Source of the DNA: Chondrocystis sp. NIES-4102
GTDB lineage: Bacteria; Cyanobacteriota; Cyanobacteriia; Cyanobacteriales; Xenococcaceae
Direction of reading: 5' to 3'
NCBI GenBank assembly: GCA_002368355.1
Contig: AP018281.1
Span: 1,488,001-1,552,000 of the forward strand
Length of the DNA: 64,000 nucleotides
Shown here in pieces: positions 1 to 64,000 of this stretch. Position numbers and translations under genes: made by a program. A model generated the notes under the pieces. The model was not told the origin of the DNA. It was given only the letters and a program-made list of their open reading frames with translations, and ran no database searches. Within the stretch, counting starts at the first letter, position 1, and the number at the start of each line of letters is the position of its first letter.

Positions 1-925
1 GGGTGAAGCGTAGTAATTGTTTTAGTTGATCTTGAGTAAAAGCAGTGCCAAGAGAAGCAACCACATTAGTTATCCCTACTTCATGCAGCGCGATCGCATC
101 GAAATAACCTTCTACTACAATGGCACAATCTTCTTGACTTATACTACTACGAGCAAGATTTAAAGCAAACAAGGTTTTACTTTTATTGAATAGAGGGGTT
201 TCAGGGGAATTAAGATACTTCGGTTGATCTTCAGAGTTAAGACTACGGCTACCAAAACCAATAACTCTGCCCTGTAAATCCATAATAGGAATCATCACGC
301 GATCGCGGAAAACATCATAATACCCACTTCCAGTTTTTCTCGGCTTAATTAATCCTGCTTGCTCGACAAAATTAACAGGATAACGTTTAGTTTCCACTAA
401 ATAACGGTACAGGGTTTCCCATCCTGCTGGGGCATAACCTAATTGGAATTTATTAATAGTTGCATCTTCTAGTTTTCTTGGCGATCGCAGATATGATAAA
501 GCCTCTTCTCCTGAAGCTTGATACAAAGCGTGCTGATAGAAACTGGCTGTTACTGCCAAAATTCGATATAATTCTTCTCTAACCGTTAGCTGACGCTGAA
601 TTTCTTGTCTTGCTTCTGGCTCTAAGGTTTTAACTTCTACTTGATAACGACGAGCTAAATCTAAAACAACCTCCGAAAAGGATTGTTTCCCAATCTCCAT
701 CAGAAACTTATAAGCGTTGCCACCTACCCCACAACCAAAACAGTAATATAACTGTTTATCCTGACTTACAGTAAAGCTAGGAGTTTTTTCATTGTGAAAC
801 GGGCATAAGCCTAAAAAATCTTTACCTCGCTTACGCAACACTATATGTTCGGAGATGATATCAACTATATCTGTTCTCTGTTGTACTTCTTCAATTGTAT
901 CTGGATGAAGTCGGGGAACTTTCAC
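1..925 (-). CDS. dnaG: DNA primase DnaG, 5' part (runs off the left edge)
   Basis: Primase that makes RNA primers for replication. Only the first 308 codons lie in the window. The N-terminal CHC2 zinc finger is complete (Cys41, His44, Cys62, Cys65; CPFHNEKTPSF then YYCFGCG). The TOPRIM core motif VEGYFDAIAL is visible near the left edge. The start is GTG at 925, preceded by AGGAA about 4 bases upstream and an in-frame stop at 941-943, so no longer start is possible. The next gene (photolyase-like) is also on the minus strand but lies about 90 bp upstream. The family assignment is firm; only the C-terminal part (helicase-binding) is unseen. Confidence 0.95.
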   Translation of the reverse strand, partial: MKVPRLHPDTIEEVQQRTDIVDIISEHIVLRKRGKDFLGLCPFHNEKTPSFTVSQDKQLYYCFGCGVGGNAYKFLMEIGKQSFSEVVLDLARRYQVEVKTLEPEARQEIQRQLTVREELYRILAVTASFYQHALYQASGEEALSYLRSPRKLEDATINKFQLGYAPAGWETLYRYLVETKRYPVNFVEQAGLIKPRKTGSGYYDVFRDRVMIPIMDLQGRVIGFGSRSLNSEDQPKYLNSPETPLFNKSKTLFALNLARSSISQEDCAIVVEGYFDAIALHEVGITNVVASLGTAFTQDQLKQLLRFT

Positions 926-1013
926 TCGATTCCTATTATTTTAAATAATCACTGTTTCATATCATAGTAAAACTTTGAGCTTAGAAGCTTTATTCATTTC
1001 AAAAATCATAATC

Positions 1014-2549
1014 TTAAGTTGGCTCACTAGATTTCATTTGCTGATACTGCTTATCCTTAGCTGCCCTATACTTTTCAATGGTTTCCTTTGCCCCGATCGC
1101 CTGTTGATATTCTTCTGTATTTTCTTGCTCTAGACGATCCCTAACTTTGCTTCTCAAATCTGCAACTATTTTACCATTGAGCTTACGTGTTTGCTTAAGA
1201 TCTAAAATAGGTTTGGGATAGGAAGTAGCTGCATATTGTTCGGATAATATCTCTTTCATACTGTAACCTTTAAGCTCAGGTATCCAGTGATAAACAAATT
1301 GTAAATAAGGATCATGTTCTTGCAAATTCTTAGTAGGATTGTAGATTCTAAAGGTTTTAGACATAGGATTAGTTACCCCTGCTTGAGCTTGCCATTGCCA
1401 ATGATTAATAGCAATATCCCCATCTACTAAGCGACTCATAAAATATTCTGCGCCATGATGCCAAGATACACCACAGTTGATACATAAAAATGTGACACAC
1501 ATCGCCCTCATGCGGAAATTCATCCAACCCATAGAATTTAACTGACGCATGGAGGCATCAACCATAGGAAAACCAGTTTTTCCCACACACCAAGCTTGAA
1601 ATAATGCTAATTTTTCCCCCTCTAATTTATCCCAACAGTACCATTGATCAAATTCCCAGTAGCGGTTTTTATATGCCAATTCAGGATGAAAATAGTGTCT
1701 TTGATTAAATTTGTCATGCCAACGTAAACGATCTAAAAATGTCTTAAGGGAAAATCGATCTTTAGATGATGCTGGTAATTGTGTTAATGTTTTTGTTGTC
1801 TCTTGATAAACGGTGCGAGCGGAAATAGTACCAAAATCTAAATGGGGTGAGAGGTGAGAGGTAGCCCCCATCATCGCCATCCAGGGGCGAGACATCTTCC
1901 AGTGGTAGCCTTGGTATCGATTATGAAGAAAACTATTGAGGGTATTTTTTGCTTGATTTTCACCACCAGGGAATTTATTATATGTTTCCTGATCTGGATA
2001 ATATTTTTCCCAAAGTTCTTTTAAAGTTAATTGGGGTAGATTAAAGTTAAGCGATGAAGTATTAATAGACTCAGGTGCTGAATGCAAAGGTAGATTTTGA
2101 TAGTTGTGATAATCTCGCCACAGGTTTTCATAACATTCCTGGTGTTGGAGGAAATGATTTAAACCAATATAGGTTTCTAAATTATGCTGTTGATAAAATT
2201 CTTTAATATGGCGATCGCGATTTATGCCGTATTCTACCTGTACGTCTCGGTTAAAATATAATTTAGGTCTTTTACCTTCTGCCAGTAGCGATCGCGTTAA
2301 GGACTCTAGTATATCTATAGAATTACCTTCAAATAAGTATAATTTACTACCTAGTTTTTTCAGATTAGCATCCAAGTTTTCTAAAGATTCAAATAAAAAT
2401 TTAACCCTAACTGCTGCTATTTCTGGTTGCTGGTAAAACCAAGGATCGATAATAAAGCAAGGTAATACTTCTTTCCCCTCAACAGTTGCTTCTTTAACTA
2501 TCTCATTATCCTCAAGACGTAAATCACGACGAAACCAAATTATCTGCAT
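1014..2549 (-). CDS. Photolyase/cryptochrome family flavoprotein
   Basis: A 511-residue protein of the DNA photolyase/cryptochrome family, which uses FAD and blue light either to repair UV dimers or for signalling. The N-terminal Rossmann-like antenna domain starts with IIWFRRDLRLEDN. The C-terminal FAD-binding helical domain contains GKTGFPMVDASMRQL, GWMNFRMRAM and HWQWQAQAGVT. The motif order and length are as in photolyases, but the last core motif differs from the usual class I form (asparagine-rich ...NNxxxWQWVAG) because it reads DGDIAINHWQWQAQAG, so this is a divergent, cyanobacteria-type branch. Whether it repairs CPDs or is a light sensor cannot be decided from sequence. The ATG at 2549 fits the family N-terminus exactly. 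Confidence 0.85.
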   Translation of the reverse strand: MQIIWFRRDLRLEDNEIVKEATVEGKEVLPCFIIDPWFYQQPEIAAVRVKFLFESLENLDANLKKLGSKLYLFEGNSIDILESLTRSLLAEGKRPKLYFNRDVQVEYGINRDRHIKEFYQQHNLETYIGLNHFLQHQECYENLWRDYHNYQNLPLHSAPESINTSSLNFNLPQLTLKELWEKYYPDQETYNKFPGGENQAKNTLNSFLHNRYQGYHWKMSRPWMAMMGATSHLSPHLDFGTISARTVYQETTKTLTQLPASSKDRFSLKTFLDRLRWHDKFNQRHYFHPELAYKNRYWEFDQWYCWDKLEGEKLALFQAWCVGKTGFPMVDASMRQLNSMGWMNFRMRAMCVTFLCINCGVSWHHGAEYFMSRLVDGDIAINHWQWQAQAGVTNPMSKTFRIYNPTKNLQEHDPYLQFVYHWIPELKGYSMKEILSEQYAATSYPKPILDLKQTRKLNGKIVADLRSKVRDRLEQENTEEYQQAIGAKETIEKYRAAKDKQYQQMKSSEPT

Positions 2550-2661
2550 CTAAACTTATTGCTTGATTTAGAACAAAAATACTCTATCTAAATTAACAAT
2601 AGCTCAGATACTATAACAATAGTTATTAATTCTCTCAAAAGCTACCTAAGCTAAATTGTTT

Positions 2662-3111
2662 TTAAATCCAACGTCGAACCGTGTCACAATATTGTTGATA
2701 CTCTGATTTAAATCTCGCTTCTAGCATTCGTTCTTCTTCCTTAATAAACATTTCTTGAATTAACCAAATAAAGATAGGAATTATTACTATAGGGGTTAAA
2801 CTGCCTAAAAATATCCATAACCCACTTAAAATAATCACCATCCCTAAATAAATAGGATTTCTACTATAGTTAAATATTTTTTCTCTAACTAAATAACTAG
2901 ATTCTTGAAAAGGCTTGATAGTTGTATTTTTTTGTCGAAATAAATAGGCACAAAATAAAATTATTATTATTCCTATTAACATTGCCACTATCCCTAAATA
3001 AATAAAGGGTGGAACTAATAGTTGTTTAATAGGTAACCATTTATCTAGTCCAATCATCAATATAGCTGATATCAAAAACCACACAGGAGGTAAAACTTTC
3101 TGTAGATTCAT
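2662..3111 (-). CDS. Isoprenylcysteine carboxyl methyltransferase-like membrane methyltransferase
   Basis: A 149-residue integral membrane protein with about four hydrophobic segments. The C-terminal half carries the ICMT/PEMT family signature: SRNPIYLGM followed by a long hydrophobic segment, then EEERMLEARF..YQQYCDTVRRWI. Such enzymes use S-adenosylmethionine to methylate lipids or lipid-linked substrates at the membrane; the substrate here is unknown. It lies alone between the photolyase-like gene and the divergent SRAP gene. The length is normal for the bacterial single-domain family. Confidence 0.8.
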   Translation of the reverse strand: MNLQKVLPPVWFLISAILMIGLDKWLPIKQLLVPPFIYLGIVAMLIGIIIILFCAYLFRQKNTTIKPFQESSYLVREKIFNYSRNPIYLGMVIILSGLWIFLGSLTPIVIIPIFIWLIQEMFIKEEERMLEARFKSEYQQYCDTVRRWI

Positions 3112-3318
3112 ATTCTTTAACCTCTTAATCTACTCTCTCAATTGTTAATTATGCTGTCGTCAGCTTCAAATTTCTATTAAATTTTTCAAGCTGGTTTATA
3201 TAGATAGTTATATGGCAATTGGTGTTATGTAATATAAAACCAATCCATAAATTATTCTTCTTGCTCAACAGTATATCTATACTAAAGATAACTGCTCTTA
3301 TTCACCTCTCTAACAATT

Positions 3319-3969
3319 ATGTGCGGAAGATTTACTCTTGATACAACCGAATCAGATTTAGCCCAACAATTTGCAGTAGAAGTTAATCAGTCTCTGCCTG
3401 CGCGATATAATATTGCACCTAGTCAAACAATATTGGTAGTAAAATCAGATGAAGATAATCAACGTTCCCTAAACTTGATGAAATGGGGTTTAATTCCTAG
3501 TTGGGTGAAAAATCTGGCTAATTGGAAAAGCAATCTGATAAACGCTCGTGCTGAGACAATTACAGAAAAACCAAGCTTTAGAGGTGCATTTAAACGTAGA
3601 CCTTGTTTAATTCCAGCTTCGGGATACTATGAATGGAATCAAGCCAAACAACCTTATTATTTTCAACCGCCAGATAATACATTGTTTGCTTTAGCAGGAC
3701 TTTGGGAATCTTGGAGTGATGAGGAAGAGGAGCTTACTACTTGTACAATTATTACCACCGAGGCAAATACTCAAGTAGCCGAAGTTCATCATCGAATGCC
3801 AGTGATTATTCGCCCTCAAGATTATGATTTGTGGTTAGGTGAGGTGGAAGGTAGGAAACAGTTGCTCAATTCTTTACCAGAAGTAAATTTAAACTTATAT
3901 CCAGTTAGTAAGCAGGTAAATAGCCCTAAAAATGATACGGCTGAATGTATTATTCCTATTGCCTGTTAG
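3319..3969 (+). CDS. yedK: SRAP (YedK/HMCES-type) abasic-site DNA-protein crosslinking protein
   Basis: A 216-residue SOS response-associated peptidase family protein. In this family Cys2 forms a thiazolidine crosslink with abasic sites in single-stranded DNA and shields them. The key residues are visible: Cys2 (MCGRF), Asn75 (NARAET), Glu105 (ASGYYEW) and His158 (HHRMPVI). Length and motif order are standard. It stands alone with its own upstream region, and no LexA-like box was obvious upstream. Confidence 0.93.
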   Translation: MCGRFTLDTTESDLAQQFAVEVNQSLPARYNIAPSQTILVVKSDEDNQRSLNLMKWGLIPSWVKNLANWKSNLINARAETITEKPSFRGAFKRRPCLIPASGYYEWNQAKQPYYFQPPDNTLFALAGLWESWSDEEEELTTCTIITTEANTQVAEVHHRMPVIIRPQDYDLWLGEVEGRKQLLNSLPEVNLNLYPVSKQVNSPKNDTAECIIPIAC

Positions 3970-4055
3970 AGAAAACTGCATAAAAAAAATAGACCAGTCG
4001 TAATTAGAGAATGTAAGCAAAACACACAATAAATATTATTCTTACGAGGTCTAAA

Positions 4056-4406
4056 ATGAAAAAATCTACATTAGCTATTCTAACTACAGTTATCACTTTC
4101 CTTCCTCTAACTGCTTTTGCTCAACAAGCTCAAACCAATGTTCAAACCAATAATAACTCTGCTGCTGCGGTTGGCACTGGTAACTTTATCCGCCAAAATA
4201 CCAATCAAACCAGTATCCAAAATCAATTAGACTTGGGTGCTTATGGAGTACCTGCAACTCCTAATGTTCAAACTTCAGTCCAAGGTAATGCAAATTCTGC
4301 TGCTGCTATTGGTCACAATAACTACCTCAATCAAAATGCTAATCAACAAAGTGTTCAAGGTCAGGTGGATATAAAACAGTATCTACCCAATGGCTACGGA
4401 CATTAA
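4056..4406 (+). CDS. Small secreted curlin-like repeat protein
   Basis: A 116-residue protein with a clear Sec signal peptide (MKKSTLAILTTVITFLPLTAFA, cleaved about residue 22). The mature part consists almost only of Gln, Asn, Ser, Ala, Gly and Thr. It holds two imperfect repeats of about 45 residues: NVQTNNNSAAAVGTGN...QNQLDLG, then NVQTSVQGNANSAAAIGHNN...QGQVDI. The spacing of Gln/Asn with small residues recalls curlin repeats (CsgA/CsgB), which form extracellular amyloid; this link is an inference. An AGG ribosome site (ACGAGGTC) lies 9 bases before the ATG. No csg-type secretion genes are nearby. Confidence 0.65.
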   Translation: MKKSTLAILTTVITFLPLTAFAQQAQTNVQTNNNSAAAVGTGNFIRQNTNQTSIQNQLDLGAYGVPATPNVQTSVQGNANSAAAIGHNNYLNQNANQQSVQGQVDIKQYLPNGYGH

Positions 4407-4421
4407 AATGTAAAAAAGAAT

Positions 4422-4525
4422 TGGGCGTTGATGATATTAATAGGTGAATTTTTTAACATAGTCATCTGTTATGAAAAAAGCTAATAACTTTGATTGTACC
4501 TAATACTTGAAATCACTAACGCCCA
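4422..4525. repeat. Structured inverted-repeat element of about 104 bp
   Basis: TGGGCGTT (4422-4429) is mirrored by AACGCCCA (4518-4525), and four more inner bases also pair (TGAT with ATCA). It fills the gap between two convergent genes, the curlin-like gene and the nidogen/DUF5648 gene. It could be a bidirectional terminator, a small non-autonomous element or a small RNA. No clear target duplication is seen at its ends. Confidence 0.35.
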
Positions 4526-4607
4526 TCACTCTTATAGGCGCACCCAATCTAAAACATTAATTTTGATACACCAAGTGATAGTAATCTAATAAAATCTTAC
4601 TATCCTT

Positions 4608-5813
4608 TTATAGTTCAAAAACATAAAAAGCTATACCATTATTACCTTCAACAGAGAAATGCGGTAATTGATTACGGATATAATTAATTTCATTTTGATC
4701 TACAGTAAATAAGTGCGCTCCTGATTGACCATTCAACATTCTATATACTGGAATAGTCTGCATATCTGCTGGTTTTTCTTGAAAAGCGTAATATTTAATA
4801 CCTTCAAAATTATAATTATCTAGATTATCCTCAATATGTTTTTTTTCAACTTCATCCATTGTGTATAAGTGCGATCCTGTTTGACTATTGAAAAAACGAT
4901 ACACAGGTTTAATTCCTGGCATTTCTTCCCCAGTTAAAAGATCTTTATTATCAGTTAAAACAGAATATTTTTCGGCTTCATAACTATAATTTAGTTGTCC
5001 TGTGTTACTTTGGTCTAAAATCGTTTGAATTTCGTTAGTATCAGTTGTATAAAGATGAAATCCTTTATTATATTGATAAAAACGGTGAATATTCGAGACA
5101 GGTAAGCCATTAATAGTTCTTCCCGTCTGCGGAATGCCATTAATAACAGAAAAAATATACCTACCTGCTTGGTTTACATTACTAGATTTCTCTAAATCCC
5201 AAAGCTGTTGTATATTACCAGAGGCGGGGATTTCCTTAAAGTTTATACCATCTGCTGCTGAATACCCGATACGAGCATATTCATTCTCTGATGCTTCTCC
5301 AACTGTCCATTGAATATCTTCATAACGAAACTCTATTTGAAAGTTTTCTCTTCCCAAGTCTTTTAAAATAAGTTGAAAAGCATTAGGAATTTGCCCTTCA
5401 GGGAAAGCCCCTACATCATCCCAAGTAATGGTAACAGTATTGCTTGCAGGGTCTAAATCCCAGTAAACTAAATTAGAACCAGTAGAATTGCCTCCTGTTG
5501 AAGTGGAAAGTCGTTCTACAGAGGTGTCAACATCAGCAAAAAAGGGCGCGATAATTGGTATTCCAGTGTCGCCTGTAAGAGCAAACGGAGTATATTCGCT
5601 CAGATAATCGTTAAAAGTAATATTGCCATTATTATTAATATAAAAACCTTGATAGGTCGTCCCAAAAAAGTTGATTCCGTTTTCAAATACTGAAGTGATA
5701 TCAATAAAATCACTGGATAGATCATCATTTCTATATAAGAAATTTTCTCCAAACCCAGCTTCGCCTCCCAGACCATTAACTAAAGGTGCAAAAGCGTTAT
5801 CTTGGTTATTCAT
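4608..5813 (-). CDS. Nidogen-like domain protein with three DUF5648 repeats
   Basis: A 401-residue protein. The N-terminal half is a nidogen-like (NIDO) domain: FFGTTYQGFYINNNGN, IIAPFFADVDT, YWDLDPASNTVTITWDDVG, and FQIEFRYEDIQW. The C-terminal half has three DUF5648 repeats, each with a VYRF/HRFYQ start and a core such as HLYTTDTNE, HLYTMDEVE and HLFTVDQNE. Both modules are typical of extracellular or surface proteins, yet the N-terminus (MNNQDNAFAPLVN) has no Sec signal peptide, so export by a type I system (C-terminal signal) is possible. This is an inference; no Ca-binding RTX repeats are visible. Confidence 0.75.
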   Translation of the reverse strand: MNNQDNAFAPLVNGLGGEAGFGENFLYRNDDLSSDFIDITSVFENGINFFGTTYQGFYINNNGNITFNDYLSEYTPFALTGDTGIPIIAPFFADVDTSVERLSTSTGGNSTGSNLVYWDLDPASNTVTITWDDVGAFPEGQIPNAFQLILKDLGRENFQIEFRYEDIQWTVGEASENEYARIGYSAADGINFKEIPASGNIQQLWDLEKSSNVNQAGRYIFSVINGIPQTGRTINGLPVSNIHRFYQYNKGFHLYTTDTNEIQTILDQSNTGQLNYSYEAEKYSVLTDNKDLLTGEEMPGIKPVYRFFNSQTGSHLYTMDEVEKKHIEDNLDNYNFEGIKYYAFQEKPADMQTIPVYRMLNGQSGAHLFTVDQNEINYIRNQLPHFSVEGNNGIAFYVFEL

Positions 5814-6134
5814 ATTATTTGTGATTCAAGTGTATATTTTTAATGTTTCCCAAAAATCTATAAAATAATTAATTTAAAGCCCACTTAGTAATAGTTATTT
5901 TCCTATATTCGTTTTCTTTACTTGAATTTGATTAGCTAAAAAGGTGTAAACTTTAATTTTTAATTGTTTGGCAAGACTAAAAAACTATATCTACTAATTA
6001 TTAATAATGTTTAAAGAGGGAATTCTGAATTAGAGTGAATAACTAATTGACTAGAGAGTAGAGCATAAGCTATTACTGACACAAACTGATTCTCTCAAGT
6101 CTACTAGAAGCGTCAATAATAATTGAAAACTAAT

Positions 6135-7571
6135 ATGAGCAAGTTTAAACAACAATTTAAGCCAAAACCCCGTACTTATAATTCCAAACGTCAAGAATTA
6201 GAAGTAGAGCCGATGCTACTGTTTATTTTAGCAGCAGCTATATTTGTAATAACTTATGCTGTGATTGGGTTATTGCCACCGTTAAGACAATCTTACATTG
6301 GTGTCTTACTCTTTGAGAGGGGTTTTATTCAAGCTATAACTATTTCTTTTGCTGCTGTGGTGGTGGCATTTACGATTTTAAAATTCTTATTACTGCGACG
6401 GGAATATACTGCTTTAAACAAAATATGGATTGCTGATCATATACCTCTAGATCAACCTCAATCTCATGAAGTTGATTATTTTCAGCAAAGATTAATCAAG
6501 GATGGCAATTTAGTTGCAGTTCGTTGTGGACGAGTAATTAAAGCTTATATCAAAAGTGGCGATCGCACGACGGCTAATGAATTTGCTCTCGATGATTCTG
6601 CTTTTTATGTTACTGGTTCTGAAGCATCCTATTCTATACCTAAGATTTTCGGTTGGGCAATTCCTTTACTTGGTTTTATCGGTACAGTTGTTGGTATTAG
6701 TGGTGCTGTTAGTGGTTTCACTAGCTTTATGCAGAATTCGACAGATGTAGAACAAATTAAAGAAGGTGTCGGACAAGTTACTAGTAATCTTGCAGTTGCC
6801 TTTGATACTACATTATTGTCCTTGTTTCTTAGTGTTTTAGTAATGATTCCTTTGGTATTAATAGAACGTTATGAAACTAAATTACTCTTGGGTATTGATA
6901 TGTTTATTAACGATAAACTTTTACCTCGCCTGAAAAAGAGCGATCAAGAGTTAGATTCTAATAGTATCAATCACTCAGTAGAAGCAGCAATCAAAGAGTA
7001 TTTTCCTAACCCTCAAGATTTAGTTGCACCTGCCCAAAGCTATGCAGAACAAGCTGCAAGGACTTTATCAACAGGGTTTATCGCCGAGGTAAGTAAGGTA
7101 CAGGATGTAAGTTCTCAGATCATTAATCAAGTTGCGGAAATTCGACAACAAGCCCAGGGCGATCGCCAGCAATTTCTAGATTTTTTTGCTCGTCAACAAC
7201 AGATCAATCATGAATTAGTGCAGCAAATTACAACAATTGTTGATGAAATTAGAAATAAAAATTTAGCAGTAGCTCAAAATCTTAATACTCAAACTCAAGG
7301 TATTAGTAATCAATTGGAAAAGGCTGCAAAAATTATAGAAAACAGAGTGGCTTCTTTAGAATCTACTACTCAAAAATTAACTGATTTTCATCTCTCACAG
7401 TCTGGCTTAGAACATTCTTTTGCCCAGGGCGAAAAAACTGCTCAACTTGAAGAAGTATTAAAAGGAGTTAAGGATAATTTATCTCAGCTTCAGCCCCTAC
7501 TTAAACAACTCAACAAACCCCGTCGTATCACTTTAGTTGAACAAGATAACGGTAGACTCGAATTTGAATAG
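6135..7571 (+). CDS. MotA/TolQ/ExbB-type proton channel with long coiled-coil tail
   Basis: This is the pentamer-forming channel subunit of an ion-driven motor. From the ATG at 6135 it is 478 residues; a TTG four codons upstream is the only longer alternative. Four hydrophobic segments lie near residues 27-47, 62-87, 168-195 and 220-243. The last two carry the family core, GFIGTVVGISGAVSGF and AFDTTLLSLFLSV, with the polar Thr residues that line the ion path. Residues from about 285 to 470 form a Gln-rich coiled coil (QDVSSQIINQVAEIRQQ and similar), far longer than in ExbB/TolQ and reminiscent of the ZorA tail. The next two genes encode ExbD-like partners, with gaps of 78 and 27 bp, so this is an operon. 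The function is unknown. Confidence 0.82.
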   Translation: MSKFKQQFKPKPRTYNSKRQELEVEPMLLFILAAAIFVITYAVIGLLPPLRQSYIGVLLFERGFIQAITISFAAVVVAFTILKFLLLRREYTALNKIWIADHIPLDQPQSHEVDYFQQRLIKDGNLVAVRCGRVIKAYIKSGDRTTANEFALDDSAFYVTGSEASYSIPKIFGWAIPLLGFIGTVVGISGAVSGFTSFMQNSTDVEQIKEGVGQVTSNLAVAFDTTLLSLFLSVLVMIPLVLIERYETKLLLGIDMFINDKLLPRLKKSDQELDSNSINHSVEAAIKEYFPNPQDLVAPAQSYAEQAARTLSTGFIAEVSKVQDVSSQIINQVAEIRQQAQGDRQQFLDFFARQQQINHELVQQITTIVDEIRNKNLAVAQNLNTQTQGISNQLEKAAKIIENRVASLESTTQKLTDFHLSQSGLEHSFAQGEKTAQLEEVLKGVKDNLSQLQPLLKQLNKPRRITLVEQDNGRLEFE

Positions 7572-7649
7572 CAATATCTCTAAAATTGTAGTGCATGAGA
7601 TATATATCTTACATTTCCCTGTTTTTCACACTAAGCTCATAAAAGCCAT

Positions 7650-8120
7650 ATGTCTAGGCGTAAAATTCATCGCAAACAAGCAACAGAAATAGAACTTTTT
7701 CCTTTTCTTTCCGTTATTGCTTGTACCATTGGCACACTTATATTGTTAATCATCATTTTAACTACTCAAGCCTTAGAACCTCAAGAAGCCGTCATAGTTG
7801 CTAAGACAGAGGGAGATAAAAAAGCAGCCAATAACACCAAAAATAAAACACCTATTTACATTGAATGTCGTCAGGATGGCTTTATACTTCATCCGAGTAA
7901 GCAATTTGCACCTAGGGCAGATATCTATGATGAAAAATCTCCCTTAAGACAATTGATTGCTAACTTGAAAACTAATAAAGAAAAGCAATATCTAATTGTA
8001 ATTCTACGTCCAGATGGGTTAGAAATGTTTGATAAAATTCGGGCATTAGTACAGCAGCAGGGAATTGACATTGGCTACGAACCATTAGAGTTTGGCTTAG
8101 AACTAAAAATAGAAAGTTAA
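7650..8120 (+). CDS. ExbD/MotB-like single-span partner, lacks the transmembrane Asp
   Basis: A 156-residue protein: a basic N-terminus (MSRRKIHRKQ), one transmembrane segment at about 17-39 (ELFPFLSVIACTIGTLI) and a periplasmic domain of about 110 residues. In ExbD/TolR/MotB the start of this helix has a proton-accepting Asp; here that place is Ser21. The next gene product aligns with it without a gap (F19, L20, then Ser/Asp21, T26, G28), which shows the two are paralogues. The C-terminal block YLIVILRPDGLEMF...GYEPLEFGL also matches its neighbour. It is probably the proton-inactive half of a heterodimer; this is an inference. Confidence 0.7.
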   Translation: MSRRKIHRKQATEIELFPFLSVIACTIGTLILLIIILTTQALEPQEAVIVAKTEGDKKAANNTKNKTPIYIECRQDGFILHPSKQFAPRADIYDEKSPLRQLIANLKTNKEKQYLIVILRPDGLEMFDKIRALVQQQGIDIGYEPLEFGLELKIES

Positions 8121-8147
8121 AGATTAACTATAAACTTAAAATTATCT

Positions 8148-8864
8148 ATGGCACGTAGACTTAGACGCAGAACTCAACCTGTTAGTGGCAATTTAGATTC
8201 CTTTTTAGATACCTTAACTAATACTGTTGGGGCATTAATTTTTATTACTTTATTTGTGACTCTGATAGCTACAGGTAGTCGCCCTAAAACTAAAATCACA
8301 ATTCAAACTCCTTTATTTTCTACTAGTAAAAAAGAAGCACTGTGGTTTGAAATTAAAAACAATAAAATTAGTCATCTAAATTTGCGTCAAGTAAGGGAAA
8401 AAGAGTTGGAATTTACAAGCAATTTACCTAACTGTAATAAACCAGATCCTACTTCCTTAGACTATATTACTAGCCAAAATAATTATCAATCTTGTTTGTT
8501 GAGTATTTTAGGTCGCCAAAGTAATTTTAGGGTTGATACTAAAAATTATGAAGTTAAAACCGTAGACGACGGCGTATCACTATTATTTGAACCTGTATCA
8601 GCTAATATTGGTGAAACTACTCAGCAAATTACTACAGCCGATTCTGAATTTTCCAGAGTTCTATCCCAGTTTGATCCCAGTAAAGATTATATTCTATTTA
8701 TTGTAAGACCAGATAGTTTTGAAGCTTTTCGTTCAGCCAGAAAACAAGCTTGGAATGCTGGATATGAAGTAGGGTGGGAACCTCACCCTGATAGTTTACC
8801 AATTAAAATTAGAACTATACTTGGGTCTGAACTTCCTGGGGGTACATCAGTTGGTGTACAGTGA
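8148..8864 (+). CDS. ExbD/MotB-like single-span partner, Asp retained
   Basis: A 238-residue paralogue of the preceding protein. A very basic N-terminus (MARRLRRRTQ) precedes one transmembrane helix, NLDSFLDTLTNTVGALIF, with Asp17 and Asp21; Asp21 sits where ExbD/MotB carry the essential proton-binding Asp. The periplasmic part ends in YILFIVRPDSFEAF...GYEVGWEPHPDSL, homologous to the end of the upstream protein, with an extra segment of about 80 residues (about 80-165) in between. There is no OmpA-like peptidoglycan-binding domain, unlike MotB or ZorB. It lies 27 bp after the upstream gene, in the same operon. Confidence 0.72.
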   Translation: MARRLRRRTQPVSGNLDSFLDTLTNTVGALIFITLFVTLIATGSRPKTKITIQTPLFSTSKKEALWFEIKNNKISHLNLRQVREKELEFTSNLPNCNKPDPTSLDYITSQNNYQSCLLSILGRQSNFRVDTKNYEVKTVDDGVSLLFEPVSANIGETTQQITTADSEFSRVLSQFDPSKDYILFIVRPDSFEAFRSARKQAWNAGYEVGWEPHPDSLPIKIRTILGSELPGGTSVGVQ

Positions 8865-9027
8865 TGCTGGGAAATTTTAGCGATTTTTTGATATTTATTT
8901 TTGTTAACTAATATTTTTCCCTCACTACATCTGAAGATAGATCATTAATTAATCTATAGCAAGAAAGATGTACGGGCAGTTTATTATTAAGTATTGTAGA
9001 AAATAATTGAAATAGCAAGAAAACTAA

Positions 9028-9210
9028 ATGAATCTTTTACTAGAAGTTGCCACTAACGAACCCCATTTTCCTTATGCTGCGGTTGGTACTTTGGTGGTTG
9101 GTTTTATAGCTGCCGTTAGCATAGGTTCGATCGCCTGGTACAACTCTAAACGTCCTCCTGGTTGGGAAGATAAAGAACGTCCTGATGTTGTTCCCAAAGT
9201 GGAAAAATAG
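9028..9210 (+). CDS. Small single-span membrane protein, probable Psb35-like
   Basis: A 60-residue protein with one transmembrane helix (YAAVGTLVVGFIAAVSIGSIAWY) and a polar tail SKRPPGWEDKERPDVVPK. The tail and size resemble the cyanobacterial Psb35 (Ssl2148) family, a small protein bound to the CP47 assembly module of photosystem II; I base this on memory of the family and it needs a search. The gene sits between the motor operon and an acidic unknown protein. Confidence 0.5.
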   Translation: MNLLLEVATNEPHFPYAAVGTLVVGFIAAVSIGSIAWYNSKRPPGWEDKERPDVVPKVEK

Positions 9211-9270
9211 GTAAATTAGCTAATTTTGATTTCTTAATAACAAATAAAGTAAAAATTGGAAACTAAAGGC

Positions 9271-9609
9271 ATGGAAAATAACACTCCCGATGATGCAAAT
9301 TACGATCCTAATGTAAGCGATAAGGATGCAGGTTATGATGCTAATATAACCTCTGCTGAAACAGCAGCTAGAATAGAAAGGGAAGGGGAGAATTTTGGAA
9401 AAACCCCTGTAGCTGAAGGAGAGCTTGATACAACCGCAGGTTATACTGTAGACCGCGAAGGATTAGGCAATAACTATGCGATCGAGCCTGAAATGTATTA
9501 CGAAGAACCAGGCGATCGCAGAGAAGTTGAAGCAGCAGAAAAAGCTGAACGCGCTCAAGAGTTAGAAGAAATTAATTCTCCAGGTGGTAAAGGTCCTGGT
9601 GTAATTTAA
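9271..9609 (+). CDS. Acidic, probably disordered conserved protein
   Basis: A 112-residue hydrophilic protein (from ATG 9271; a TTG start 15 bases earlier is possible). It is rich in Glu, Asp, Asn and Gly with no hydrophobic core, no Cys and no signal peptide, so it is likely soluble and largely unstructured. It contains several short similar patches (DDANYDPN, DAGYDANI, TTAGYTVD, GNNYAIEP). It follows the Psb35-like gene by 60 bp and ends at a good terminator, so the two may share a transcript. No function is recognised. Confidence 0.6.
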   Translation: MENNTPDDANYDPNVSDKDAGYDANITSAETAARIEREGENFGKTPVAEGELDTTAGYTVDREGLGNNYAIEPEMYYEEPGDRREVEAAEKAERAQELEEINSPGGKGPGVI

Positions 9610-9642
9610 TTAATAAGAAAATATATTAAATATTAAATTTTG

Positions 9643-9679
9643 GACGCTAACATTTAAATTAGATTAGCGTCTATTTTTT
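9643..9679 (+). terminator. Rho-independent terminator
   Basis: A perfect 8-bp stem, GACGCTAA (9643-9650) with TTAGCGTC (9664-9671), is followed at once by TATTTTTT. It ends the 9.0-9.6 kb transcript and also separates it from the convergent deaminase gene. Confidence 0.8.
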
Positions 9680-9694
9680 GATTATTTATATCCT

Positions 9695-10147
9695 TTAAAG
9701 TTTTTTAAATAATTCTAAACATTCTTCTGCCAAAATACCGCCGATAACTTCTATCTTTTGAAATCCCTTTTCGACAACACTTTTACAAGTTAAATCTATT
9801 TGTTCGGTATTAAGTTCAATTAATTGTTGTGTAGACGCTCCATAAACTATACGGGAAACACCAGCCCAAACGCAAGCTGCTGCACACATAGGACAAGGTT
9901 CACAAGTGGTATATAAAGTATAGCCAGCTAAAGCATCTAGGGAATAACCGTATTTTTTGGTAAAGGCACGTAAAGCGTTTATTTCTCCATGCGCCGATAA
10001 ATCGTTATCTGTTTGCGCCGTGTTATATCCACGGATCACAATTTCATCATCTTTAACTATTACAGCACCATAGGGTAAATCTCCTTTTTTGGCTTCTTTT
10101 AATGCCTCTTGCATAAATTGATCGTGATTCATTTTCTTGGTGTTCAT
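9695..10147 (-). CDS. Nucleoside/guanine deaminase (cytidine deaminase-like zinc enzyme)
   Basis: A zinc-dependent deaminase of the CDA superfamily, 150 residues from the ATG at 10147 (an ATG 39 bases upstream gives a less likely extension). The zinc site is clear: AHGEINAL supplies His and the catalytic Glu, and TTCEPCPMCA supplies two Cys. The HGE form with CEPCPMC and the length fit guanine deaminases and related nucleoside deaminases better than tRNA adenosine deaminase TadA, though the substrate is not certain. It is transcribed divergently from the TetR gene, with 175 bp between the starts. Confidence 0.82.
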   Translation of the reverse strand: MNTKKMNHDQFMQEALKEAKKGDLPYGAVIVKDDEIVIRGYNTAQTDNDLSAHGEINALRAFTKKYGYSLDALAGYTLYTTCEPCPMCAAACVWAGVSRIVYGASTQQLIELNTEQIDLTCKSVVEKGFQKIEVIGGILAEECLELFKKL

Positions 10148-10298
10148 ACTAATTGAAATAGAACAAGGATTAATCTCTTTTATCAAATATAAATCGTCTC
10201 AAGAAATCGCCAATTACTCTAGTATTAATTTAAAAAATCCCCATAATAGTATCTACAAGAATTTGCTAACTAAAACTTTTTCAAGTATATTATTAAAC

Positions 10299-10312
10299 AG
10301 ACCGAACGGTCT
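10299..10312. promoter_or_regulatory. TetR-type operator upstream of the repressor gene
   Basis: AGACCGAACGGTCT is a palindrome with half-sites AGACCG/CGGTCT around a 2-bp centre, a classic TetR/AcrR-type operator. It ends 10 bases before the repressor start codon and is repeated in near-identical form at 10962-10975. It supports autoregulation and the downstream start at 10323. Confidence 0.7.
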
Positions 10313-10322
10313 TAAAGAATTA

Positions 10323-10919
10323 ATGTCTAAAGCCGAACAAACTAAAGCGTATATCATTGAGCAAGCAGCAGAGTTATTTAACCTCAAAGGTTATGCAGCT
10401 TCATCTATTGCCGATATTATGCAAGCAACTGGTTTAAAGAAAGGGGGAATTTATAATCATTTTAAAAGTAAAGACGAACTAGCGTTAGCAGCGTTAGATT
10501 ATGCAGTTAGCCTTTTAAGTCAAAGAATATGGAGTGTAGTAAAAACTAAACGTAATGCCATCGATCGCTTACAAGCACTGGTAGCTAGCTATTTAATTTA
10601 TATTGATGATCCACCAATTGTAGGGGGATGTCCAATTTTAAATGCAGCCATTGAAACCGATGACACAAATTCTCCTTTGCGCGATCGCGCTTTACAGGCT
10701 ATGAATTCCAGTCGTAGTTTAATTGTACGAATTATTAAAACAGGTATAAAAAAAGGCGAAATAAGATCTACTGTTGAACCTGATACTGTGGCAACGGTTA
10801 TTTTCTCTGCTATAGAAGGAGCAATTATGATGAGTAAATTAGAACGAAATCCTATTCATTTAAAAAGGGTTGTAGCTCATCTACAGACATATATTCAAGA
10901 TTTAGCGTTAAATAAATAG
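10323..10919 (+). CDS. TetR/AcrR family transcriptional repressor
   Basis: A 198-residue regulator from the ATG at 10323. The N-terminal HTH reads SSIADIMQATGLKKGGIYNHFKSKDEL, and the C-terminal part is the helical ligand-binding and dimer domain. A much longer in-frame start exists at 10137, but that stretch contains the palindromic operator and is not TetR-like, so 10323 is chosen. The same palindrome lies before the thioesterase gene downstream, so this protein probably represses itself and the thioesterase-GST pair. The ligand is unknown; the neighbours (thioesterase, glutathione transferase) hint at an organic or electrophilic compound. Confidence 0.88.
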   Translation: MSKAEQTKAYIIEQAAELFNLKGYAASSIADIMQATGLKKGGIYNHFKSKDELALAALDYAVSLLSQRIWSVVKTKRNAIDRLQALVASYLIYIDDPPIVGGCPILNAAIETDDTNSPLRDRALQAMNSSRSLIVRIIKTGIKKGEIRSTVEPDTVATVIFSAIEGAIMMSKLERNPIHLKRVVAHLQTYIQDLALNK

Positions 10920-10961
10920 AAGAAAAGGAAGTAAGAAGGTTAATTTTTTTTGCAGTCAAAA

Positions 10962-10975
10962 AGACCGATCGGTTT
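10962..10975. promoter_or_regulatory. Second TetR-type operator, before the thioesterase gene
   Basis: AGACCGATCGGTTT matches the operator at 10299-10312 at 11 of 14 positions, with the first half-site identical. It lies 20 bases before the start codon of the thioesterase gene. Two copies of one palindrome flanking the repressor gene make a small regulon likely. Confidence 0.62.
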
Positions 10976-10994
10976 GTAAATATTAAGATTTCCT

Positions 10995-11405
10995 ATGAAT
11001 AAAAAACCTTTTGAGGTAGAAATAGAAGTAGCAATCAAGACCTATGACATAGATTTTGCAGGAATTGTCAGCAATATTGTCTATATTCGTTGGTTAGAAG
11101 ATTTAAGACTCAAAATGTTGGAGTTGTATTGCCCTTTAGAAGAATTAATAGCAAAGGGATATTGTCCAATTGTTAATTCAACGGCAATCAAATATCAAAA
11201 AGCTTTACGTTTAGGTAATCACGCTGTGGGTAGGATGTGGATGTCTCAACTGGGACGTTTACGCTGTACCCTAGAAGCGGAGATATATTTAGGGCAAGAA
11301 ATAGCTGCTACCGCGACACAAGTGGGGTTTTTTATTGATTTAGAAACCATGCGCCCAAGGGCTATACCTGAAGAATTTAAACATATTTACAATCGACACA
11401 ATTAA
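10995..11405 (+). CDS. Acyl-CoA thioesterase (4HBT/YbgC-like hotdog fold)
   Basis: A 136-residue hotdog-fold thioesterase. The catalytic-loop signature IDFAGIVSNIVYIRWLED is the YbgC/4-hydroxybenzoyl-CoA thioesterase pattern, with Asp at the active position. These enzymes hydrolyse acyl-CoA or aryl-CoA thioesters; the substrate is not known here. It follows the TetR gene by 75 bp with an operator in between and precedes a glutathione transferase by 31 bp, so the two enzymes are likely co-transcribed under the TetR protein. Confidence 0.82.
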   Translation: MNKKPFEVEIEVAIKTYDIDFAGIVSNIVYIRWLEDLRLKMLELYCPLEELIAKGYCPIVNSTAIKYQKALRLGNHAVGRMWMSQLGRLRCTLEAEIYLGQEIAATATQVGFFIDLETMRPRAIPEEFKHIYNRHN

Positions 11406-11436
11406 TAGTTATCTATCAATAATCAATCATTAAATT

Positions 11437-12075
11437 ATGCTGCAATTCTATTATCACCCTCTATCACCCCTATCCCGTCGTGTTTGGATCGCTTTATTAG
11501 AAAAAGAAATTTCTTTTGCACCGATAATTATCAACCTAAAAGAAAAAGAACAGTTTAAGCGCGAGTTTTTGGCAATTAATCCCTTTCATCATATTCCAGT
11601 AATTATCGATGATGGTTTGCGAGTTATAGAATCGATGGCAATTTTAGATTATTTGGAGTGCAAATATCCTCAAAAGCCAATGCTGCCAAAAGAGCCAGAG
11701 CAATTAGCTAAGGTCAGAATGTCGCAAATGCTAGTCAACAACGAATTATCTTCTTTAATAATTCCTTTAATTAAGGAAACACAAGATTCAGCCCAATTAA
11801 GTAAGGTAAAACGGAAAATTAATAGGATACTATGCTTTTTAGCTCAATTATTAGCCGATGATCTTTATTTTGGGGGCAAAACCTTATCTTTGGGTGATAT
11901 CGTTGCAGGTAATACAATCATTTTAATTAAAAAACTGGGTTACAATTTCGAGCAAATTGAGCAAATTAATCGCTGGTGCGATCGCTTGATGCAAAGGCAA
12001 CCCTGGCAGATAACCCAACCTGAGAAACAACAAATAACCCAATTTAAGCAAATAGTACAAGAATTAATCAAATAA
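11437..12075 (+). CDS. Glutathione S-transferase family protein
   Basis: A 212-residue two-domain GST. The N-terminal thioredoxin-like domain begins FYYHPLSPLSRRVW and contains the glutathione-binding NPFHHIPVI (cis-Pro) and ESMAILDYLE motifs. The C-terminal half is all-helical, with LSLGDIVAGN as the usual N-capping motif. It probably conjugates or isomerises electrophiles. It is paired with the thioesterase upstream. Its stop codon directly abuts the stop codon of the convergent membrane protein gene. Confidence 0.87.
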   Translation: MLQFYYHPLSPLSRRVWIALLEKEISFAPIIINLKEKEQFKREFLAINPFHHIPVIIDDGLRVIESMAILDYLECKYPQKPMLPKEPEQLAKVRMSQMLVNNELSSLIIPLIKETQDSAQLSKVKRKINRILCFLAQLLADDLYFGGKTLSLGDIVAGNTIILIKKLGYNFEQIEQINRWCDRLMQRQPWQITQPEKQQITQFKQIVQELIK

Positions 12076-12612
12076 TTAAACCGTCAAATGAGTTGCCGTC
12101 CAAATAGTCCAACCGTCAATTAACCAGAGAAACATTGTAAAAACAAATAGAATTAAATACATCCAAGGTTGAGCTAGAGGACGCACATCAACCGTATCTA
12201 TCCCTGTTTTTTCGGTGACAATATTGACCATTTTATTAAAGCCAGCTACACGCATGGGTAATAAATAAGCTTTTTCCGCTTTAGAAGATGTAAAATAATA
12301 AACTAATCCCCCTTGTCCTGTGGTGCGCATTTTCAGATTGTCAATTTCACTCCAAGACAAAGACCAACCCTGACGAAAAAACCTAGGAATCCAATTAGGA
12401 TATGCAACTTTGATTTGATGATCATCTAAAATTACTTGTTCACTCAAAGCAGCAAAAAGAGCGATCGCGCCCAATAAAATGCCAATCCATAAAATATAAG
12501 ATGGTACTGGGGCATGAGTAAAATCTGCTAAAAAAGGTAATGGCACTGTTAAAGCTATGTAAAGACAAAACAGCGTAATCCGAATAATGGGGGAGATTCT
12601 AAAAACGTTCAT
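12076..12612 (-). CDS. Conserved membrane protein with PH-like central domain
   Basis: A 178-residue protein with two N-terminal hydrophobic segments (about 10-30 and 38-60), a soluble middle (about 62-145) and one C-terminal segment (MYLILFVFTMFLWLIDGW). The middle, with ILDDHQIKVAYPNWIP and SLSWSEIDNLKMRT, looks like the PH-like domain found in many small bacterial membrane proteins of unknown role. Such proteins are common in cyanobacteria. No function is recognised. The gene ends base to base with the GST gene on the other strand. Confidence 0.65.
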   Translation of the reverse strand: MNVFRISPIIRITLFCLYIALTVPLPFLADFTHAPVPSYILWIGILLGAIALFAALSEQVILDDHQIKVAYPNWIPRFFRQGWSLSWSEIDNLKMRTTGQGGLVYYFTSSKAEKAYLLPMRVAGFNKMVNIVTEKTGIDTVDVRPLAQPWMYLILFVFTMFLWLIDGWTIWTATHLTV

Positions 12613-12683
12613 ATTTTAATTATTAAATTATTTTTTATCGCCAAAAAATGTATAAACCTCAAGAACAAAAACTTACTACTTAT

Positions 12684-13010
12684 TTAACTAATGGGTGATT
12701 CCTTTTGCCCCCAAAAGCCATCATATTTAATCACTTCTATATCCCCTAAAACTTTAGTTTGACAGGCAAGACGGCGATTTTGTTTAGGAGAATGAGGCGG
12801 TAGGGAAAGCCGAGCCTGATCACGCCAATTAGCAGCAGAAACATCACCAATTATACCAACCGCACAAGTACCACAAGTACCAATTCCTCTACAGTTGATA
12901 ATTCTTGATTTACCGTTATACAAGTCTATTTTATGCTTCAATAAAACTTTGCGTAGATTAGCACCATAGTCACAAACAAAAGTTTTTCCTTGTACATTTA
13001 CAGTAGGCAT
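12684..13010 (-). CDS. [2Fe-2S] ferredoxin
   Basis: A 108-residue plant-type ferredoxin (from ATG 13010; an ATG two codons earlier is also possible). The cluster ligands are visible in CRGIGTCGTC and, 29 residues on, in the RRLACQ motif. The first loop is CX5CX2C, the form seen in cyanobacterial ferredoxin variants rather than in photosynthetic PetF (CX4CX2C). It carries one electron between soluble redox enzymes; the partner is unknown. It is divergent from the citramalate synthase gene. Confidence 0.85.
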   Translation of the reverse strand: MPTVNVQGKTFVCDYGANLRKVLLKHKIDLYNGKSRIINCRGIGTCGTCAVGIIGDVSAANWRDQARLSLPPHSPKQNRRLACQTKVLGDIEVIKYDGFWGQKESPIS

Positions 13011-13094
13011 AAACAATATTTACTTGATTTACAAATTTTGATCTTTGAGTAACTTAACATTTCTTAACTTTGATTGGGGTTGAAATTTAGCTAT

Positions 13095-14759
13095 ATGAAA
13101 CAAAAACCGAAAATTTGGATTTACGACACCACCTTAAGAGATGGCGCACAAGGAGAAGGAATTTCCATGTCCTTAGATGATAAACTCAAGATTGCCCGTA
13201 AACTCGATCAAATGGGCATACCGTTAATTGAGGGTGGGTGGCCAGGAGCTAATCCTAAAGATGTACAGTTTTTTTGGCGATTACAAGAAGAACCGCTTCA
13301 AAATTCCGAATTAGTCGCTTTTTGTTCTACTCGTCGTCCTCATGTGGCTGTCTCTGAAGATCAAATGCTTCAGGCAATTCTGGCTGCTAAAACTCATTGG
13401 GTAACAATATTTGGCAAGTCTTGGGATCTCCATGTCACAGAAATCCTAAAAACCAGTTTAGAAGAAAATCTAGCAATGATTAGCGAGACAATCGAATATC
13501 TACGCGCTCAAGGTAGAAAAGTAATTTATGATGCTGAACATTGGTTTGATGGTTATAAATATAATTCTGAATATGCTCTAAAAACGCTGCAAACAGCATT
13601 AGAAGCAGGGGCGGAATGGTTAGTTTTGTGCGATACCAATGGTGGAACATTACCCCATGAAATTAGTGAGATAATTACCGAAATTAATTTAGCTTTACCT
13701 GAGTCTTTAAATAAATTAGGTATACATACCCATAATGATGCAGGAACAGCAGTTGCTAATGCGATCGCTGCCGTGAGGGCAGGTGCAACTATGGTACAAG
13801 GTACAATTAATGGTTATGGAGAAAGATGTGGTAATGCTAATCTTTGTACTCTAATTCCTAATTTACAGTTAAAACTTGGCTACCATTGTCTGCAAGATCA
13901 ACAATTAGATCAATTAAGTCCCATTAGTAGGGCGATCAGCGAAATAGTAAATCTTGCGCCTGATGATCATGCACCATTTGTAGGGCGATCGGCATTTGCT
14001 CATAAAGCAGGGGTTCATGTTTCCGCAGTTGAGAAAAACCCCATAACTTACGAACATATAAAGCCAGAATTAATTGGTAATCAAAGAAGGATTGTTATCT
14101 CAGATCAGTCGGGTTTAAGTAATGTTTTACATTATGCTGCTAAATTTGGGATTAACCTTAGTAAACAAGACGTTAGTTGTCGTCAAATTCTAGATAAATT
14201 AAAAAAATTAGAGCATCAAGGATATCAATTTGAAGCAGCCGAAGCAAGTTTTGAACTGCTCATGCGCTCAATTCTTAACCCTGGAAAACAATTATTTACT
14301 CTTAAAGGGTTTCAAGTTCATTGTGATATTCAGAAAAATGATAATCCAGCCAGCACAGCTTTAGCTACGATAAAAGTAGAAGTAGATGGTAAAAACTTAC
14401 TAGAGGTAGCAGAAGGAAATGGGCCAGTAGCAGCGTTAGATAGTGCTTTACGCAAGGCACTTGTTAAATTCTTTCCCCAAATAGCTGATTTTTACTTGGC
14501 AGACTATAAAGTTCGTATCCTAGATGGGGGCGCAGGTACAGCAGCCAAAACTCGCGTATTAGTAGAATCAAGCAACGGTGTAGAACGCTGGACAACTATA
14601 GGAGTTTCCGTCAATATTCTTGATGCTTCTTATCAAGCGGTAGTAGAAGGGATGGAATATGGTTTACTATTGCAAACTAACTGCAAAGCAGTCATCGCAA
14701 GATCTGCCGCTAAACGACAGATTACCGATGACCAAAAAAAACAAAATAGGCATTGTTAA
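13095..14759 (+). CDS. cimA: (R)-citramalate synthase
   Basis: Condenses pyruvate and acetyl-CoA to citramalate, the first step of the threonine-independent isoleucine route. From ATG 13095 it has 554 residues. The catalytic TIM barrel begins IWIYDTTLRDGAQGEG and includes HTHNDAGTAVAN (metal ligands) and NGYGERCGNANL. The C-terminal LeuA-type allosteric domain (about 400-540) includes GNGPVAALDSALRKAL and RVRILDGGAGTAAKTRV-like motifs. CimA and alpha-isopropylmalate synthase share this layout, but the long DTTLRDGAQ...GEGIS start and the LVLCDTNGG motif fit CimA. A TTG seven codons upstream is a weaker start. Confidence 0.9.
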   Translation: MKQKPKIWIYDTTLRDGAQGEGISMSLDDKLKIARKLDQMGIPLIEGGWPGANPKDVQFFWRLQEEPLQNSELVAFCSTRRPHVAVSEDQMLQAILAAKTHWVTIFGKSWDLHVTEILKTSLEENLAMISETIEYLRAQGRKVIYDAEHWFDGYKYNSEYALKTLQTALEAGAEWLVLCDTNGGTLPHEISEIITEINLALPESLNKLGIHTHNDAGTAVANAIAAVRAGATMVQGTINGYGERCGNANLCTLIPNLQLKLGYHCLQDQQLDQLSPISRAISEIVNLAPDDHAPFVGRSAFAHKAGVHVSAVEKNPITYEHIKPELIGNQRRIVISDQSGLSNVLHYAAKFGINLSKQDVSCRQILDKLKKLEHQGYQFEAAEASFELLMRSILNPGKQLFTLKGFQVHCDIQKNDNPASTALATIKVEVDGKNLLEVAEGNGPVAALDSALRKALVKFFPQIADFYLADYKVRILDGGAGTAAKTRVLVESSNGVERWTTIGVSVNILDASYQAVVEGMEYGLLLQTNCKAVIARSAAKRQITDDQKKQNRHC

Positions 14760-14785
14760 TTAAGAAACCGAACTATTAAAGATAT

Positions 14786-16435
14786 ATGACGACTCTTCCT
14801 CTTACAACCAGAAGTAGACTTAAAAATATTCCCCAAGCTCCAGTTGTTTGGGAAGGCGATCGTCGTCCGTTGGGTAATATATCCTCCCATTTAGATCATA
14901 ATCAAGATACGGATGGAGAATGTATTATCTGGGTAGATGGATCAGAAGGTGCTGTAAGGGCAATGGATGTAGTCCCCGAATCTATGGGTATTGAAGCGGT
15001 GGTTAGAACTCTGTTGCGAGCTATGGAAACTCCTCATCATCCAGGACTACCTCAACGTCCGCAGAAAATTTTAGTGCGCGATCGCGAAATTCAATTTTTT
15101 TTACGCGGGGTTTTACAAGATTTAAATATTAATATTGAGTATTCACCAGATCTACCTTTAATTGATCGTTTGTTTGAAGGTTTTGCCGATATGGATGCAG
15201 AACCCCCCTCTGCTTTACCTGCGCTCTATGAACAAGCAATTGTTAATTTAGCCCAACAACTTTGGGAAGATGCTCCTTGGGAATTGTTAGCAGATAGTGA
15301 TATCCTCCGCGTTGATCTTAAAGATTGTGAAATTGAACAAGTCTATCTCTGTGTCATGGGTATGATGTCGGAGGAATACGGAGTATTAATTTATCGTTCT
15401 TTGGATTCTCTCAAACAGTTTCGCTCTGTGGCTTTGGCAGATGATCAGTCCTCAGTGGAATTAGAAAAAGCTTTTCTTGCACAGGATTGTTGGTTTCTTA
15501 ATTATGAGTCTATAGACGACGAAGATTCATCAGATATAGTGGTAACTGAACCTTTTTTTGGTAGTCTTCATCCATTTGAAGGAATGCGTCCATTTTTAGA
15601 CGAAGCGGAAGCGAAAATTGTTTATGTGGTTTTAGAGTCTTTACGGCGTTTTTGTAATCGTAATCATGCTACTTTAGCTCAAGAACCAATTTCGGCAATT
15701 AATAAGTCCTATCACATCACCCTACCTAGTAGTAAAAGTTTCCCAACCTCTAATTTACGTCAATCCCAGATAGATCAGGAGCAAGAAAAGATAACTATCT
15801 CAACTCAAGTTGCTACTTTACCTGAGTTGACAGAAGAATTATTAAATATGGGTTCGAGCGATCGCTCGGATTTCATCGATCAAGAAATTGATATTCCCAT
15901 TCAAGAGGATTTAATCCCTGATGGTTCATTAATTAGTTTAGCTAGTGTCTCTTGGGAATTAGTCGAAGAATTGAAACATCAATCTAAAGTTTATTATCAA
16001 TCTTTGGCAATCAAACCTAGAGGTAAAGAATTACCAGCAATTTTTATCCAAACCACTCGCCCAAAAGCGAAACATTTAATTAGTCGTATTCAAGATGCAG
16101 GCGGTTTGAAGGCAATTTGTTTTAATCCAGGTCATGATCCTTTTAGTGGCGAAATATATGACCTTGGTATGCTACAAACAGGCGACAACGAACTTTATAT
16201 CTTTGCTGAATATTCTCAAGATATTGCACAACAGGTTAAAGCTGTAGAAAAATGGAATCAACGCTGTCAAAAAACTCAAGGGTATTGTGGTCTAATCATT
16301 GCTATGGGGGTAACAGGCAATAATCGCGGTAATCCTCAAGCTAAGGATATTTTGGCTTTATATGAGCTTAAATCAATTAATGGTGAGGAATTAGGTATGG
16401 GAGTTTTGCAATTAATGCCCAATTTTGAATTTTAA
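14786..16435 (+). CDS. Large conserved cyanobacterial protein of unknown function
   Basis: A 549-residue soluble protein with no signal peptide or membrane segment. The N-terminal part (about 15-270) contains VVWEGDRRPL, IIWVDGSEGAVRAMDVVP and PSALPALYEQA; a poorly conserved linker (about 300-375) follows; the C-terminal part (about 385-545) has RPKAKHLISRIQDAGGL and YDLGMLQTGDNELYIFAEYS. It looks like a two-domain protein known only in cyanobacteria. It follows cimA by 26 bp and is probably co-transcribed with it, but there is no evident functional link. Confidence 0.7.
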   Translation: MTTLPLTTRSRLKNIPQAPVVWEGDRRPLGNISSHLDHNQDTDGECIIWVDGSEGAVRAMDVVPESMGIEAVVRTLLRAMETPHHPGLPQRPQKILVRDREIQFFLRGVLQDLNINIEYSPDLPLIDRLFEGFADMDAEPPSALPALYEQAIVNLAQQLWEDAPWELLADSDILRVDLKDCEIEQVYLCVMGMMSEEYGVLIYRSLDSLKQFRSVALADDQSSVELEKAFLAQDCWFLNYESIDDEDSSDIVVTEPFFGSLHPFEGMRPFLDEAEAKIVYVVLESLRRFCNRNHATLAQEPISAINKSYHITLPSSKSFPTSNLRQSQIDQEQEKITISTQVATLPELTEELLNMGSSDRSDFIDQEIDIPIQEDLIPDGSLISLASVSWELVEELKHQSKVYYQSLAIKPRGKELPAIFIQTTRPKAKHLISRIQDAGGLKAICFNPGHDPFSGEIYDLGMLQTGDNELYIFAEYSQDIAQQVKAVEKWNQRCQKTQGYCGLIIAMGVTGNNRGNPQAKDILALYELKSINGEELGMGVLQLMPNFEF

Positions 16436-16488
16436 ATGCAGTCTTGGGTAAAATATTTTTCTGCTAAATATTACAGTCGTTTTGGGTA

Positions 16489-16549
16489 GAGTAGACTTAC
16501 TTATTTAATTAATTAGTTCTGATGTTCTTAGCTATTTTTTAGTCTACTC
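16489..16549. terminator. Inverted repeat, possible terminator
   Basis: GAGTAGACT (16489-16497) pairs perfectly with AGTCTACTC (16541-16549) across a 43-base AT-rich spacer. The long loop and lack of a T-run directly after the stem make a classical terminator uncertain. It lies 54 bases after the stop of the large unknown gene. Confidence 0.35.
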
Positions 16550-16692
16550 ATTTGCAAACCGTAGTAATTATTTTTGATCCCTTAACCCTATTAAAATCTT
16601 ATAGCTAAAAAAATGATAGTGGCAAAGTTATTTAAATAGTTTGCACCACCATCATCCAAGTAATAATTAAAATTACTTTTATTCTACCTCAA

Positions 16693-16839
16693 TTAGAGCT
16701 TAAGAAACCCAGTAAAAAGACCAAGAAGAAACAAAGATAGAGGCAATAAAACTATTATGCCAGTCATAGTTGTTTTTACAGATGGGGTAATATTTACAGG
16801 AGGGTTTAACTCAGAAGTTGGACGTGAGGTTGCGTTCAT
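16693..16839 (-). CDS. Very small single-span membrane protein (48 aa)
   Basis: A 48-codon frame starts at ATG 16839 with AGGT 5-8 bases upstream (TCAGGTAAAT then ATG). The N-terminal half is polar and Pro/Thr-rich (MNATSRPTSELNPPVN), followed by one strong transmembrane helix (TGIIVLLPLSLFLLGLFTGF) to the end. It sits in a 615-bp space otherwise without genes. The layout recalls the small accessory subunits of thylakoid complexes, but I do not recognise it as a known photosystem, cytochrome b6f or NDH subunit. Confidence 0.5.
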   Translation of the reverse strand: MNATSRPTSELNPPVNITPSVKTTMTGIIVLLPLSLFLLGLFTGFLKL

Positions 16840-17050
16840 ATTTACCTGATATATTATTGTTTCGACTACTTATCTACCTTGCTTTACTGCATAAACTTAT
16901 GTCATCAATCCCTAGAATGATATACAAAGGCGAAAGTATCTATCAAAGTAAGTATTTAATTAATTGAGGTAATCTACCCCAGCTTACTAAAGATAAAATT
17001 TTAATTAAGAGGGATAGAGGTTCTATGTTTATCAAGGGTAACAAACTTAA

Positions 17051-18646
17051 TCATAATTTGCCATAACCACCACCCCCAGGAGTTTCAATAATAAATGTAT
17101 CCCCTGGTTGCATTTCAACTGTTGCTTGAGAATTTAACTCTTCAATGGTTTTATCTTGTCTTTGAACATAATTTTTACCTGGCTTACCTGGCTTTCCTCC
17201 TGCTAAGGCGAAAGGGAATGTTTGACGACGATTTGATAGAATTCCTGCTGTCATCTGGGTGAGAAAACGTAACTTTCTAACTACTCCATTACCACCATGA
17301 TTAATTCCCATACCACCGCTACCACGACGTATACTAAATTCCTCTACAAGTACAGGAAAACGTAATTCTAGAATTTCAGGATCAGTAAGACGAGAATTAG
17401 TCATTTGAGTTTGTACTGCATCTGTGCCATTAAAATTTTTTCCAGCACCAGATCCGCCACAAATAGTTTCATAATATTGATACTGCTGATTACCGAAAGT
17501 AAAGTTGTTCATCGTACCTTGAGAAGCAGCCATAATTCCCAACGCACCATAGAGACAATCGGTTATATTTTGAGAAGTTTCAACATTACCTGCAACCACT
17601 GCTGCTGGATATTGAGGATTAAGCATACAGCCTGGGGGAATAATAATATCTAAGGGTTTGAGACAACCTGCATTCAATGGAATCCTATCTTGTACTAAAG
17701 TCCGAAAAACATATAAAATCGCAGCCTGACAAACAGCAGTAGGAGCATTAAAGTTATTATCTAATTGCTTAGAAGTACCTGTAAAATCAATGGTTGCTCG
17801 CCGATGAGTATGATCTATAGTAATTTTTACTTGAATTTTTGCACCGTTATCCATCTCACTAATAAATTCTCCATCTTGCAATAGAGCGATCGCGGATTTC
17901 ACTGCTTCTTCTGCATTATCTTGCACAAACTGCATATAGGCTTGTACGGTTTCTAAACCATACTGTTTAACCATATTTAAAAGTTCTTTTACACCACAAT
18001 TATTAGCTGCAATTTGAGCTTGAAAATCAGCTATATTTTGTTCAGGGTTGCGGGCTGGGTAGGGATGATTGGTTAATATTTTTTTAATCGCAGTTTCTTG
18101 AAATACTCCTGCTTCTACTAGTAAAAAGTTATTAATTAATATCCCTTCTTCTTTTATGTTCTCACTCCCAGGAGGCATTGAACCTGGCGTTATACCTCCT
18201 ATGTCTGCTTGATGCCCCCGAGAAGCCACATAAAATATAGGTTGAGTTGGATTTTGTGGGTGAACAGTACCCCGCCCGTGAAGGACGGGGCGCAGCTGCA
18301 CTTCGTCAAAAACAGGGGTAATTACTGTAACATCGGGTAAATGTGTTCCTCCATTGTAGGGATTATTAGATACATATACATTCCCAGGCTGAATCTGATC
18401 TCCTAATTCTTGAATTAAACTGCTTACACTAGCACTCATCGACCCTAAATGCACAGGAATATGCGGTGCGTTAGCTACTAATGAACCAAAACTATCAAAA
18501 ATAGCACAAGAGAAATCCAATCTTTCTTTGATATTGACCGAAACTGCGGTATTTTGCAGGACAATTCCCATTTGTTCGGCAATGAATTGATAGAGATTAT
18601 TAAAGATCTCTAGACGTACAGGATCGCTTTGGTTGTTATTAGTCAT
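17051..18646 (-). CDS. hyuB: Hydantoinase B/oxoprolinase family protein (HyuB-like)
   Basis: A 531-residue HyuB-type subunit of ATP-dependent hydantoinase or 5-oxoprolinase. Family motifs include NNPYNGGTHLPDVTVITPVF, ASRGHQADIGGITPGSMPP, EEGILI and ETICGGSGAG near the C-terminal third, then FSIRRGSGGMG. The partner subunit HyuA is not in this window, so it must be encoded elsewhere or the protein acts otherwise. Residues near 116-130 (VQLRPVLHGRGTVHP) look inserted between VFDE and QNPTQPIFYVASRGH; the DNA there is a GC-rich hairpin. The reading frame stays open. The substrate (5-oxoproline or a hydantoin) is not resolved. Confidence 0.85.
   Translation of the reverse strand: MTNNNQSDPVRLEIFNNLYQFIAEQMGIVLQNTAVSVNIKERLDFSCAIFDSFGSLVANAPHIPVHLGSMSASVSSLIQELGDQIQPGNVYVSNNPYNGGTHLPDVTVITPVFDEVQLRPVLHGRGTVHPQNPTQPIFYVASRGHQADIGGITPGSMPPGSENIKEEGILINNFLLVEAGVFQETAIKKILTNHPYPARNPEQNIADFQAQIAANNCGVKELLNMVKQYGLETVQAYMQFVQDNAEEAVKSAIALLQDGEFISEMDNGAKIQVKITIDHTHRRATIDFTGTSKQLDNNFNAPTAVCQAAILYVFRTLVQDRIPLNAGCLKPLDIIIPPGCMLNPQYPAAVVAGNVETSQNITDCLYGALGIMAASQGTMNNFTFGNQQYQYYETICGGSGAGKNFNGTDAVQTQMTNSRLTDPEILELRFPVLVEEFSIRRGSGGMGINHGGNGVVRKLRFLTQMTAGILSNRRQTFPFALAGGKPGKPGKNYVQRQDKTIEELNSQATVEMQPGDTFIIETPGGGGYGKL
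18257..18302. repeat. In-frame hairpin insertion within hyuB
   Basis: CCCCGCCCGTGAAGGACGGGG (18270-18290) folds on the minus strand as CCCCGTCC / GGGCGGGG with a 5-base loop and one G-T pair. It is far more GC-rich than its surroundings and encodes about 15 residues that fall outside the conserved HyuB pattern. It looks like a REP-like or palindromic dispersed element that kept the frame. The exact ends are uncertain by a few bases. Confidence 0.55.
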
Positions 18647-18734
18647 TGGCTAGGGTAATAATCATCAATGAGTCGATAGTTGTATCTTACATATAGAGAT
18701 ATCGTCTACGTAAAAAATTTTACCTGTTTAAATT

Positions 18735-19394
18735 ATGAATAACACCACCTTCAACCCTGAACAAACTCTAGAACAACTTCAATGGCGTTACGCTACAAAA
18801 AAGTTTGATCCCACTAAAAAAATACCTGATGACACCTGGAAAATTTTAGAGCAAAGTTTGGTATTATCTCCTTCATCTTTTGGATTACAACCTTGGCAAT
18901 TTTTTGTTGTTCGTAATCCTCAAATAAGACAACAACTTATAGAACATTCTTGGGGACAAAAACCAGTAGTTGAGGCTTCCCATCTTGTAGTATTTGCCAT
19001 TAAGCAAAATATTAATCATGATGATGTTGATCACTATATTCAAAGGATGGCTGAGGTACGAAAAGTATCTACTGAAGATCTCGCAGGTTTTAGCAATGTT
19101 GTTAAAGGTTTCTTACAAAATCCTCCTTTTCCTCTAGATGTCGATCAATGGGCTGGTAAACAAGCATATATTGCTTTAGGGTTTTTTATGAGTTGCGCTG
19201 CTATGTTAGAAATTGATACATTGCCGATGGAAGGCTTCATCCCTGCAAAATACGACGAAATTTTGGATCTTAATAGTAAAGGTTATAGTGCGGTTGTGAT
19301 TTGTGCTGCTGGATATCGCGCCGAAGACGATAAATACGCCCAAATGCCTAAAGTTCGTTACTCTACAGAGGAAGTGGTGCAATACATAGATTAA
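18735..19394 (+). CDS. NAD(P)H-dependent nitroreductase family oxidoreductase
   Basis: A 219-residue FMN-dependent nitroreductase (NfsB/YdfN group). Typical motifs are RYATKKFDP near the N-terminus, SPSSFGLQPWQFFVV (FMN binding), AYIALGFFMSCAAMLEIDT and the C-terminal GYRAEDD. It reduces quinones, nitroaromatics or similar acceptors. It is divergent from hyuB, with 88 bp between starts, and is followed by a good terminator-like hairpin. Confidence 0.88.
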   Translation: MNNTTFNPEQTLEQLQWRYATKKFDPTKKIPDDTWKILEQSLVLSPSSFGLQPWQFFVVRNPQIRQQLIEHSWGQKPVVEASHLVVFAIKQNINHDDVDHYIQRMAEVRKVSTEDLAGFSNVVKGFLQNPPFPLDVDQWAGKQAYIALGFFMSCAAMLEIDTLPMEGFIPAKYDEILDLNSKGYSAVVICAAGYRAEDDKYAQMPKVRYSTEEVVQYID

Positions 19395-19421
19395 TCTAGT
19401 TATTGCTGTTATTTCTCTACT

Positions 19422-19464
19422 AGCAGAACATTTAAAACTGTAGTGTGTTCTGCTTCAATTATTT
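19422..19464 (+). terminator. Probable terminator after the nitroreductase gene
   Basis: AGCAGAACA (19422-19430) pairs perfectly with TGTTCTGCT (19446-19454), a 9-bp stem with a 15-base loop, followed by TCAATTATTTTG. It starts 28 bases after the stop codon. Confidence 0.6.
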
Positions 19465-19616
19465 TGCTTAGATGACTTTGCCAGCCTCTATTGTTGCCAA
19501 AATCTATAATGATCGCAAGATTAAAGATATTCAAAAATTAGTTGATTATACTTAATATATATGGGCAAAAGACAATAAAACTTAAATAACAGCGCAATTA
19601 TCTCTATCAGTCATTT

Positions 19617-20708
19617 ATGCAATCAACTTCAGATTTAGAAAAACTTATTCCCAATTCAGCCACCAAGTTTGCTTATCAAGGATTTCAGGAAGGAAAAAAA
19701 GTATTTGGTGTTCTTCATAAAATAGTCAGCGATCGCCTTACTAATACGGTTCTTCCCGAACAACAGGCTAAAAGTCAACCCCTCTCCCCAGAAATCCTCT
19801 TGAAGCTTCAAGCAAGAATCAAGCAATTAGAAGAGCAGGACTGGCAAGATGCTCAAAACGGAGTTTATCCTAATAGTTTGTTATTTGATAACCCTTGGTC
19901 TGACTTTTTCCGCTATTATCCCGAAGTTTGGCTAGATATGTTCAAAATTTGGGAAAGATTAGAAAAAAAAGAATATCAAAGATTTGATCAGTCTATCGAT
20001 CAAGTAGGGTATCCCAACTATTATCTACAAAACTTTCACTATCAAACTGATGGTTATCTTAGTGATATGTCTGCTAATCTTTATGATTTGCAAGTAGAAA
20101 TCTTGTTCAATGGATCAGCAGATGCCATGCGTCGCCGTATTCTTGCACCTTTAAAACAAGGCTTACAAACCTTTTCTCATCTACTACCTCAACAGTTAAA
20201 AGTATTAGATGTCGCTTGTGGCACAGGACGCACACTAAGAATGATTCGTGCTGCATTACCTAAAGCATCTTTATATGGCACAGATTTATCCCCAGCCTAC
20301 TTACGTAAGGCTAATCAGCTACTGTCTGAAATACCAGGTGAGTTACCCCAACTATTGCAGGCTAACGCCGAAAAGTTACCTTATTTAGATAACTATTTTC
20401 ATGGTTTAACTTCCGTCTTCCTATTTCATGAGCTTCCCGCTTCTGCTAGACAATGCGTTATTAATGAAGCATTCCGTGTCCTAGTCCCTGGTGGAGTATT
20501 GGTTATTTGTGACTCGATGCAAGCCTTAGATTCTCCAGACTTCGAGGTAATGATGAATAACTTTCCTGCTGTTTTTCACGAGCCTTATTACAGACACTAT
20601 ATCTCCGATAATATGGAAGATCGCTTAACAAGTGCAGGATTTACTAATATCCAGGTAAGTAACCACTTTGTTAGTAAATATTGGACTGCTTACAAGCCAG
20701 TTAACTAA
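19617..20708 (+). CDS. Class I SAM-dependent methyltransferase
   Basis: A 363-residue protein whose C-terminal half is a Rossmann methyltransferase: VLDVACGTGRTLRMI (SAM motif I), LYGTDLSPAYLRKA (motif II), ANAEKLPYLDNYFHGLTSVFLFHELP and a LVPGGVLVICDS motif. The first 170 or so residues form a family-specific extension with NGVYPNSLLFDNPWSDFFRYYPEVW and FHYQTDGYLSD. The substrate is unknown. The closest general pattern is the ubiquinone/menaquinone or small-molecule methyltransferases, but that is not a specific assignment. Confidence 0.83.
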   Translation: MQSTSDLEKLIPNSATKFAYQGFQEGKKVFGVLHKIVSDRLTNTVLPEQQAKSQPLSPEILLKLQARIKQLEEQDWQDAQNGVYPNSLLFDNPWSDFFRYYPEVWLDMFKIWERLEKKEYQRFDQSIDQVGYPNYYLQNFHYQTDGYLSDMSANLYDLQVEILFNGSADAMRRRILAPLKQGLQTFSHLLPQQLKVLDVACGTGRTLRMIRAALPKASLYGTDLSPAYLRKANQLLSEIPGELPQLLQANAEKLPYLDNYFHGLTSVFLFHELPASARQCVINEAFRVLVPGGVLVICDSMQALDSPDFEVMMNNFPAVFHEPYYRHYISDNMEDRLTSAGFTNIQVSNHFVSKYWTAYKPVN

Positions 20709-20755
20709 AGGATAATTAGTTTTTAACTTTAAAATTTCAAATCTCAGTCGCACAT

Positions 20756-20801
20756 CACAGTTGCACTTGTCTGATAACAAAGTGTGGCTGTGTTTCCTTT
20801 T
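20756..20801 (+). terminator. Imperfect hairpin, probable terminator
   Basis: CACAGTTGCACTTGT pairs with ACAAAGTGTGGCTGTG with a bulge and G-T pairs, and is followed by TTTCCTTTT. It lies about 50 bases after the methyltransferase stop. Confidence 0.5.
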
Positions 20802-20871
20802 AAAACGTCAAGTTAAACTAAAATTAGAAGATATAAGATTATCGAAGCGCAAAGGCGAGTGACTAATAACA

Positions 20872-21258
20872 GTGAATAACCGCTTTAATCAAATAACTCA
20901 ATACAATACATCGGGGCTAGGGTGCTGGTTGAGTATAATTTTTGTAGTTTTTATTTTAGCCAGCGTTGGTTTAGGCTGGGTTGTTAATGGCTTACTTATT
21001 TTATTAGCTTTACTGTTGATTACTCCTGTAATCGTTTTCTGGGGATTACAGTGGTGGATCAAACTTAAATTAATACAAGCTCCCTGCCCAGTGTGTAATT
21101 ATGAATTTACAGGGTTTAAAAATACCGAATTTAATTGCCCTAATTGTGGTGAAACTTTAAAAGTAGAAGGAAATAATTTTAGTCGTATGACTCCTCCAGG
21201 CACAATAGATGTAGAGGCTGTGGAAGTATCTACTAAAACGTTGGAAAAAGGTAATTAA
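20872..21258 (+). CDS. Small membrane protein with zinc ribbon
   Basis: A 128-residue protein with a GTG start. A short N-terminus is followed by two adjacent hydrophobic segments (about 18-36 and 38-58, LSIIFVVFILASVGLGW and GLLILLALLLITPVIVFW). A cytosolic zinc ribbon then has two CxxC pairs, CPVCNYEF and CPNCGETL, near residues 72-94. Such small membrane zinc-ribbon proteins are common but their function is unknown. It is convergent with the next gene, with 15 bp between stops. Confidence 0.65.
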   Translation: MNNRFNQITQYNTSGLGCWLSIIFVVFILASVGLGWVVNGLLILLALLLITPVIVFWGLQWWIKLKLIQAPCPVCNYEFTGFKNTEFNCPNCGETLKVEGNNFSRMTPPGTIDVEAVEVSTKTLEKGN

Positions 21259-21273
21259 GACAGAGAATGAATT

Positions 21274-21717
21274 CTAATTATCATGAGAAACATTTAAAAT
21301 AAACGGGTGTGTACTGCCAAGGCGATCGCCAACATAAATTTGATAACTACCAGCCTCCCAGACACCAGATATTTCAGGTTTCAATCCTGATAATTCATCT
21401 CCTAAGACACAAAAACTATCGCCACCCCTTGGTCCTAATACAAGCAAGGTTGGTTGACCCCCAGTTGTTTGAACAGTCAAACGTAAATAATCTATTCTTT
21501 GTTCTAGGTTCATTTCGTAATTAGGGGAACTTGCGATAAAACCACACCCTTTACTATCTACTAAGCCACCAGATTGACCTTGGATGATCTGATTTGCCTG
21601 GGTTAATTGAATTTTTTGGGTGGCAATTTCGGCTTTTACCATTTCCCAATTAGTGAGCGAAATTAATATAGCTAAAAATACAGGATTAAACTTATTAAAT
21701 TTCAATAAATTGACCAT
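21274..21717 (-). CDS. Secreted protein of unknown function
   Basis: A 147-residue protein with an N-terminal signal peptide (hydrophobic stretch PVFLAILISLTNWEMVKA, likely cleaved near residue 29). The mature part has SGGLVDSKGCGFIASSPNYEMNL, LTVQTTGGQPTLLVLGP and VWEAGSYQIYVGDR, which suggests a small beta-rich domain, and two Cys that could form a disulphide. It resembles small cyanobacterial periplasmic proteins without assigned role. Confidence 0.65.
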   Translation of the reverse strand: MVNLLKFNKFNPVFLAILISLTNWEMVKAEIATQKIQLTQANQIIQGQSGGLVDSKGCGFIASSPNYEMNLEQRIDYLRLTVQTTGGQPTLLVLGPRGGDSFCVLGDELSGLKPEISGVWEAGSYQIYVGDRLGSTHPFILNVSHDN

Positions 21718-22316
21718 ACGAGCATTATTTTAAGTATTGCTTTTTATAAATAAATTTTATTAGCTTTAATGTTGGCATTATTTTTTTGGTGTTCCACTTT
21801 CAAGAGAGTCATAATTCAGTATTTTCCACTATATAGATTGATAGTTATTGATCTTAAATTAGGTTTTGATGAAAATTAAACATTTAGGCAGTCTCATTGA
21901 TTCAGTTGATCTGTAGGTTCTAACTAGTGATATAAGCTCCTAAGGTTGGAAATCGAGCTTAACGCTTAACTAAATTGACGCAATTATTTACAGTTTTTTT
22001 ATGGTTTCCCATACCCAAAAAATTTAAATGATTCTTTCAAATAAAAATATTTACTTAGATCTTTTTAAGTGAATTAACCTACTTACTTTTGTTGACTCTA
22101 ACTTAAAACAAAGATAATAATAGAAGTAACTCAATTAATTTAAATATTATCTTAAGTTGCTTGTTAATATTTTCATATTTTTTAACTCCAACTTTACTAA
22201 AGCTTTAAGATATCCACCTGCCTAATCTCCTATAAATTTTCTATAACAGTAAATACTAAGAGATTTTTTCGGGCAAAAGCGCGACTACATTCTATATTAC
22301 GTTTAAGGAAAATAAT
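21718..22316. other. 600-bp AT-rich intergenic region before the polysaccharide cluster
   Basis: No coding frame, tRNA or strong hairpin was found. It separates the divergent secreted-protein gene from the Wzc-like gene and must hold the promoter of the 22.3-32 kb cluster. No clear operator was recognised. Confidence 0.5.
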
Positions 22317-24506
22317 ATGACTAACTTGCAGACAACTAATAGTTTATCTTCTAATCATAGAGAAGAACTTGATATCAATATAGGAAATTATTTACAAAAA
22401 CTTAAACGACGCTGGATACCAGCCTTAGCGGTTTTTATTGTAACTGTTGGGACAACCGCTTTTCTAAGTGGTTTCTTAGAAAAAAACTACAAGTCAGAAG
22501 GCAAAATCTTATTTAAAAAGAACTCTGTAGATTCCTTCCTAGATTTACAATCAAAGCCTGAGCAATTAAATTCTATTTTACCTGATCAAACCCCCTTAAG
22601 TACAGAGAAGCTTAGAATAACTTCCGAGCCTGTATTGCAACAAACTATAGATCAACTAAAATTAGTAGACGCAGCAGGAAAGCCCCTCAAAACTGAAGAT
22701 TTTAAGAAAAAACTAACTGTTGAAATTGTAGGTGGCACAGATGTCATACAGATAGCATATAAAGATCCAGATCCTGTTATTGCTTCTAAAGTAATTAATA
22801 CATTAATGGATGTTTATATCAAAGAACAAGTCAATAGTAATAAGAAAGCAACTGCTAGTGCCGATAGTTTTGTTACTAGTACCATACCCAAGATTGAAGA
22901 CAAACTACAAACATTAGAATCCCGCTTACAAAACTTTTATGAAAGAAATCAGGTTGTAGATTTACAAGAAGAAAAGAGAATTTTAGTAGGAGAAGTTGGT
23001 AATCTTAATCGTCAAATTGCAGACACAGGGGCTCAATTACAAGGAGCAAAAGCTCAAACAGAGAGTTTACAAAATCAATTAGGTTTAGATTTAAAACAAG
23101 CGATCGCTGCTAATCAATTAGGCAGCACTCCTCAAGTTCAAAGTATTTTAGATCAATTGGCAACGACAGAAACTGAACTTGCTCAAGAGCGACAACGGTT
23201 TAATGATAATCATCCTACAGTCATTAGTCTCAATGACAAAAAACAAGCATTAAATTCCCAATTACAACAATTAATTACTCAGTATGTAGGTACTAAAGTT
23301 TCAGAAGGGTTATTACAAGCAGGGAATGTGAGAGAAAATCAGCTAGAAAGATTTATTAGTTTAAAAATAGACGAATTAAGTCTTCAAACTGAATTAGCAT
23401 CTTTGTATAAATATCAACAAGTTTACCTAGATCGAGCTAAAGAAGTACCTAGACTTGAAAAAGAAGAACAGGCTTTATTGCGCGAGGTTGAAAGTACACG
23501 TTCTACCTACAATACATTACTCGATAATAAACAAGAAATAGACATTTTAGTTAACCAACAAACAGGTAATGCTGAAGTTATCGAATTGGGTAAAGTTCCA
23601 GACAAAGGCAGTACAGGTAGAGTTTTCCTAATAGCTTTAGGTGTCTTGATGGGGCTTTTTCTCTCAAACTTGACAGTAATTTTACTAGAAATGCAAGATC
23701 GAACTTTGAAAACTATTCCTGAAGTTAAACGTAAATTTGGTTATCAGGTTTTAGGAATTGTTCCTTTTGATTCATTTCAAGATAGTCACGGGTCAATTAT
23801 AGTTCAAAGAGAACCTGATTCTTTTGCTAGTGAAATTTACCGCATGATTCAAACTAACCTCAAGTTTTTAGCTGTAAAAAGGCAACCAAAAGTTATTGTA
23901 ATCACAAGTTCTGTACCAGGAGAGGGTAAATCTACTATTGCTGCTAATTTGGCAGCAGCTATGGCTCAATTAGGAAGAAAAGTTTTATTAATAGACGGTG
24001 ATTTAAGAAAAGCTTCCCAGCAAGATCTATGGCAAGTAAGTAACCTCATGGGAGTTAAAGATGTAATAACTCACAAAACGCCTCTAGATCAAGTAGTTAG
24101 TCAACCTATGAAACAATTAGATCTATTGACAGCAGGGACAATTGCACCTAATCCCTTGGCTCTTTTAGATTCGGTTGAAATGAGCGAATTAGTAGCCACA
24201 GCCAGAAAAGATTATGAGTTAGTTATTATTGATGCCCCTCCATTAGCTGTAACGGCGGATGTTTTAACTTTGACTAAGCTGGCGGATGGTCTTGTGTTTG
24301 TCAGTCGTCCTGGAATTGTAGAACATGAGAGTGCTGAGTTGGCGCAGGAAACTCTAACGAATGCTAATCTTTCCCAGCAGGTTTTAGGTCTGGTGATTAA
24401 TGGTGTTAAACCAACTGAATTTGACCGTTATTCATACCATGCTAAATATAGTAAGAAATATTTTACTAGTCCAGAAAATACCCCTTCTAAGACAGCAACT
24501 GCTTAA
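22317..24506 (+). CDS. Polysaccharide co-polymerase with tyrosine autokinase (Wzc-like BY-kinase)
   Basis: A 729-residue Wzc-type protein that controls chain length and export of a capsular or released polysaccharide. The N-terminal Wzz domain has one membrane segment near 35-55, followed by a long periplasmic coiled coil (about 170-400) and a second membrane segment near 437-460. The cytosolic BY-kinase has Walker A SSVPGEGKST (about 531-540), Walker A' VLLIDGDLRK (about 556) and Walker B LVIIDAPP (about 635). A Tyr cluster at the end (FDRYSYHAKYSKKYF) is the usual autophosphorylation site. It is the first gene of the cluster. Confidence 0.92.
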   Translation: MTNLQTTNSLSSNHREELDINIGNYLQKLKRRWIPALAVFIVTVGTTAFLSGFLEKNYKSEGKILFKKNSVDSFLDLQSKPEQLNSILPDQTPLSTEKLRITSEPVLQQTIDQLKLVDAAGKPLKTEDFKKKLTVEIVGGTDVIQIAYKDPDPVIASKVINTLMDVYIKEQVNSNKKATASADSFVTSTIPKIEDKLQTLESRLQNFYERNQVVDLQEEKRILVGEVGNLNRQIADTGAQLQGAKAQTESLQNQLGLDLKQAIAANQLGSTPQVQSILDQLATTETELAQERQRFNDNHPTVISLNDKKQALNSQLQQLITQYVGTKVSEGLLQAGNVRENQLERFISLKIDELSLQTELASLYKYQQVYLDRAKEVPRLEKEEQALLREVESTRSTYNTLLDNKQEIDILVNQQTGNAEVIELGKVPDKGSTGRVFLIALGVLMGLFLSNLTVILLEMQDRTLKTIPEVKRKFGYQVLGIVPFDSFQDSHGSIIVQREPDSFASEIYRMIQTNLKFLAVKRQPKVIVITSSVPGEGKSTIAANLAAAMAQLGRKVLLIDGDLRKASQQDLWQVSNLMGVKDVITHKTPLDQVVSQPMKQLDLLTAGTIAPNPLALLDSVEMSELVATARKDYELVIIDAPPLAVTADVLTLTKLADGLVFVSRPGIVEHESAELAQETLTNANLSQQVLGLVINGVKPTEFDRYSYHAKYSKKYFTSPENTPSKTATA

Positions 24507-24569
24507 AATTAAATTATATTTATTTGTCCAGTACATAATGGCTTGCGATCAATTCTTCTCTAAGAGAAA

Positions 24570-26240
24570 ATGAACAAATCGACTATTGTAATTGGCTTAG
24601 ATGCTGCCGAACCTAGATTAATTGAGCATTGGATGGCTGCTGGACATCTTCCAAATTTAAGTAAAATTCGCCAACAGGGGACTTACGGACGTTTAGATAA
24701 TACAGTAAATTATTGTGGAATTGCCACAGAATATTCAACTACAGAACCTTTATGGGCAACTTTTTCTACGGGATGTCGTGCTGATACTTTAGGTTACTGG
24801 GATACAGTAAGTTATAATCCCAAAAATTACGAAATTGTTTGTGATATTGTTGCAAGCGGTTACGACTATCGAGAATACCCGCCTTTTTACGCTTTGGGAG
24901 CAGATTATAAAGTTGCCGTTTTAGATGTTCCTGTTACAACTATTACCGATAATCTTAATGGAGTTCAAATTTTAGGTTGGGGAGGGCATTATCCTTATAC
25001 TGTTAGTGCTTCTAGTCCCCCAGAATTATTTCCTGAGATTTTAGAAAAATATGGAAAAAATCCTGTTTTACATAATGATAATGGACTGTGGTGGAATCCT
25101 AAATATGTTACGTGGATAGAATCCGCTTTAAAAGAGAGTATTAAGGGACATTCGGCGATCGCTCGCCAATTACTACAACAGGATAATTGGGATTTATTTC
25201 TCATGGTATTTGGTGAAACCCATACTGTAGGTCACGATTTATATAACTATAGTCAGCCAGATCATCCGTTATATAATCATTTAAGTAAAAATGGTACCAG
25301 GGCTGACCCTGTTTTAAATATTTATCAAAAAGTAGATCAAGCGATCGGCGAAATTTTAGCAGTAGCTCCTCAAGATGCTAATATAGTTTGCTTTTCGGCT
25401 CATGGTATGACAGCCAACTTTACTGATCTTTTGAGTATGGCAGTGTTGCCCGAATTACTGTATCGTTTCCATTATGGAAAATCAGCCCTCACGCCAGGAA
25501 AAATAGGCTCAATTCCTAAACCTATAATTACTAAGCCTATTAGAAATTCTTGGGCTGGAGAAATATGGAGTCAGATATATGAACCCAACCTCTTTAAGAA
25601 GTTTTTCCATACTTGGACTCATAAAAAGTTTTTGCGTGGTCAAAAACACGGATTACTTTCTCCTTATAGCTTGCTAGATGAACCAATAGAAAAAGAATTA
25701 GCTATGGGGTGGATGCCAAGTATGTGGTATTCTCCTTTATGGTCGCAAATGAAAGCCTTTGCTTTACCAGCTTTTACTAATGGTCACATTCGTATTAATC
25801 TTCAAGGAAGAGAACGAGATGGAATCGTTGAACCTTCTGATTATGATGCTCTATGTGCTGAAATAAGCGATATTCTCTATGATCTCAAAGATCCTCGCTC
25901 TGGGAATCAAGTAGTTAAGCAAGTAGTCAAAACTCGGCTTACGCCCTTAGACGATAACCCTAAGTTACCCGACGCAGATATAGTAGTAATCTGGCAAAAA
26001 CCTATTACAGACGTTGTAGATAGTTCAAAGTTGGGACGTATTGGACCATTAACTCATTGTCGTGCTGGGGGTCATCAAGGTCAAGGTTTCTTTTTAGCTA
26101 AAGGAGCAGATATTCCTGCTGGATTTTCATTACCTGCTGGAGAGGTGGTAGATTTAGCTCCAACAATTCTAACCTTGATGAAGGCAGAAATTCCCAGTTA
26201 TTTAGACGGTAAAAGTCTAATTTCTAATATACCCAGTTAA
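24570..26240 (+). CDS. Alkaline phosphatase superfamily enzyme (type I phosphodiesterase/nucleotide pyrophosphatase-like)
   Basis: A 556-residue enzyme with the metal-dependent AP fold. The N-terminus VIGLDAAEPRLIEHWM supplies the first metal Asp, and TTEPLWATFSTGCRAD contains the likely catalytic Thr/Ser. VFGETHTVGHDLYNY, CFSAHGM and the C-terminal THCRAGGHQGQGFFLAKG provide the further metal ligands. There is no signal peptide or membrane segment. Related proteins hydrolyse phosphodiesters or phosphonates; a role in trimming or adding a phosphate-containing group on the polysaccharide is only inferred from its place 63 bp after the Wzc-like gene. Confidence 0.8.
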   Translation: MNKSTIVIGLDAAEPRLIEHWMAAGHLPNLSKIRQQGTYGRLDNTVNYCGIATEYSTTEPLWATFSTGCRADTLGYWDTVSYNPKNYEIVCDIVASGYDYREYPPFYALGADYKVAVLDVPVTTITDNLNGVQILGWGGHYPYTVSASSPPELFPEILEKYGKNPVLHNDNGLWWNPKYVTWIESALKESIKGHSAIARQLLQQDNWDLFLMVFGETHTVGHDLYNYSQPDHPLYNHLSKNGTRADPVLNIYQKVDQAIGEILAVAPQDANIVCFSAHGMTANFTDLLSMAVLPELLYRFHYGKSALTPGKIGSIPKPIITKPIRNSWAGEIWSQIYEPNLFKKFFHTWTHKKFLRGQKHGLLSPYSLLDEPIEKELAMGWMPSMWYSPLWSQMKAFALPAFTNGHIRINLQGRERDGIVEPSDYDALCAEISDILYDLKDPRSGNQVVKQVVKTRLTPLDDNPKLPDADIVVIWQKPITDVVDSSKLGRIGPLTHCRAGGHQGQGFFLAKGADIPAGFSLPAGEVVDLAPTILTLMKAEIPSYLDGKSLISNIPS

Positions 26241-26442
26241 ACTCGCTTTCCTATTTAATCTTATATTAATTTAATATTAATTTATCTTTATTATTAATAA
26301 TTCAGCAATACTTAGTAAGTATTTGACATATATACTTGTATGTTTTCTAAAATCTCTTAAAAATTCAATGATGTAAACAGTAGGCTTTATGCAGTTAACC
26401 AGGGCAAACTTAGTAAATGAATAGTTAAACAAAATTTAGGCA

Positions 26443-27714
26443 ATGACTAAAAGTAACATTAATGCTTTAAACATTTTTGAATATATCTTTTCAATTCTGT
26501 CTTTAGTTCATATATCACAAGCAATTACACCGTTAATCTTAACTAAAGGTGTTAATGAGGGGGATGGTATTGAGCTTAGTAGTTTTGATCTATCTTTAAA
26601 CGCTGAGATCTCTTTATTTATTTATTTTATAACCTCAATACTTTTAGTGATGAGATGGAAAAGGGTCTTAGCAATTATGTCTAGTAATAAACTTGTTTGG
26701 ATGCTAATGACGGTAATTCTTTTGTCCTTCCTCTGGTCAGTTAATCCACCTCAAACTTTCAGATTTAGTATTTACGCCCTTGGCACTACTATGTTTGGGC
26801 TTTATCTCGCTACTCGTTACACTTTGCAAGAGCAAATGGATTTAGTAGGTTGGACTTACGCTCTATTGCTAATTTTGAGTCTTTTATTAGCTGTGATCAT
26901 TCCTAAGTATGGACTAATGGCAGGTGTTCATGACGGTGCTTTGCGCGGTGTCTTTACCCACAAAAACCAATTTGGTGCTTTTATGTCTCTTGGTGGCGTA
27001 GTTTTCTTTTTAAATGCTCTGCGAAAGCAAAAATACAGTTGGATTTATTGGGTAATGTTAGCCTTGTGCTGTACTGCCATGATCATGTCGCGATCGACGA
27101 CTGCTATAGGCACTTTTGCTTTTATGTTAATGCTTTGCTTAGTTTATCGTATCTTCCGTTGGCGATATGAAGTAATGGTTTCTGCCGTTTTGGCGGTCAC
27201 AATTATCGGTATAGGGACTGTGATTTTTCTGGCAAGTTATGTTGGTTCAGATTCAATTTTTAGTTCTGTAGGCAAAGATACTACACTTTCAGGTAGAACT
27301 TTTATTTGGCGATATGTTTGGGATCAAATTCAGTTGCATCCTTGGTTAGGGTATGGATTATCTGCGTTTTGGAACGGTTACGAAGGACCTTCAGGATATG
27401 TGCAATTGGCAATGAGAATTCCTGTGGCATATGCTCATAATGGCTTTCTCGATATTTGGCTTTCTATCGGATTAGTGGGTTTAAGCGTATTTGTTATAGG
27501 ATTTTTAGCAACTACAGGTCAGTCATTAGAATTGTTGCGTAAAACTAATAGTCCAGAAGGATTTTGGCCTCTTTTGTTTTTGACTTATATTTTATTGTCG
27601 AATTTGACTGAAGGGACTATTACAACGATGAGTAACTTTTTTTGGGCAGTATATGTAGCGATTTCTTATTCTCTGATCATCTCTCGGAATAATGAGTATG
27701 CAATTGACAAATAA
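26443..27714 (+). CDS. O-antigen ligase/polymerase family membrane protein (Wzy/WaaL-like)
   Basis: A 423-residue protein with about ten to twelve membrane segments. The large periplasmic loop holds the Wzy_C/ligase signature: LSGRTFIWRYVWDQIQLHPWLGYGL and later AHNGFLDIWLSIGLVGL, with the conserved Arg and His of polymerases and ligases. It should polymerise or ligate lipid-linked repeat units on the periplasmic side. The assignment as polymerase rather than ligase rests on the neighbouring flippase and Wzc-like kinase. Confidence 0.85.
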   Translation: MTKSNINALNIFEYIFSILSLVHISQAITPLILTKGVNEGDGIELSSFDLSLNAEISLFIYFITSILLVMRWKRVLAIMSSNKLVWMLMTVILLSFLWSVNPPQTFRFSIYALGTTMFGLYLATRYTLQEQMDLVGWTYALLLILSLLLAVIIPKYGLMAGVHDGALRGVFTHKNQFGAFMSLGGVVFFLNALRKQKYSWIYWVMLALCCTAMIMSRSTTAIGTFAFMLMLCLVYRIFRWRYEVMVSAVLAVTIIGIGTVIFLASYVGSDSIFSSVGKDTTLSGRTFIWRYVWDQIQLHPWLGYGLSAFWNGYEGPSGYVQLAMRIPVAYAHNGFLDIWLSIGLVGLSVFVIGFLATTGQSLELLRKTNSPEGFWPLLFLTYILLSNLTEGTITTMSNFFWAVYVAISYSLIISRNNEYAIDK

Positions 27715-27753
27715 ATTCTACCCAATTATTAAGCAGCAATTGAAATAGAAAAT

Positions 27754-29031
27754 ATGAATCTTGACAAGATCAAAATTAAAGTAACTAATCTATTTCAGAG
27801 TAGTCTGGCGCGCGATACTTTGTGGATGTTGCTATCCAAATTATTTAACGTCGTAATGCAAGCAGGATATTTTATCTTGGTCGCTCGTTTGTTGGGTACA
27901 GAAAATTATGGTTCTTTTGTTGTTATTGCAGCTAGTGCCTCAATTCTTTTTCCTTTTGTAGCCTTGGGTAGCGAACATGTATTAGTACAAAATGTGTCTA
28001 CTAATCGATCTTGTTTTCCTACTCATTGGGGCAACTCTTTGTTATTGGTTATAGTCAGTGGGTGTGTATTAACTAGCATTATGCTATTGATTTCTCCTCT
28101 TATTTTTCCGACAAATATTACAAAAATTACAGAATTATTGATTTTACTTGCCGATTTAGTTTGTTTATCACTTTTAGATCTAAGTTCTAAAGCTTTGATG
28201 GCAACTGATAGGGTCAAGAAGATGGCACAGTTAGGCGTTTTAAGTACTTCTAGTAAGTTATTAGCTGCCCTTGCGTTGGCGGTATTTTTTAGTGAACCTA
28301 ATTTAATTGTTTGGAGTTATTTATATTTTGCAAGTTCTATAATCACGGCGGTTATTGGGATTATCGCTGTTAATAAAATGGCAGGGTTGCCTAAATTATC
28401 TATGGATGAATTAAAATCCAATCTTGGACAAGGATTTTACTTTGCCATTAGTGCTTCAGCTACTAATATCAACGCTGGATTGGATAAATCTATGCTAGGT
28501 AAATTAGCTGATGTTTCTGCTGCTGGTATATATGGCTCTGCCTATCGTTTTATCGATGTAGGCAATGTCCCGCTACTCGCACTGTTTGGTGCAACATATA
28601 CCAGATTTTTTCAGCATGGCATGACGGGGATTAGAGGTAGTTTAGGATTTGCCAAACGATTATTACCAATTTTAATCTTTTATGCGATCGCTTCTTTGAT
28701 TGGTTATCAATTTCTCGCTCCTTATATTCCAGCTATTTTAGGCGAAGAATACCGTGAAGCCATTTCCGCTTTACTCTGGTTATCTCCTCTTCCTGCGATC
28801 GCTGCTCTGCAATATTTAGCTGCCGATACTCTTACAGGCGCGGGAAATCAAAAATCTCGTAGTCTTATACAAGTAGTTGCTGCTATTATCAATCTTGTTT
28901 TAAATATTTTGTGGATTCCTCAGTATTCTTGGAAAGGTGCTGCCTTAGCTACCTTGGTTTCTGATTCTTTTAAATTAGTTTGTTTATGGATAGTTGTTTT
29001 TTGGTTATATAGTAAAACTAATAAATCTTAA
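27754..29031 (+). CDS. Oligosaccharide flippase (Wzx-like, MATE/MOP superfamily)
   Basis: A 425-residue polytopic protein with about twelve membrane helices. The N-terminal LWMLLSKLFNVVMQAGYFILVARLLGTENYG is the usual Wzx start, and the middle NINAGLDKSMLGKLADVSAAGIYGSAYRF and late GAGNQKSRS patterns are also typical. It is expected to flip undecaprenyl-linked repeats across the inner membrane. It lies 39 bp after the Wzy-like gene, in one operon. Confidence 0.88.
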   Translation: MNLDKIKIKVTNLFQSSLARDTLWMLLSKLFNVVMQAGYFILVARLLGTENYGSFVVIAASASILFPFVALGSEHVLVQNVSTNRSCFPTHWGNSLLLVIVSGCVLTSIMLLISPLIFPTNITKITELLILLADLVCLSLLDLSSKALMATDRVKKMAQLGVLSTSSKLLAALALAVFFSEPNLIVWSYLYFASSIITAVIGIIAVNKMAGLPKLSMDELKSNLGQGFYFAISASATNINAGLDKSMLGKLADVSAAGIYGSAYRFIDVGNVPLLALFGATYTRFFQHGMTGIRGSLGFAKRLLPILIFYAIASLIGYQFLAPYIPAILGEEYREAISALLWLSPLPAIAALQYLAADTLTGAGNQKSRSLIQVVAAIINLVLNILWIPQYSWKGAALATLVSDSFKLVCLWIVVFWLYSKTNKS

Positions 29032-29263
29032 CTACTTATATTTTGCAATTAGTTTTTATTAATATTGACAATTATCTGTTTATCAATTAATGACTACGAA
29101 AAGAGTTGACGTTTTGATAAAGAGTAATAGATACTGTGATAAATTAATAAACACGAATTACAATTAAACTATGGGTATATTATTAAATTGTTTGTGATTA
29201 ATTTTACCAAAATGCAAAGTTATAAAAATGCTTAATGGTTGCCAATAATTATCAATATAAATT

Positions 29264-30847
29264 ATGCTATTTAATTCTTTTGAATTTGTTTTTCTATTTT
29301 TACCCATTACTATAGCCGTGTTTTTCTGGCTTGCCAGAGATGAGCAACGTATTAAGCGACAAAATCCGATAACTTGGTTGGTATTAGCTTCTTTCTTTTT
29401 TTATGGGTGGTGGAATCCTCTTAACCTACCTTTAATAATTATCTCGATGCTAGTTAATTATGGTTTAGGCTATTTATTAGGTAATGTTTTTGAAAGAGGA
29501 AAGAAAAAAAAATTAATATTTATTTTAGGAATTATCTTTAATTTAGGACTAATTTGCTATTTTAAATACGCGAATTTTATAGTTGACAATATTAATCAAG
29601 TTACAGGCAATGATATTATAATACCTACAATTGTAATTCCCTTAGGGATTTCATTTTATACCTTTCAACAAATAGCTTATTTAGTAGATGCCTATCGGGG
29701 GGAAACTAAAGAATATAATTTACAACAATATGTCTTATTCGTTTTGTTTTTCCCTCAACTAATTGCAGGCCCAATTGTACATCACAAGGAAGTTTTACCG
29801 CAATTTGAGAATTCAGAGCTTTATAAATTTAACAAGCAGACTTTAGCTATTGGCTTAAGCATTTTTATCGCTGGTCTATTTAAAAAAGTTATTTTCGCAG
29901 ATCGCATTGCAGAATATTCAAATTTAGCTTTTACTGCTGCTTCTCAAGGAGTAGATTTAACTTTTTCTGAATCTTGGGTTGGGGCATTAGGTTATACACT
30001 ACAATTATATTTTGACTTCTCAGGCTACTCAGATATGGCGATCGGTGCAGCCTATATGCTGGGGATCAGATTACCCTTAAATTTCAACTCCCCTTATAAA
30101 GCAATTAGCATCGTTGATTTTTGGCGTAGATGGCATATTACTCTTTCTCATTTTTTACGTGACTATTTATATATTCCTTTGGGAGGTAGTCGTAAAGGGT
30201 CTTTAAGACGTTATCTAAATTTGGTAATTACTATGTTACTTGGTGGTTTATGGCATGGTGCAGGTTGGACTTTCGTTTTTTGGGGTGGATTACACGGTAT
30301 TTATTTAGTAATCAATCATTTATATCGCTCTTTACGGCAAGCTTTAGGGCATAATCTGAGAAATGATGGTTGGCTATTACGTGGTTTAGGTTGGTTAACC
30401 ACTTTCCTTGCTGTAGTAATTTCCTGGGTATTTTTCCGTGCTAATAATTTTGCTACTGCAATCTCTATTCTTAAATCTATGTTTGGCTTTAATGGTATTC
30501 AACTAGCTCCTTTTTTAGAAAGTTATTTAGGATTTTTAAGGAATATAGGAGTAGGATTTTTTGGCTTTAGCGTTAATGTGGGCATTAGTCAAAAATATGC
30601 TACCTTTGGAATTTTAATACTGTTATTTATTGCTTGGTGTACTCCTAATACCCAACAGTGGATGGGTAAATATAATCCTACTTTGACTGAACCTATTGAG
30701 TACTATCAATCCCAATGGCAAAGACAGTTTTGGCAATATTTATCTTGGAGACCAAATACAATTTGGACAATAATTGTTGCAGGATTAACATCACTTTCTT
30801 TACTATGTTTTTCTAGGGTTAGTGAATTTTTGTATTTTCAATTTTAA
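29264..30847 (+). CDS. MBOAT family O-acyltransferase (AlgI-like)
   Basis: A 527-residue membrane-bound O-acyltransferase. It starts MLFNSFEFVFLFLPI, as AlgI and PatA homologues do. It carries FPQLIAGPIVHHKEVLPQ, YFDFSGYSDMAIGAA, FWRRWHITLSHFLRDYLYIPLGG and GGLWHGAGWTFVFWGGLHG, whose last His is the catalytic residue. With the SGNH protein encoded 33 bp downstream it is likely to O-acylate the polysaccharide in the periplasm (AlgI plus AlgJ/AlgX logic). Confidence 0.92.
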   Translation: MLFNSFEFVFLFLPITIAVFFWLARDEQRIKRQNPITWLVLASFFFYGWWNPLNLPLIIISMLVNYGLGYLLGNVFERGKKKKLIFILGIIFNLGLICYFKYANFIVDNINQVTGNDIIIPTIVIPLGISFYTFQQIAYLVDAYRGETKEYNLQQYVLFVLFFPQLIAGPIVHHKEVLPQFENSELYKFNKQTLAIGLSIFIAGLFKKVIFADRIAEYSNLAFTAASQGVDLTFSESWVGALGYTLQLYFDFSGYSDMAIGAAYMLGIRLPLNFNSPYKAISIVDFWRRWHITLSHFLRDYLYIPLGGSRKGSLRRYLNLVITMLLGGLWHGAGWTFVFWGGLHGIYLVINHLYRSLRQALGHNLRNDGWLLRGLGWLTTFLAVVISWVFFRANNFATAISILKSMFGFNGIQLAPFLESYLGFLRNIGVGFFGFSVNVGISQKYATFGILILLFIAWCTPNTQQWMGKYNPTLTEPIEYYQSQWQRQFWQYLSWRPNTIWTIIVAGLTSLSLLCFSRVSEFLYFQF

Positions 30848-30880
30848 CGTTTATATTTAATATATTAATTAAGAGTAAAA

Positions 30881-32035
30881 ATGAATATTAGAGATGTTGC
30901 ATCTGGTTTTTTTAGGTTAGGAAAACGCCAAAGCTTACGCTCACAAACTATTAAAGTTTATCAAAAAAATAAGGACTCGGAATTTAACTTTGGGCTATAC
31001 GGACTTATTACGTTTTTACTCCTAGGCTCTGTAGCTGGTATTAATTGGTTAATTGATCCCCTATGGTATAGTCATGGCAACATTCTTACGGGTCAAAATT
31101 TTGCTTTTAATGAAAGGATTACCAAAACTAATTTATTTTTAAGAACCAAAGATAAAGTTAATTACGATTGTATCATTATTGGTAGTTCTAGGGTTACAGC
31201 TTTAAGACCATCGGAATTTAAGAACAAAAAATGCTTTAACTACGCTCTAAAAGGCGGTGAGATACCAGACTTTGTTAATTATGCCAAATTTATCAAAGAG
31301 CAGGGAGTTAAACCAAAAATAGTTTATATTGGCGTGGATGGGATGAATTTTGTTGAGAAAAAACGCACAGAACAACCACCATTAGATATTAAGAGTTTAG
31401 CTACACAATCACCTTTACAAGCATATTTATCCAGTGATGTTTTGCTGTTTTCGACTATGACTATCTTAGGTTTAAGTCCTGATCCTGGTAATTATTATGA
31501 TAAAAACTTTGAACCTGTAGATTTTGAAAATCCTCCTACCTATAATCCAGAATTTTACAAACCTTTGGAAACTCAAAAATGTGATTTGGCTTCTGTTAAG
31601 GCTTTTGCCGATCTTAGACAGGTTTTTCCACAGGCTAAATTTGTAGGTTATGTACCCCCTATATCTGCTTGGAGTATTATTAACGATACTTATAATCGTA
31701 ATCTAGTAGATTGCTATCTTTTGGGTTACCATCAATTAGCTCAAACCTATGATGCTATGTATGATTTTACCGCTCCTTCTGTGATCACCAAAAATCCTGA
31801 TAACACTTTTGATGGTAGTCATTTTTCAGTCAAAGTAAATAATAAAATCGCTGCTGTTTTACAGGGTGGATCTGGTGAAGATATTGAGATAAGAGTAGAT
31901 CAATATAGCTTTGATGAGTATAGAAAAATTTATCGTCAGAAATTACGGGACTTTCTAGATCAAAACAATGAGTTACAACTTTGGCAAGCCTCAGATGAAC
32001 TATCTGTAGACATGGTGGATGTGGAAAAACAATAA
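30881..32035 (+). CDS. Membrane-anchored SGNH-like protein, partner of the MBOAT acyltransferase
   Basis: A 384-residue protein with one N-terminal membrane anchor (about 38-62, LITFLLLGSVAGINWL) and a periplasmic domain. The SGNH-like elements are IIIGSSRVTAL (Ser), a NYALKGGEIPDF segment and a late FDGSHFSVKVNN with the Asp-x-x-His dyad. This architecture fits the acyl-transferring partner of MBOAT proteins. The gene is the last of the cluster and ends at a hairpin shared with the convergent ferredoxin gene. Confidence 0.75.
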   Translation: MNIRDVASGFFRLGKRQSLRSQTIKVYQKNKDSEFNFGLYGLITFLLLGSVAGINWLIDPLWYSHGNILTGQNFAFNERITKTNLFLRTKDKVNYDCIIIGSSRVTALRPSEFKNKKCFNYALKGGEIPDFVNYAKFIKEQGVKPKIVYIGVDGMNFVEKKRTEQPPLDIKSLATQSPLQAYLSSDVLLFSTMTILGLSPDPGNYYDKNFEPVDFENPPTYNPEFYKPLETQKCDLASVKAFADLRQVFPQAKFVGYVPPISAWSIINDTYNRNLVDCYLLGYHQLAQTYDAMYDFTAPSVITKNPDNTFDGSHFSVKVNNKIAAVLQGGSGEDIEIRVDQYSFDEYRKIYRQKLRDFLDQNNELQLWQASDELSVDMVDVEKQ

Positions 32036-32038
32036 AAA

Positions 32039-32064
32039 CCCCGATCGCCAGAAATTGATCGAGG
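32039..32064. terminator. Short hairpin between convergent genes
   Basis: CCCCGATC (32039-32046) pairs with GATCGAGG (32057-32064) with one mismatch and a 10-base loop. It lies between the stops of the SGNH gene and the ferredoxin gene and may serve both strands. A-tract before and T-rich sequence after fit that. Confidence 0.5.
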
Positions 32065-32073
32065 TTATAAATT

Positions 32074-32493
32074 TCAGGTGTTATTTAATTTTCTTTTTTT
32101 ATTCACAAGCGATCGCCTCATATCTGGCGGAATTGCTAAACTTTCGATTACCTGATACTTTCTGTTGTCCTCCATTTGCTTAAGTTTATGATAATCGAGC
32201 CAATCTATACAATTGACTGGACAGGTATCAATTGCCTCTTCAATTAAAGATTCTGGATCTCCATTTTGGTTAAATACCCTGGCTCTACCATAATCAGGCT
32301 CAATATAAAAAGTGTTAGCTGCTACATGGGTACAGTTTTTACAGCCAATACAAATATTTTCATCGACGTAAACCCCCTTTTGTCGCCACGCTCCACCTAA
32401 CTCTGGTTCAAAACCACTCCTTTGGGCAGTATTTCTTAAAATTCCCCCTAATTCGGGTTCAAAACCATTTGGTGGAGGAGAAATTTCAGACAT
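32074..32493 (-). CDS. Cyanobacterial [4Fe-4S]-type ferredoxin
   Basis: A 139-residue ferredoxin with a CIGCKNCTHVA ligand loop and a later CPVNCIDW. The spacing fits one [4Fe-4S] cluster. The N-terminal extension carries the octapeptide GFEPELGG twice (residues 10-17 and 27-34), a trait I believe is shared by cyanobacterial homologues. Its ATG overlaps the stop of the ycf35 gene (TAATG), so the two are translationally coupled. The partner process is unknown. Confidence 0.85.
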   Translation of the reverse strand: MSEISPPPNGFEPELGGILRNTAQRSGFEPELGGAWRQKGVYVDENICIGCKNCTHVAANTFYIEPDYGRARVFNQNGDPESLIEEAIDTCPVNCIDWLDYHKLKQMEDNRKYQVIESLAIPPDMRRSLVNKKRKLNNT

Positions 32494-32879
32494 TATGCGC
32501 TCCAGCGTTGAACAACAAGGCGAATTGAACCATCTTTATTTTTTTCTTGCTCAGTAATGGTAAATCCTTGGTTAGTAGTTTCTTTGATGACAGTGTTATA
32601 CGCATAGTGTTGAGTAACCTCACGTAAAAATCCTTCTACAGTTAAAGGTTGCTGCCAATATTGCAAATCTGCTACCAATTCATACTCATTACCATTCCAA
32701 CTAAAGCCGACATCATAGGAATTATCTTGTTGTATAACAATTTCTGCTTTTGATGTCTGACCTTTGTAACCTCTAACGATCGCAGGGCCACTTTTCCAAT
32801 CTATACCTAAATCCGTTAAAGCTGTTTGTAAAGAATCTAGATTGCGAATTTTAGTTTTAATATTGCTGAAATGTGACAT
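32493..32879 (-). CDS. ycf35: DUF1257 protein, Ycf35 homologue
   Basis: A 128-residue soluble protein of the DUF1257 (Ycf35) family that is also encoded in red-algal plastids. It starts MSHFSNIKTKIRN and has the family motifs LTDLGIDWK, DVGFSWNGNEYELVADLQYW and YAYNTVI. The function is not established. It sits between a DUF2997 gene upstream (60 bp gap) and a ferredoxin gene downstream (1-base overlap). Confidence 0.9.
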   Translation of the reverse strand: MSHFSNIKTKIRNLDSLQTALTDLGIDWKSGPAIVRGYKGQTSKAEIVIQQDNSYDVGFSWNGNEYELVADLQYWQQPLTVEGFLREVTQHYAYNTVIKETTNQGFTITEQEKNKDGSIRLVVQRWSA

Positions 32880-32939
32880 AAATTTCCTCTATGAAATTGA
32901 AATAGATATATATGAAAGCTGTTTTTTCGTGATTTATAA

Positions 32940-33149
32940 TTACCAATCGCTATAGTTGCTTTGAGTTGCGACTTTTGCCGATTGAACTGTGTTTTGGGCG
33001 TAATAATCTGAGGTTTGTTTTTGCTCGACTACTACCCCTAACTGTGCTTCGATTGCTGCTGTTACCTCTTGACAAGATGAACCAACAATACCTGTAACCG
33101 TTTCCTTAACTCGACCATCGGGATAAATAATAAACTCTAGTGTTTCCAT
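32940..33149 (-). CDS. DUF2997 small protein
   Basis: A 69-residue protein matching DUF2997: METLEFIIYPDGRVKETVTGI, then SCQEVTAAIEAQLG. It is the first gene of a three-gene minus-strand operon with ycf35 and the ferredoxin. In cyanobacteria these three are usually neighbours, often near an AAA ATPase (Ycf46-like), which is absent here. The role is unknown. Confidence 0.82.
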   Translation of the reverse strand: METLEFIIYPDGRVKETVTGIVGSSCQEVTAAIEAQLGVVVEQKQTSDYYAQNTVQSAKVATQSNYSDW

Positions 33150-33528
33150 GTATTTGCGATCGCTATTAACAGCAGATACTCAACTATGATCGTTGAAAAA
33201 TAAATGTCAGTTTACAGATTTACTAGTTTTTGTTATATCGCTCTTAATATAAATATTTTGAGCTATTGCTGCAATACTATAAGAATCTTATCAAAAATTA
33301 ATAGTACGTAGGTAGATCACTACAGTATATTTAATGTTTTCCGTAAACTAGGTCATAAGCAAGGGGAAGTCAAAAAATTCCTAATACTATATTTACAAAA
33401 ACATACAATACTTAAATTCAATTCACAACACTATTGAGAAGTAAAGATAATTTTTTGATTTATTTAAGCTAATCGCTGCCGTAAGCTCGGATAATAAAAT
33501 TTGTTATGTATTGAAGTTAAAGTTAGAA
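33150..33528. other. 380-bp intergenic region between divergent genes
   Basis: AT-rich, with no coding frame or clear hairpin. It holds the promoters of the DUF2997-ycf35-ferredoxin operon and of the saccharopine-dehydrogenase-like gene. Confidence 0.5.
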
Positions 33529-34530
33529 ATGATTATAAACAAAGTAACTAATCCGATTAAAGTTGGTGTTTTGGGTTTTGGCGGTTTAGGGCAAGCAGCA
33601 GCTAGAATCTTGGCTCTCAAAGGAGAAATGAAATTAGTAGCAGTAGCTGACCAAAAAGGGTATGCCTATAATGAGCAAGGATTAGATATAGATGCAATTA
33701 TTTCTACCTATAACCAACGCCATTCGGTTGGGTATGTAACTAATGATGGTAATTTGAGCAACAATAGTATTCAAACCCTAATTACCGAAGCAGAAGTAGA
33801 TGGCTACTTTTTAGCATTGCCCAATTTACCCAATACATTTATGGCGGATGTTGCTAGAACATTTATTGCTCAAGGGTGGCAAGGAGTATTAGTAGATGCC
33901 ATCAAACGTACTAGTGCAGTTGAACAATTACTCACCCTACAATCAGATCTCCAGCAAGCAGGCATTACCTATCTTACAGGTTGTGGGGCAACCCCAGGGC
34001 TATTAACAGCAGCAGCAGCAGTTGCAGCACAAAGTTATGCAGAAATACATAGCGTCAAGATTACCTTTGGAGTTGGTATTGCTAATTGGGAAGCTTACCG
34101 TGCAACAATTCGTGAAGATATTGCCCATATGCCTGGATATGATGTGGAAACAGCAAGGGCAATGAGTGATCTCGAAGTGACTGCCTTGCTAGATAAAACC
34201 GATGGTATTATAGCTTTAGAAAATATGGAACACGCGGATGATATTATGCTGGAGCTAGCTGGTATTTGTAGTCGCGATCGCGTTACTGTAGGTGGAGTAG
34301 TGGACACTCGTAACCCTAAAAAACCTTTAAGTACTAACGTTAAAATTACAGGACGTACCTTTGAAGGTAAGATTTCTACTCATACTTTTACTTTAGGAGA
34401 TGAAACTAGTATGGCTGCTAATGTCTGTGGCCCTGCTTTTGGTTATCTTAAGGCAGGAATAGCTTTAAATCAGCGTGGTATTACTGGTTTATTGACTGCA
34501 ACTGAAGTTATGCCCCAATTTGTTAGATAG
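33529..34530 (+). CDS. Saccharopine dehydrogenase-like oxidoreductase
   Basis: A 333-residue NAD(P)-dependent protein from ATG 33529 (a TTG six codons upstream is the longer option). The Rossmann fold starts [20 protein letters not shown], followed by LVAVADQKG. Further motifs are [21 protein letters not shown], a conserved catalytic-domain element, and [17 protein letters not shown] near the end. It resembles the saccharopine or carboxynorspermidine dehydrogenase group common in cyanobacteria, but the substrate is not known. Confidence 0.8.
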
Positions 34531-34805
34531 TTATCATTTGAAAACGATAGCCTAAGTTTGTGCGATACGCTTATTTTATTTTTATATATAGGCATTGCTC
34601 AATCAGGCTATGAGAGTAAATTAATTACTTTGATAATATAAAAACCAACAAGTCAACGCTGCTGTAGAGCTATCAAGCAGGGATTAGCGGAGTCTAAAAG
34701 CTAAAAACCAAAACACTTTATCAGTCATACATTAAATTCCCAATACCTATATATATTTAAATCATTGACACAAAGTTATTTTTTTCCATTAAACAATTAG
34801 AAATC

Positions 34806-35261
34806 ATGACTAATTTAAAACAGTTACATGATTACGACTTTAATCTTTGGATTGAAAAGATAAAAGAAGCTATTCAAAATAGAGATTTTGAAAATATGGA
34901 TTGGGATAATCTTTTAGATGAAATTGACGACATGGGCAAGTCTGAAAAGCGATAAGCCCGAAGGGCTATGCTACGCAATCCCTCGATAGTTATATGCAGC
35001 GATTGATTGAACAGATTTTCAAGCTTAAATATTGGGATTCGGAAGTAGAAAGTCGCAAAGGATGGCAACAAGAAGTAGTTAACTTTCGCAATCGGATTAA
35101 TCGAATCATCAAGAAAAATCCTAGCCTAAAAAATTATCTCAAATCCGAATATTTCGACCTTTATCAAGATGCGATCGCGCTTTATGGTGTTTGATTTCAA
35201 AATTCCAGAAGATGACTTTGTCGAGATAGAAGAGATTATGAAAAATGATTATTTTGGTTAA
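34806..35261 (+). pseudogene. DUF29 family gene, broken by a hairpin mini-insertion and a second lesion
   Basis: DUF29 proteins are small and of unknown function, and frequent in cyanobacteria. The N-terminal piece (34806-34952, DFNLWIEKIKEAIQNRDF and LDEIDDMGKSEKR) ends at a TAA at 34953. The frame resumes at 34982 as LDSYMQRLIEQIFKLKYWDSE, which is the normal continuation. About 26 bases between them, containing AGCCCGAAGGGCT, are extra. A second break lies near 35190: a C-terminal KIPEDDFVEIEEIMKNDYFG is in another frame, and part of the usual C-terminal region seems missing. The gene is not expected to work. Confidence 0.72.
34953..34981. repeat. Hairpin mini-insertion in the DUF29 gene
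   Basis: The sequence AGCCCGAAGGGCT forms a 5-bp stem with a 3-base loop and is followed by ATGCTACGCAATCC. About 26 of these 29 bases have no counterpart in the expected protein, so the frame is lost. The motif resembles the small dispersed palindromes common in cyanobacterial genomes. Confidence 0.55.
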
Positions 35262-35324
35262 TTTATAAATACTGTAAATTACCTAGAAAAAAATAGATGA
35301 GGTAAAAAGCGATCGCTCTTTAAT

Positions 35325-35444
35325 TCAGGTGATTTGATAATCAGGTATCATTTCTTTAATCCTTTTTAAATCATCTGCCTGGGTAAATATAGATTCTCCT
35401 AATGCTGTGGCTGTACAACCTCCATCGGCATCGTCTTCAATCAA
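35325..35444 (-). pseudogene. Remnant of a small antitoxin-like gene
   Basis: On the minus strand a short frame reads LIEDDADGGCTATALGESIF, then TQADDLKRIKEMI and stops. This matches the start of the small cyanobacterial proteins, often next to a HicA-type toxin, with a pattern like VEDAPEGGYTARALG..IFTEADTLEEL. No ATG or GTG start is present; only a TTG. There is no toxin gene beside it, so it is probably a truncated relic. Confidence 0.45.
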
Positions 35445-35623
35445 AAAAAAATTTCTATTATCAATAATATTTATCTAAATACAGTATTGCTTAATTAAAT
35501 AATGCTTGAGATATTTACTTCTTATCTTAAAAAAATGCTCAAACAAAAAAGCGATCGCCCTACTTAGAGAAATCGCCTTACACAACATACTTTAGTTTAA
35601 TTAATTTAATCCCATATCTTTAC

Positions 35624-37405
35624 CTAGTCAGTAGGATCGGTGATTCCAGTGATAGTTATGGTTACAGTTGTACTAGCACTATGATTTTCAGGATCGCTAA
35701 TGGTGTAAGTAAATGTATCTTTGGCAGTTTCACCCTTATTTAAATATCTAAACTTATTATTAGGATTGTAAGTGAAATTTCCATTTTTGTTGACAGTTAG
35801 CAGCGCACCTGAAGGAAGAGTAACTTGTGTACCTACCTTGGCTGGGTCTTCGTTAACTTTAGTAACACTTAGGGGATCTTTGTTAGGATCGGTGTCGTTG
35901 GCTTTAATATCGCCAGTCATGGGAGTACGTTCATCCGTAGTAAAGAAATCTGGAACTGCCACAGGGACATCATCTTCCCCGTTAATGGTCACGGTTACAG
36001 TTGCAGTACTTACATTACCTGCACTATCTGTAATCTCATAAGTGAAACTATCAGTAGCAGTTTGACCTTGATTTAAACTATCGAATTTATCATTGGGATT
36101 ATATGTGTACCTTCCATTTTTGTTGACTATAAGCAGCGCGCCAGAAGGTAAAGTGATTTTCTTGTTAACATTATCTGCACTTCCATTGATCTTTGTAACG
36201 CTTAAACCCGTGCCGACATCATTGCTAAGAAGATTGTCATCACTACTAGTAGGATCATCTTCACTAGTAGAAACTTTATCTGCTAGTGCAGTCGCTAATC
36301 TAGGTAAAACATCACCTCTGACATTTTGATTTGCTACTGAAAAAGTATGATTATCTGATTCAAATTTTGCCCCAGTAGTTACCAAGGTTTGAATCACGAT
36401 TTCATCATATACTTGGTTATTAAAGAAGACGTTGACATAAGCAAATGCCTCTACCTTATGACCAGTTTCAGTACCAGTGTAGGCAGGATTACCATAATAT
36501 AAAGCTTTTTGCTCAGAACTTTTACTATCAATAAACTTGACTAAATCTCTTGTCTGAAAAACAGCTACTTCCTGACCATCATTTTTAAAAGTTATTTTGT
36601 TGGCTTCATCTCCTGCTGACCACCAAAAACCGAAATACTTTTGGTCTTGATTAACTTTTATATTGAAACTATTTTTACCATCAGCCTGGGTGATATATTT
36701 ACTTCCGTTTGCACCGCCCCATTGATCCGCATTCTTAACGTTTAGATCGCCACCATAAGTATAAGTGGTAGTACCATTAGTTTCAGTAAATACTGCTGTT
36801 CCAGATCGATTGTTAAAATTAACTACATAAGTTTCTGCTGCTGGCAACTGTGAAGCTTGAGTTTTTGCAGGTTCTAATGTTACTGTGATAGATTTCTCAA
36901 TTGATGTGCTACCAGTATTAGTAGTAGTTGATGTGCTACCAGTATTAGTAGTAGTTGATGTGCTACCAGTATTAGTAGTAGTTGATGTGCTACCAGTATT
37001 AGTAGTAGTTGATGTGCTACCAGTATTAGTAGTAGTTGATGTGCTACTAGTATTACAATTTGTACCACTGGAACTTAAACCACGCAATTCTACATCATTA
37101 ACTAATTGCTGTAATTTATTTTTAGCCTCTGCAAATTCCAAAGTAGATAAATTAGGATTGGCAGCTTTGATTCTTTTATCTATATAACCGCCGTTACCAG
37201 GATTACTAGGATCAAATTGTGTTACTGTGATTGTTTTTCCTGTGGATAAGGTTATGACTATAGCTGCATTATTACCCTGACCATTATTACTATTACAAGT
37301 CTGAACAGTATTAGCAGTTGCAGGTTGTGAAATTAAACTGGCTGCGGTTAAAACAGCAACAAAAGTACAAGTGGTTAAGTTTTTAAAATTAATATATTTA
37401 AGCAT
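35624..37405 (-). CDS. Large secreted protein with Thr/Ser repeats and two VCBS/cadherin-like domains
   Basis: A 593-residue secreted protein. The signal peptide (hydrophobic CTFVAVLTAASLISQPATA) is followed by a low-complexity tract of TSTTTNTGS repeated about six times (near residues 118-168). A middle beta-rich region (about 180-360) has KYFGFWWSAGDEANKITF and YDEIVIQTL, seen in cyanobacterial surface proteins. Two VCBS/cadherin-like tandem domains of about 90 residues share ITLPSGALLIVNKNGRYTYNP-type cores (ending about 488 and 590). It is probably a surface or matrix protein; it has no sortase or PEP-CTERM tail. Confidence 0.8.
   Translation of the reverse strand: MLKYINFKNLTTCTFVAVLTAASLISQPATANTVQTCNSNNGQGNNAAIVITLSTGKTITVTQFDPSNPGNGGYIDKRIKAANPNLSTLEFAEAKNKLQQLVNDVELRGLSSSGTNCNTSSTSTTTNTGSTSTTTNTGSTSTTTNTGSTSTTTNTGSTSTTTNTGSTSIEKSITVTLEPAKTQASQLPAAETYVVNFNNRSGTAVFTETNGTTTYTYGGDLNVKNADQWGGANGSKYITQADGKNSFNIKVNQDQKYFGFWWSAGDEANKITFKNDGQEVAVFQTRDLVKFIDSKSSEQKALYYGNPAYTGTETGHKVEAFAYVNVFFNNQVYDEIVIQTLVTTGAKFESDNHTFSVANQNVRGDVLPRLATALADKVSTSEDDPTSSDDNLLSNDVGTGLSVTKINGSADNVNKKITLPSGALLIVNKNGRYTYNPNDKFDSLNQGQTATDSFTYEITDSAGNVSTATVTVTINGEDDVPVAVPDFFTTDERTPMTGDIKANDTDPNKDPLSVTKVNEDPAKVGTQVTLPSGALLTVNKNGNFTYNPNNKFRYLNKGETAKDTFTYTISDPENHSASTTVTITITGITDPTD
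36903..37064. repeat. Tandem 27-bp repeat within the secreted-protein gene
   Basis: The unit GATGTGCTACCAGTATTAGT then AGTAGTT repeats with exact 27-bp spacing from 36903, six units, the last degenerate. It encodes the TSTTTNTGS nonapeptide. Copies 1-5 are virtually identical, so copy number is likely to vary between strains. Confidence 0.9.
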
Positions 37406-38175
37406 TTGTGGGGTATTTTGTTCCTATTATCTTTATATAGATTGTTTTGTAGTTAGTTATTTAAGATTATTTTGAAATTTTGATAATCATGAACTAGATC
37501 TATGTTTTCTAGTAAATCAACAATAACAGTGACTAATAGGAATCGTAAATTACAAGAAATACTGAATTTTATTTATGAAGAAATCGTAGAGTTTTCTTGA
37601 AAAGTAGTATTGTTTTGTTAATAAGTTAAATGAAAATAAAAAATATAACTAAAGCAACTTATCGATTATGGACAAGGGAGTTGTGCCTAAATATATCAAG
37701 TGATTTAACAAGGATATAATCAGGATTTACACTTAATATAATTATAAAAATTCTATAAAAAGTTGTTATTTTTAGTTATCTTAAGCTATGCAATAGCCCA
37801 ACTATCTACTTAATAACTTTATGAAATAAATACAATCTATCACCCCAACTAATAGCTTTCTAAATAAATATACTTAAAACTTAGATAGTTAAAATTTTCC
37901 TGTTTATAACTTATTAATTGGTTGGTTGTATTAATGATGATTTACAAGGCAAAAATAATTAATCGCCCTATATACCTTATAGCAATTCCTAAAAGTAGCT
38001 GAAATACTAAAAAATATTTATTATGTTAATCAAAAGCCTTAAATATCCATGAAAGTTAGGAAGCTATACCCCTAAAAAAAGCATACTAGACAGAGGATAT
38101 ATTTTCTGCCTAGCTTATTATAATAGATATTGTATTTTTCTCAATTCCAGCAGCTAGTTAAAAGATAATTGTGGT
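37406..38175. other. 770-bp AT-rich intergenic region
   Basis: No coding frame, RNA gene or strong hairpin was found between the two secreted-protein genes. Short T/A runs prevail. It holds the promoter of the repeat-protein gene. Confidence 0.5.
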
Positions 38176-39495
38176 TTAGTCTGGGGTGTAAACATCAATT
38201 TTGTTGTTGCCACTAACATTAGTTGTATCGGTTATCTTAACTACTGTCTTAAAGTTGTATGTTCCAACTTTATCCCCTTGAACATCCATTTTAAAGGTGC
38301 GTGATTCTCCTCCCGAAACATTGTTACATCCTTTTGAATCTGTACAGGTATATGTAACTTTCAGTCCTGAAGTATCCCCTTCTGAAGTAAACGCCAAATT
38401 CACTTTACCTGGGGTTCTAGTTTCTGTAGTTATATTTTTGACTGCATCACCAATCATAGATAACATACTATCGGTTAAATTTGAACTGTATACCGCAGCA
38501 AACACACCTTTAGTTGCTGATGCAATATCAGAAGCTTGGGAGTTGGTATTAATTCCAGTTGTTAAGCTATCAGTAGTGTTAGACGCATTAATTGCTACTA
38601 CGGTAATGCCATTATCATTTAAAGCTTTGATAGCTTCAGCTTTATTTACTGTCATTTCATGGGAAGAAGCATCACCAAACCAGACTATAATTTTTTTAGC
38701 ATCAGAACGCCAATTTGTATTTTGTCCACTAGATATGCCTCCACTTGTAGCACCGCCTGACGTTGCAGCTTGATGTAGGGCGAATAGATTAGCTTCTGGT
38801 AAGTCGCCACCACCAAAAGCCGACCATGTATTAATAGCTGCGATCGCACTGTCAACAGTTCCGCCATTTACCGTGTCTTGAAGTTGATAAGCTATAGTAG
38901 GACTGTTTAGTTGATAGTAATAATTAATCTCTGAACCGTAATTCTGCTCATACGTTTGTTTCTGGGTTGTTGCTGTTGTACCCATACCTGATACGGTGTA
39001 GTCGTAGTTGTATACTGTTTTACCATTTACAACTGAAGAGGAGGTTAATTTCCATCTTCTAGTTAAAGTATTGGTAGTAGTACCGAACTTTGGTACTTGA
39101 ACTACTTTTTTGCCACCATATTCAAAATCATATTCTTTGGGATCTCCATAATATCTAGCTACCCCAAACTGAATATCTCCATAGGTTGTAGATAATTTTT
39201 GCAATAGTGAGCGAGCATTGGTTTGCACATTGCTAATAGCATTGCCCATACTTCCTGTGTTATCAGCTAAAAATAAAATATCGTATTTATTATTAACAGT
39301 GGTAGTGGAAGTAGTAACAATATCAGGAACATCAGAAGGAGCGACGGTGACAGTTTTTTCCACTGAGGTTGTTTTCCCTAATGTCATTCTAGCTTCATAA
39401 TTGGCAGGACTTAATGAACCTGCAAATACTGCGGGGGAAAAACCTAAAAGATATGATATTCCTACTGCTACATTGAAGATATTTTTACGTTTCAT
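38176..39495 (-). CDS. Secreted von Willebrand factor A domain protein
   Basis: A 439-residue protein with a signal peptide (MKRKNIFNVAVGISYLLGF, cleaved near AVFA). The VWA domain spans about residues 70-350; its metal-ion site reads LADNTGSMGNAIS and later VWFGDASSHEM supplies a further MIDAS element. A C-terminal beta-sandwich-like part (about 365-439) ends without an anchor. VWA proteins of this type take part in adhesion or in matrix and surface assembly. The neighbours on both sides are secreted proteins on the same strand, but the 770-bp gap argues against one operon. Confidence 0.82.
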   Translation of the reverse strand: MKRKNIFNVAVGISYLLGFSPAVFAGSLSPANYEARMTLGKTTSVEKTVTVAPSDVPDIVTTSTTTVNNKYDILFLADNTGSMGNAISNVQTNARSLLQKLSTTYGDIQFGVARYYGDPKEYDFEYGGKKVVQVPKFGTTTNTLTRRWKLTSSSVVNGKTVYNYDYTVSGMGTTATTQKQTYEQNYGSEINYYYQLNSPTIAYQLQDTVNGGTVDSAIAAINTWSAFGGGDLPEANLFALHQAATSGGATSGGISSGQNTNWRSDAKKIIVWFGDASSHEMTVNKAEAIKALNDNGITVVAINASNTTDSLTTGINTNSQASDIASATKGVFAAVYSSNLTDSMLSMIGDAVKNITTETRTPGKVNLAFTSEGDTSGLKVTYTCTDSKGCNNVSGGESRTFKMDVQGDKVGTYNFKTVVKITDTTNVSGNNKIDVYTPD

Positions 39496-39631
39496 AATTA
39501 TTTTTTGATTTTTATAAGAATTATTAAAGAGAAAATAACTGCTAACCGCGAGTTCTATATTTGATGATTTATTAAATAAATTGTGAAATTTGAAAACTAA
39601 AATATCAGGGATTTAACTATGATTGAAAAAA

Positions 39632-39970
39632 TCAATTTTGGCAAAGTTCTAGTCTTTGGTCAGTTGGTAATTTTTTAATTTCTAAGACAGTTTCTGTAAA
39701 TTCTGCTAAACGTTCTGCTGGTAAAGAACCATCAACTTGGGACGAAATTGATTGAGCAATGGTTTTTTTATTTTGATTAGATGTGTTGCTGCAACCTACA
39801 GATAATAATGCTTCTAATTCATCACGATTAATCTCTGTCCCTGCTTGTTGTTGTTGGTTATCTCCTGGAGATGGTACTCGGTCGTTGGGTGATGGTGATG
39901 ACTGTCCAAAAACAGTAGATGGAGATAATAAAAATACGGTGGCAATTGAAAGAAACAATGCTTTCTTCAT
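39632..39970 (-). CDS. Small secreted protein of unknown function
   Basis: A 112-residue protein with a signal peptide (MKKALFLSIATVFLLSPSTVFG). The mature part has a Pro/Ser/Gln-rich linker (about 23-47) and a helical part with EINRDELEALLSVGC and AERLAEFTETVLEIKKLPTDQRLELC, two Cys that may pair. It lies 137 bp upstream of the VWA gene on the same strand, so co-expression is possible. No family is recognised. Confidence 0.62.
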   Translation of the reverse strand: MKKALFLSIATVFLLSPSTVFGQSSPSPNDRVPSPGDNQQQQAGTEINRDELEALLSVGCSNTSNQNKKTIAQSISSQVDGSLPAERLAEFTETVLEIKKLPTDQRLELCQN

Positions 39971-40840
<870 letters not shown>

Positions 40841-40970
40841 ACCTGTTGTGGTGGGTAATGTCAGTTCGATGACTATAAAATTAGTTGGTTGATTAGTAGG
40901 TTTGTTTGTTGATTAATCTTTCTATATCCAGACATATATTCTTACTTCTGCCTTTTCATCGAATTAACAT

Positions 40971-40983
40971 TGGGCAATGCCCA
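40971..40983. terminator. GC-rich hairpin between glnB and the convergent GGDEF-EAL gene
   Basis: TGGGCAATGCCCA is a perfect 5-bp stem with a 3-base loop, 130 bases after glnB and 20 bases before the stop of the convergent gene. No long T-run follows on either strand, so a terminator role is only possible. Confidence 0.35.
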
Positions 40984-41002
40984 CCCTCAATAAAACTTTA
41001 CT

Positions 41003-42862
41003 TTAATTTGAGAGGAATAAATTGCTAGCTTCAATAGAGGATAAAGGTTTAGAAAATAAATATCCTTGTCCATACTTGCATTGTAAATCTAAAAGTAGCT
41101 GACACTGTTCTTCCCTTTCGATGCCTTCGGCAATTAAATCTAGATTAAAAACCTCCGCCAGCTTAATAATTGTCTTAATTAATTCTAATTGATGACGATT
41201 ACCAGAAGGGGAGACGGAGCGATCGCTGTCTAGATTTTGGATAAAAGAGCGATCAATTTTCAAGGTATCTACAGGTAAACTATGTAGGTAACTGAGGGAT
41301 GAATACCCAGTACCAAAGTCATCCATCGATAGTTGAACCCCTAAGATTTTTAATTTTTCTACCGTTAGGCGTACTGCGTCTATGTTTTTAATGATGTCGC
41401 TTTCTGTAATTTCTAGCTTGAGACAGTGGGGGTCTAAACCAGTGGTGTCTAAAATTTGAGCGATAATATCCCCTGCATAGGGTTGGGAGAACTGTTTAGC
41501 AGTAATATTTACACTGATAAAGACGGAATTTGCCCCTTGATATTGCTGTTGCCAAAGAGCCATTTGCTGACAAGCCGAACCTAAAACCCACCACCCAATA
41601 GGCACAATTAGCCCTGTGTCTTCTGCTAGGGGAATAAAATCGGCAGGATAAACTAAGCCACGAGTGGGATGTTGCCAACGGATCAACGCTTCAAAACCAA
41701 TTAATTGCTGATCGTCTAATTTAACAATAGGTTGGTAATGTAATTCAAATTGTTCTTGTTCAATTGCTTCTCTAAGATCGTTTTTAGATTTAGAATGTTC
41801 CAGATTTTGCCGATGTAGGACAGGTTCAAAAACTATACTACGGGCTTTGCCTTTTGCTTTGGCTTCGTGCATGGCAATTTCGGCATTCTGTAATAGTTCA
41901 ATTAAATTAATCATAGGATCTTGAGTATCTAGGTTATCTATGCAAGCGATCCCAATACTAGTAGTAATTAAAATAGAACAGTCGCCAACCTTAATAGGTA
42001 AAGAAAATTCCTTTTGAATTAAACTTGCTACTTCTAAAGAATAATCAAGATCACTATAACCCAGTAATAGAATTGCAAACTCATCACCACCTAACCTAGC
42101 AATTAAATCTTGAGTGCGTAAACAACATTTTAATCGCTCGACAATTTCTACTAATAAGAGATCGCCAATTGAATGTCCAAAGTTATGATTTACCTGTTGA
42201 AAGCGATCTAAATCTAAATATAAAATCCCAAATAAGTATTCTGGATGTCGGGGTAATTGGGATAACTCTTTAAGTTTTTGGATAAATAGCTGACGATTAG
42301 GTATCTTAGTTAAGCGATCGTAAACTGCTTGATGATTTAACTGGTCTTCTATTTGCCTACGTTCGGTAATATCAGTTTGAGATCCGACTAAACGCTGAAC
42401 TACTCCTTGATCATTTTTGACTGCAATACATTTACAGTACATTAAGCGATATGTTCCATCTTGGTGTAAAAGAGAGTATTCTATTTCAAACTGAGGAATT
42501 TCTCCGATCCAGCAAGCTGCTATATTATCTCGTAACTTTTGGATATTTGTGGCATGGACTCTTGCTAACCACTCGATAGGATTATTTTTGATCCCTTGCT
42601 CACTGCAACCTATCATTGCTTTCCAGCGACAGGAAAAATAAATCTGGTTAGAACTTAAATTCCACTCCCAAAGTCCATCATTAGTTATTTGGGTAGCTAG
42701 AGCGTATCTTGTTTCACTGTCTTTGAGGGCTTGTTGCAACTGTTGCTCTTTTTCAGACTCTTTCTGAGGAAGACACAAGATGTCCCTGCCCTTTCTAAAC
42801 TCATTATCTATCAACCAGGGAAAAACGCCGTTAAATAGATAGTGGTTGGTTGAGTTTTCCAC
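41003..42862 (-). CDS. PAS-GGDEF-EAL cyclic-di-GMP signalling protein
   Basis: A 619-residue cytosolic protein. A PAS domain (about 45-170; TNDGLWEWNLSSNQIYF, DGTYRLMYCKC) is followed by GGDEF (about 175-340; motif ARLGGDEFAILL at about 257) and EAL (about 365-610; motif FEALIRWQHP, LEITESDI, DDFGTGYSSLSYL, KIDRSFI). Both active sites look intact, so the protein could both make and degrade c-di-GMP. There is no membrane segment or phosphoacceptor domain, so the PAS domain is probably the sensor. Confidence 0.93.
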   Translation of the reverse strand: MENSTNHYLFNGVFPWLIDNEFRKGRDILCLPQKESEKEQQLQQALKDSETRYALATQITNDGLWEWNLSSNQIYFSCRWKAMIGCSEQGIKNNPIEWLARVHATNIQKLRDNIAACWIGEIPQFEIEYSLLHQDGTYRLMYCKCIAVKNDQGVVQRLVGSQTDITERRQIEDQLNHQAVYDRLTKIPNRQLFIQKLKELSQLPRHPEYLFGILYLDLDRFQQVNHNFGHSIGDLLLVEIVERLKCCLRTQDLIARLGGDEFAILLLGYSDLDYSLEVASLIQKEFSLPIKVGDCSILITTSIGIACIDNLDTQDPMINLIELLQNAEIAMHEAKAKGKARSIVFEPVLHRQNLEHSKSKNDLREAIEQEQFELHYQPIVKLDDQQLIGFEALIRWQHPTRGLVYPADFIPLAEDTGLIVPIGWWVLGSACQQMALWQQQYQGANSVFISVNITAKQFSQPYAGDIIAQILDTTGLDPHCLKLEITESDIIKNIDAVRLTVEKLKILGVQLSMDDFGTGYSSLSYLHSLPVDTLKIDRSFIQNLDSDRSVSPSGNRHQLELIKTIIKLAEVFNLDLIAEGIEREEQCQLLLDLQCKYGQGYLFSKPLSSIEASNLFLSN

Positions 42863-43091
42863 TAGACCAGATTTTATTAAATATTAATGATGTTTTTAAA
42901 AAAGGCTTTTTGTGATTTTCATCACAAACCTAGTAAATTAAGCTATTAATTCACTATGGTCAATCGTAAAAGACGAAAAAGTCAAATCTTATTTTCTTAA
43001 GCTTATCTTCCATTTTCCCATAAAATACCTTCTAATTTAACTAATATCTTTAGATATCTTAGATAAACGCCATTTATCACAAATCACTAAA

Positions 43092-44297
43092 TTATATTTT
43101 AGGTGGGGGGACAATAGCGAGCTTTAGCAGTAAGGAATCAATAGCTTTTAGAGTTTCTAAATCAGCAGCAGGTATTTTACGCGGTTGATAATTATCATTA
43201 TCTAAAAAAGCAAAAGCCTGGAGAAACTCTTTGGGAGTGGTATCAACTGGCGAGTCGAAATGACAAGCAATAAGACGATTAAATTGCCAATTTTCAGCGA
43301 TCGCCGAAGCCCAGCGTAAAGTTTCGTGAGGAGCGCGGTTAAGTATTAAAGTTTGTAGAATTGGTGCAACTAGCAAACTACCATCAGCGCGCAAAGTACT
43401 ATAACATTCTTCCCAATTAGGTTGCCATTTAAAAGGATATAAACCCCAATAAGCATGGGAATTTTTATCAGGCGATCGCCAAGCATCCCCTAAAGTTTTG
43501 GAAAAACTAGGTACTTCTAAAACACTAGAGCGAAAATACATAGAAAATAAGCAGATTCTTTTCCACCCACGCAGACGATTTTCGGGAGTATCGGCAATAG
43601 GGTCTTTAGCACTCTCTCTGGCATGGAATAATAGAGGGTAGAGAGCTTGCTCAATAATTTGAGGAGGTTGGATGGGGATAGAAACAATAGTGTCTGTTAC
43701 CAGTAAAGTTTGCGATCGCTTGTGTAAAAGAGCGACTTCTGCAAATCTTCCTAATCTTAAATCAATATCCCCTAAAATTGCATAGTCAAATTCTTCAGCT
43801 AAAGGTGTTTGACTACTATCTGGAGGCAATACCTGGGTGCGTTGTGCTGGAAATCCTAACCAACTTAAGGGTAAATCTAGGGGAAAACTCCATTGTTTGG
43901 GAGCAACATAAACTATTGATTGCGGAAATTTACGCGCAAAAGGGCCGACAAAGGTTTTATGTTCTAAACCCGAAATTGTTGGTAGGATAATATATTTTAC
44001 TTCTCCATACTGCTCAACTAATTGTTGCATCAGACCGATACATTCAGGAGTAGGGGCAACAGGGGCATAAACTAGTAAACCACCTGCTTCTAATCTAATT
44101 ACAGTCATGCGAATTGGCACAACTACATAAAAAATTCCTTGTAATTGTTCAAAAGTCCAAATAGTATCTTTTAATACCTCGCGTCGAATGGTACGGCGTT
44201 TACTATAAGGATATATAGGCACAGTAGCCCAAAATCGCCATTTATATTCTTCGGAATTTTTCGGTAAGTAATTATATGCCCCAGATACCTGACTCAC
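43092..44297 (-). CDS. DUF4336 domain protein
   Basis: A 401-residue soluble protein of the DUF4336 family, widespread in cyanobacteria and plastid-bearing organisms. Visible motifs include FWATVPIYPYSKRRTIRRE near the start, TIWTFEQLQGIFYVVVPIRM, GLLVYAPVAPTPEC, ILPTISGLEHKTFVGPFAR and HARESAKDPIAD. The fold resembles a metallo-beta-lactamase-like domain with degenerate metal ligands; this is an inference. The start codon is GTG; no better start is nearby. The function is unknown. Confidence 0.78.
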   Translation of the reverse strand: MSQVSGAYNYLPKNSEEYKWRFWATVPIYPYSKRRTIRREVLKDTIWTFEQLQGIFYVVVPIRMTVIRLEAGGLLVYAPVAPTPECIGLMQQLVEQYGEVKYIILPTISGLEHKTFVGPFARKFPQSIVYVAPKQWSFPLDLPLSWLGFPAQRTQVLPPDSSQTPLAEEFDYAILGDIDLRLGRFAEVALLHKRSQTLLVTDTIVSIPIQPPQIIEQALYPLLFHARESAKDPIADTPENRLRGWKRICLFSMYFRSSVLEVPSFSKTLGDAWRSPDKNSHAYWGLYPFKWQPNWEECYSTLRADGSLLVAPILQTLILNRAPHETLRWASAIAENWQFNRLIACHFDSPVDTTPKEFLQAFAFLDNDNYQPRKIPAADLETLKAIDSLLLKLAIVPPPKI

Positions 44298-44626
44298 TCT
44301 ACATTTTCTCCCCTAAACATTGTCTTAATTGACCCTGGTGATTTATTTAATGTCCCAAACCGCTAATAATAATGCTGATGGCTGTATTTTTTACGGTTGC
44401 GTTGACTTATTACAATTATTACAATATTGTCGCTCATTATTTGGAGTTTTATGAGAACCTGGGGCATAAATCATAAACTATTGTTAAGTTAGAGGTTACT
44501 CAATTGTTGATAAATAAATTTAAATCCTTCTGCCGTCTGCCTTTTGCTAATAATGGTGTGAGGATAAAACAGACTTATACATTAGAAATGTATGATTATC
44601 TGGATATAAGATTTTGCCAACTTAAG
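44298..44626. other. 330-bp intergenic region
   Basis: Between two minus-strand genes. A 27-codon frame on the minus strand (44391-44474) has a CxxC but no support beyond being open. No hairpin terminator stands out. Confidence 0.4.
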
Positions 44627-45379
44627 TTAATGATTAATAATTGAGCGCAAACTAGCAACACTTAAATAATCTTTTGAGAAACTACCCTGAATTACTCGAC
44701 AAGGCTGATTCGCTTCACCTAAATCGCTTACTACTAAAGCTGCGCCTGTAAAATCTTGTTGCTCGGTGTAATTATTAACTGTGATAATGGTTTTAAGCCC
44801 TGCTGCTGTGGCTGATACTAGTCCGTTGTCCGAATCTTCAAAGACAAGCCAGTTTTCGCGAGGTATTTTAATTCTCTCGACAACATAATTATAAATATCG
44901 GGGGCAGGTTTTTTAGCAGGTACAATATCCCCCGCAGCAATTACTGCAAACCAACTGAGATCGAGATATTTCTCTAGTAAAGCAATGACATTAGGTAAAC
45001 TAGTAGTAGTAGCGATCGCCATAGTTAAATTCGCCTCTTTAGCTTCTGTAATTAGCCTTTTAACTCCTGGGCGCAATTGGATCTGTCCACTACGAAGTAA
45101 TTTTAAATAGTGTTGGGTTTTTAGTTGATGAATATCTGCGATAAATTCCTTGATCCCTTGACTGGGTTGGAAATTAGGTTGATATTGCTGGAGATAATAT
45201 TGTATACGCTCTTTGCCACCTGCGATCGCTAGTAATTTGGCATATAATTCTACTGACCAATGCCAATCTAATCCTACTGATGCAAACGCTTGATTAAAAG
45301 CAACTCTATGTCCATCTCTTTCTGTATTGGCAAGAGTCCCGTCAACATCGAATATTAAACCTTGTAATTGCTGAAGCAT
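44627..45379 (-). CDS. HAD-superfamily phosphatase, CbbY/beta-phosphoglucomutase-like
   Basis: A 250-residue HAD hydrolase. Motif I is IFDVDGTLANTERDGHR with the nucleophile Asp; motif II is TTTSLPN; motif III is KKPAPDIYN; motif IV is VFEDSDNGLVSATAAG. The cap (about 20-90) is helical, as in the CbbY/Gph group, which act on sugar phosphates such as xylulose-1,5-bisphosphate or on phosphoglycolate. The exact substrate is not determined. It lies 46 bp downstream of priA on the same strand. Confidence 0.85.
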   Translation of the reverse strand: MLQQLQGLIFDVDGTLANTERDGHRVAFNQAFASVGLDWHWSVELYAKLLAIAGGKERIQYYLQQYQPNFQPSQGIKEFIADIHQLKTQHYLKLLRSGQIQLRPGVKRLITEAKEANLTMAIATTTSLPNVIALLEKYLDLSWFAVIAAGDIVPAKKPAPDIYNYVVERIKIPRENWLVFEDSDNGLVSATAAGLKTIITVNNYTEQQDFTGAALVVSDLGEANQPCRVIQGSFSKDYLSVASLRSIINH

Positions 45380-45425
45380 TATTTACTGTTTACTGTTTTT
45401 GATCTTTTAGCTACCTCTGGTCAAT

Positions 45426-48005
45426 TTAGTCCATATTCAGAGGATCGACATCGATAGTCATGCTCACATTAGCAGGTAGATATACTCGTAAATTAGACAA
45501 ATCGGGTAATGCTAATGCTGAAAACTTTAAAAGAATCTGCCAGCGATAACGACGGGCAACTCGCATAATACTTGCAGGTGCGGGGCCTAGGATTGTACAG
45601 TCTGAAGTTAATTGATCATTTAAATAGTCACTTAAAGTCATCGCAGCTTGTTCTACTAATTGGGGATCAACACTACTAAGTTTAATCAGGATTAGATTAC
45701 CATAGGGCGGATAGTTTAATTCGGATCGCTGGGTTAATTCAGAATTACTAAAGCTTTGATAATCATGGGTTTTGACTGCTTCAATTACAGGATGATCTGG
45801 GGAATAGGTTTGTACAATAACTTTGCCTGGGATATTACCCCTCCCTGCCCTACCTGCTACCTGGGTTAGGGTTTGGAAAGCTCTCTCTGCTGCTCGATAA
45901 TCACTACGATGTAATAAACCATCGGCAGCAACGATCCCGACAACTGTAACTCCTGCTATATCTAGACCTTTAGTCAGCATCTGAGTCCCAATTAAAATGT
46001 CTGCTTCTTGATTGGTAAAGCGATCGATTAACTGACGATGTGCGCCCTTATTTCTAGTCGTATCGCTATCAAATCTAATTGTCCGCAAGTCTGGAAATAA
46101 TTTACTTAATTCTTGGCTCACTTTCTGAGTGCCACTGCCAAAGAATTTTAAATAGGGTGAACCACATTCAGGACAATTATCTGGTTGAAGACGTGTATGG
46201 TTGCAATAGTGACAACGTAAAAGTTTGGCTGCTCCTTCATGGGCATAATGATAGGAAAGAGATACATCACAATCTGGACATTCAATCACATATCCACAAC
46301 TACGACAGGATACAAAAGTACTGTGTCCCCGTCTAGGAATAAATAGGATTCCCTGTTGTCCTTGAGCTTGCATTTCGGCGATCGCTTGCTGCAAAGATAG
46401 GCTAAAAATTGAGCGATTACCTCGACTTAATTCTTGACGTAGATCAACTATTTGTACCTGGGGTAAAGCACGGGCTGCGATTCTTTCTGGCAGGGAAAGA
46501 TATATTTTTGAGTGTTTATTTTCCTCTGCATCTCTAATGGTTACTAAACTTTCTAAAGACGGTGTTGCTGAACCTAAAATTAAAGGGCAGTTAGCCAACT
46601 CGGCGCGCCATTGAGCAACAGAACGGGCGTGATAGGTAGGCACAGGACGATCTTGCTTGAAACTAGAGTCGTGTTCTTCATCTAGGATAATTAAGCCTAA
46701 ATTTGGTAAAGGTGCAAAAATAGCCGATCGCGTCCCAATAACTACCTGTGGTTCACCCTGAATTGTCTGTCGCCAAGTATCATAACGTTCTCCATCAGCA
46801 AGTTGACTATGATAAACGCAGACTTGCATACCAAAACGAGCGCGAAATCGATCCGTTAGCTGGGGGGTTAAACCTATTTCAGGGACTAAAACTAAAGCGG
46901 ATTTACCTTGATCTAATATTGGCGCGATCGCTTGTAAATAGACTTCGGTTTTACCTGATCCCGTGATTCCATGTAGTAGAATTTGGCTATAACCTGGTTG
47001 AGCATTGATTACTTTTAACGCCTCTGCTTGGGCTTTGTTTAGTTCTTTCGGGCGATCGGCTGTTTGGGCTACCCCTTGTTCTTTACGTAAAATTTCTCTT
47101 TCAGAAAGAATAAGATAGTTTTTCGCTTCTAGCTTTTTGAGGGTTGCTGAGGTGGTGCGACATTTTTGTAAAATATCTTGTAACCATAATTCACCTCCAG
47201 AGTTTTGCAGGATCTGTAATATTTCTCTTTGTCTACTTGTCAGATCGTCTAAAAAACTTTGAGTAACTAAGGTGACGGCGGTTTTTAATTTTGGCTTGGC
47301 GCGTTTTGGTGGTTCGAGGTAATTTTCGATCCAACCTCTTTTACTTAATTCTCTGATGCCTCTATTTGCACCCTTGATTTGATTTTTAAGATAGTTAACA
47401 CTGTAATCACCCTCTGCTTGCTGCTTTAATAGTTTAAGAATTTCTGCTGCATTCTTTGAGCAAAATGTCTCTGCACCTGGGGGAATAGCTGTTATATTTA
47501 ATTTAATTCGACGTTGCGATCGCCCTAATAATCCTGGCGGTAAAGCGACTCTAATCGCATCAATTAAATCACTCTGGTAATAATCTGCAATCTTGCTTAA
47601 TAATTGCCAATAGGTTTCGGGAAAAAATCCTGAAGTAATGATATCTTCAATTGGACGAATTCGATTAATATCTATATTAGTTGGTGGCGAATTTAATAGA
47701 CGAACCGCAATACCTCCAGTTGTCTGCATCCCAAAAGGTACGCTAACTATATCACCTGAATGTACCTCTAGTTCTGGGGGTAAACTATAGGTGTATAATC
47801 CCGAGGACACGTCAGGTCGGTTGTCACGACCTGTATGAGATGTCCGTTGTGCGCCAGGACAATCTACTAGCACCTCAACCCATTGCCCAGAATTTATCAG
47901 ATAGTTACTTTGCGCTTCGGCAACTATATGTTGAGTATTAATTGAGGGTGAAGATAGTTGACTGTAACTAAGTTCAGGCGATTTTTTAGCAGTGTCAGTT
48001 AGCAT
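45426..48005 (-). CDS. priA: Primosomal protein N' (replication restart helicase PriA)
   Basis: An 859-residue superfamily 2 helicase that restarts stalled replication forks. The DEAH/DEXD core has GITGSGKTEVY (Walker A, about 352), LDEEHDSSFK and GSATPSLESL. The zinc-binding region (about 565-620) has CRSCGY, CPDCDVS, CHYCNH and CPECGSPY, giving the eight Cys expected. The C-terminal part includes QVAGRAGRG. Near residues 54-68, after VLVDCPGAQ and before GLYTYSLPPEL, about 15 residues (RTSHTGRDNRPDVSS) look inserted; the DNA there is a hairpin. The frame is intact. Confidence 0.95.
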   Translation of the reverse strand: MLTDTAKKSPELSYSQLSSPSINTQHIVAEAQSNYLINSGQWVEVLVDCPGAQRTSHTGRDNRPDVSSGLYTYSLPPELEVHSGDIVSVPFGMQTTGGIAVRLLNSPPTNIDINRIRPIEDIITSGFFPETYWQLLSKIADYYQSDLIDAIRVALPPGLLGRSQRRIKLNITAIPPGAETFCSKNAAEILKLLKQQAEGDYSVNYLKNQIKGANRGIRELSKRGWIENYLEPPKRAKPKLKTAVTLVTQSFLDDLTSRQREILQILQNSGGELWLQDILQKCRTTSATLKKLEAKNYLILSEREILRKEQGVAQTADRPKELNKAQAEALKVINAQPGYSQILLHGITGSGKTEVYLQAIAPILDQGKSALVLVPEIGLTPQLTDRFRARFGMQVCVYHSQLADGERYDTWRQTIQGEPQVVIGTRSAIFAPLPNLGLIILDEEHDSSFKQDRPVPTYHARSVAQWRAELANCPLILGSATPSLESLVTIRDAEENKHSKIYLSLPERIAARALPQVQIVDLRQELSRGNRSIFSLSLQQAIAEMQAQGQQGILFIPRRGHSTFVSCRSCGYVIECPDCDVSLSYHYAHEGAAKLLRCHYCNHTRLQPDNCPECGSPYLKFFGSGTQKVSQELSKLFPDLRTIRFDSDTTRNKGAHRQLIDRFTNQEADILIGTQMLTKGLDIAGVTVVGIVAADGLLHRSDYRAAERAFQTLTQVAGRAGRGNIPGKVIVQTYSPDHPVIEAVKTHDYQSFSNSELTQRSELNYPPYGNLILIKLSSVDPQLVEQAAMTLSDYLNDQLTSDCTILGPAPASIMRVARRYRWQILLKFSALALPDLSNLRVYLPANVSMTIDVDPLNMD
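47802..47846. repeat. In-frame hairpin insertion within priA
   Basis: A 45-bp segment encodes residues absent from the conserved PriA sequence. It folds as GGACA (47805-47809) with TGTCC (47841-47845) and inside that AGGTCG (47814-47819) with CGACCT (47827-47832). It lies between the codons for PGAQ and GLYTYS, is a multiple of 3 and contains no stop, so the gene stays intact. Confidence 0.6.
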
Positions 48006-48608
48006 TTAAAAGTAATAAATATATGTTTTTGGCGCAAGTGTAAATTTTATATCAACTACTTGTGTAATTTATAACACTATAACTTTTTGTATTTGGCTAT
48101 CATTTCGTTAATAAAAAATTTGATAGGTCATCACTTTATTACATAATCTGATTTTAGGTAAGAAAAATTACATTTTTTATCTAAGTTATGTGAAAAAATA
48201 TGAAGCAAGATTGCTCGCAAGCAAAATTTACAAAGCAAGTGTTGGTGATTGATAAGATAAATATATGAATAAGATAACGCTTTAAAACTGGCTCTCTTTT
48301 GCCCTGGTTGATAAGTTTAATAAATATATAATTTTTTTACAGTCTGTTTAAGCTTATTTTTGGACAAAAAAATGTTAAGAAAAAATGTAATTTTGCATTA
48401 AAAATTCAGAATCATGAGACTTTAATTATTAAACCATTAACTTAGAAAATAAATAAAATTAAATTTTAACTAAAAGTTACATCCTTACATTTTTAAATTC
48501 ACTTCAGTTTACTTACTCAAGGTAGGTAGAGCCAATATCGAGTAGTTTCTTTAGTTAGAGCGGATTAAATTTTCTCAGAATACTTTTAAAAAATCAGGAA
48601 GGAAGCCA
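48006..48608. other. 600-bp intergenic region upstream of the sigma factor gene
   Basis: Divergent promoters for priA and the sigma factor must lie here. The sequence is AT-rich. No coding frame or strong hairpin was seen. A GGAAGG ribosome site lies 8 bases before the sigma factor ATG. Confidence 0.5.
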
Positions 48609-49703
48609 ATGACTACAGTGAAGTTAACAGGAAACGATAATTACGATGTAGACATTTCCCTCAGCGATAGTGAAGATTTCAAATTAGTTGATGCAGAATA
48701 TTCTGAGCAAGAAGAAGGTGGTTTACAAACTGCAAGTCGGCGTAGATTACCTTTAGAAGATAATATTGGGGCTTTTTTTAAGGAAATGGCTCGTTATCCT
48801 CTCCTAACCGCAGAAGAAGAGGTGACTTTAGCTAACGATGTTAAATTGATGTTGCAGGTGGAAATAAAAAGACAGCAACTAGCAGCAGAAAAACAGCATC
48901 CACCAACCAAAGCTGAATTAGCAACAGCAATGGGGTTAGAATCGGAACGCAAATTAGACTTACTATTGTATCGTGGTAAAGTAGCCAAGCGTAAAATGAT
49001 CCGCTCTAATCTACGCCTAGTAGTTTCGATCGCTAAACGTTATTTAAATCGCGGTGTACCATTTCTAGACTTGATTCAAGAAGGAGCGATCGGGTTAAAT
49101 AGAGCTACAGAAAAATTTGACCCCAATAAAGGATATAAATTCTCTACCTATGCCTATTGGTGGATTCGTCAAGCGATCACCCGTACCATTGCTAATGATG
49201 CTCGTACTATCCGTCTACCGATTCATATAGTAGAAAAACTCAACAAACTAAAAAAAGCCCAACGCCAGCTAAAACAACAATTACAGCGTAATCCTAGTGA
49301 ATTAGAGTTAGCTAAGGAATTAAATATACCCCCAGCGCAGTTATGCCACTTATTAGAATTGCGTCGTCAGTCTTTATCTTTAAATCATCGTGTTGGCAAA
49401 GCAGAAGATACGGAGTTAGTAGATTTACTCGAAGATAGTGAATTGCAACTACCCGAAGAAAGAATGAATGAAGCAATGATGCGTCAGGAAATTACTGATG
49501 TTTTAGATGATGTGCTGACTCAGCGCGAAAAAGATGTAATTTGTTTACGTTATGGATTATCCACTAGTCAATCCTATACCTTAGAAGAAGTAGGGGGAAT
49601 GTTTAGCCTCTCACGGGAAAGAGTCAGACAAATCCAAAGTAAAGCCATGCGAAAACTACGTCGCCCCCAGGTTGCTCGTCGTCTTAAAGGTTGGTTAAAT
49701 TAA
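48609..49703 (+). CDS. RNA polymerase sigma factor, group 2 sigma-70 family
   Basis: A 364-residue sigma factor without region 1.1. Region 1.2 reads DNIGAFFKEMARYPLLTAEEEV; region 2 has RSNLRLVVSIAKRYLNRGVPFLDLIQEGAIGLNRA and the YKFSTYAYWWIRQAI core; region 3 follows from TRTIANDARTIRLP; region 4.2 is YTLEEVGGMFSLSRERVRQIQSKAMRKLR. The length and lack of the large N-terminal region put it among cyanobacterial non-essential group 2 factors (SigB to SigE). SigC is a guess from the C-terminal end only. It likely responds to stress or nutrient state. Confidence 0.92.
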   Translation: MTTVKLTGNDNYDVDISLSDSEDFKLVDAEYSEQEEGGLQTASRRRLPLEDNIGAFFKEMARYPLLTAEEEVTLANDVKLMLQVEIKRQQLAAEKQHPPTKAELATAMGLESERKLDLLLYRGKVAKRKMIRSNLRLVVSIAKRYLNRGVPFLDLIQEGAIGLNRATEKFDPNKGYKFSTYAYWWIRQAITRTIANDARTIRLPIHIVEKLNKLKKAQRQLKQQLQRNPSELELAKELNIPPAQLCHLLELRRQSLSLNHRVGKAEDTELVDLLEDSELQLPEERMNEAMMRQEITDVLDDVLTQREKDVICLRYGLSTSQSYTLEEVGGMFSLSRERVRQIQSKAMRKLRRPQVARRLKGWLN

Positions 49704-49721
49704 AGATGAATGTGGCAGAAA

Positions 49722-50414
49722 TTAGGGACAGATATCAGGGGTACAAGAAACTTCAATAGCTGCGATCGCTGCTGCCTCACGATACTTATGTGTAGTATAA
49801 TTACTACCAGGATAAGGTGGATAAATACCTGAATAACCTAAGCCATCTGAGATTTCTTTAGAATAAGAAGCTCTAAATTTAATATTGCTTATGTTTTGCT
49901 CATTAAAGGTAATATATTCCCGTGATTCGCCTGCGGTATTGTAGGCTAAAACAGCATCACCATAGATTTCTTCCGCCTCTTTAATACTCATACCAGGTTT
50001 AACACCTTCTTGTGTTTGATAATTCTGATTATCAGTCATTAAATGGGTGATAAAATCATAATCGCTTGGGGTTAGGCGAGCGGGATCTAAAGTACTACCT
50101 GCAACATAGAGAATATAATATTGCACTATACCTTTGTTGGTAACAGCGATCGCACTACTGTCTACCATAAATGGCGATATAAGCTCAAATTGGGTATCTT
50201 TGTGGGAGATTTGCTTTAATTCACCTAGGGTCATACCTAATTTTGCTTTGCCTATACCATTAGTTGAGATCAGAAATTGTTTAGATCTAGGGGTTTTTGT
50301 GCTTACTTGTTCGATATTAGAATTAGAACTTGTCTTGATATAATTTTGAGATTGGGAATCAATCTTTTGGCAAGCTGCCAGTAATAATATACTCAATAAA
50401 ATAATTCTTCTCAT
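49722..50414 (-). CDS. Secreted lipoprotein of unknown function
   Basis: A 230-residue protein with a lipobox (MRRIILLSILLLAACQK, Cys15). After a Ser/Asn linker (about 18-45) comes a globular part with STNGIGKAKLGMTLGELKQIS and PGMSIKEAEEIYGDAVLAY, two copies of a 'GMTLxEL/GMSIxEA' pattern typical of small repeated domains in bacterial periplasmic proteins. The C-terminal end has a Cys pair (VSCTPDICP). It is convergent with the sigma factor, with 18 bp between stops. Confidence 0.7.
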   Translation of the reverse strand: MRRIILLSILLLAACQKIDSQSQNYIKTSSNSNIEQVSTKTPRSKQFLISTNGIGKAKLGMTLGELKQISHKDTQFELISPFMVDSSAIAVTNKGIVQYYILYVAGSTLDPARLTPSDYDFITHLMTDNQNYQTQEGVKPGMSIKEAEEIYGDAVLAYNTAGESREYITFNEQNISNIKFRASYSKEISDGLGYSGIYPPYPGSNYTTHKYREAAAIAAIEVSCTPDICP

Positions 50415-50653
50415 GTAAACTCGTTTTTACCTAAATAATTACTAAGTTTTTCTTTCTGTGTTTAGGTCATAATTTTTAATATTGCCCAAAAGCAACAAAA
50501 TAACGTTTTGCTTGATATCTTTCGTTTATATTGATATAGATGCAGAAAAATAAAATTTGTGCGATGCAGCAAGAGAAATTAAATAAATTATTTAAATGTT
50601 GGCTACAAATAGAGCGGTTTTTAGGTAGTAAGTAATCCCACAAGGGGACAATG

Positions 50654-50677
50654 TAGGTAATAGGTAATAGGTAATAG
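50654..50677. repeat. STRR heptamer array TAGGTAA
   Basis: Three perfect direct copies of TAGGTAA and a partial fourth (TAG). Such degenerate heptamer arrays are typical of cyanobacterial intergenic DNA (short tandemly repeated repetitive sequences). Confidence 0.8.
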
Positions 50678-50683
50678 ATTTTT

Positions 50684-50718
50684 CCAGACTCCAGACTCCA
50701 GACTCCACACTCCAGACT
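50684..50718. repeat. STRR heptamer array CCAGACT
   Basis: Five tandem heptamers: CCAGACT three times, CCACACT, then CCAGACT. A second STRR family immediately follows the TAGGTAA array, close to the IS element. Confidence 0.85.
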
Positions 50719-50952
50719 CCTTATAAATTCGTAGTATTCTTTTTTGTATTTCAGATTAAATAAATAATGAAAGCAGAAACTAGAATTTAATTATTAATTT
50801 GACCTACAAATCCGTTGTACATTCACTTGGGACAAAGGCAATCTATCCCACTCCTCAATCTCTAGATGTCTATTATGATTATTTAGAGAACACCTAAAAT
50901 CTAGTTTACAACCTCTTGGTATATGCTTACTTAATGGTGACTTCTCCAGACG

Positions 50953-52338
50953 TTAACTCTTCGAGTATAACGCTGGCTTCTCCAAACCTCGGAGGGTAGA
51001 GAGAACTTCCTTTAAGGTACTATTAGTAGTAGATGCAATCACTACTGGATTCCCTTTACAGCGTTTTATAGTGGGGAACAAGTCCAGCCCCACTCTCTTG
51101 ACATTGATAGAGGCTGAAACGTCTCTATCAATCAAAAGGTTTAATTCTTCATCCCAATACTCCCGAATACCGCAATCAGTAAAGACAAACTCATCTTTGT
51201 ACGGCAACAACATTGAGGTGTATTGTGGATTTACAGGTATTACCAAAGCCCCAGCTTTTTCAGCTTTGAACTTCAGTATGTTGAAAAACTGACCAAAAGC
51301 AGCATCAGCCCAAGACTTATTTAATCCTGATTTCGCCGACTGCCCATTAGGTAAAAATTTACCATTAGTATCAGTTTTTGCTTTATTCCTTCGACTCAAC
51401 CCAACAAGATTGAGCTTTTCATGAAAGAAAACTTTTTTGCCCGTTTTCAGTAGCGCGTGGGCAGTATTGTAAGCGTGATCTTTTCTAGCTCTAGCTATTG
51501 AGGAGTGAAGTTTTGCTTCCCGTTTTGCTAGTTTTCGTCTTGATTTACTACCTTTCTTTTTGGTAGATTTGCGTTTTGATACCTTGGCTAGCTTGTCTCG
51601 TGAGGAGCGAAAAGACTTAAGGCTAGGCAATTTAACACCTTCGCTGGTAGCCAGATAATCATCTTCATGCAGTACTGCATCCATCCCCAAGGAATTATTC
51701 CAACTGGGAGTAATATTTGATTTGAAGTCAGGTACAGAATCATCTTGAAGCCGTAGATTAATATACCATCCGTCACTTTTTTTGATTATCTGTGCTTGCT
51801 TTAATACTGCACCATTAGGCAGTGGACGATGATGGCGCACATTGATTATGCCAATTTTAGGTAATGATAAATAAAGCCATTTGCCTCCAACAGAACAAGA
51901 ATGTAGTTTGAAGGAGTCAAACACTATTGACCTAAAACGAGCAGTGTTTTTATATCTTGGTTTTCCACTACGCTTTCCTTTTGAATCACCAGCAATGAAC
52001 CGCTCAAAAGCTAGTTTGACTCTTTTGCACACCTCTTGTAGTGTTTGAGATGGCACAGAGTTAAAATCTAGCAATTCACCACTCCAGCCTACAATAACCA
52101 AATCTTGTTTGATTACGGGTAACTGCTTTTTCTGTCCGTAAAACTCAGGTTTGTCCTTGAGTTCAGGCAAATGACATACCAAAAGACATCTATCAATGTA
52201 GCTACGATTTTGTTCCCACCAGTCAAACCGCTCGCCAAGCTGTCGATTATACCAATACTGACAAATCCGAAGCCAGTCATTGAGTACTAGCTTGTGTTCT
52301 GTAGTGGGCTTTAGTCGGTACTGATAATTGTAAATCAA
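50953..52338 (-). CDS. tnpB: TnpB, RNA-guided RuvC-like nuclease of the IS element
   Basis: A 461-residue TnpB. The N-terminal part reads YNYQYRLKPTTEHKLVLNDWL, as in the family. The RuvC triad is visible as GMDAVLHEDDYLATSEG (Asp at about 218), FFHEKLNLVGL (Glu at about 308) and DRDVSASINV (Asp at about 404), so it looks catalytic. The usual zinc finger (two CxxC pairs before DRD) is missing; only a single Cys in FTDCGIREYW remains. TnpB uses a transposon-end RNA to cut the empty donor site and keep the element. The stop is at 50953. Confidence 0.88.
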   Translation of the reverse strand: MIYNYQYRLKPTTEHKLVLNDWLRICQYWYNRQLGERFDWWEQNRSYIDRCLLVCHLPELKDKPEFYGQKKQLPVIKQDLVIVGWSGELLDFNSVPSQTLQEVCKRVKLAFERFIAGDSKGKRSGKPRYKNTARFRSIVFDSFKLHSCSVGGKWLYLSLPKIGIINVRHHRPLPNGAVLKQAQIIKKSDGWYINLRLQDDSVPDFKSNITPSWNNSLGMDAVLHEDDYLATSEGVKLPSLKSFRSSRDKLAKVSKRKSTKKKGSKSRRKLAKREAKLHSSIARARKDHAYNTAHALLKTGKKVFFHEKLNLVGLSRRNKAKTDTNGKFLPNGQSAKSGLNKSWADAAFGQFFNILKFKAEKAGALVIPVNPQYTSMLLPYKDEFVFTDCGIREYWDEELNLLIDRDVSASINVKRVGLDLFPTIKRCKGNPVVIASTTNSTLKEVLSTLRGLEKPALYSKS

Positions 52339-52384
52339 AGTCAGCGTTGTTATAATTGGATACAGTTATTGTAGCACAAGAAGA

Positions 52385-52795
52385 ATGAGGAATGATTTTG
52401 TTTCTAGTGCCAGGTCTGTATCTGATTTAAAAGCTCATTTAGTTTTGACAACCAAGTATAGAAAAAAGGTTTTAACTGGCGAAATGATTAGCAGATTGAG
52501 AGACGTGATAACTGAATTGTGTGAAAAATGGGATTGCAAAGTGATTGAGTTCAATGGAGAAGACAATCATATACATTTGTTATTTCAGTACTACCCACAA
52601 ATGGAACTACCCAAATTCATAGGCAATATTAAATCAGTTACCAGCAGGAGATTGAGACAAGAATTTCCAGAAGAAATAAACAAAATTTATTGGAAAAAAG
52701 TATTTTGGAATGAGTCTTACTTTATAGCTTCTTGTGGTGGAGTTACAATATCTGTATTAAAAAATTATATCGAGAATCAAAATACGCCAAGCTAG
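52385..52795 (+). CDS. tnpA: IS200-type Y1 transposase TnpA
   Basis: A 136-residue HUH single-strand transposase. The HxH motif is NHIHLLFQYYPQ (about residues 62-64), and the catalytic Tyr is in VLKNYIENQ (about 127). KAHLVLTTKYRKKVL near the start is typical. It is divergent from tnpB with a 46-bp gap, as in IS605/IS608. The gene appears full length. Confidence 0.93.
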   Translation: MRNDFVSSARSVSDLKAHLVLTTKYRKKVLTGEMISRLRDVITELCEKWDCKVIEFNGEDNHIHLLFQYYPQMELPKFIGNIKSVTSRRLRQEFPEEINKIYWKKVFWNESYFIASCGGVTISVLKNYIENQNTPS

Positions 52796-52802
52796 ACCCA
52801 GC

Positions 52803-52855
52803 CCACGATTCATCCAGACATTCGGCTGCGCCAGAATGCTGGGCTTCTCGTGGTT
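52803..52855. repeat. Subterminal hairpin of the IS element (tnpA side)
   Basis: Outer arms CCACGA and TCGTGG enclose CCAGACATTC and GAATGCTGG, an imperfect stem with a bulged base. Y1 transposases bind such hairpins at the left end of IS200/IS605 elements. It starts less than 15 bases after the tnpA stop. Confidence 0.6.
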
Positions 52856-52984
52856 TGGCTAAATAAGAAAATATCAAACAAAGCGAGACAAAAATTACCC
52901 TACACTTGATTGAATCGAAAGGCAGAATAATTTTTAACTATTGTGTCAAGATGTTCTAAATAGCATATTGACGGAGTTATTACC

Positions 52985-53563
52985 GTGATTGATCATCAAA
53001 TAGTTTATCCCAATACTCAACAATCACAACAACAGGATAACTATCATGGAATTCAAATAGCAGATCCCTATCGCTGGCTAGAAAATCCAGATTCGCCAGA
53101 TACTAAAGACTGGATCAATGAGCAAAATAAAATTACCACAGAGTATTTATCAGCGATCGCCAGTAAAAATAAAATTGAGCAGCGTTTAACTCAACTCTGG
53201 GACTATGAAAAGTATAGTAGCCCTTTTAAGCGCGGACAACGTTATTTTTATTTTAAAAATGATGGGTTGCAAAACCAAAGTGTTTTATACACCCTCAACT
53301 CTTTAGAAGCCGAAGCAGAAGTTTTACTAGATCCTAATTTACTCTCAGCAGATGGCACAATTGCCTTATCGGGATTATCTATTAGTGATGATGGTAATTG
53401 GTTAGCCTATGGTTTATCCACCGCAGGGTCAGATTGGGTAGAATATCGGGTGAGGGATATTAACACTAAGGAAGATTGTGTAGATCATTTACGTTGGATT
53501 AAATTTTCAGGGGCTGCTTGGACAAAAGATCATCAGGGGTTTTTCTATAGTCGTTATGACGAG
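52985..53563 (+). pseudogene. Prolyl oligopeptidase, exon 1 of 3 (gene interrupted by group II introns)
   Basis: First 193 codons of an S9 prolyl oligopeptidase, GTG start with GGAG 8 bases upstream. It contains IVYPNTQQSQQQDNYHGI, IADPYRWLENPDS and the beginning of the seven-bladed propeller (GLSISDDGNWLAYGLS). It ends at FFYSRYDE, where the group II intron begins (GTGCG at 53564). The next coding base is 56228, and joining 53563 to 56228 keeps the frame (RYDE then PNQQTKLEDVNYYQ, as the family reads). The total joined length of 689 residues is normal. Confidence 0.9.
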
Positions 53564-53920
53564 GTGCGACTTGTTTAGTTCAAAAGTACTACAAAGTACG
53601 TGGAACTAGCTTGGTTTTCGGATAAAGGTTAACTAATGTTAAGAAATTAATAAAACTTAACCATCCTATTTAGAACCATGACAACTAAATAATCTGTATA
53701 GGTGAGGATGACCTGTCACAAGGATGCTAAATATTAATAAAAGCATAAACATCCAAGCCCTATTCCCTCGGTGTTGGGGGTAAAAGCGTAACCCTTACGG
53801 TAGAGAGTGGTCTTCAATCCGTAGAGCAGGGTTAAACGGAGTACTAACTGGTAGTCTGAACTGGTTAGCTTCTAGCAAGAAATCTATGTGTAGAGCGTAC
53901 GCTCAAAGTATCAAAACTAT

Positions 53921-54186
53921 CGTCAAACGAAAACAGCTAAATCAGGACTGACAAGCTGTAGCCAAAATGGCAAAACTACAAAAATATCTTCGGAGTCTCG
54001 TCCCCGAAGACACAACACTATAAGTAGTCGGTAGAGAGATAAGTCATAAACATCGTCAACCCAAAACAGCCAAATCAGATCTGACAGGCTATAACCAAAA
54101 GGTAAAATGACATAAGGTAACTACGAAATCCGACAGTTCGTAGCACAACACTAACCGTCATCGGTGTACAGACGCACACTAAGGAT
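53921..54186 (+). repeat. Tandem 133-nt duplication inside the first group II intron
   Basis: Two imperfect direct copies start at 53921 (CGTCAAACGAAAACAGC...) and 54054 (CGTCAACCCAAAACAGC...), each with an AAATCAG..CTGACA and an ACACAACACTA motif. It lies in the 5' part of the intron (domain I). A similar duplication with a period of about 129 nt is in the second intron. Confidence 0.75.
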
Positions 54187-54402
54187 TCTTATCAACAGAT
54201 TATTTGGAACAAGGAAATCCCTTGTAAGCTCTTATTAGAATGTCGAATCTAATAAGTAGTCAACCAAGATGTAATATCTCCACTCTAAGGAGGCTTACAG
54301 GGGCGAAGGATTGAGGACAAAGGCAAAGTCTACTTGTAATGAGTAGAATATCCCCACATCCTCACTGTTTTCTGGATTGTAAAAGAGTAAGTAGCAGATA
54401 AT

Positions 54403-56163
54403 ATGTCTAAAACAGATTTAAAAAATACTGTGGAATGGAATAACATCAACTGGCGTAAAATCCAGAAGGTGGTATTTAAGCTGCAAAAACGGATTTACAA
54501 AGCCTACGTAGACGGTGACGTGAAGAAAGGTAGAAGGCTACAAAAGACCCTCGTTAGATCCTATTACAATCGATTACTATCCGTGAGAAAGGTCACACAG
54601 GATAACCAAGGGAAGAAAACTGCTGGAGTGGATAGAATTAAATCTCTAAACCCACAACAAAGGATGGAACTCGCTCATAATCTGAAACTAGGCAATAAAT
54701 CTAAACCTATTCGTAGAGTTTGGATACCAAAACCTGGTAAGGATGAAAAGCGTCCCCTTGGTATACCTGTAATGCGCGACAGAGCAATACAAGCCCTTGC
54801 TAAAGCTGCTCTTGAACCAGAATGGGAGGCGAAATTCGAGCCAAACTCGTATGGATTCCGCCCAGGAAGGAGCGCACATGATGCCATCGGAGCAATATTT
54901 AACCAAATCAGATCTAAACCTAAATTTATACTTGATGCGGATATATCCAAATGCTTCGATAAAATTAACCATCAAAAATTACTCAACAAGCTCAACTCCT
55001 TCCCAATAATGAGAAGGCAAATGAGAGCTTGGCTAAGAGCAGATATAATTGACTTCCAAGAACATCAAAGAAATTCAAACCATCAAGGAACACCTCAAGG
55101 CGGTGTTATAAGCCCGCTTTTAGCAAATATAGCCTTACATGGTATGGAAGAACTCATGAAGAAATTCGCCTCAACCTGGAAAGGAGGGAAAAAGAAAAAT
55201 ACAAATTCCCTATCCTTAATCAGATTTGCAGACGACTTCGTTATAATTCATGAGGATCTCAAGGTAATCAAGGAATGTCAAAACATCATATCCAATTGGT
55301 TAACGGAATTAGACCTAGAAATACACCCTAATAAAACCAAGATAGTACACACCTTACACGAACATGATGGTAATAAACCAGGGTTTAATTTCCTTGGATT
55401 CAATATCAGACAATTTCCTGTAGGTAAGTATCAATCTGGTAAAGATACCAAGGGAAAAATATTAGGAATGAAAACGCTGATCAAACCAAGTAATGAAAGC
55501 ATCATAAGTCATTATAAAGACATTGCAGAAATTATAGGTAGATATAACTCAGCACCTCAATCGGCTCTTATCTCCAAACTAAACCCAATTATTAGAGGAT
55601 GGAGTAACTACTACAAAACAGTATGTAGCAAGAAAACATACTCAAAACTTGGTAACCTTATATTTCTAAGGCTATGGAGATGGGCAGTAAGAAGGCATCC
55701 TAATAAGAAAAAAACATGGATAGTAAACAAATATTGGAAAACAGTAGGTGGAAATAACTGGGTATTCGGTTTAAAAGAAGGGATTACCCTAATTAAATAT
55801 TCCGATACAGCCATCAAACGCCATGCCAAAGTTAAAGGAGAGGCCTCTCCCTATAACGGAAATACATTATACTGGGCGAAAAGGAAGGGATCTCATCCTG
55901 AACTAAAAAGCTCAGTTGCCAGATTGTTAAAACAACAGAATGGTAAATGTAGCTGGTGTAAATTAACCTTTCAAGAAGAGGACATTATCGAAATCGATCA
56001 CATCAAACCCAAAGCTATGGGTGGAAATGTCAAAGATAATCTCCAACTCTTACATCGTCATTGTCACGACGTTAAAACTAAGTATGATTTAGCTTACATT
56101 AAGAAAGCAAAAAATCCGAAAAGAGGTACTCAAAAAGAGCCAGAAAGGAGAGAAGCCGTATGA
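54403..56163 (+). CDS. Group II intron maturase: reverse transcriptase plus HNH endonuclease
   Basis: A 586-residue intron-encoded protein. The RT domain shows RRVWIPKPGKDEKRPLGIP, NSYGFRPGRSAHDAIG, LDADISKCFDKINH, GTPQGGVISPLLANIALHGM and the catalytic box IRFADDFVIIHED. The maturase X domain follows (about 350-500; GWSNYYKTVCSKKTYSKL). The C-terminal HNH nuclease is CSWCKLTF...IEIDHIKPKAMGGN...LLHRHCHDVKT. It aids intron splicing and retrohoming. Its stop codon (56161-56163) lies inside domain V, so ribosomes reach the catalytic RNA core. Confidence 0.95.
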   Translation: MSKTDLKNTVEWNNINWRKIQKVVFKLQKRIYKAYVDGDVKKGRRLQKTLVRSYYNRLLSVRKVTQDNQGKKTAGVDRIKSLNPQQRMELAHNLKLGNKSKPIRRVWIPKPGKDEKRPLGIPVMRDRAIQALAKAALEPEWEAKFEPNSYGFRPGRSAHDAIGAIFNQIRSKPKFILDADISKCFDKINHQKLLNKLNSFPIMRRQMRAWLRADIIDFQEHQRNSNHQGTPQGGVISPLLANIALHGMEELMKKFASTWKGGKKKNTNSLSLIRFADDFVIIHEDLKVIKECQNIISNWLTELDLEIHPNKTKIVHTLHEHDGNKPGFNFLGFNIRQFPVGKYQSGKDTKGKILGMKTLIKPSNESIISHYKDIAEIIGRYNSAPQSALISKLNPIIRGWSNYYKTVCSKKTYSKLGNLIFLRLWRWAVRRHPNKKKTWIVNKYWKTVGGNNWVFGLKEGITLIKYSDTAIKRHAKVKGEASPYNGNTLYWAKRKGSHPELKSSVARLLKQQNGKCSWCKLTFQEEDIIEIDHIKPKAMGGNVKDNLQLLHRHCHDVKTKYDLAYIKKAKNPKRGTQKEPERREAV

Positions 56164-56227
56164 TGGGAAACTATCACGTACGGTTTTGAAGACGAGTCGG
56201 ACTGGTGACAGTCTGGCTTAGTTTAAC

Positions 56228-57451
56228 CCTAACCAACAAACAAAGCTAGAAGATGTTAATTATTATCAAAAGCTTTATTATCATCGTTTAGGCACAGATC
56301 AAGCAGAAGACATACTAATTTATCAACGCCAAGATCAAAAAGAATGGGGCTTTAGTGGTGGTGTCACCGAAGATGGCAAATATCTAATTATTAGTGTGTG
56401 GTTGGGAACAGATAGTAAGAATTTACTATTCTATCAAAACCTAGAGCAACCTGATAGTCAGGTTATCGAGTTAATTAATCAATTTGAAGCCAGTTATAGC
56501 GTAATTGATAATAATCAAGATACTTTATGGATACAAACAGATCTAAACGCCCCTCGTGGTCGAGTTATAGCCATAGATCTTAATCAGAGAGATCCAGCTA
56601 ACTGGCAAGAAATCATTCCTCAAGCCGAAGAAACGTTAGGAAGTGTAGGGATTTTAAATAATCAGTTTGTCACTAACTATCTTCAGGATGCGCGATCGCA
56701 AATTAAAATTTTTAATCTAGATGGTACATTTGTTCGGCAAGTTGAATTACCAGGAATTGGATCTGTAGGAGGTTTTAACGGTAAAAGAGAAGATAAAGAC
56801 ACATTCTATACTTTTACTAGTTTTACAACTCCTCCCACCATATATCGTTACGACATGGTTACAGGAAAAAGTACACTGTTTCGTCAACCCCAGGTAGATT
56901 TTAATCCTGATGATTATCAAACCCAGCAGATTTTTTACTCCAGTAAAGATGGTACAAAAGTTCCTATGTTTATCACCTATAAACGAGGAATCAAGTTAGA
57001 TGGAAATAATCCTACCTACTTATATGGGTATGGTGGTTTTAATGTTTCCCTCACCCCCAGCTTTTCCATAAGTAATCTTGTGTGGTTAGAAATGGGTGGG
57101 ATATATGCCGTTGCCAATTTAAGGGGTGGTGGCGAATATGGCGAAGCTTGGCATCAAGCAGGAATGAAAGACAAAAAACAAAATGTTTTCGATGACTTTA
57201 TTGCAGGAGCAGAATGGTTAATCAAGAATCAATATACCTCAACTAAGAAACTGGCGATCGCTGGTGGTAGTAATGGTGGGTTATTAGTTGGTGCTTGTAT
57301 TATTCAACGCCCAGATCTCTTTGCTGCTGCTATTCCTTCTGTCGGGGTTTTAGATATGCTGCGATTTCATAAATTTACCATCGGTTGGGCTTGGTGTTCG
57401 GAATATGGTAGCCCAGATAATGAAGCAGATTTTCAAACCCTCTATAAATAT
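56228..57451 (+). pseudogene. Prolyl oligopeptidase, exon 2 of 3
   Basis: The middle 408 codons of the S9 prolyl oligopeptidase: the rest of the propeller (LVYHRLGTDQAED-type and EDGKYLIISVWLGTD) and the start of the catalytic alpha/beta-hydrolase domain with ANLRGGGEYGEAWHQAGM and the nucleophile motif GGSNGGLL. It ends in FQTLYKY at 57451, where an antisense group II intron starts. The frame is continuous, without stop or shift. Confidence 0.9.
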
Positions 57452-57558
57452 GTTAAACTGAGCCACCTTGTCACCAAGATGACTCGTCTTCAGAACGCAT
57501 CATGCGACTTTCACCGCAATGCGCTCCTCTCTAATTAGGCACTTTTTATGTGCACCAT

Positions 57559-59373
57559 TCAGACTGTTGTGGGTATATCTTCATCCCAAATCCAATTTGA
57601 ATTATCAAATTGTTTCCGAAATTTTGTGTATATTTTTTCCCACTCTTTGCGTATTTCGTAACTTTTGATGGCTACTAAATCCGTTTTAGTCTTAACATCA
57701 TGACAGTGTTTGTGTAATAACTGGAGATTTTCATAGTTGTTTTTACCACCTGCTTTTATTGCAATGATGTGATCTTTTTCTATTTTGTCTCCAGGTTTGA
57801 ATATTAACTTACAGTGGTTACATTTGCCTCTTTGTTTCTTTAACAACTTAGCCTTGGAGTCTGGCATTCCAATGTATTTACCCATTCTCGTACTCCAGTA
57901 AGTTAGATTACCATCATAAGGACTACTTTCTCCTTTGACTTTAATATGTCGGATTATTTTTGTGTCTTGGTGTTTTGGTAATGTGATATAAGCATCATCA
58001 ACTTTACACAAAAAATTCCAATTGTTTAAGCCTATGGAATGCCAGTATTTTTTGTTTACCCAGGATTTGCTTTTGTTGGGATGTCTTCGATATCCCCATC
58101 TGAGGAGTTTTCTAATTAGTAGGTTGTATACCTTACTGAAGGTAACTTTACTGCATACTGCTTTGTAATAATTACACCATCCAGTTATCACTGGTTTTAG
58201 ATTTTTAATCAGTGAAATTTGTGGTGCTGCTTTGTGGGCATTTATTACTTCGGCAAGTTTGTGGTAATGTTCTTTGACTTTTTCCTTGGATGGTTTGATT
58301 ATCGTTTTGAACCCAAGCTTTTTGCCATGTGTATTTTTACCTGATTGATGTTTTCCAACTTTGTATTGTCGAATGTTGAACCCCAAGAAATCGAACCCTG
58401 GCTCATTGCCTTCATACTCGTTTAATGAGTTTCTGATTGTGGTTTTTTCTTGGTTTAATTCTAATCCGATGTTTCCGAGCCATTCTTCTATAATCCCTTT
58501 GCAATTTTCAATCACTTTAAGGTCATGATGGATTATACAAAAGTCATCTGCATATCGGATTAGTGAAAGAGATTTTTTGTTATTTTTCTCATTTCCTTTC
58601 CAAGATGCAGCGAATTCTTTAATCCTCATTTCCATTCCGTGTAGGGCTATGTTAGCTAGTAGTGGGCTAATGACCCCACCCTGTGGGCTTCCTTCTTTTG
58701 GAAATAATATTTTTCCTCTGTCTAGAATACCAGCTTTTAGCCATGCCCTTATTTGTTTCCTTGCTTTGGGGAAGGTATTTATCTTTTGTAGAAGTTTGGT
58801 ATGGTTGATGCGGTCAAAACACTTGCTAATATCAGCATCCAATACATATTTAGATTGATATCTAATGGCATTGAATATTGACTCAATAGCATCTTGGCAG
58901 TTCCTTCCTGGTCTAAACCCGTAAGAATTTGGTTCAAAACGGGCTTCCCATTCAGGTTCAAGTGCTGTCTTGACCAGAGCTTGTGAAGCTCTATCATGTA
59001 TTGTGGGTATGCCAAGAGGACGTTCTTTGCCATTTGCTTTAGGAATGTAAACCCGACGAACGGGCATACACTTTTCACTTAGGCTTAGTTCTTTTGCGAG
59101 CTTGAGACGTTGTGTGGGGTTTAAGGATTTAATACCGTCTACCCCTGATGTCTTTTTGCCCTGGTTGTCTTGGCTTACCTTTCTTACTGCCAACAACTTA
59201 GCGTTGTATGAGTTCAAAAGAGTTTTTTGCAACCGTCGTAATTTTCTTACATTGTCACTTTTGCTGGCTTGATAAATGCGCTTTTGTAACTTAAAAACTG
59301 ATAATTCGACTTTACGCCAATTTATCTCGTTCCATGCCACAGTATTCGTTTTAATTGAATCTGTATTAGCCAT
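57559..59373 (-). CDS. Group II intron maturase of the antisense intron
   Basis: A 604-residue intron protein (from ATG 59373; an ATG 45 bases upstream is possible). It has the same layout as the other intron protein: RT with RRVYIPKANGKERPLGIP, GFRPGRNCQDAIES, GSPQGGVISPLLANIALHGM and the box IRYADDFCIIHHD; maturase X; and HNH with CNHCKLIF, IEKDHIIAIKAGG and LLHKHCHDVKT. The two proteins are clearly homologous but far from identical, so these are two separate intron lineages or old copies rather than a fresh duplication. All catalytic motifs look intact. Confidence 0.95.
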   Translation of the reverse strand: MANTDSIKTNTVAWNEINWRKVELSVFKLQKRIYQASKSDNVRKLRRLQKTLLNSYNAKLLAVRKVSQDNQGKKTSGVDGIKSLNPTQRLKLAKELSLSEKCMPVRRVYIPKANGKERPLGIPTIHDRASQALVKTALEPEWEARFEPNSYGFRPGRNCQDAIESIFNAIRYQSKYVLDADISKCFDRINHTKLLQKINTFPKARKQIRAWLKAGILDRGKILFPKEGSPQGGVISPLLANIALHGMEMRIKEFAASWKGNEKNNKKSLSLIRYADDFCIIHHDLKVIENCKGIIEEWLGNIGLELNQEKTTIRNSLNEYEGNEPGFDFLGFNIRQYKVGKHQSGKNTHGKKLGFKTIIKPSKEKVKEHYHKLAEVINAHKAAPQISLIKNLKPVITGWCNYYKAVCSKVTFSKVYNLLIRKLLRWGYRRHPNKSKSWVNKKYWHSIGLNNWNFLCKVDDAYITLPKHQDTKIIRHIKVKGESSPYDGNLTYWSTRMGKYIGMPDSKAKLLKKQRGKCNHCKLIFKPGDKIEKDHIIAIKAGGKNNYENLQLLHKHCHDVKTKTDLVAIKSYEIRKEWEKIYTKFRKQFDNSNWIWDEDIPTTV

Positions 59374-59689
59374 ATATATTACTACTTGTTCTTTTATCTT
59401 CCTAATTAAAGTCGGCACGTGGGCATATCCCTGGCATTACACCATCTGTCGCCAGCATTACTCGTTGTTTCGAGTTAGGGCTTTTGCTTTTTGCCGAATC
59501 CTGCTCTTCCTATAACCTCTGTTTCCAGAGATGATGCGCCTTGGCTGGCTACTCAAATTATTTGAGAGTTATAGAAAGGTTTCTTCGTTCCAAGTGTTCG
59601 TTGGTTTGATTCTTTAGGACGTGACTTTCCACCGAGAGTTAAGGATGTTGAATATGAGAAGGAAAAATCTCATATCCTTGGTTTCTCTT

Positions 59690-59900
59690 TTGCCTTTTGG
59701 CTACAGCCTGTCAGTCCGTTTGGCTGTGTTATGGTTACGGTGGTTTTAGTCTATTCCATTACTCCGAGAACTTAAGGATGTTGTAATGTATTCCATTCAA
59801 AATACATTCCTGTTCTATTGTCATTTTGACTACAGCCTATCAGTCTGTTTGGCTGTTTCACTCTTACGGAGCTTAAGGAAACTTCGCTTTCGCTATCCAT
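59690..59900 (-). repeat. Tandem repeat of about 129 nt inside the antisense intron
   Basis: GGCTACAGCCTGTCAGTC (from 59699) and GACTACAGCCTATCAGTC (from 59828) are imperfect direct copies spaced 129 bp apart in the 5' part of the intron. The first intron has the matching duplication (about 133 bp), so it is a shared trait of these introns' domain I. Confidence 0.65.
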
Positions 59901-60196
59901 AGATTTTCTATCTTGCTTGCAGTAGCACCGAATTAGACTATCAGTGAGAACCGCTTTTATCCCCGCTTCAGGCGTTGATGACCAGTCGCGAACCTGGGGG
60001 ATATGCTTTTACCGCCAACATCTGCGGAGTGAGACTTGAGTTTGTAAGCTAACTAGGCTTAATCCTTGTTATAGGAGTTCTCGCACTCACACGATACACT
60101 TAGTTATCATCAATATGGCTTTACCTAAAAGTATTTAGCCTGTTGATGTCAGTAGTCCCCATACTAAATAGTATGTTTATACTGAACGAATCGCAC

Positions 60197-60463
60197 TCTC
60201 CTCTCCACAATATTCAAACAGGTAAAGCTTATCCTGCAACCATGATTACCACAGCAGATCACGATGATCGGGTTGTACCTGCTCATAGTTTTAAATTTGC
60301 TGCTGCCTTGCAAGCTGCCCATCAAGGAGAGCAACCAATTTTAATTAGAATTGAAACCTTAGCAGGACATGGTGCTGGTAAGCCTACTAAGAAGATTATT
60401 GAAGAAACAGCCGATAAATGGGCATTTTTAGTAGCTAATCTGGATATTTCTTTAGATTGGTAA
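60197..60463 (+). pseudogene. Prolyl oligopeptidase, exon 3 of 3 (catalytic Asp and His)
   Basis: The last 88 codons of the prolyl oligopeptidase: [16 protein letters not shown], then [17 protein letters not shown] with the catalytic Asp, and [12 protein letters not shown] with the catalytic His. It follows the antisense intron. No other lesion is seen, so the inactivation is probably recent. A strong terminator ends the gene at 60474-60508. Confidence 0.9.
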
Positions 60464-60473
60464 CATTAAACTG

Positions 60474-60508
60474 AGTGGGCAAGGTTTAACTTGTTTTGCC
60501 CACCTTTT
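60474..60508 (+). terminator. Rho-independent terminator of the prolyl oligopeptidase gene
   Basis: GTGGGCAA (60474-60481) pairs perfectly with TTGCCCAC (60495-60502), an 8-bp stem with a 13-base loop, followed by CTTTTTAG. Confidence 0.87.
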
Positions 60509-60585
60509 TAGATCATCTACAAATAGATATTATTATTAAGTCTTTATCGCAATATTGCTATAATAGTTCTTAGGAATAAGTCATC

Positions 60586-60993
60586 ATGCCCACAACTTTG
60601 ATACTGTTTTATCAGGAAAAAGAAGGGGATGCTCCCGTAGTGGACTGGCTTATAGAGCTAAAAGCCAAAAATTCCCAAGGGTTTGCTAACCGTGTCGGTC
60701 GTATTCGCCAGCTTCACAGTAGCGGTCACGAACTGCGCAGACCCTCAGGAGATTACTTACAAGACGGTATCTATGAACTTCGAGCTAAACATAGAAGCGT
60801 TCAGTATCGGATATTCTACTTTTTCAGTGGTAAAGACATTGCTGTATTGGGTCATTCTATAATCAAAAAAACCTCTGCCATACCAAAAAAAGATATCGAC
60901 CTAGCAATTAAAAGAAAAAAGAAATTCGAGCAAGACCCAGAACAACACACCTATCGAGGACAAATAACAGATGAAAACTCAAACAACTACTGA
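60586..60993 (+). CDS. RelE/HigB-type toxin
   Basis: A 135-residue toxin of the RelE superfamily (phage Gp49-like, DUF891). Signature elements are DAPVVDWLIELK near the start, LHSSGHELRRPSGDYLQDGIYELRAKHRSVQYRIFYFF, then AVLGHSIIKKTSAIPKKDIDLAIKRK. Such toxins cleave mRNA on the ribosome. The gene ends inside the next gene, the antitoxin (23-base overlap), a reversed order (toxin first) typical of HigBA. Confidence 0.88.
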   Translation: MPTTLILFYQEKEGDAPVVDWLIELKAKNSQGFANRVGRIRQLHSSGHELRRPSGDYLQDGIYELRAKHRSVQYRIFYFFSGKDIAVLGHSIIKKTSAIPKKDIDLAIKRKKKFEQDPEQHTYRGQITDENSNNY

Positions 60994-61273
60994 CGGCATG
61001 ACAATTATCGAGCAAATGATTGGAGATAATGCCTCACTCAAACAGATGTACGAGGAAGCAACTATTAATGCCCATGTCGCTCAATTAATTTATGATGCTC
61101 GATGTCAAGCTAATCTGAGCCAAAAAGAACTAGCCCAAATGATTGGCACTACTCAATCAGTTATTTCCCGTCTAGAAGATGCAGATTATCAAGGACATTC
61201 ACTTTCAATGTTGAGTCGAATTGCTCAAGCTACTGGTCGTCAAGTGAAGATCGATCTGGTTTCTATTCACTAG
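60971..61273 (+). CDS. HigA-type antitoxin, XRE family HTH
   Basis: A 100-residue antitoxin with a HTH of the Xre/Cro type: LSQKELAQMIGTTQSVISRLEDADYQG. The N-terminal half has NAHVAQLIYDARCQANLS. It overlaps the toxin gene by 23 bp, showing translational coupling. It should bind the toxin and repress the operon. It may stabilise the flanking mobile-element cluster only by chance of position. Confidence 0.9.
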   Translation: MKTQTTTDGMTIIEQMIGDNASLKQMYEEATINAHVAQLIYDARCQANLSQKELAQMIGTTQSVISRLEDADYQGHSLSMLSRIAQATGRQVKIDLVSIH

Positions 61274-61503
61274 CACAAATGTAATTATATAGTGCTTATA
61301 GGTCAGAAGTCAGTAATTATCCATGATCATTTACCAACTAAAAGCCAAGAAACTAAAAGCAGAAAGCTAAATTATATAGAAATGTATTGCTATAGCTACA
61401 ATAACTTAGGTTAGGAAGTTAAATAATTAATCGCAAACAGGGGATTAATTAACTTATCCTAATTTAAATTAGTACGCCTATATTAGTTAACTGAAAATTA
61501 TAA

Positions 61504-62136
61504 CTACGAAGTAGAAGAAATAGTTTGACGTTTAAACATTTCCTTGAGGACTAGAGCAGGATCGACATAATCGCCATTATGCTTAAGTACCCAGTGTAAA
61601 TGTGGCCCTGTGGTTCTGCCACTCATACCAATTCTACCAATTCTTGACCCTGCGGGCAGAGTTTGACCTAAAACAATTTGAATTCCTCCATCTCGGTCAA
61701 TTAAATAAGTTCCAGTAGAAGCACTTTGGACATAGCCTTCCATGTGACAGTAACTATGTACCCATGCTCCCGACTGAATAGAAATCGATGTGCCACAAGC
61801 AGTATCATCAGATAATTCTATCACTTTACCTGACCACCAACTACGGATATAACTACCACGGGGAGCAGCTAAATCGAGACCATTGTGAAATTGGCGATCG
61901 CCTGTTACAGGGGAAATACGATAACCAAACCCAGAAGTATAAGATTGGAAATTTTCCACAGGGAATGAGCCTTTATTCCAAAGAGCAGAGACGTTTTGAG
62001 CAACTAAATTATTTTTAGGTACATCCGAGGCGTGGGTTTGCAAAGCCTTCCAATTGGATAATCCCAAGGATAATATCAGAGTCACTAGTGCAATACCTAG
62101 TAAACGACGATAACGAACTTTAAATTTGTAGATCAT
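61504..62136 (-). CDS. M23 family peptidase (LytM-type, secreted)
   Basis: A 210-residue zinc metallopeptidase of the M23 family with an N-terminal membrane anchor or signal (RRLLGIALVTLILSLGLSN). The active-site motifs are FHNGLDLAAPRG (HxxxD), SYCHMEGYVQS and HLHWVLKHNGDYVDP. It probably cleaves peptide crosslinks in peptidoglycan. The sequence SGFGYRISPVTGDRQFHNG is the usual start of the catalytic domain. It stands alone. Confidence 0.9.
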   Translation of the reverse strand: MIYKFKVRYRRLLGIALVTLILSLGLSNWKALQTHASDVPKNNLVAQNVSALWNKGSFPVENFQSYTSGFGYRISPVTGDRQFHNGLDLAAPRGSYIRSWWSGKVIELSDDTACGTSISIQSGAWVHSYCHMEGYVQSASTGTYLIDRDGGIQIVLGQTLPAGSRIGRIGMSGRTTGPHLHWVLKHNGDYVDPALVLKEMFKRQTISSTS

Positions 62137-62692
62137 TTATTTTGGCTCAATCACTATAATAATTCGTGTTTATTTGTCCTAATTTGTGGTTATTAGTTCT
62201 ATATTGAAGGAAATCAAAGATAAAAAGATTCCTTTGGTATTTTTAGCAGAGAATAGATAATTTTTAAGTAATAACTGCTGGACAAACTGATAGAATCAAT
62301 AGTATTTCTGAAATTGCTAAAGTCCTTTCCCAATATACTGTCTAATTTTTCCAGTCGCAAGATTATTAAAGCAATCTGAATCTGAGTGGAAACTTTAATT
62401 TATCTTAGGTCATGGGTGATAAGTTACAACGGTGTATTAGTTATTGATCGCTACTATTTACTTTTTCCCGATCGCCGATAAATCGTACTAGTGCTTGGCA
62501 AAACTATATATTACTTAACTTATAACCTAGATCTTATAAGTTTATTTTGGGTGTTGGGAAGATAGCAAGAGAAACAAATTGAAAGTTTTAATTGTCCTAT
62601 TTATTTTTATCCATAGATCTAAATAAATAATCAATGGGTTTTATACTTTTAAAACTGATTAAAATACATTTAAAATAAATAATTACCATAAA
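62137..62692. other. 560-bp AT-rich intergenic region
   Basis: Between divergent genes (M23 peptidase and a small membrane protein). No coding frame, tRNA or strong hairpin was found. Confidence 0.5.
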
Positions 62693-63085
62693 ATGAGATT
62701 AAATATAATTCCTTTTGCTTTTGAGATTGATACAGTTAACTTGGCAAGTAGTTGTATTTGGTCTTTAGCTCTTTATATCGGTTTAGATTCAACTAAAAAC
62801 TGGATTAGCAATCAATTAGAAAGATGGTTTAACTTTGCTGAAGGTTGGCTTTATACCTCCAGTGAGGAATTAGAAGCAACTCGTGTGGCTAGAGAAGCTC
62901 AAAATGCCTTTTACGCATCGATATTAAGTATTATTCCGTTCCTAGTTGCAGGTATATTAACCAATTGGCTAATAAACATTAGTTTTGGTGGAAGTAGTTG
63001 GGCGATCGCTTTAGGGGTGATGACTTGTATTCTCTGTAGTTTATTTGCCTTAGCCAATCAAAATTATGATGAGGATGAGGATTGA
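62693..63085 (+). CDS. Small membrane protein of unknown function
   Basis: A 130-residue protein with hydrophobic segments near 15-32 and two near 76-98 and 102-122, and a charged middle (NWISNQLERWFNFAEGWLYTSSEELEATRVAREAQN). The C-terminal tail is acidic (NYDEDED). No family is recognised. It lies 22 bp before the DUF3616 gene and may be co-transcribed with it. Confidence 0.58.
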   Translation: MRLNIIPFAFEIDTVNLASSCIWSLALYIGLDSTKNWISNQLERWFNFAEGWLYTSSEELEATRVAREAQNAFYASILSIIPFLVAGILTNWLINISFGGSSWAIALGVMTCILCSLFALANQNYDEDED

Positions 63086-63107
63086 TTAACGCACTGATTA
63101 TATAGAG

Positions 63108-64000
63108 ATGAAAAAGCTTCATTGTCAAATAATAGGTCAAGAATTACGTCATTACCGAATATGTGATGCTTCGGCTGCGATCGCTGTTGCCGATGGTGAT
63201 TATTTTATTGTTGCTAATGATGAGGATAATGTTTTAAGGGTTTATCGCGGAAAAACTTCTGGTAAACCCCATCAGGAAATTGATATTAATCATTATTTTC
63301 AAAATAATCCCAAAAACAAAGAAGTAGATATTGAAGGGGCTGCACTATTAGATGGACTTGTCTATTGGATTACTAGTCATGGTAGGAATAAAGAGGGTAA
63401 ATTAAGGGTTGAACGTCGTAACTTTTTGGCGACTAAAATTATCGTTGTAGGGGACAATGTTGTAATCGAGCGGGTGGGGGTTGCTTATGAAAACTTGTTA
63501 TCAGATCTACGAGAAAACTTAAAAGATCAACAGCTAAAAAAATATTTCCTAGGGATTGATAATAAGCAAGATTTAGCCCCAGAAGCCCCAGGAGGTATAA
63601 ATATTGAAGGATTATCTAATACTCAAGATCAAGAATTACTGATTGGTTTTCGTAATCCTATCCCCGATGGCAAAGCCTTATTAATTCCTCTACAAAATCC
63701 TGCCCAGTTAGTTAATCAAAACCATTCTACTGCTATTTTTGGCGAACCTATTCAACTAGATTTAGGTGGACGAGGAATTAGAAGTATTGAATATTGGGAA
63801 AAATACAATCTTTATTTAATTTGCGCTGGGGCGAGTGATGATGGTGGCAATTTTTGTCTTTATCAATGGTCGGGAAATATAACACAAGAGGCGCAACCAA
63901 TAAATTTTGATTTTCCAGACGATTTTCGTCCCGAATCCATTTTGATAGACTCTGGGCATAGCGATCGCCTGCATATTTTGAGTGATGATGGTGGCATAAA
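63108..64000 (+). CDS. DUF3616 domain protein, 5' part (runs off the right edge)
   Basis: At least 297 codons, open to the window end. It is a beta-propeller-like protein of the DUF3616 family: AAIAVADGDYFIVANDEDNVLRVYR, DIEGAALLDGLVYWITSHGRNKEGKLR, NIEGLSNTQDQELLIGFRNPIPDGKALLIPL and GGRGIRSIEYWEKYNLYLICAGASDDGGNF are all typical repeats of the family. There is no signal peptide. The function is unknown. The ATG at 63108 is preceded by AGAGAT. Confidence 0.85.
   Translation, partial: MKKLHCQIIGQELRHYRICDASAAIAVADGDYFIVANDEDNVLRVYRGKTSGKPHQEIDINHYFQNNPKNKEVDIEGAALLDGLVYWITSHGRNKEGKLRVERRNFLATKIIVVGDNVVIERVGVAYENLLSDLRENLKDQQLKKYFLGIDNKQDLAPEAPGGINIEGLSNTQDQELLIGFRNPIPDGKALLIPLQNPAQLVNQNHSTAIFGEPIQLDLGGRGIRSIEYWEKYNLYLICAGASDDGGNFCLYQWSGNITQEAQPINFDFPDDFRPESILIDSGHSDRLHILSDDGGI

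What the first reader, a model, noticed from the sequence alone, without database searches (positions are those of the whole stretch)
6135..8864. Possible new ion-driven motor: one MotA/ExbB-like channel with a long coiled-coil tail plus two unequal ExbD-like partners
The A subunit has the ExbB/TolQ core and a cytoplasmic coiled coil of about 190 residues, as in Zorya ZorA. It is followed by two single-span proteins that are paralogues: their helices align position for position (FLSVIACTIG and FLDTLTNTVG), but the proton-carrying Asp21 is Ser in the first. ExbD, TolR and MotB act as dimers of one subunit, so an active/inactive heterodimer would be an unusual, asymmetric stator. Neither partner has the OmpA-like cell-wall domain of ZorB or MotB; their C-terminal domains share an RPD...GYE/WEP pattern of unknown fold. 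No TonB, Tol or flagellar gene is adjacent.
Basis: partly seen in the sequence, partly recalled or inferred. Interest (0 to 1): 0.82.

Follow-up and report, generated by a model that had tools for sequence, protein, structure and literature searches.

The report
Cyanobacterial ion motor, two unequal axle proteins
Some cyanobacteria carry a three-protein membrane motor, related to the Tol and Ton motors, whose two axle proteins are unequal because usually only one keeps the acidic residue that should carry protons; if confirmed, it would let biologists test whether such motors need two proton sites or only one.

Summary
Window 6135-8864 encodes A (478 aa, TolQ/ExbB-type channel with a long cytoplasmic helical tail), B1 (156 aa) and B2 (238 aa). 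B1 and B2 are paralogues at profile level. B1 has Ser and B2 has Asp at the ExbD proton-site position.

The trio is patchy but co-inherited. In 386 cyanobacterial genomes, A and B1 occur in the same 22, and B2 in those 22 plus one with only a fragment. In 9 of the 22 at least one gene lies far from the others, yet all three are kept. Ser is found in 68 of 73 readable distinct B1 proteins (4 Asp, 1 Asn); Asp in 72 of 73 B2.

Best reading: a proton-driven motor with a hetero-dimeric, usually one-Asp axle. Stoichiometry, proton flow, rotation and the work done are untested. Some copies sit beside type III-B CRISPR or CBASS genes; the window's does not.

The parts
6135..7571 (+). Gene A: TolQ/ExbB-type channel subunit, 478 aa, with long cytoplasmic tail
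   Evidence: Pfam MotA_ExbB 24.8 bits over cut-off 22.9; model core matches TolQ Z 14.2, ExbB Z 13.2; found in 22 of 386 cyanobacterial genomes
6684..6686 (+). A Thr184, aligned with the conserved Thr of the LLGT motif in ExbB
   Evidence: alignment with the genome's own three ExbB proteins; invariant in the 16-row alignment
6804..6806 (+). A Asp224 in the AFDTT motif, beside the Thr pair of the last membrane helix; an acid not seen there in the own ExbBs or in ZorA I
   Evidence: present in 72 of 72 distinct A proteins of 300 aa or more (71 by pattern, L106 by eye); compared (the ExbB register in this helix was set by eye)
7011..7361 (+). A residues 293-409: single long helix of the cytoplasmic tail
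   Evidence: predicted model, block pLDDT about 52-82
7518..7541 (+). A residues 462-469 PRRITLVE: conserved C-terminal end of the tail
   Evidence: kept in short-tail paralogues that lack about 100 residues of coil; a strict pattern hits 48 of 74 distinct A sequences (two of the 74 are fragments), most of the rest being variants such as PRxITxxD/E
7650..8120 (+). Gene B1: single-span partner, 156 aa, TolR/ExbD-fold periplasmic domain, no Asp in the helix
   Evidence: VIA-align: TolR 5by4 Z 8.7, ExbD 8p9r 7.2, 8vgd 6.9, 8vgc 6.6 over B1 residues about 48-150; 22 of 386 genomes
7692..7694 (+). B1 Glu15: acidic residue six positions before Ser21
   Evidence: E or D in 68 of 68 Ser-type distinct B1
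7710..7712 (+). B1 Ser21 at the position of the ExbD proton-binding Asp
   Evidence: Ser 68, Asp 4, Asn 1 of 73 readable distinct B1; aligned to the own ExbDs
8148..8864 (+). Gene B2: single-span partner, 238 aa, keeps the Asp; longer periplasmic domain
   Evidence: paralogue of B1, hhalign 98.8%; 23 of 386 genomes, one of them a fragment
8208..8210 (+). B2 Asp21, predicted proton site
   Evidence: Asp in 72 of 73 distinct B2 (71 by pattern, L181 by eye); lost only in G129 (L183)
8433..8435 (+). B2 Cys96, first Cys of a periplasmic pair
   Evidence: two Cys in this region in 70 of 73 distinct B2, none in 3, never one
8493..8495 (+). B2 Cys116, second Cys of the pair
   Evidence: as for Cys96; invariant in the 16-row alignment

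Best explanation
It is a separate cyanobacterial motor of the TolQR/ExbBD/MotAB superfamily. Five A subunits form the channel ring (inferred by homology). The axle is a B1-B2 pair (inferred), in which as a rule only B2 brings the mid-membrane Asp. A proton entering from the periplasm binds B2 Asp21, faces the Thr ring of A and leaves to the cytoplasm, turning the ring relative to the axle (inferred from MotAB/ExbBD). With one mid-membrane acid the 10-fold cycle of symmetric 5:2 motors would fall to five, so about five protons and 72-degree or limping steps per turn. The TolR-like periplasmic domains hold the axle to peptidoglycan or to an envelope partner (inferred). The helical tail of A, ending in a PRxxTLVE-type motif, carries motion or state to a cytoplasmic partner that is not encoded nearby (inferred). 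Shown by computation: the three genes, their homology, co-inheritance, the D/S difference, and the predicted folds of A's core and B1's domain.
For: The same 22 of 386 genomes hold A, B1 and B2, and all three are kept in 9 of 22 where at least one gene is elsewhere. All three stand together in 32 of 34 fetched loci (31 genomes) and 44 of 49 genome-contig loci (recounted in 109; the sets overlap); in both exceptions among the 34 B2 is intact elsewhere. Ser-type B1 always keeps the Pro of the ExbD helix motif (68 of 68), while B2 keeps Asp and has Ser in place of the Pro (71 of 71 pattern matches). B1's domain is TolR/ExbD-fold and A's core is TolQ/ExbB-fold. In G023 the start of B1, helix start included, has been replaced by B2 sequence: 86% DNA identity to its own B2 over 69 nt, then 42%, so the two helices are interchangeable and probably sit in equivalent places. 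The asymmetry is also kept in three short-tail paralogous operons. The fused B1-B2 model has pLDDT 81.9 and pTM 0.73.
Against: No direct evidence for hetero- over homodimers. The A+B1+B2 model has pTM only 0.46. Asp is back in 4 of 73 B1, in two lineages, so asymmetry is not strictly required. Of the 22 genomes, G129 has lost the polar motif in both partners and G218's copy is broken (A only residues 328-471, B1 with a stop). One locus, L089, has no A in the 1.6 kb before B1. B1 keeps an acid at position 15 and A has an invariant Asp224, so the proton path may differ from the one proposed. No common neighbour tells what work is done.
Confidence: 0.55

Rival explanations
1. Two homodimeric motors share one ring protein: A5-B2(2) is the working motor and A5-B1(2) a closed or regulatory form, so the cell sets output by the B1:B2 ratio.
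For: B1 alone lacks the Asp; B1 and B2 genes can separate on the chromosome, as separately regulated subunits could; whether AglQ and AglS form homo- or heterodimers is stated to be unknown (PMC9389320, passages).
Against: A, B1 and B2 occur in the same 22 of 386 genomes; in most loci seen B1 and B2 are adjacent, 27 bp apart in the window; gene conversion of the B1 helix by B2 would abolish a purely Asp-less form.
Confidence: 0.2
2. It is a Zorya-like anti-phage motor: the envelope-sensing axle and cytoplasmic tail trigger a defence effector.
For: Long tail as in ZorA; weak ZorA matches (NCBIfam 25.7 bits, PADLOC 21.5). At four Nostocales sites the trio follows type III-B CRISPR genes and CARF-HEPN proteins: draft contigs L095 (= L200), L100 and L104 (replicon unknown; families scanned on L200 and L095, the others by BLAST cluster) and Anabaena cylindrica plasmid pANACY.03. 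On a Microcystis plasmid it follows a CBASS-type cyclase, a 2TM effector and a PLD-Snf2 helicase.
Against: ZorA cut-off not reached; no OmpA-like domain found in B1 or B2, and B1's is TolR-like. Of ten window neighbours none matches a defence model except a cytidine-deaminase-type gene at weak score. Nostocales loci L090 and L101 show no CRISPR genes beside the trio. In Thermosynechococcus-type genomes B1 follows a gatC-like gene (named by me from its sequence) and B2 precedes a histidine-biosynthesis gene. No match to B2 in 50,697 phage records and only two in 72,556 plasmid records.
Confidence: 0.15
3. B1 is not an axle but a TonB/TolA-like third subunit that lies outside the ring; the motor is an ordinary A5-B2(2).
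For: Ton and Tol motors have a third single-span protein (established knowledge), and B1 lacks the Asp.
Against: B1 keeps the Pro-containing helix motif of ExbD, is the partner closest to Pfam ExbD, has the TolR/ExbD domain, and has taken helix sequence from B2 once clearly and once probably.
Confidence: 0.1

Closest known systems
TolQ-TolR and ExbB-ExbD
   Same: Ring subunit fold (Z 14.2 and 13.2), periplasmic domain fold of B1 (Z 8.7 TolR, 7.2 ExbD), helix motif position, Thr in the pore.
   Different: Two different partners, Asp in only one as a rule; extra N-terminal helix and long C-terminal tail in A; Asp224 beside the Thr pair; no TolA/TonB family in ten window neighbours. The genome has three separate canonical ExbB-ExbD pairs.
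AglR-AglQ-AglS of Myxococcus gliding
   Same: One ExbB/TolQ-type gene and two ExbD/TolR-type genes side by side (PMC3169522, passages).
   Different: AglQ and AglS are both said to have the conserved aspartate (PMC9389320, passage), and both are listed as Pfam ExbD with E 6.7e-18 and 3.1e-15 (PMC3169522). Glt gliding genes were not searched for here.
TPH-vWA heterologous pairs with TolQ-like motors
   Same: Hetero pair predicted as the dimeric partner in a TolQ-like ring (PMC12204202, passages).
   Different: vWA domains instead of TolR-like ones, and one Asp per monomer.
Zorya ZorA-ZorB
   Same: Tail made of the A C-termini; 5:2 ion motor (PMC11890865, passages).
   Different: ZorB has a peptidoglycan-binding Pal-like domain and is one protein (PMC11890865, passages); no Zorya partner model matched ten window neighbours.

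Membership tests
MotA/TolQ/ExbB (A) | Pfam PF01618 over its cut-off | tested here: met
   24.8 bits against 22.9; the short-tail paralogue L057 reaches only 17.6, L056 33.1
MotA/TolQ/ExbB (A) | TolQ/ExbB fold of the core | tested here: met
   8odt TolQ Z 14.2, 4.6 A, 210 residues; 5sv1 ExbB Z 13.2, 4.4 A, 205 residues; a designed helical bundle reaches 9.4
MotA/TolQ/ExbB (A) | pentamer around an axle, ion flow | not testable with these tools
   no multimer prediction or assay
ExbD/TolR (B1) | Pfam PF02472 over its cut-off | tested here: not met
   19.4 bits against 25.4; 18.7 in the genome search; L054 and L057 B1 give no row, L045 13.9
ExbD/TolR (B1) | proton-binding Asp in the helix | tested here: not met
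   Ser21 here; Asp in 4 of 73 readable distinct B1
ExbD/TolR (B1) | TolR/ExbD periplasmic domain | tested here: met
   top rows TolR Z 8.7 and ExbD Z 7.2-6.6; an unrelated chain reaches 6.6, so the weight is on TolR and on four related entries leading the list
ExbD/TolR (B2) | Pfam PF02472 | tested here: not met
   no Pfam family up to E 10
ExbD/TolR (B2) | proton-binding Asp in the helix | tested here: met
   72 of 73 distinct B2
ExbD/TolR (B2) | TolR/ExbD periplasmic domain | tested here: inconclusive
   profile homology to B1 through the C-terminal domain; no TolR/ExbD row over B2 residues in the fold search of the fused model
Zorya | ZorA model over its cut-off | tested here: not met
   NF033915 25.7 bits, cut-off 100
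Zorya | OmpA-like peptidoglycan-binding domain in the B subunit | tested here: not met
   no such Pfam match in B1 or B2 up to E 10; B1's domain is TolR/ExbD-like
Zorya | ZorC/ZorD or ZorE beside ZorAB | tested here: not met
   ten window genes within 1014-11405 scanned with PADLOC; no Zorya model
AglRQS-type | TolQ-like gene plus two TolR-like genes | tested here: met
   A, B1, B2 together in 32 of 34 and 44 of 49 loci
AglRQS-type | Asp in both partners | tested here: not met
Ton/Tol system | TonB or TolA partner beside the motor | tested here: not met
   no TonB/TolA family in ten window genes within 1014-11405; not scanned in all relatives. PMC12204202 (passage) notes that tonB is often away from its motor

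The most novel reading that the evidence does not exclude
A natural rotary motor with an unequal axle: B2 carries the only mid-membrane proton site and B1 carries an acid six residues nearer the cytoplasm (E/D15), so protons pass two staggered sites and the motor makes five steps per turn instead of ten, with a built-in front and back.
Probability: 0.3. Interest if true: 0.85.

Novelty: new variant of a known kind. Interest (0 to 1): 0.62.

Why it matters
The 5:2 motors (MotAB, ExbBD, TolQR, ZorAB) are explained by a symmetric axle with two proton sites used in turn, ten ions and 36-degree steps per revolution (PMC9389320, passages). An axle whose two halves are different genes lets each site be mutated alone, and here nature has kept one site silent over most of the family while restoring it in two lineages. 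That makes 'does a rotary stator need one or two proton sites?' directly testable. It would also add a further motor to cyanobacteria, where little is known even of TonB function (PMC8597729, passage).

Tried and rejected
1. Single-sequence and profile searches against PDB sequences: only chance rows (TAL-effector repeat artefacts with 0 passing stretches for B1; syntaxins and designed coiled coils for A's tail). Core-only A gave one weak row, ZorA I (E 3.4).

2. Whole-model Foldseek gave no row at E <= 0.001 for either model (best rows TolR at 0.034 and ExbB at 0.0027). The fold statements rest on VIA-align, whose own note says that Z under 8, or under about 13 for helical bundles, may be a common arrangement; TolR (8.7) and TolQ (14.2) are above these, the ExbD rows for B1 and the ZorA and MotA rows for A are not. 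B2 residues of the fused model matched no TolR/ExbD row; this is not evidence of another fold.

3. A common functional neighbour was sought. None is general. A LapA-domain small protein lies just downstream of B2, directly or one gene further, in 18 of 34 loci (Pfam for one member) and moved with B2 in both G008 and G009; its cluster was seen only in the window's family, and the window's own downstream 60-aa ORF has no Pfam match. M16-like pairs (named from sequence), histidine kinases and CRISPR genes are lineage-specific.

4. A role in the Ton system: the genome's three ExbB-ExbD pairs are elsewhere; no TonB family in ten window neighbours.

5. Non-cyanobacterial origin: two of 49 genome contigs rows are labelled Gracilibacteria and Chloroflexaceae (L103, L113). 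L103 is sister to Hydrococcus with short branches, and L113's contig has the same length (14,846 bases) as that of G036, which genome search places in the window's order; both look mis-binned.

6. Synechocystis sll0477-sll0479 as a possible orthologous cluster: from memory only, not tested; the one paper found (PMC3925133, one passage) lists an antisense RNA of sll0477 in a table and no function.

7. Literature: no description of this trio was seen in searches (CC-licensed PMC only; listings), nor in 'find' passages of PMC8597729, PMC12905483, PMC12505986, PMC12204202; PMC5349195 held none of the terms.
Full report
WHAT IS THERE. The window lies in a 5.0-Mb cyanobacterial genome (G000:C1:1488001-1552000) whose nearest named relatives by B1 are Pleurocapsa, Waterburya and Hyellaceae. 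Three genes on the + strand follow each other: A 6135-7571 (478 aa), B1 7650-8120 (156 aa), B2 8148-8864 (238 aa), with gaps of 78 and 27 bp. A passes the Pfam MotA_ExbB cut-off; B1 is a sub-threshold ExbD; B2 has no Pfam match. The genome has three canonical ExbB-ExbD pairs elsewhere, so this is an additional motor.

ARE B1 AND B2 RELATED? Yes. Profile-profile comparison of 16-row alignments gives probability 98.8 and E 5.5e-17 over 146 columns, helix and C-terminal domain included. Against the genome's own ExbDs the helices line up as ILPMID (ExbD), LFPFLS (B1) and LDSFLD (B2). B1 keeps the Pro and has lost the Asp; B2 has lost the Pro and kept the Asp. This complementary loss is what one expects of duplicates that specialised for two places in one axle, but it does not prove it.

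CONSERVATION OF THE TRIO. Of 60 genomes searched with A (the window's own included), 33 matched, one of them (G001) only weakly through the coil; 27 had none. I fetched 34 loci from 31 of the matching genomes: A and B1 are adjacent in 34 and B2 follows in 32. The two exceptions, G008 and G009, keep a full B2 elsewhere at 69% identity. A scan of the contigs of 84,980 species with B1 patterns gave 117 stretches, of which 49 were confirmed; 44 of 49 have A, B1 and B2 together. The others are L074 and L077 (the same two genomes, B2 moved), L089 (no A in the 1.6 kb before B1), L119 (contig end cuts B1) and L116 (Thermosynechococcus, B1 alone). Many of these are the same organisms as in the 34. Apart from two rows that look mis-binned (L103, L113) every row is labelled cyanobacterial.

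PHYLOGENETIC PROFILE. In the same 386 cyanobacterial genomes, drawn evenly from the phylum, B1 was found in 22, A in 22 at E <= 1e-10 and B2 in 23. The 22 are the same; the extra one, G102, holds a B2 remnant in a 48-aa frame. One of the 22, G218, has a broken copy. The genomes are related (14 genera of 142), so a chance figure for identical sets (about 10^-36) overstates the case. More telling, in 9 of the 22 at least one gene lies far away and yet all three are kept: G157, G165, G190 and G231 (B2 apart), G138, G223, G288 and G321 (all three apart), G129 (B2 on another contig).

THE D/S POSITION. From 114 loci (34, 49 and 31, overlapping in organisms), 75 distinct B1 and 73 distinct B2 sequences were taken, a few of them partial. 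B1: 73 have a readable motif; Ser 68, Asp 4, Asn 1. The other two are a truncated reading frame (L194) and a motif-less B1 (L182). B2: Asp in 71 by pattern and in L181 by eye, absent in L183. All 68 Ser-type B1 have Pro18 and an acidic residue at position 15 (59 Glu, 9 Asp). The Ser codons are all TCN (93 rows, duplicates included). The asymmetry is also present in the paralogous operons with short-tail A in G007, G016 and G018, and in the most divergent trio, G225 (B1 Asn, B2 Asp).

WHERE THE ASYMMETRY IS LOST. The four Asp-type B1 lie in two places of the B1 C-terminal tree (72 rows, 119 columns, many forks weak), inside the window's family: L045+L046+L047 (support 94/81), and L050 beside the Ser-type L048 (100/97). 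In L050 the first 69 nt compared, up to FLDILT, are 86% identical to its own B2, and the next 45 nt 42% (four Ser-type B1 of the family: 32-45% and 40-49%); this looks like a gene-conversion tract. L045-L047 have a more B2-like helix (18, 16 and 16 of 25 to the B2 consensus against 11, 10 and 10 to the B1 consensus; DNA 59-62% and 58-67%), older and less sure. So a B2-type helix works in B1's place, which suggests that both helices sit in equivalent surroundings, and a two-Asp axle is tolerated. L050's A has lost its tail motif, so that lineage may be decaying.

STRUCTURE. A single-chain read-through of B1+B2 (404 residues, 46 rows) gave mean pLDDT 81.9 and pTM 0.73. VIA-align ranks TolR 5by4 (Z 8.7, 3.9 A, 85 residues) and ExbD 8p9r, 8vgd, 8vgc (Z 7.2, 6.9, 6.6) first, over B1's domain; an unrelated chain reaches 6.6. 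Foldseek's best row is also TolR, at E 0.034. The A+B1+B2 read-through (909 residues, 39 rows) gave pLDDT 75.9 and pTM 0.46; its A core matches TolQ 8odt (Z 14.2), ExbB 5sv1 (13.2), ZorA I 8vvn (10.8) and MotA (9.9), with a designed helical bundle at 9.4. A has one more helix before the TolQ-like core (26-46) and a long helix at 293-409. These single-copy chains say nothing reliable about the assembly.

OTHER FEATURES. A Asp224 (AFDTT), beside a Thr pair that I align by eye with the ST of ExbB's last helix, occurs in 72 of 72 distinct A proteins of 300 aa or more; own ExbBs and ZorA I lack it. B2 has two Cys in its periplasmic insertion in 70 of 73 and none in three, all Thermosynechococcus-type, never one alone. 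This suggests a disulfide and a periplasmic location. The end of A's tail is kept even when about 100 residues of coil are missing.

SURROUNDINGS. Ten window neighbours within 1014-11405 were scanned: photolyase, a methyltransferase-type membrane protein, SRAP, NIDO/DUF5648, a deaminase, a TetR regulator, a thioesterase and three small or family-less ORFs; no defence system, TonB or TolA. In the window's family a LapA-domain protein often lies just after B2 (18 of 34 loci). In Crocosphaera-type and Hydrococcus-type loci a histidine kinase precedes A (cluster; two members scanned). In Thermosynechococcus-type genomes B1 follows a gatC-like gene (named from sequence) and B2 precedes a histidine-biosynthesis gene. 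In Spirulina an MltA protein and a peptidoglycan-binding/HEAT protein precede A. At four Nostocales sites the trio ends a type III-B CRISPR run with CARF-HEPN proteins (L095 = L200, L100, L104, L222); Nostocales loci L090 and L101 show none. On a Microcystis plasmid it follows a CBASS-type cyclase, a 2TM effector and a PLD-Snf2 helicase. These defence sites are two of many settings. They may be recruitment, and the window's copy shows no sign of it.

HOW IT PROBABLY WORKS. By homology with TolQR/ExbBD/MotAB, A makes the ring and B1/B2 the axle; the PMF drives rotation; the TolR-like domains reach the wall or a partner; the tail reports to the cytoplasm. The new element is the axle: one mid-membrane acid as a rule. 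PMC9389320 (passages) derives ten ions and 36-degree steps per turn from two equivalent sites and discusses five 72-degree or limping steps when the symmetry is broken from outside; here it would be broken from within. Steps shown: genes, homology, co-inheritance, residues, predicted folds. Steps inferred: pentamer, hetero-pair, proton path, rotation, partners.

KNOWN OR NEW. The parts belong to a known superfamily. Paired partners are known for AglQ/AglS, both with Asp and of unknown pairing (PMC9389320, passages), and for TPH-vWA proteins, both with Asp (PMC12204202, passages). I saw no report of a trio with one Asp-less partner in searches; subscription journals are largely outside that library. 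Verdict: new variant of a known kind; interest 0.62.

Noticed in passing
L222 (Anabaena cylindrica plasmid pANACY.03, trio at 7117-9696); L095, L100, L104, L200: The trio ends a type III-B CRISPR run (cas10/Cmr genes, CARF-HEPN proteins) at four Nostocales sites; a viperin gene lies about 4 kb further on the plasmid.
   Followed up: partly
L223 (Microcystis NIES-2481 plasmid p1, 1-10480): N6-methylase, CBASS-type cyclase, 2TM/SLATT effector, PLD-Snf2 helicase, then A, B1, B2 and DUF559 on one strand: a possible defence cluster that includes the motor.
   Followed up: partly
L182 8406-8837, L183 6233-6961 (G129): Both B1 and B2 lack the polar helix motif while A keeps its DTT motif: a natural motor without an axle acid, or a decaying one.
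   Followed up: no
L194 6040-7684 (G218): Decaying copy: A truncated at its start, B1 with an in-frame stop.
   Followed up: no
L192 6435-6668, L193 7187-7399: When B2 moved away from A-B1, the LapA-domain gene moved with it, in both genomes.
   Followed up: partly
L099 2609-5404: In Spirulina an MltA-type protein and a peptidoglycan-binding/HEAT protein stand directly before A.
   Followed up: no
window 4056-4406: Small secreted-looking protein with N/Q-rich repeated stretches, upstream of the NIDO gene; no convincing Pfam match.
   Followed up: no
L103, L113: Contigs labelled Gracilibacteria and Chloroflexaceae carry cyanobacterial-type trios; probably mis-binned MAG contigs.
   Followed up: partly
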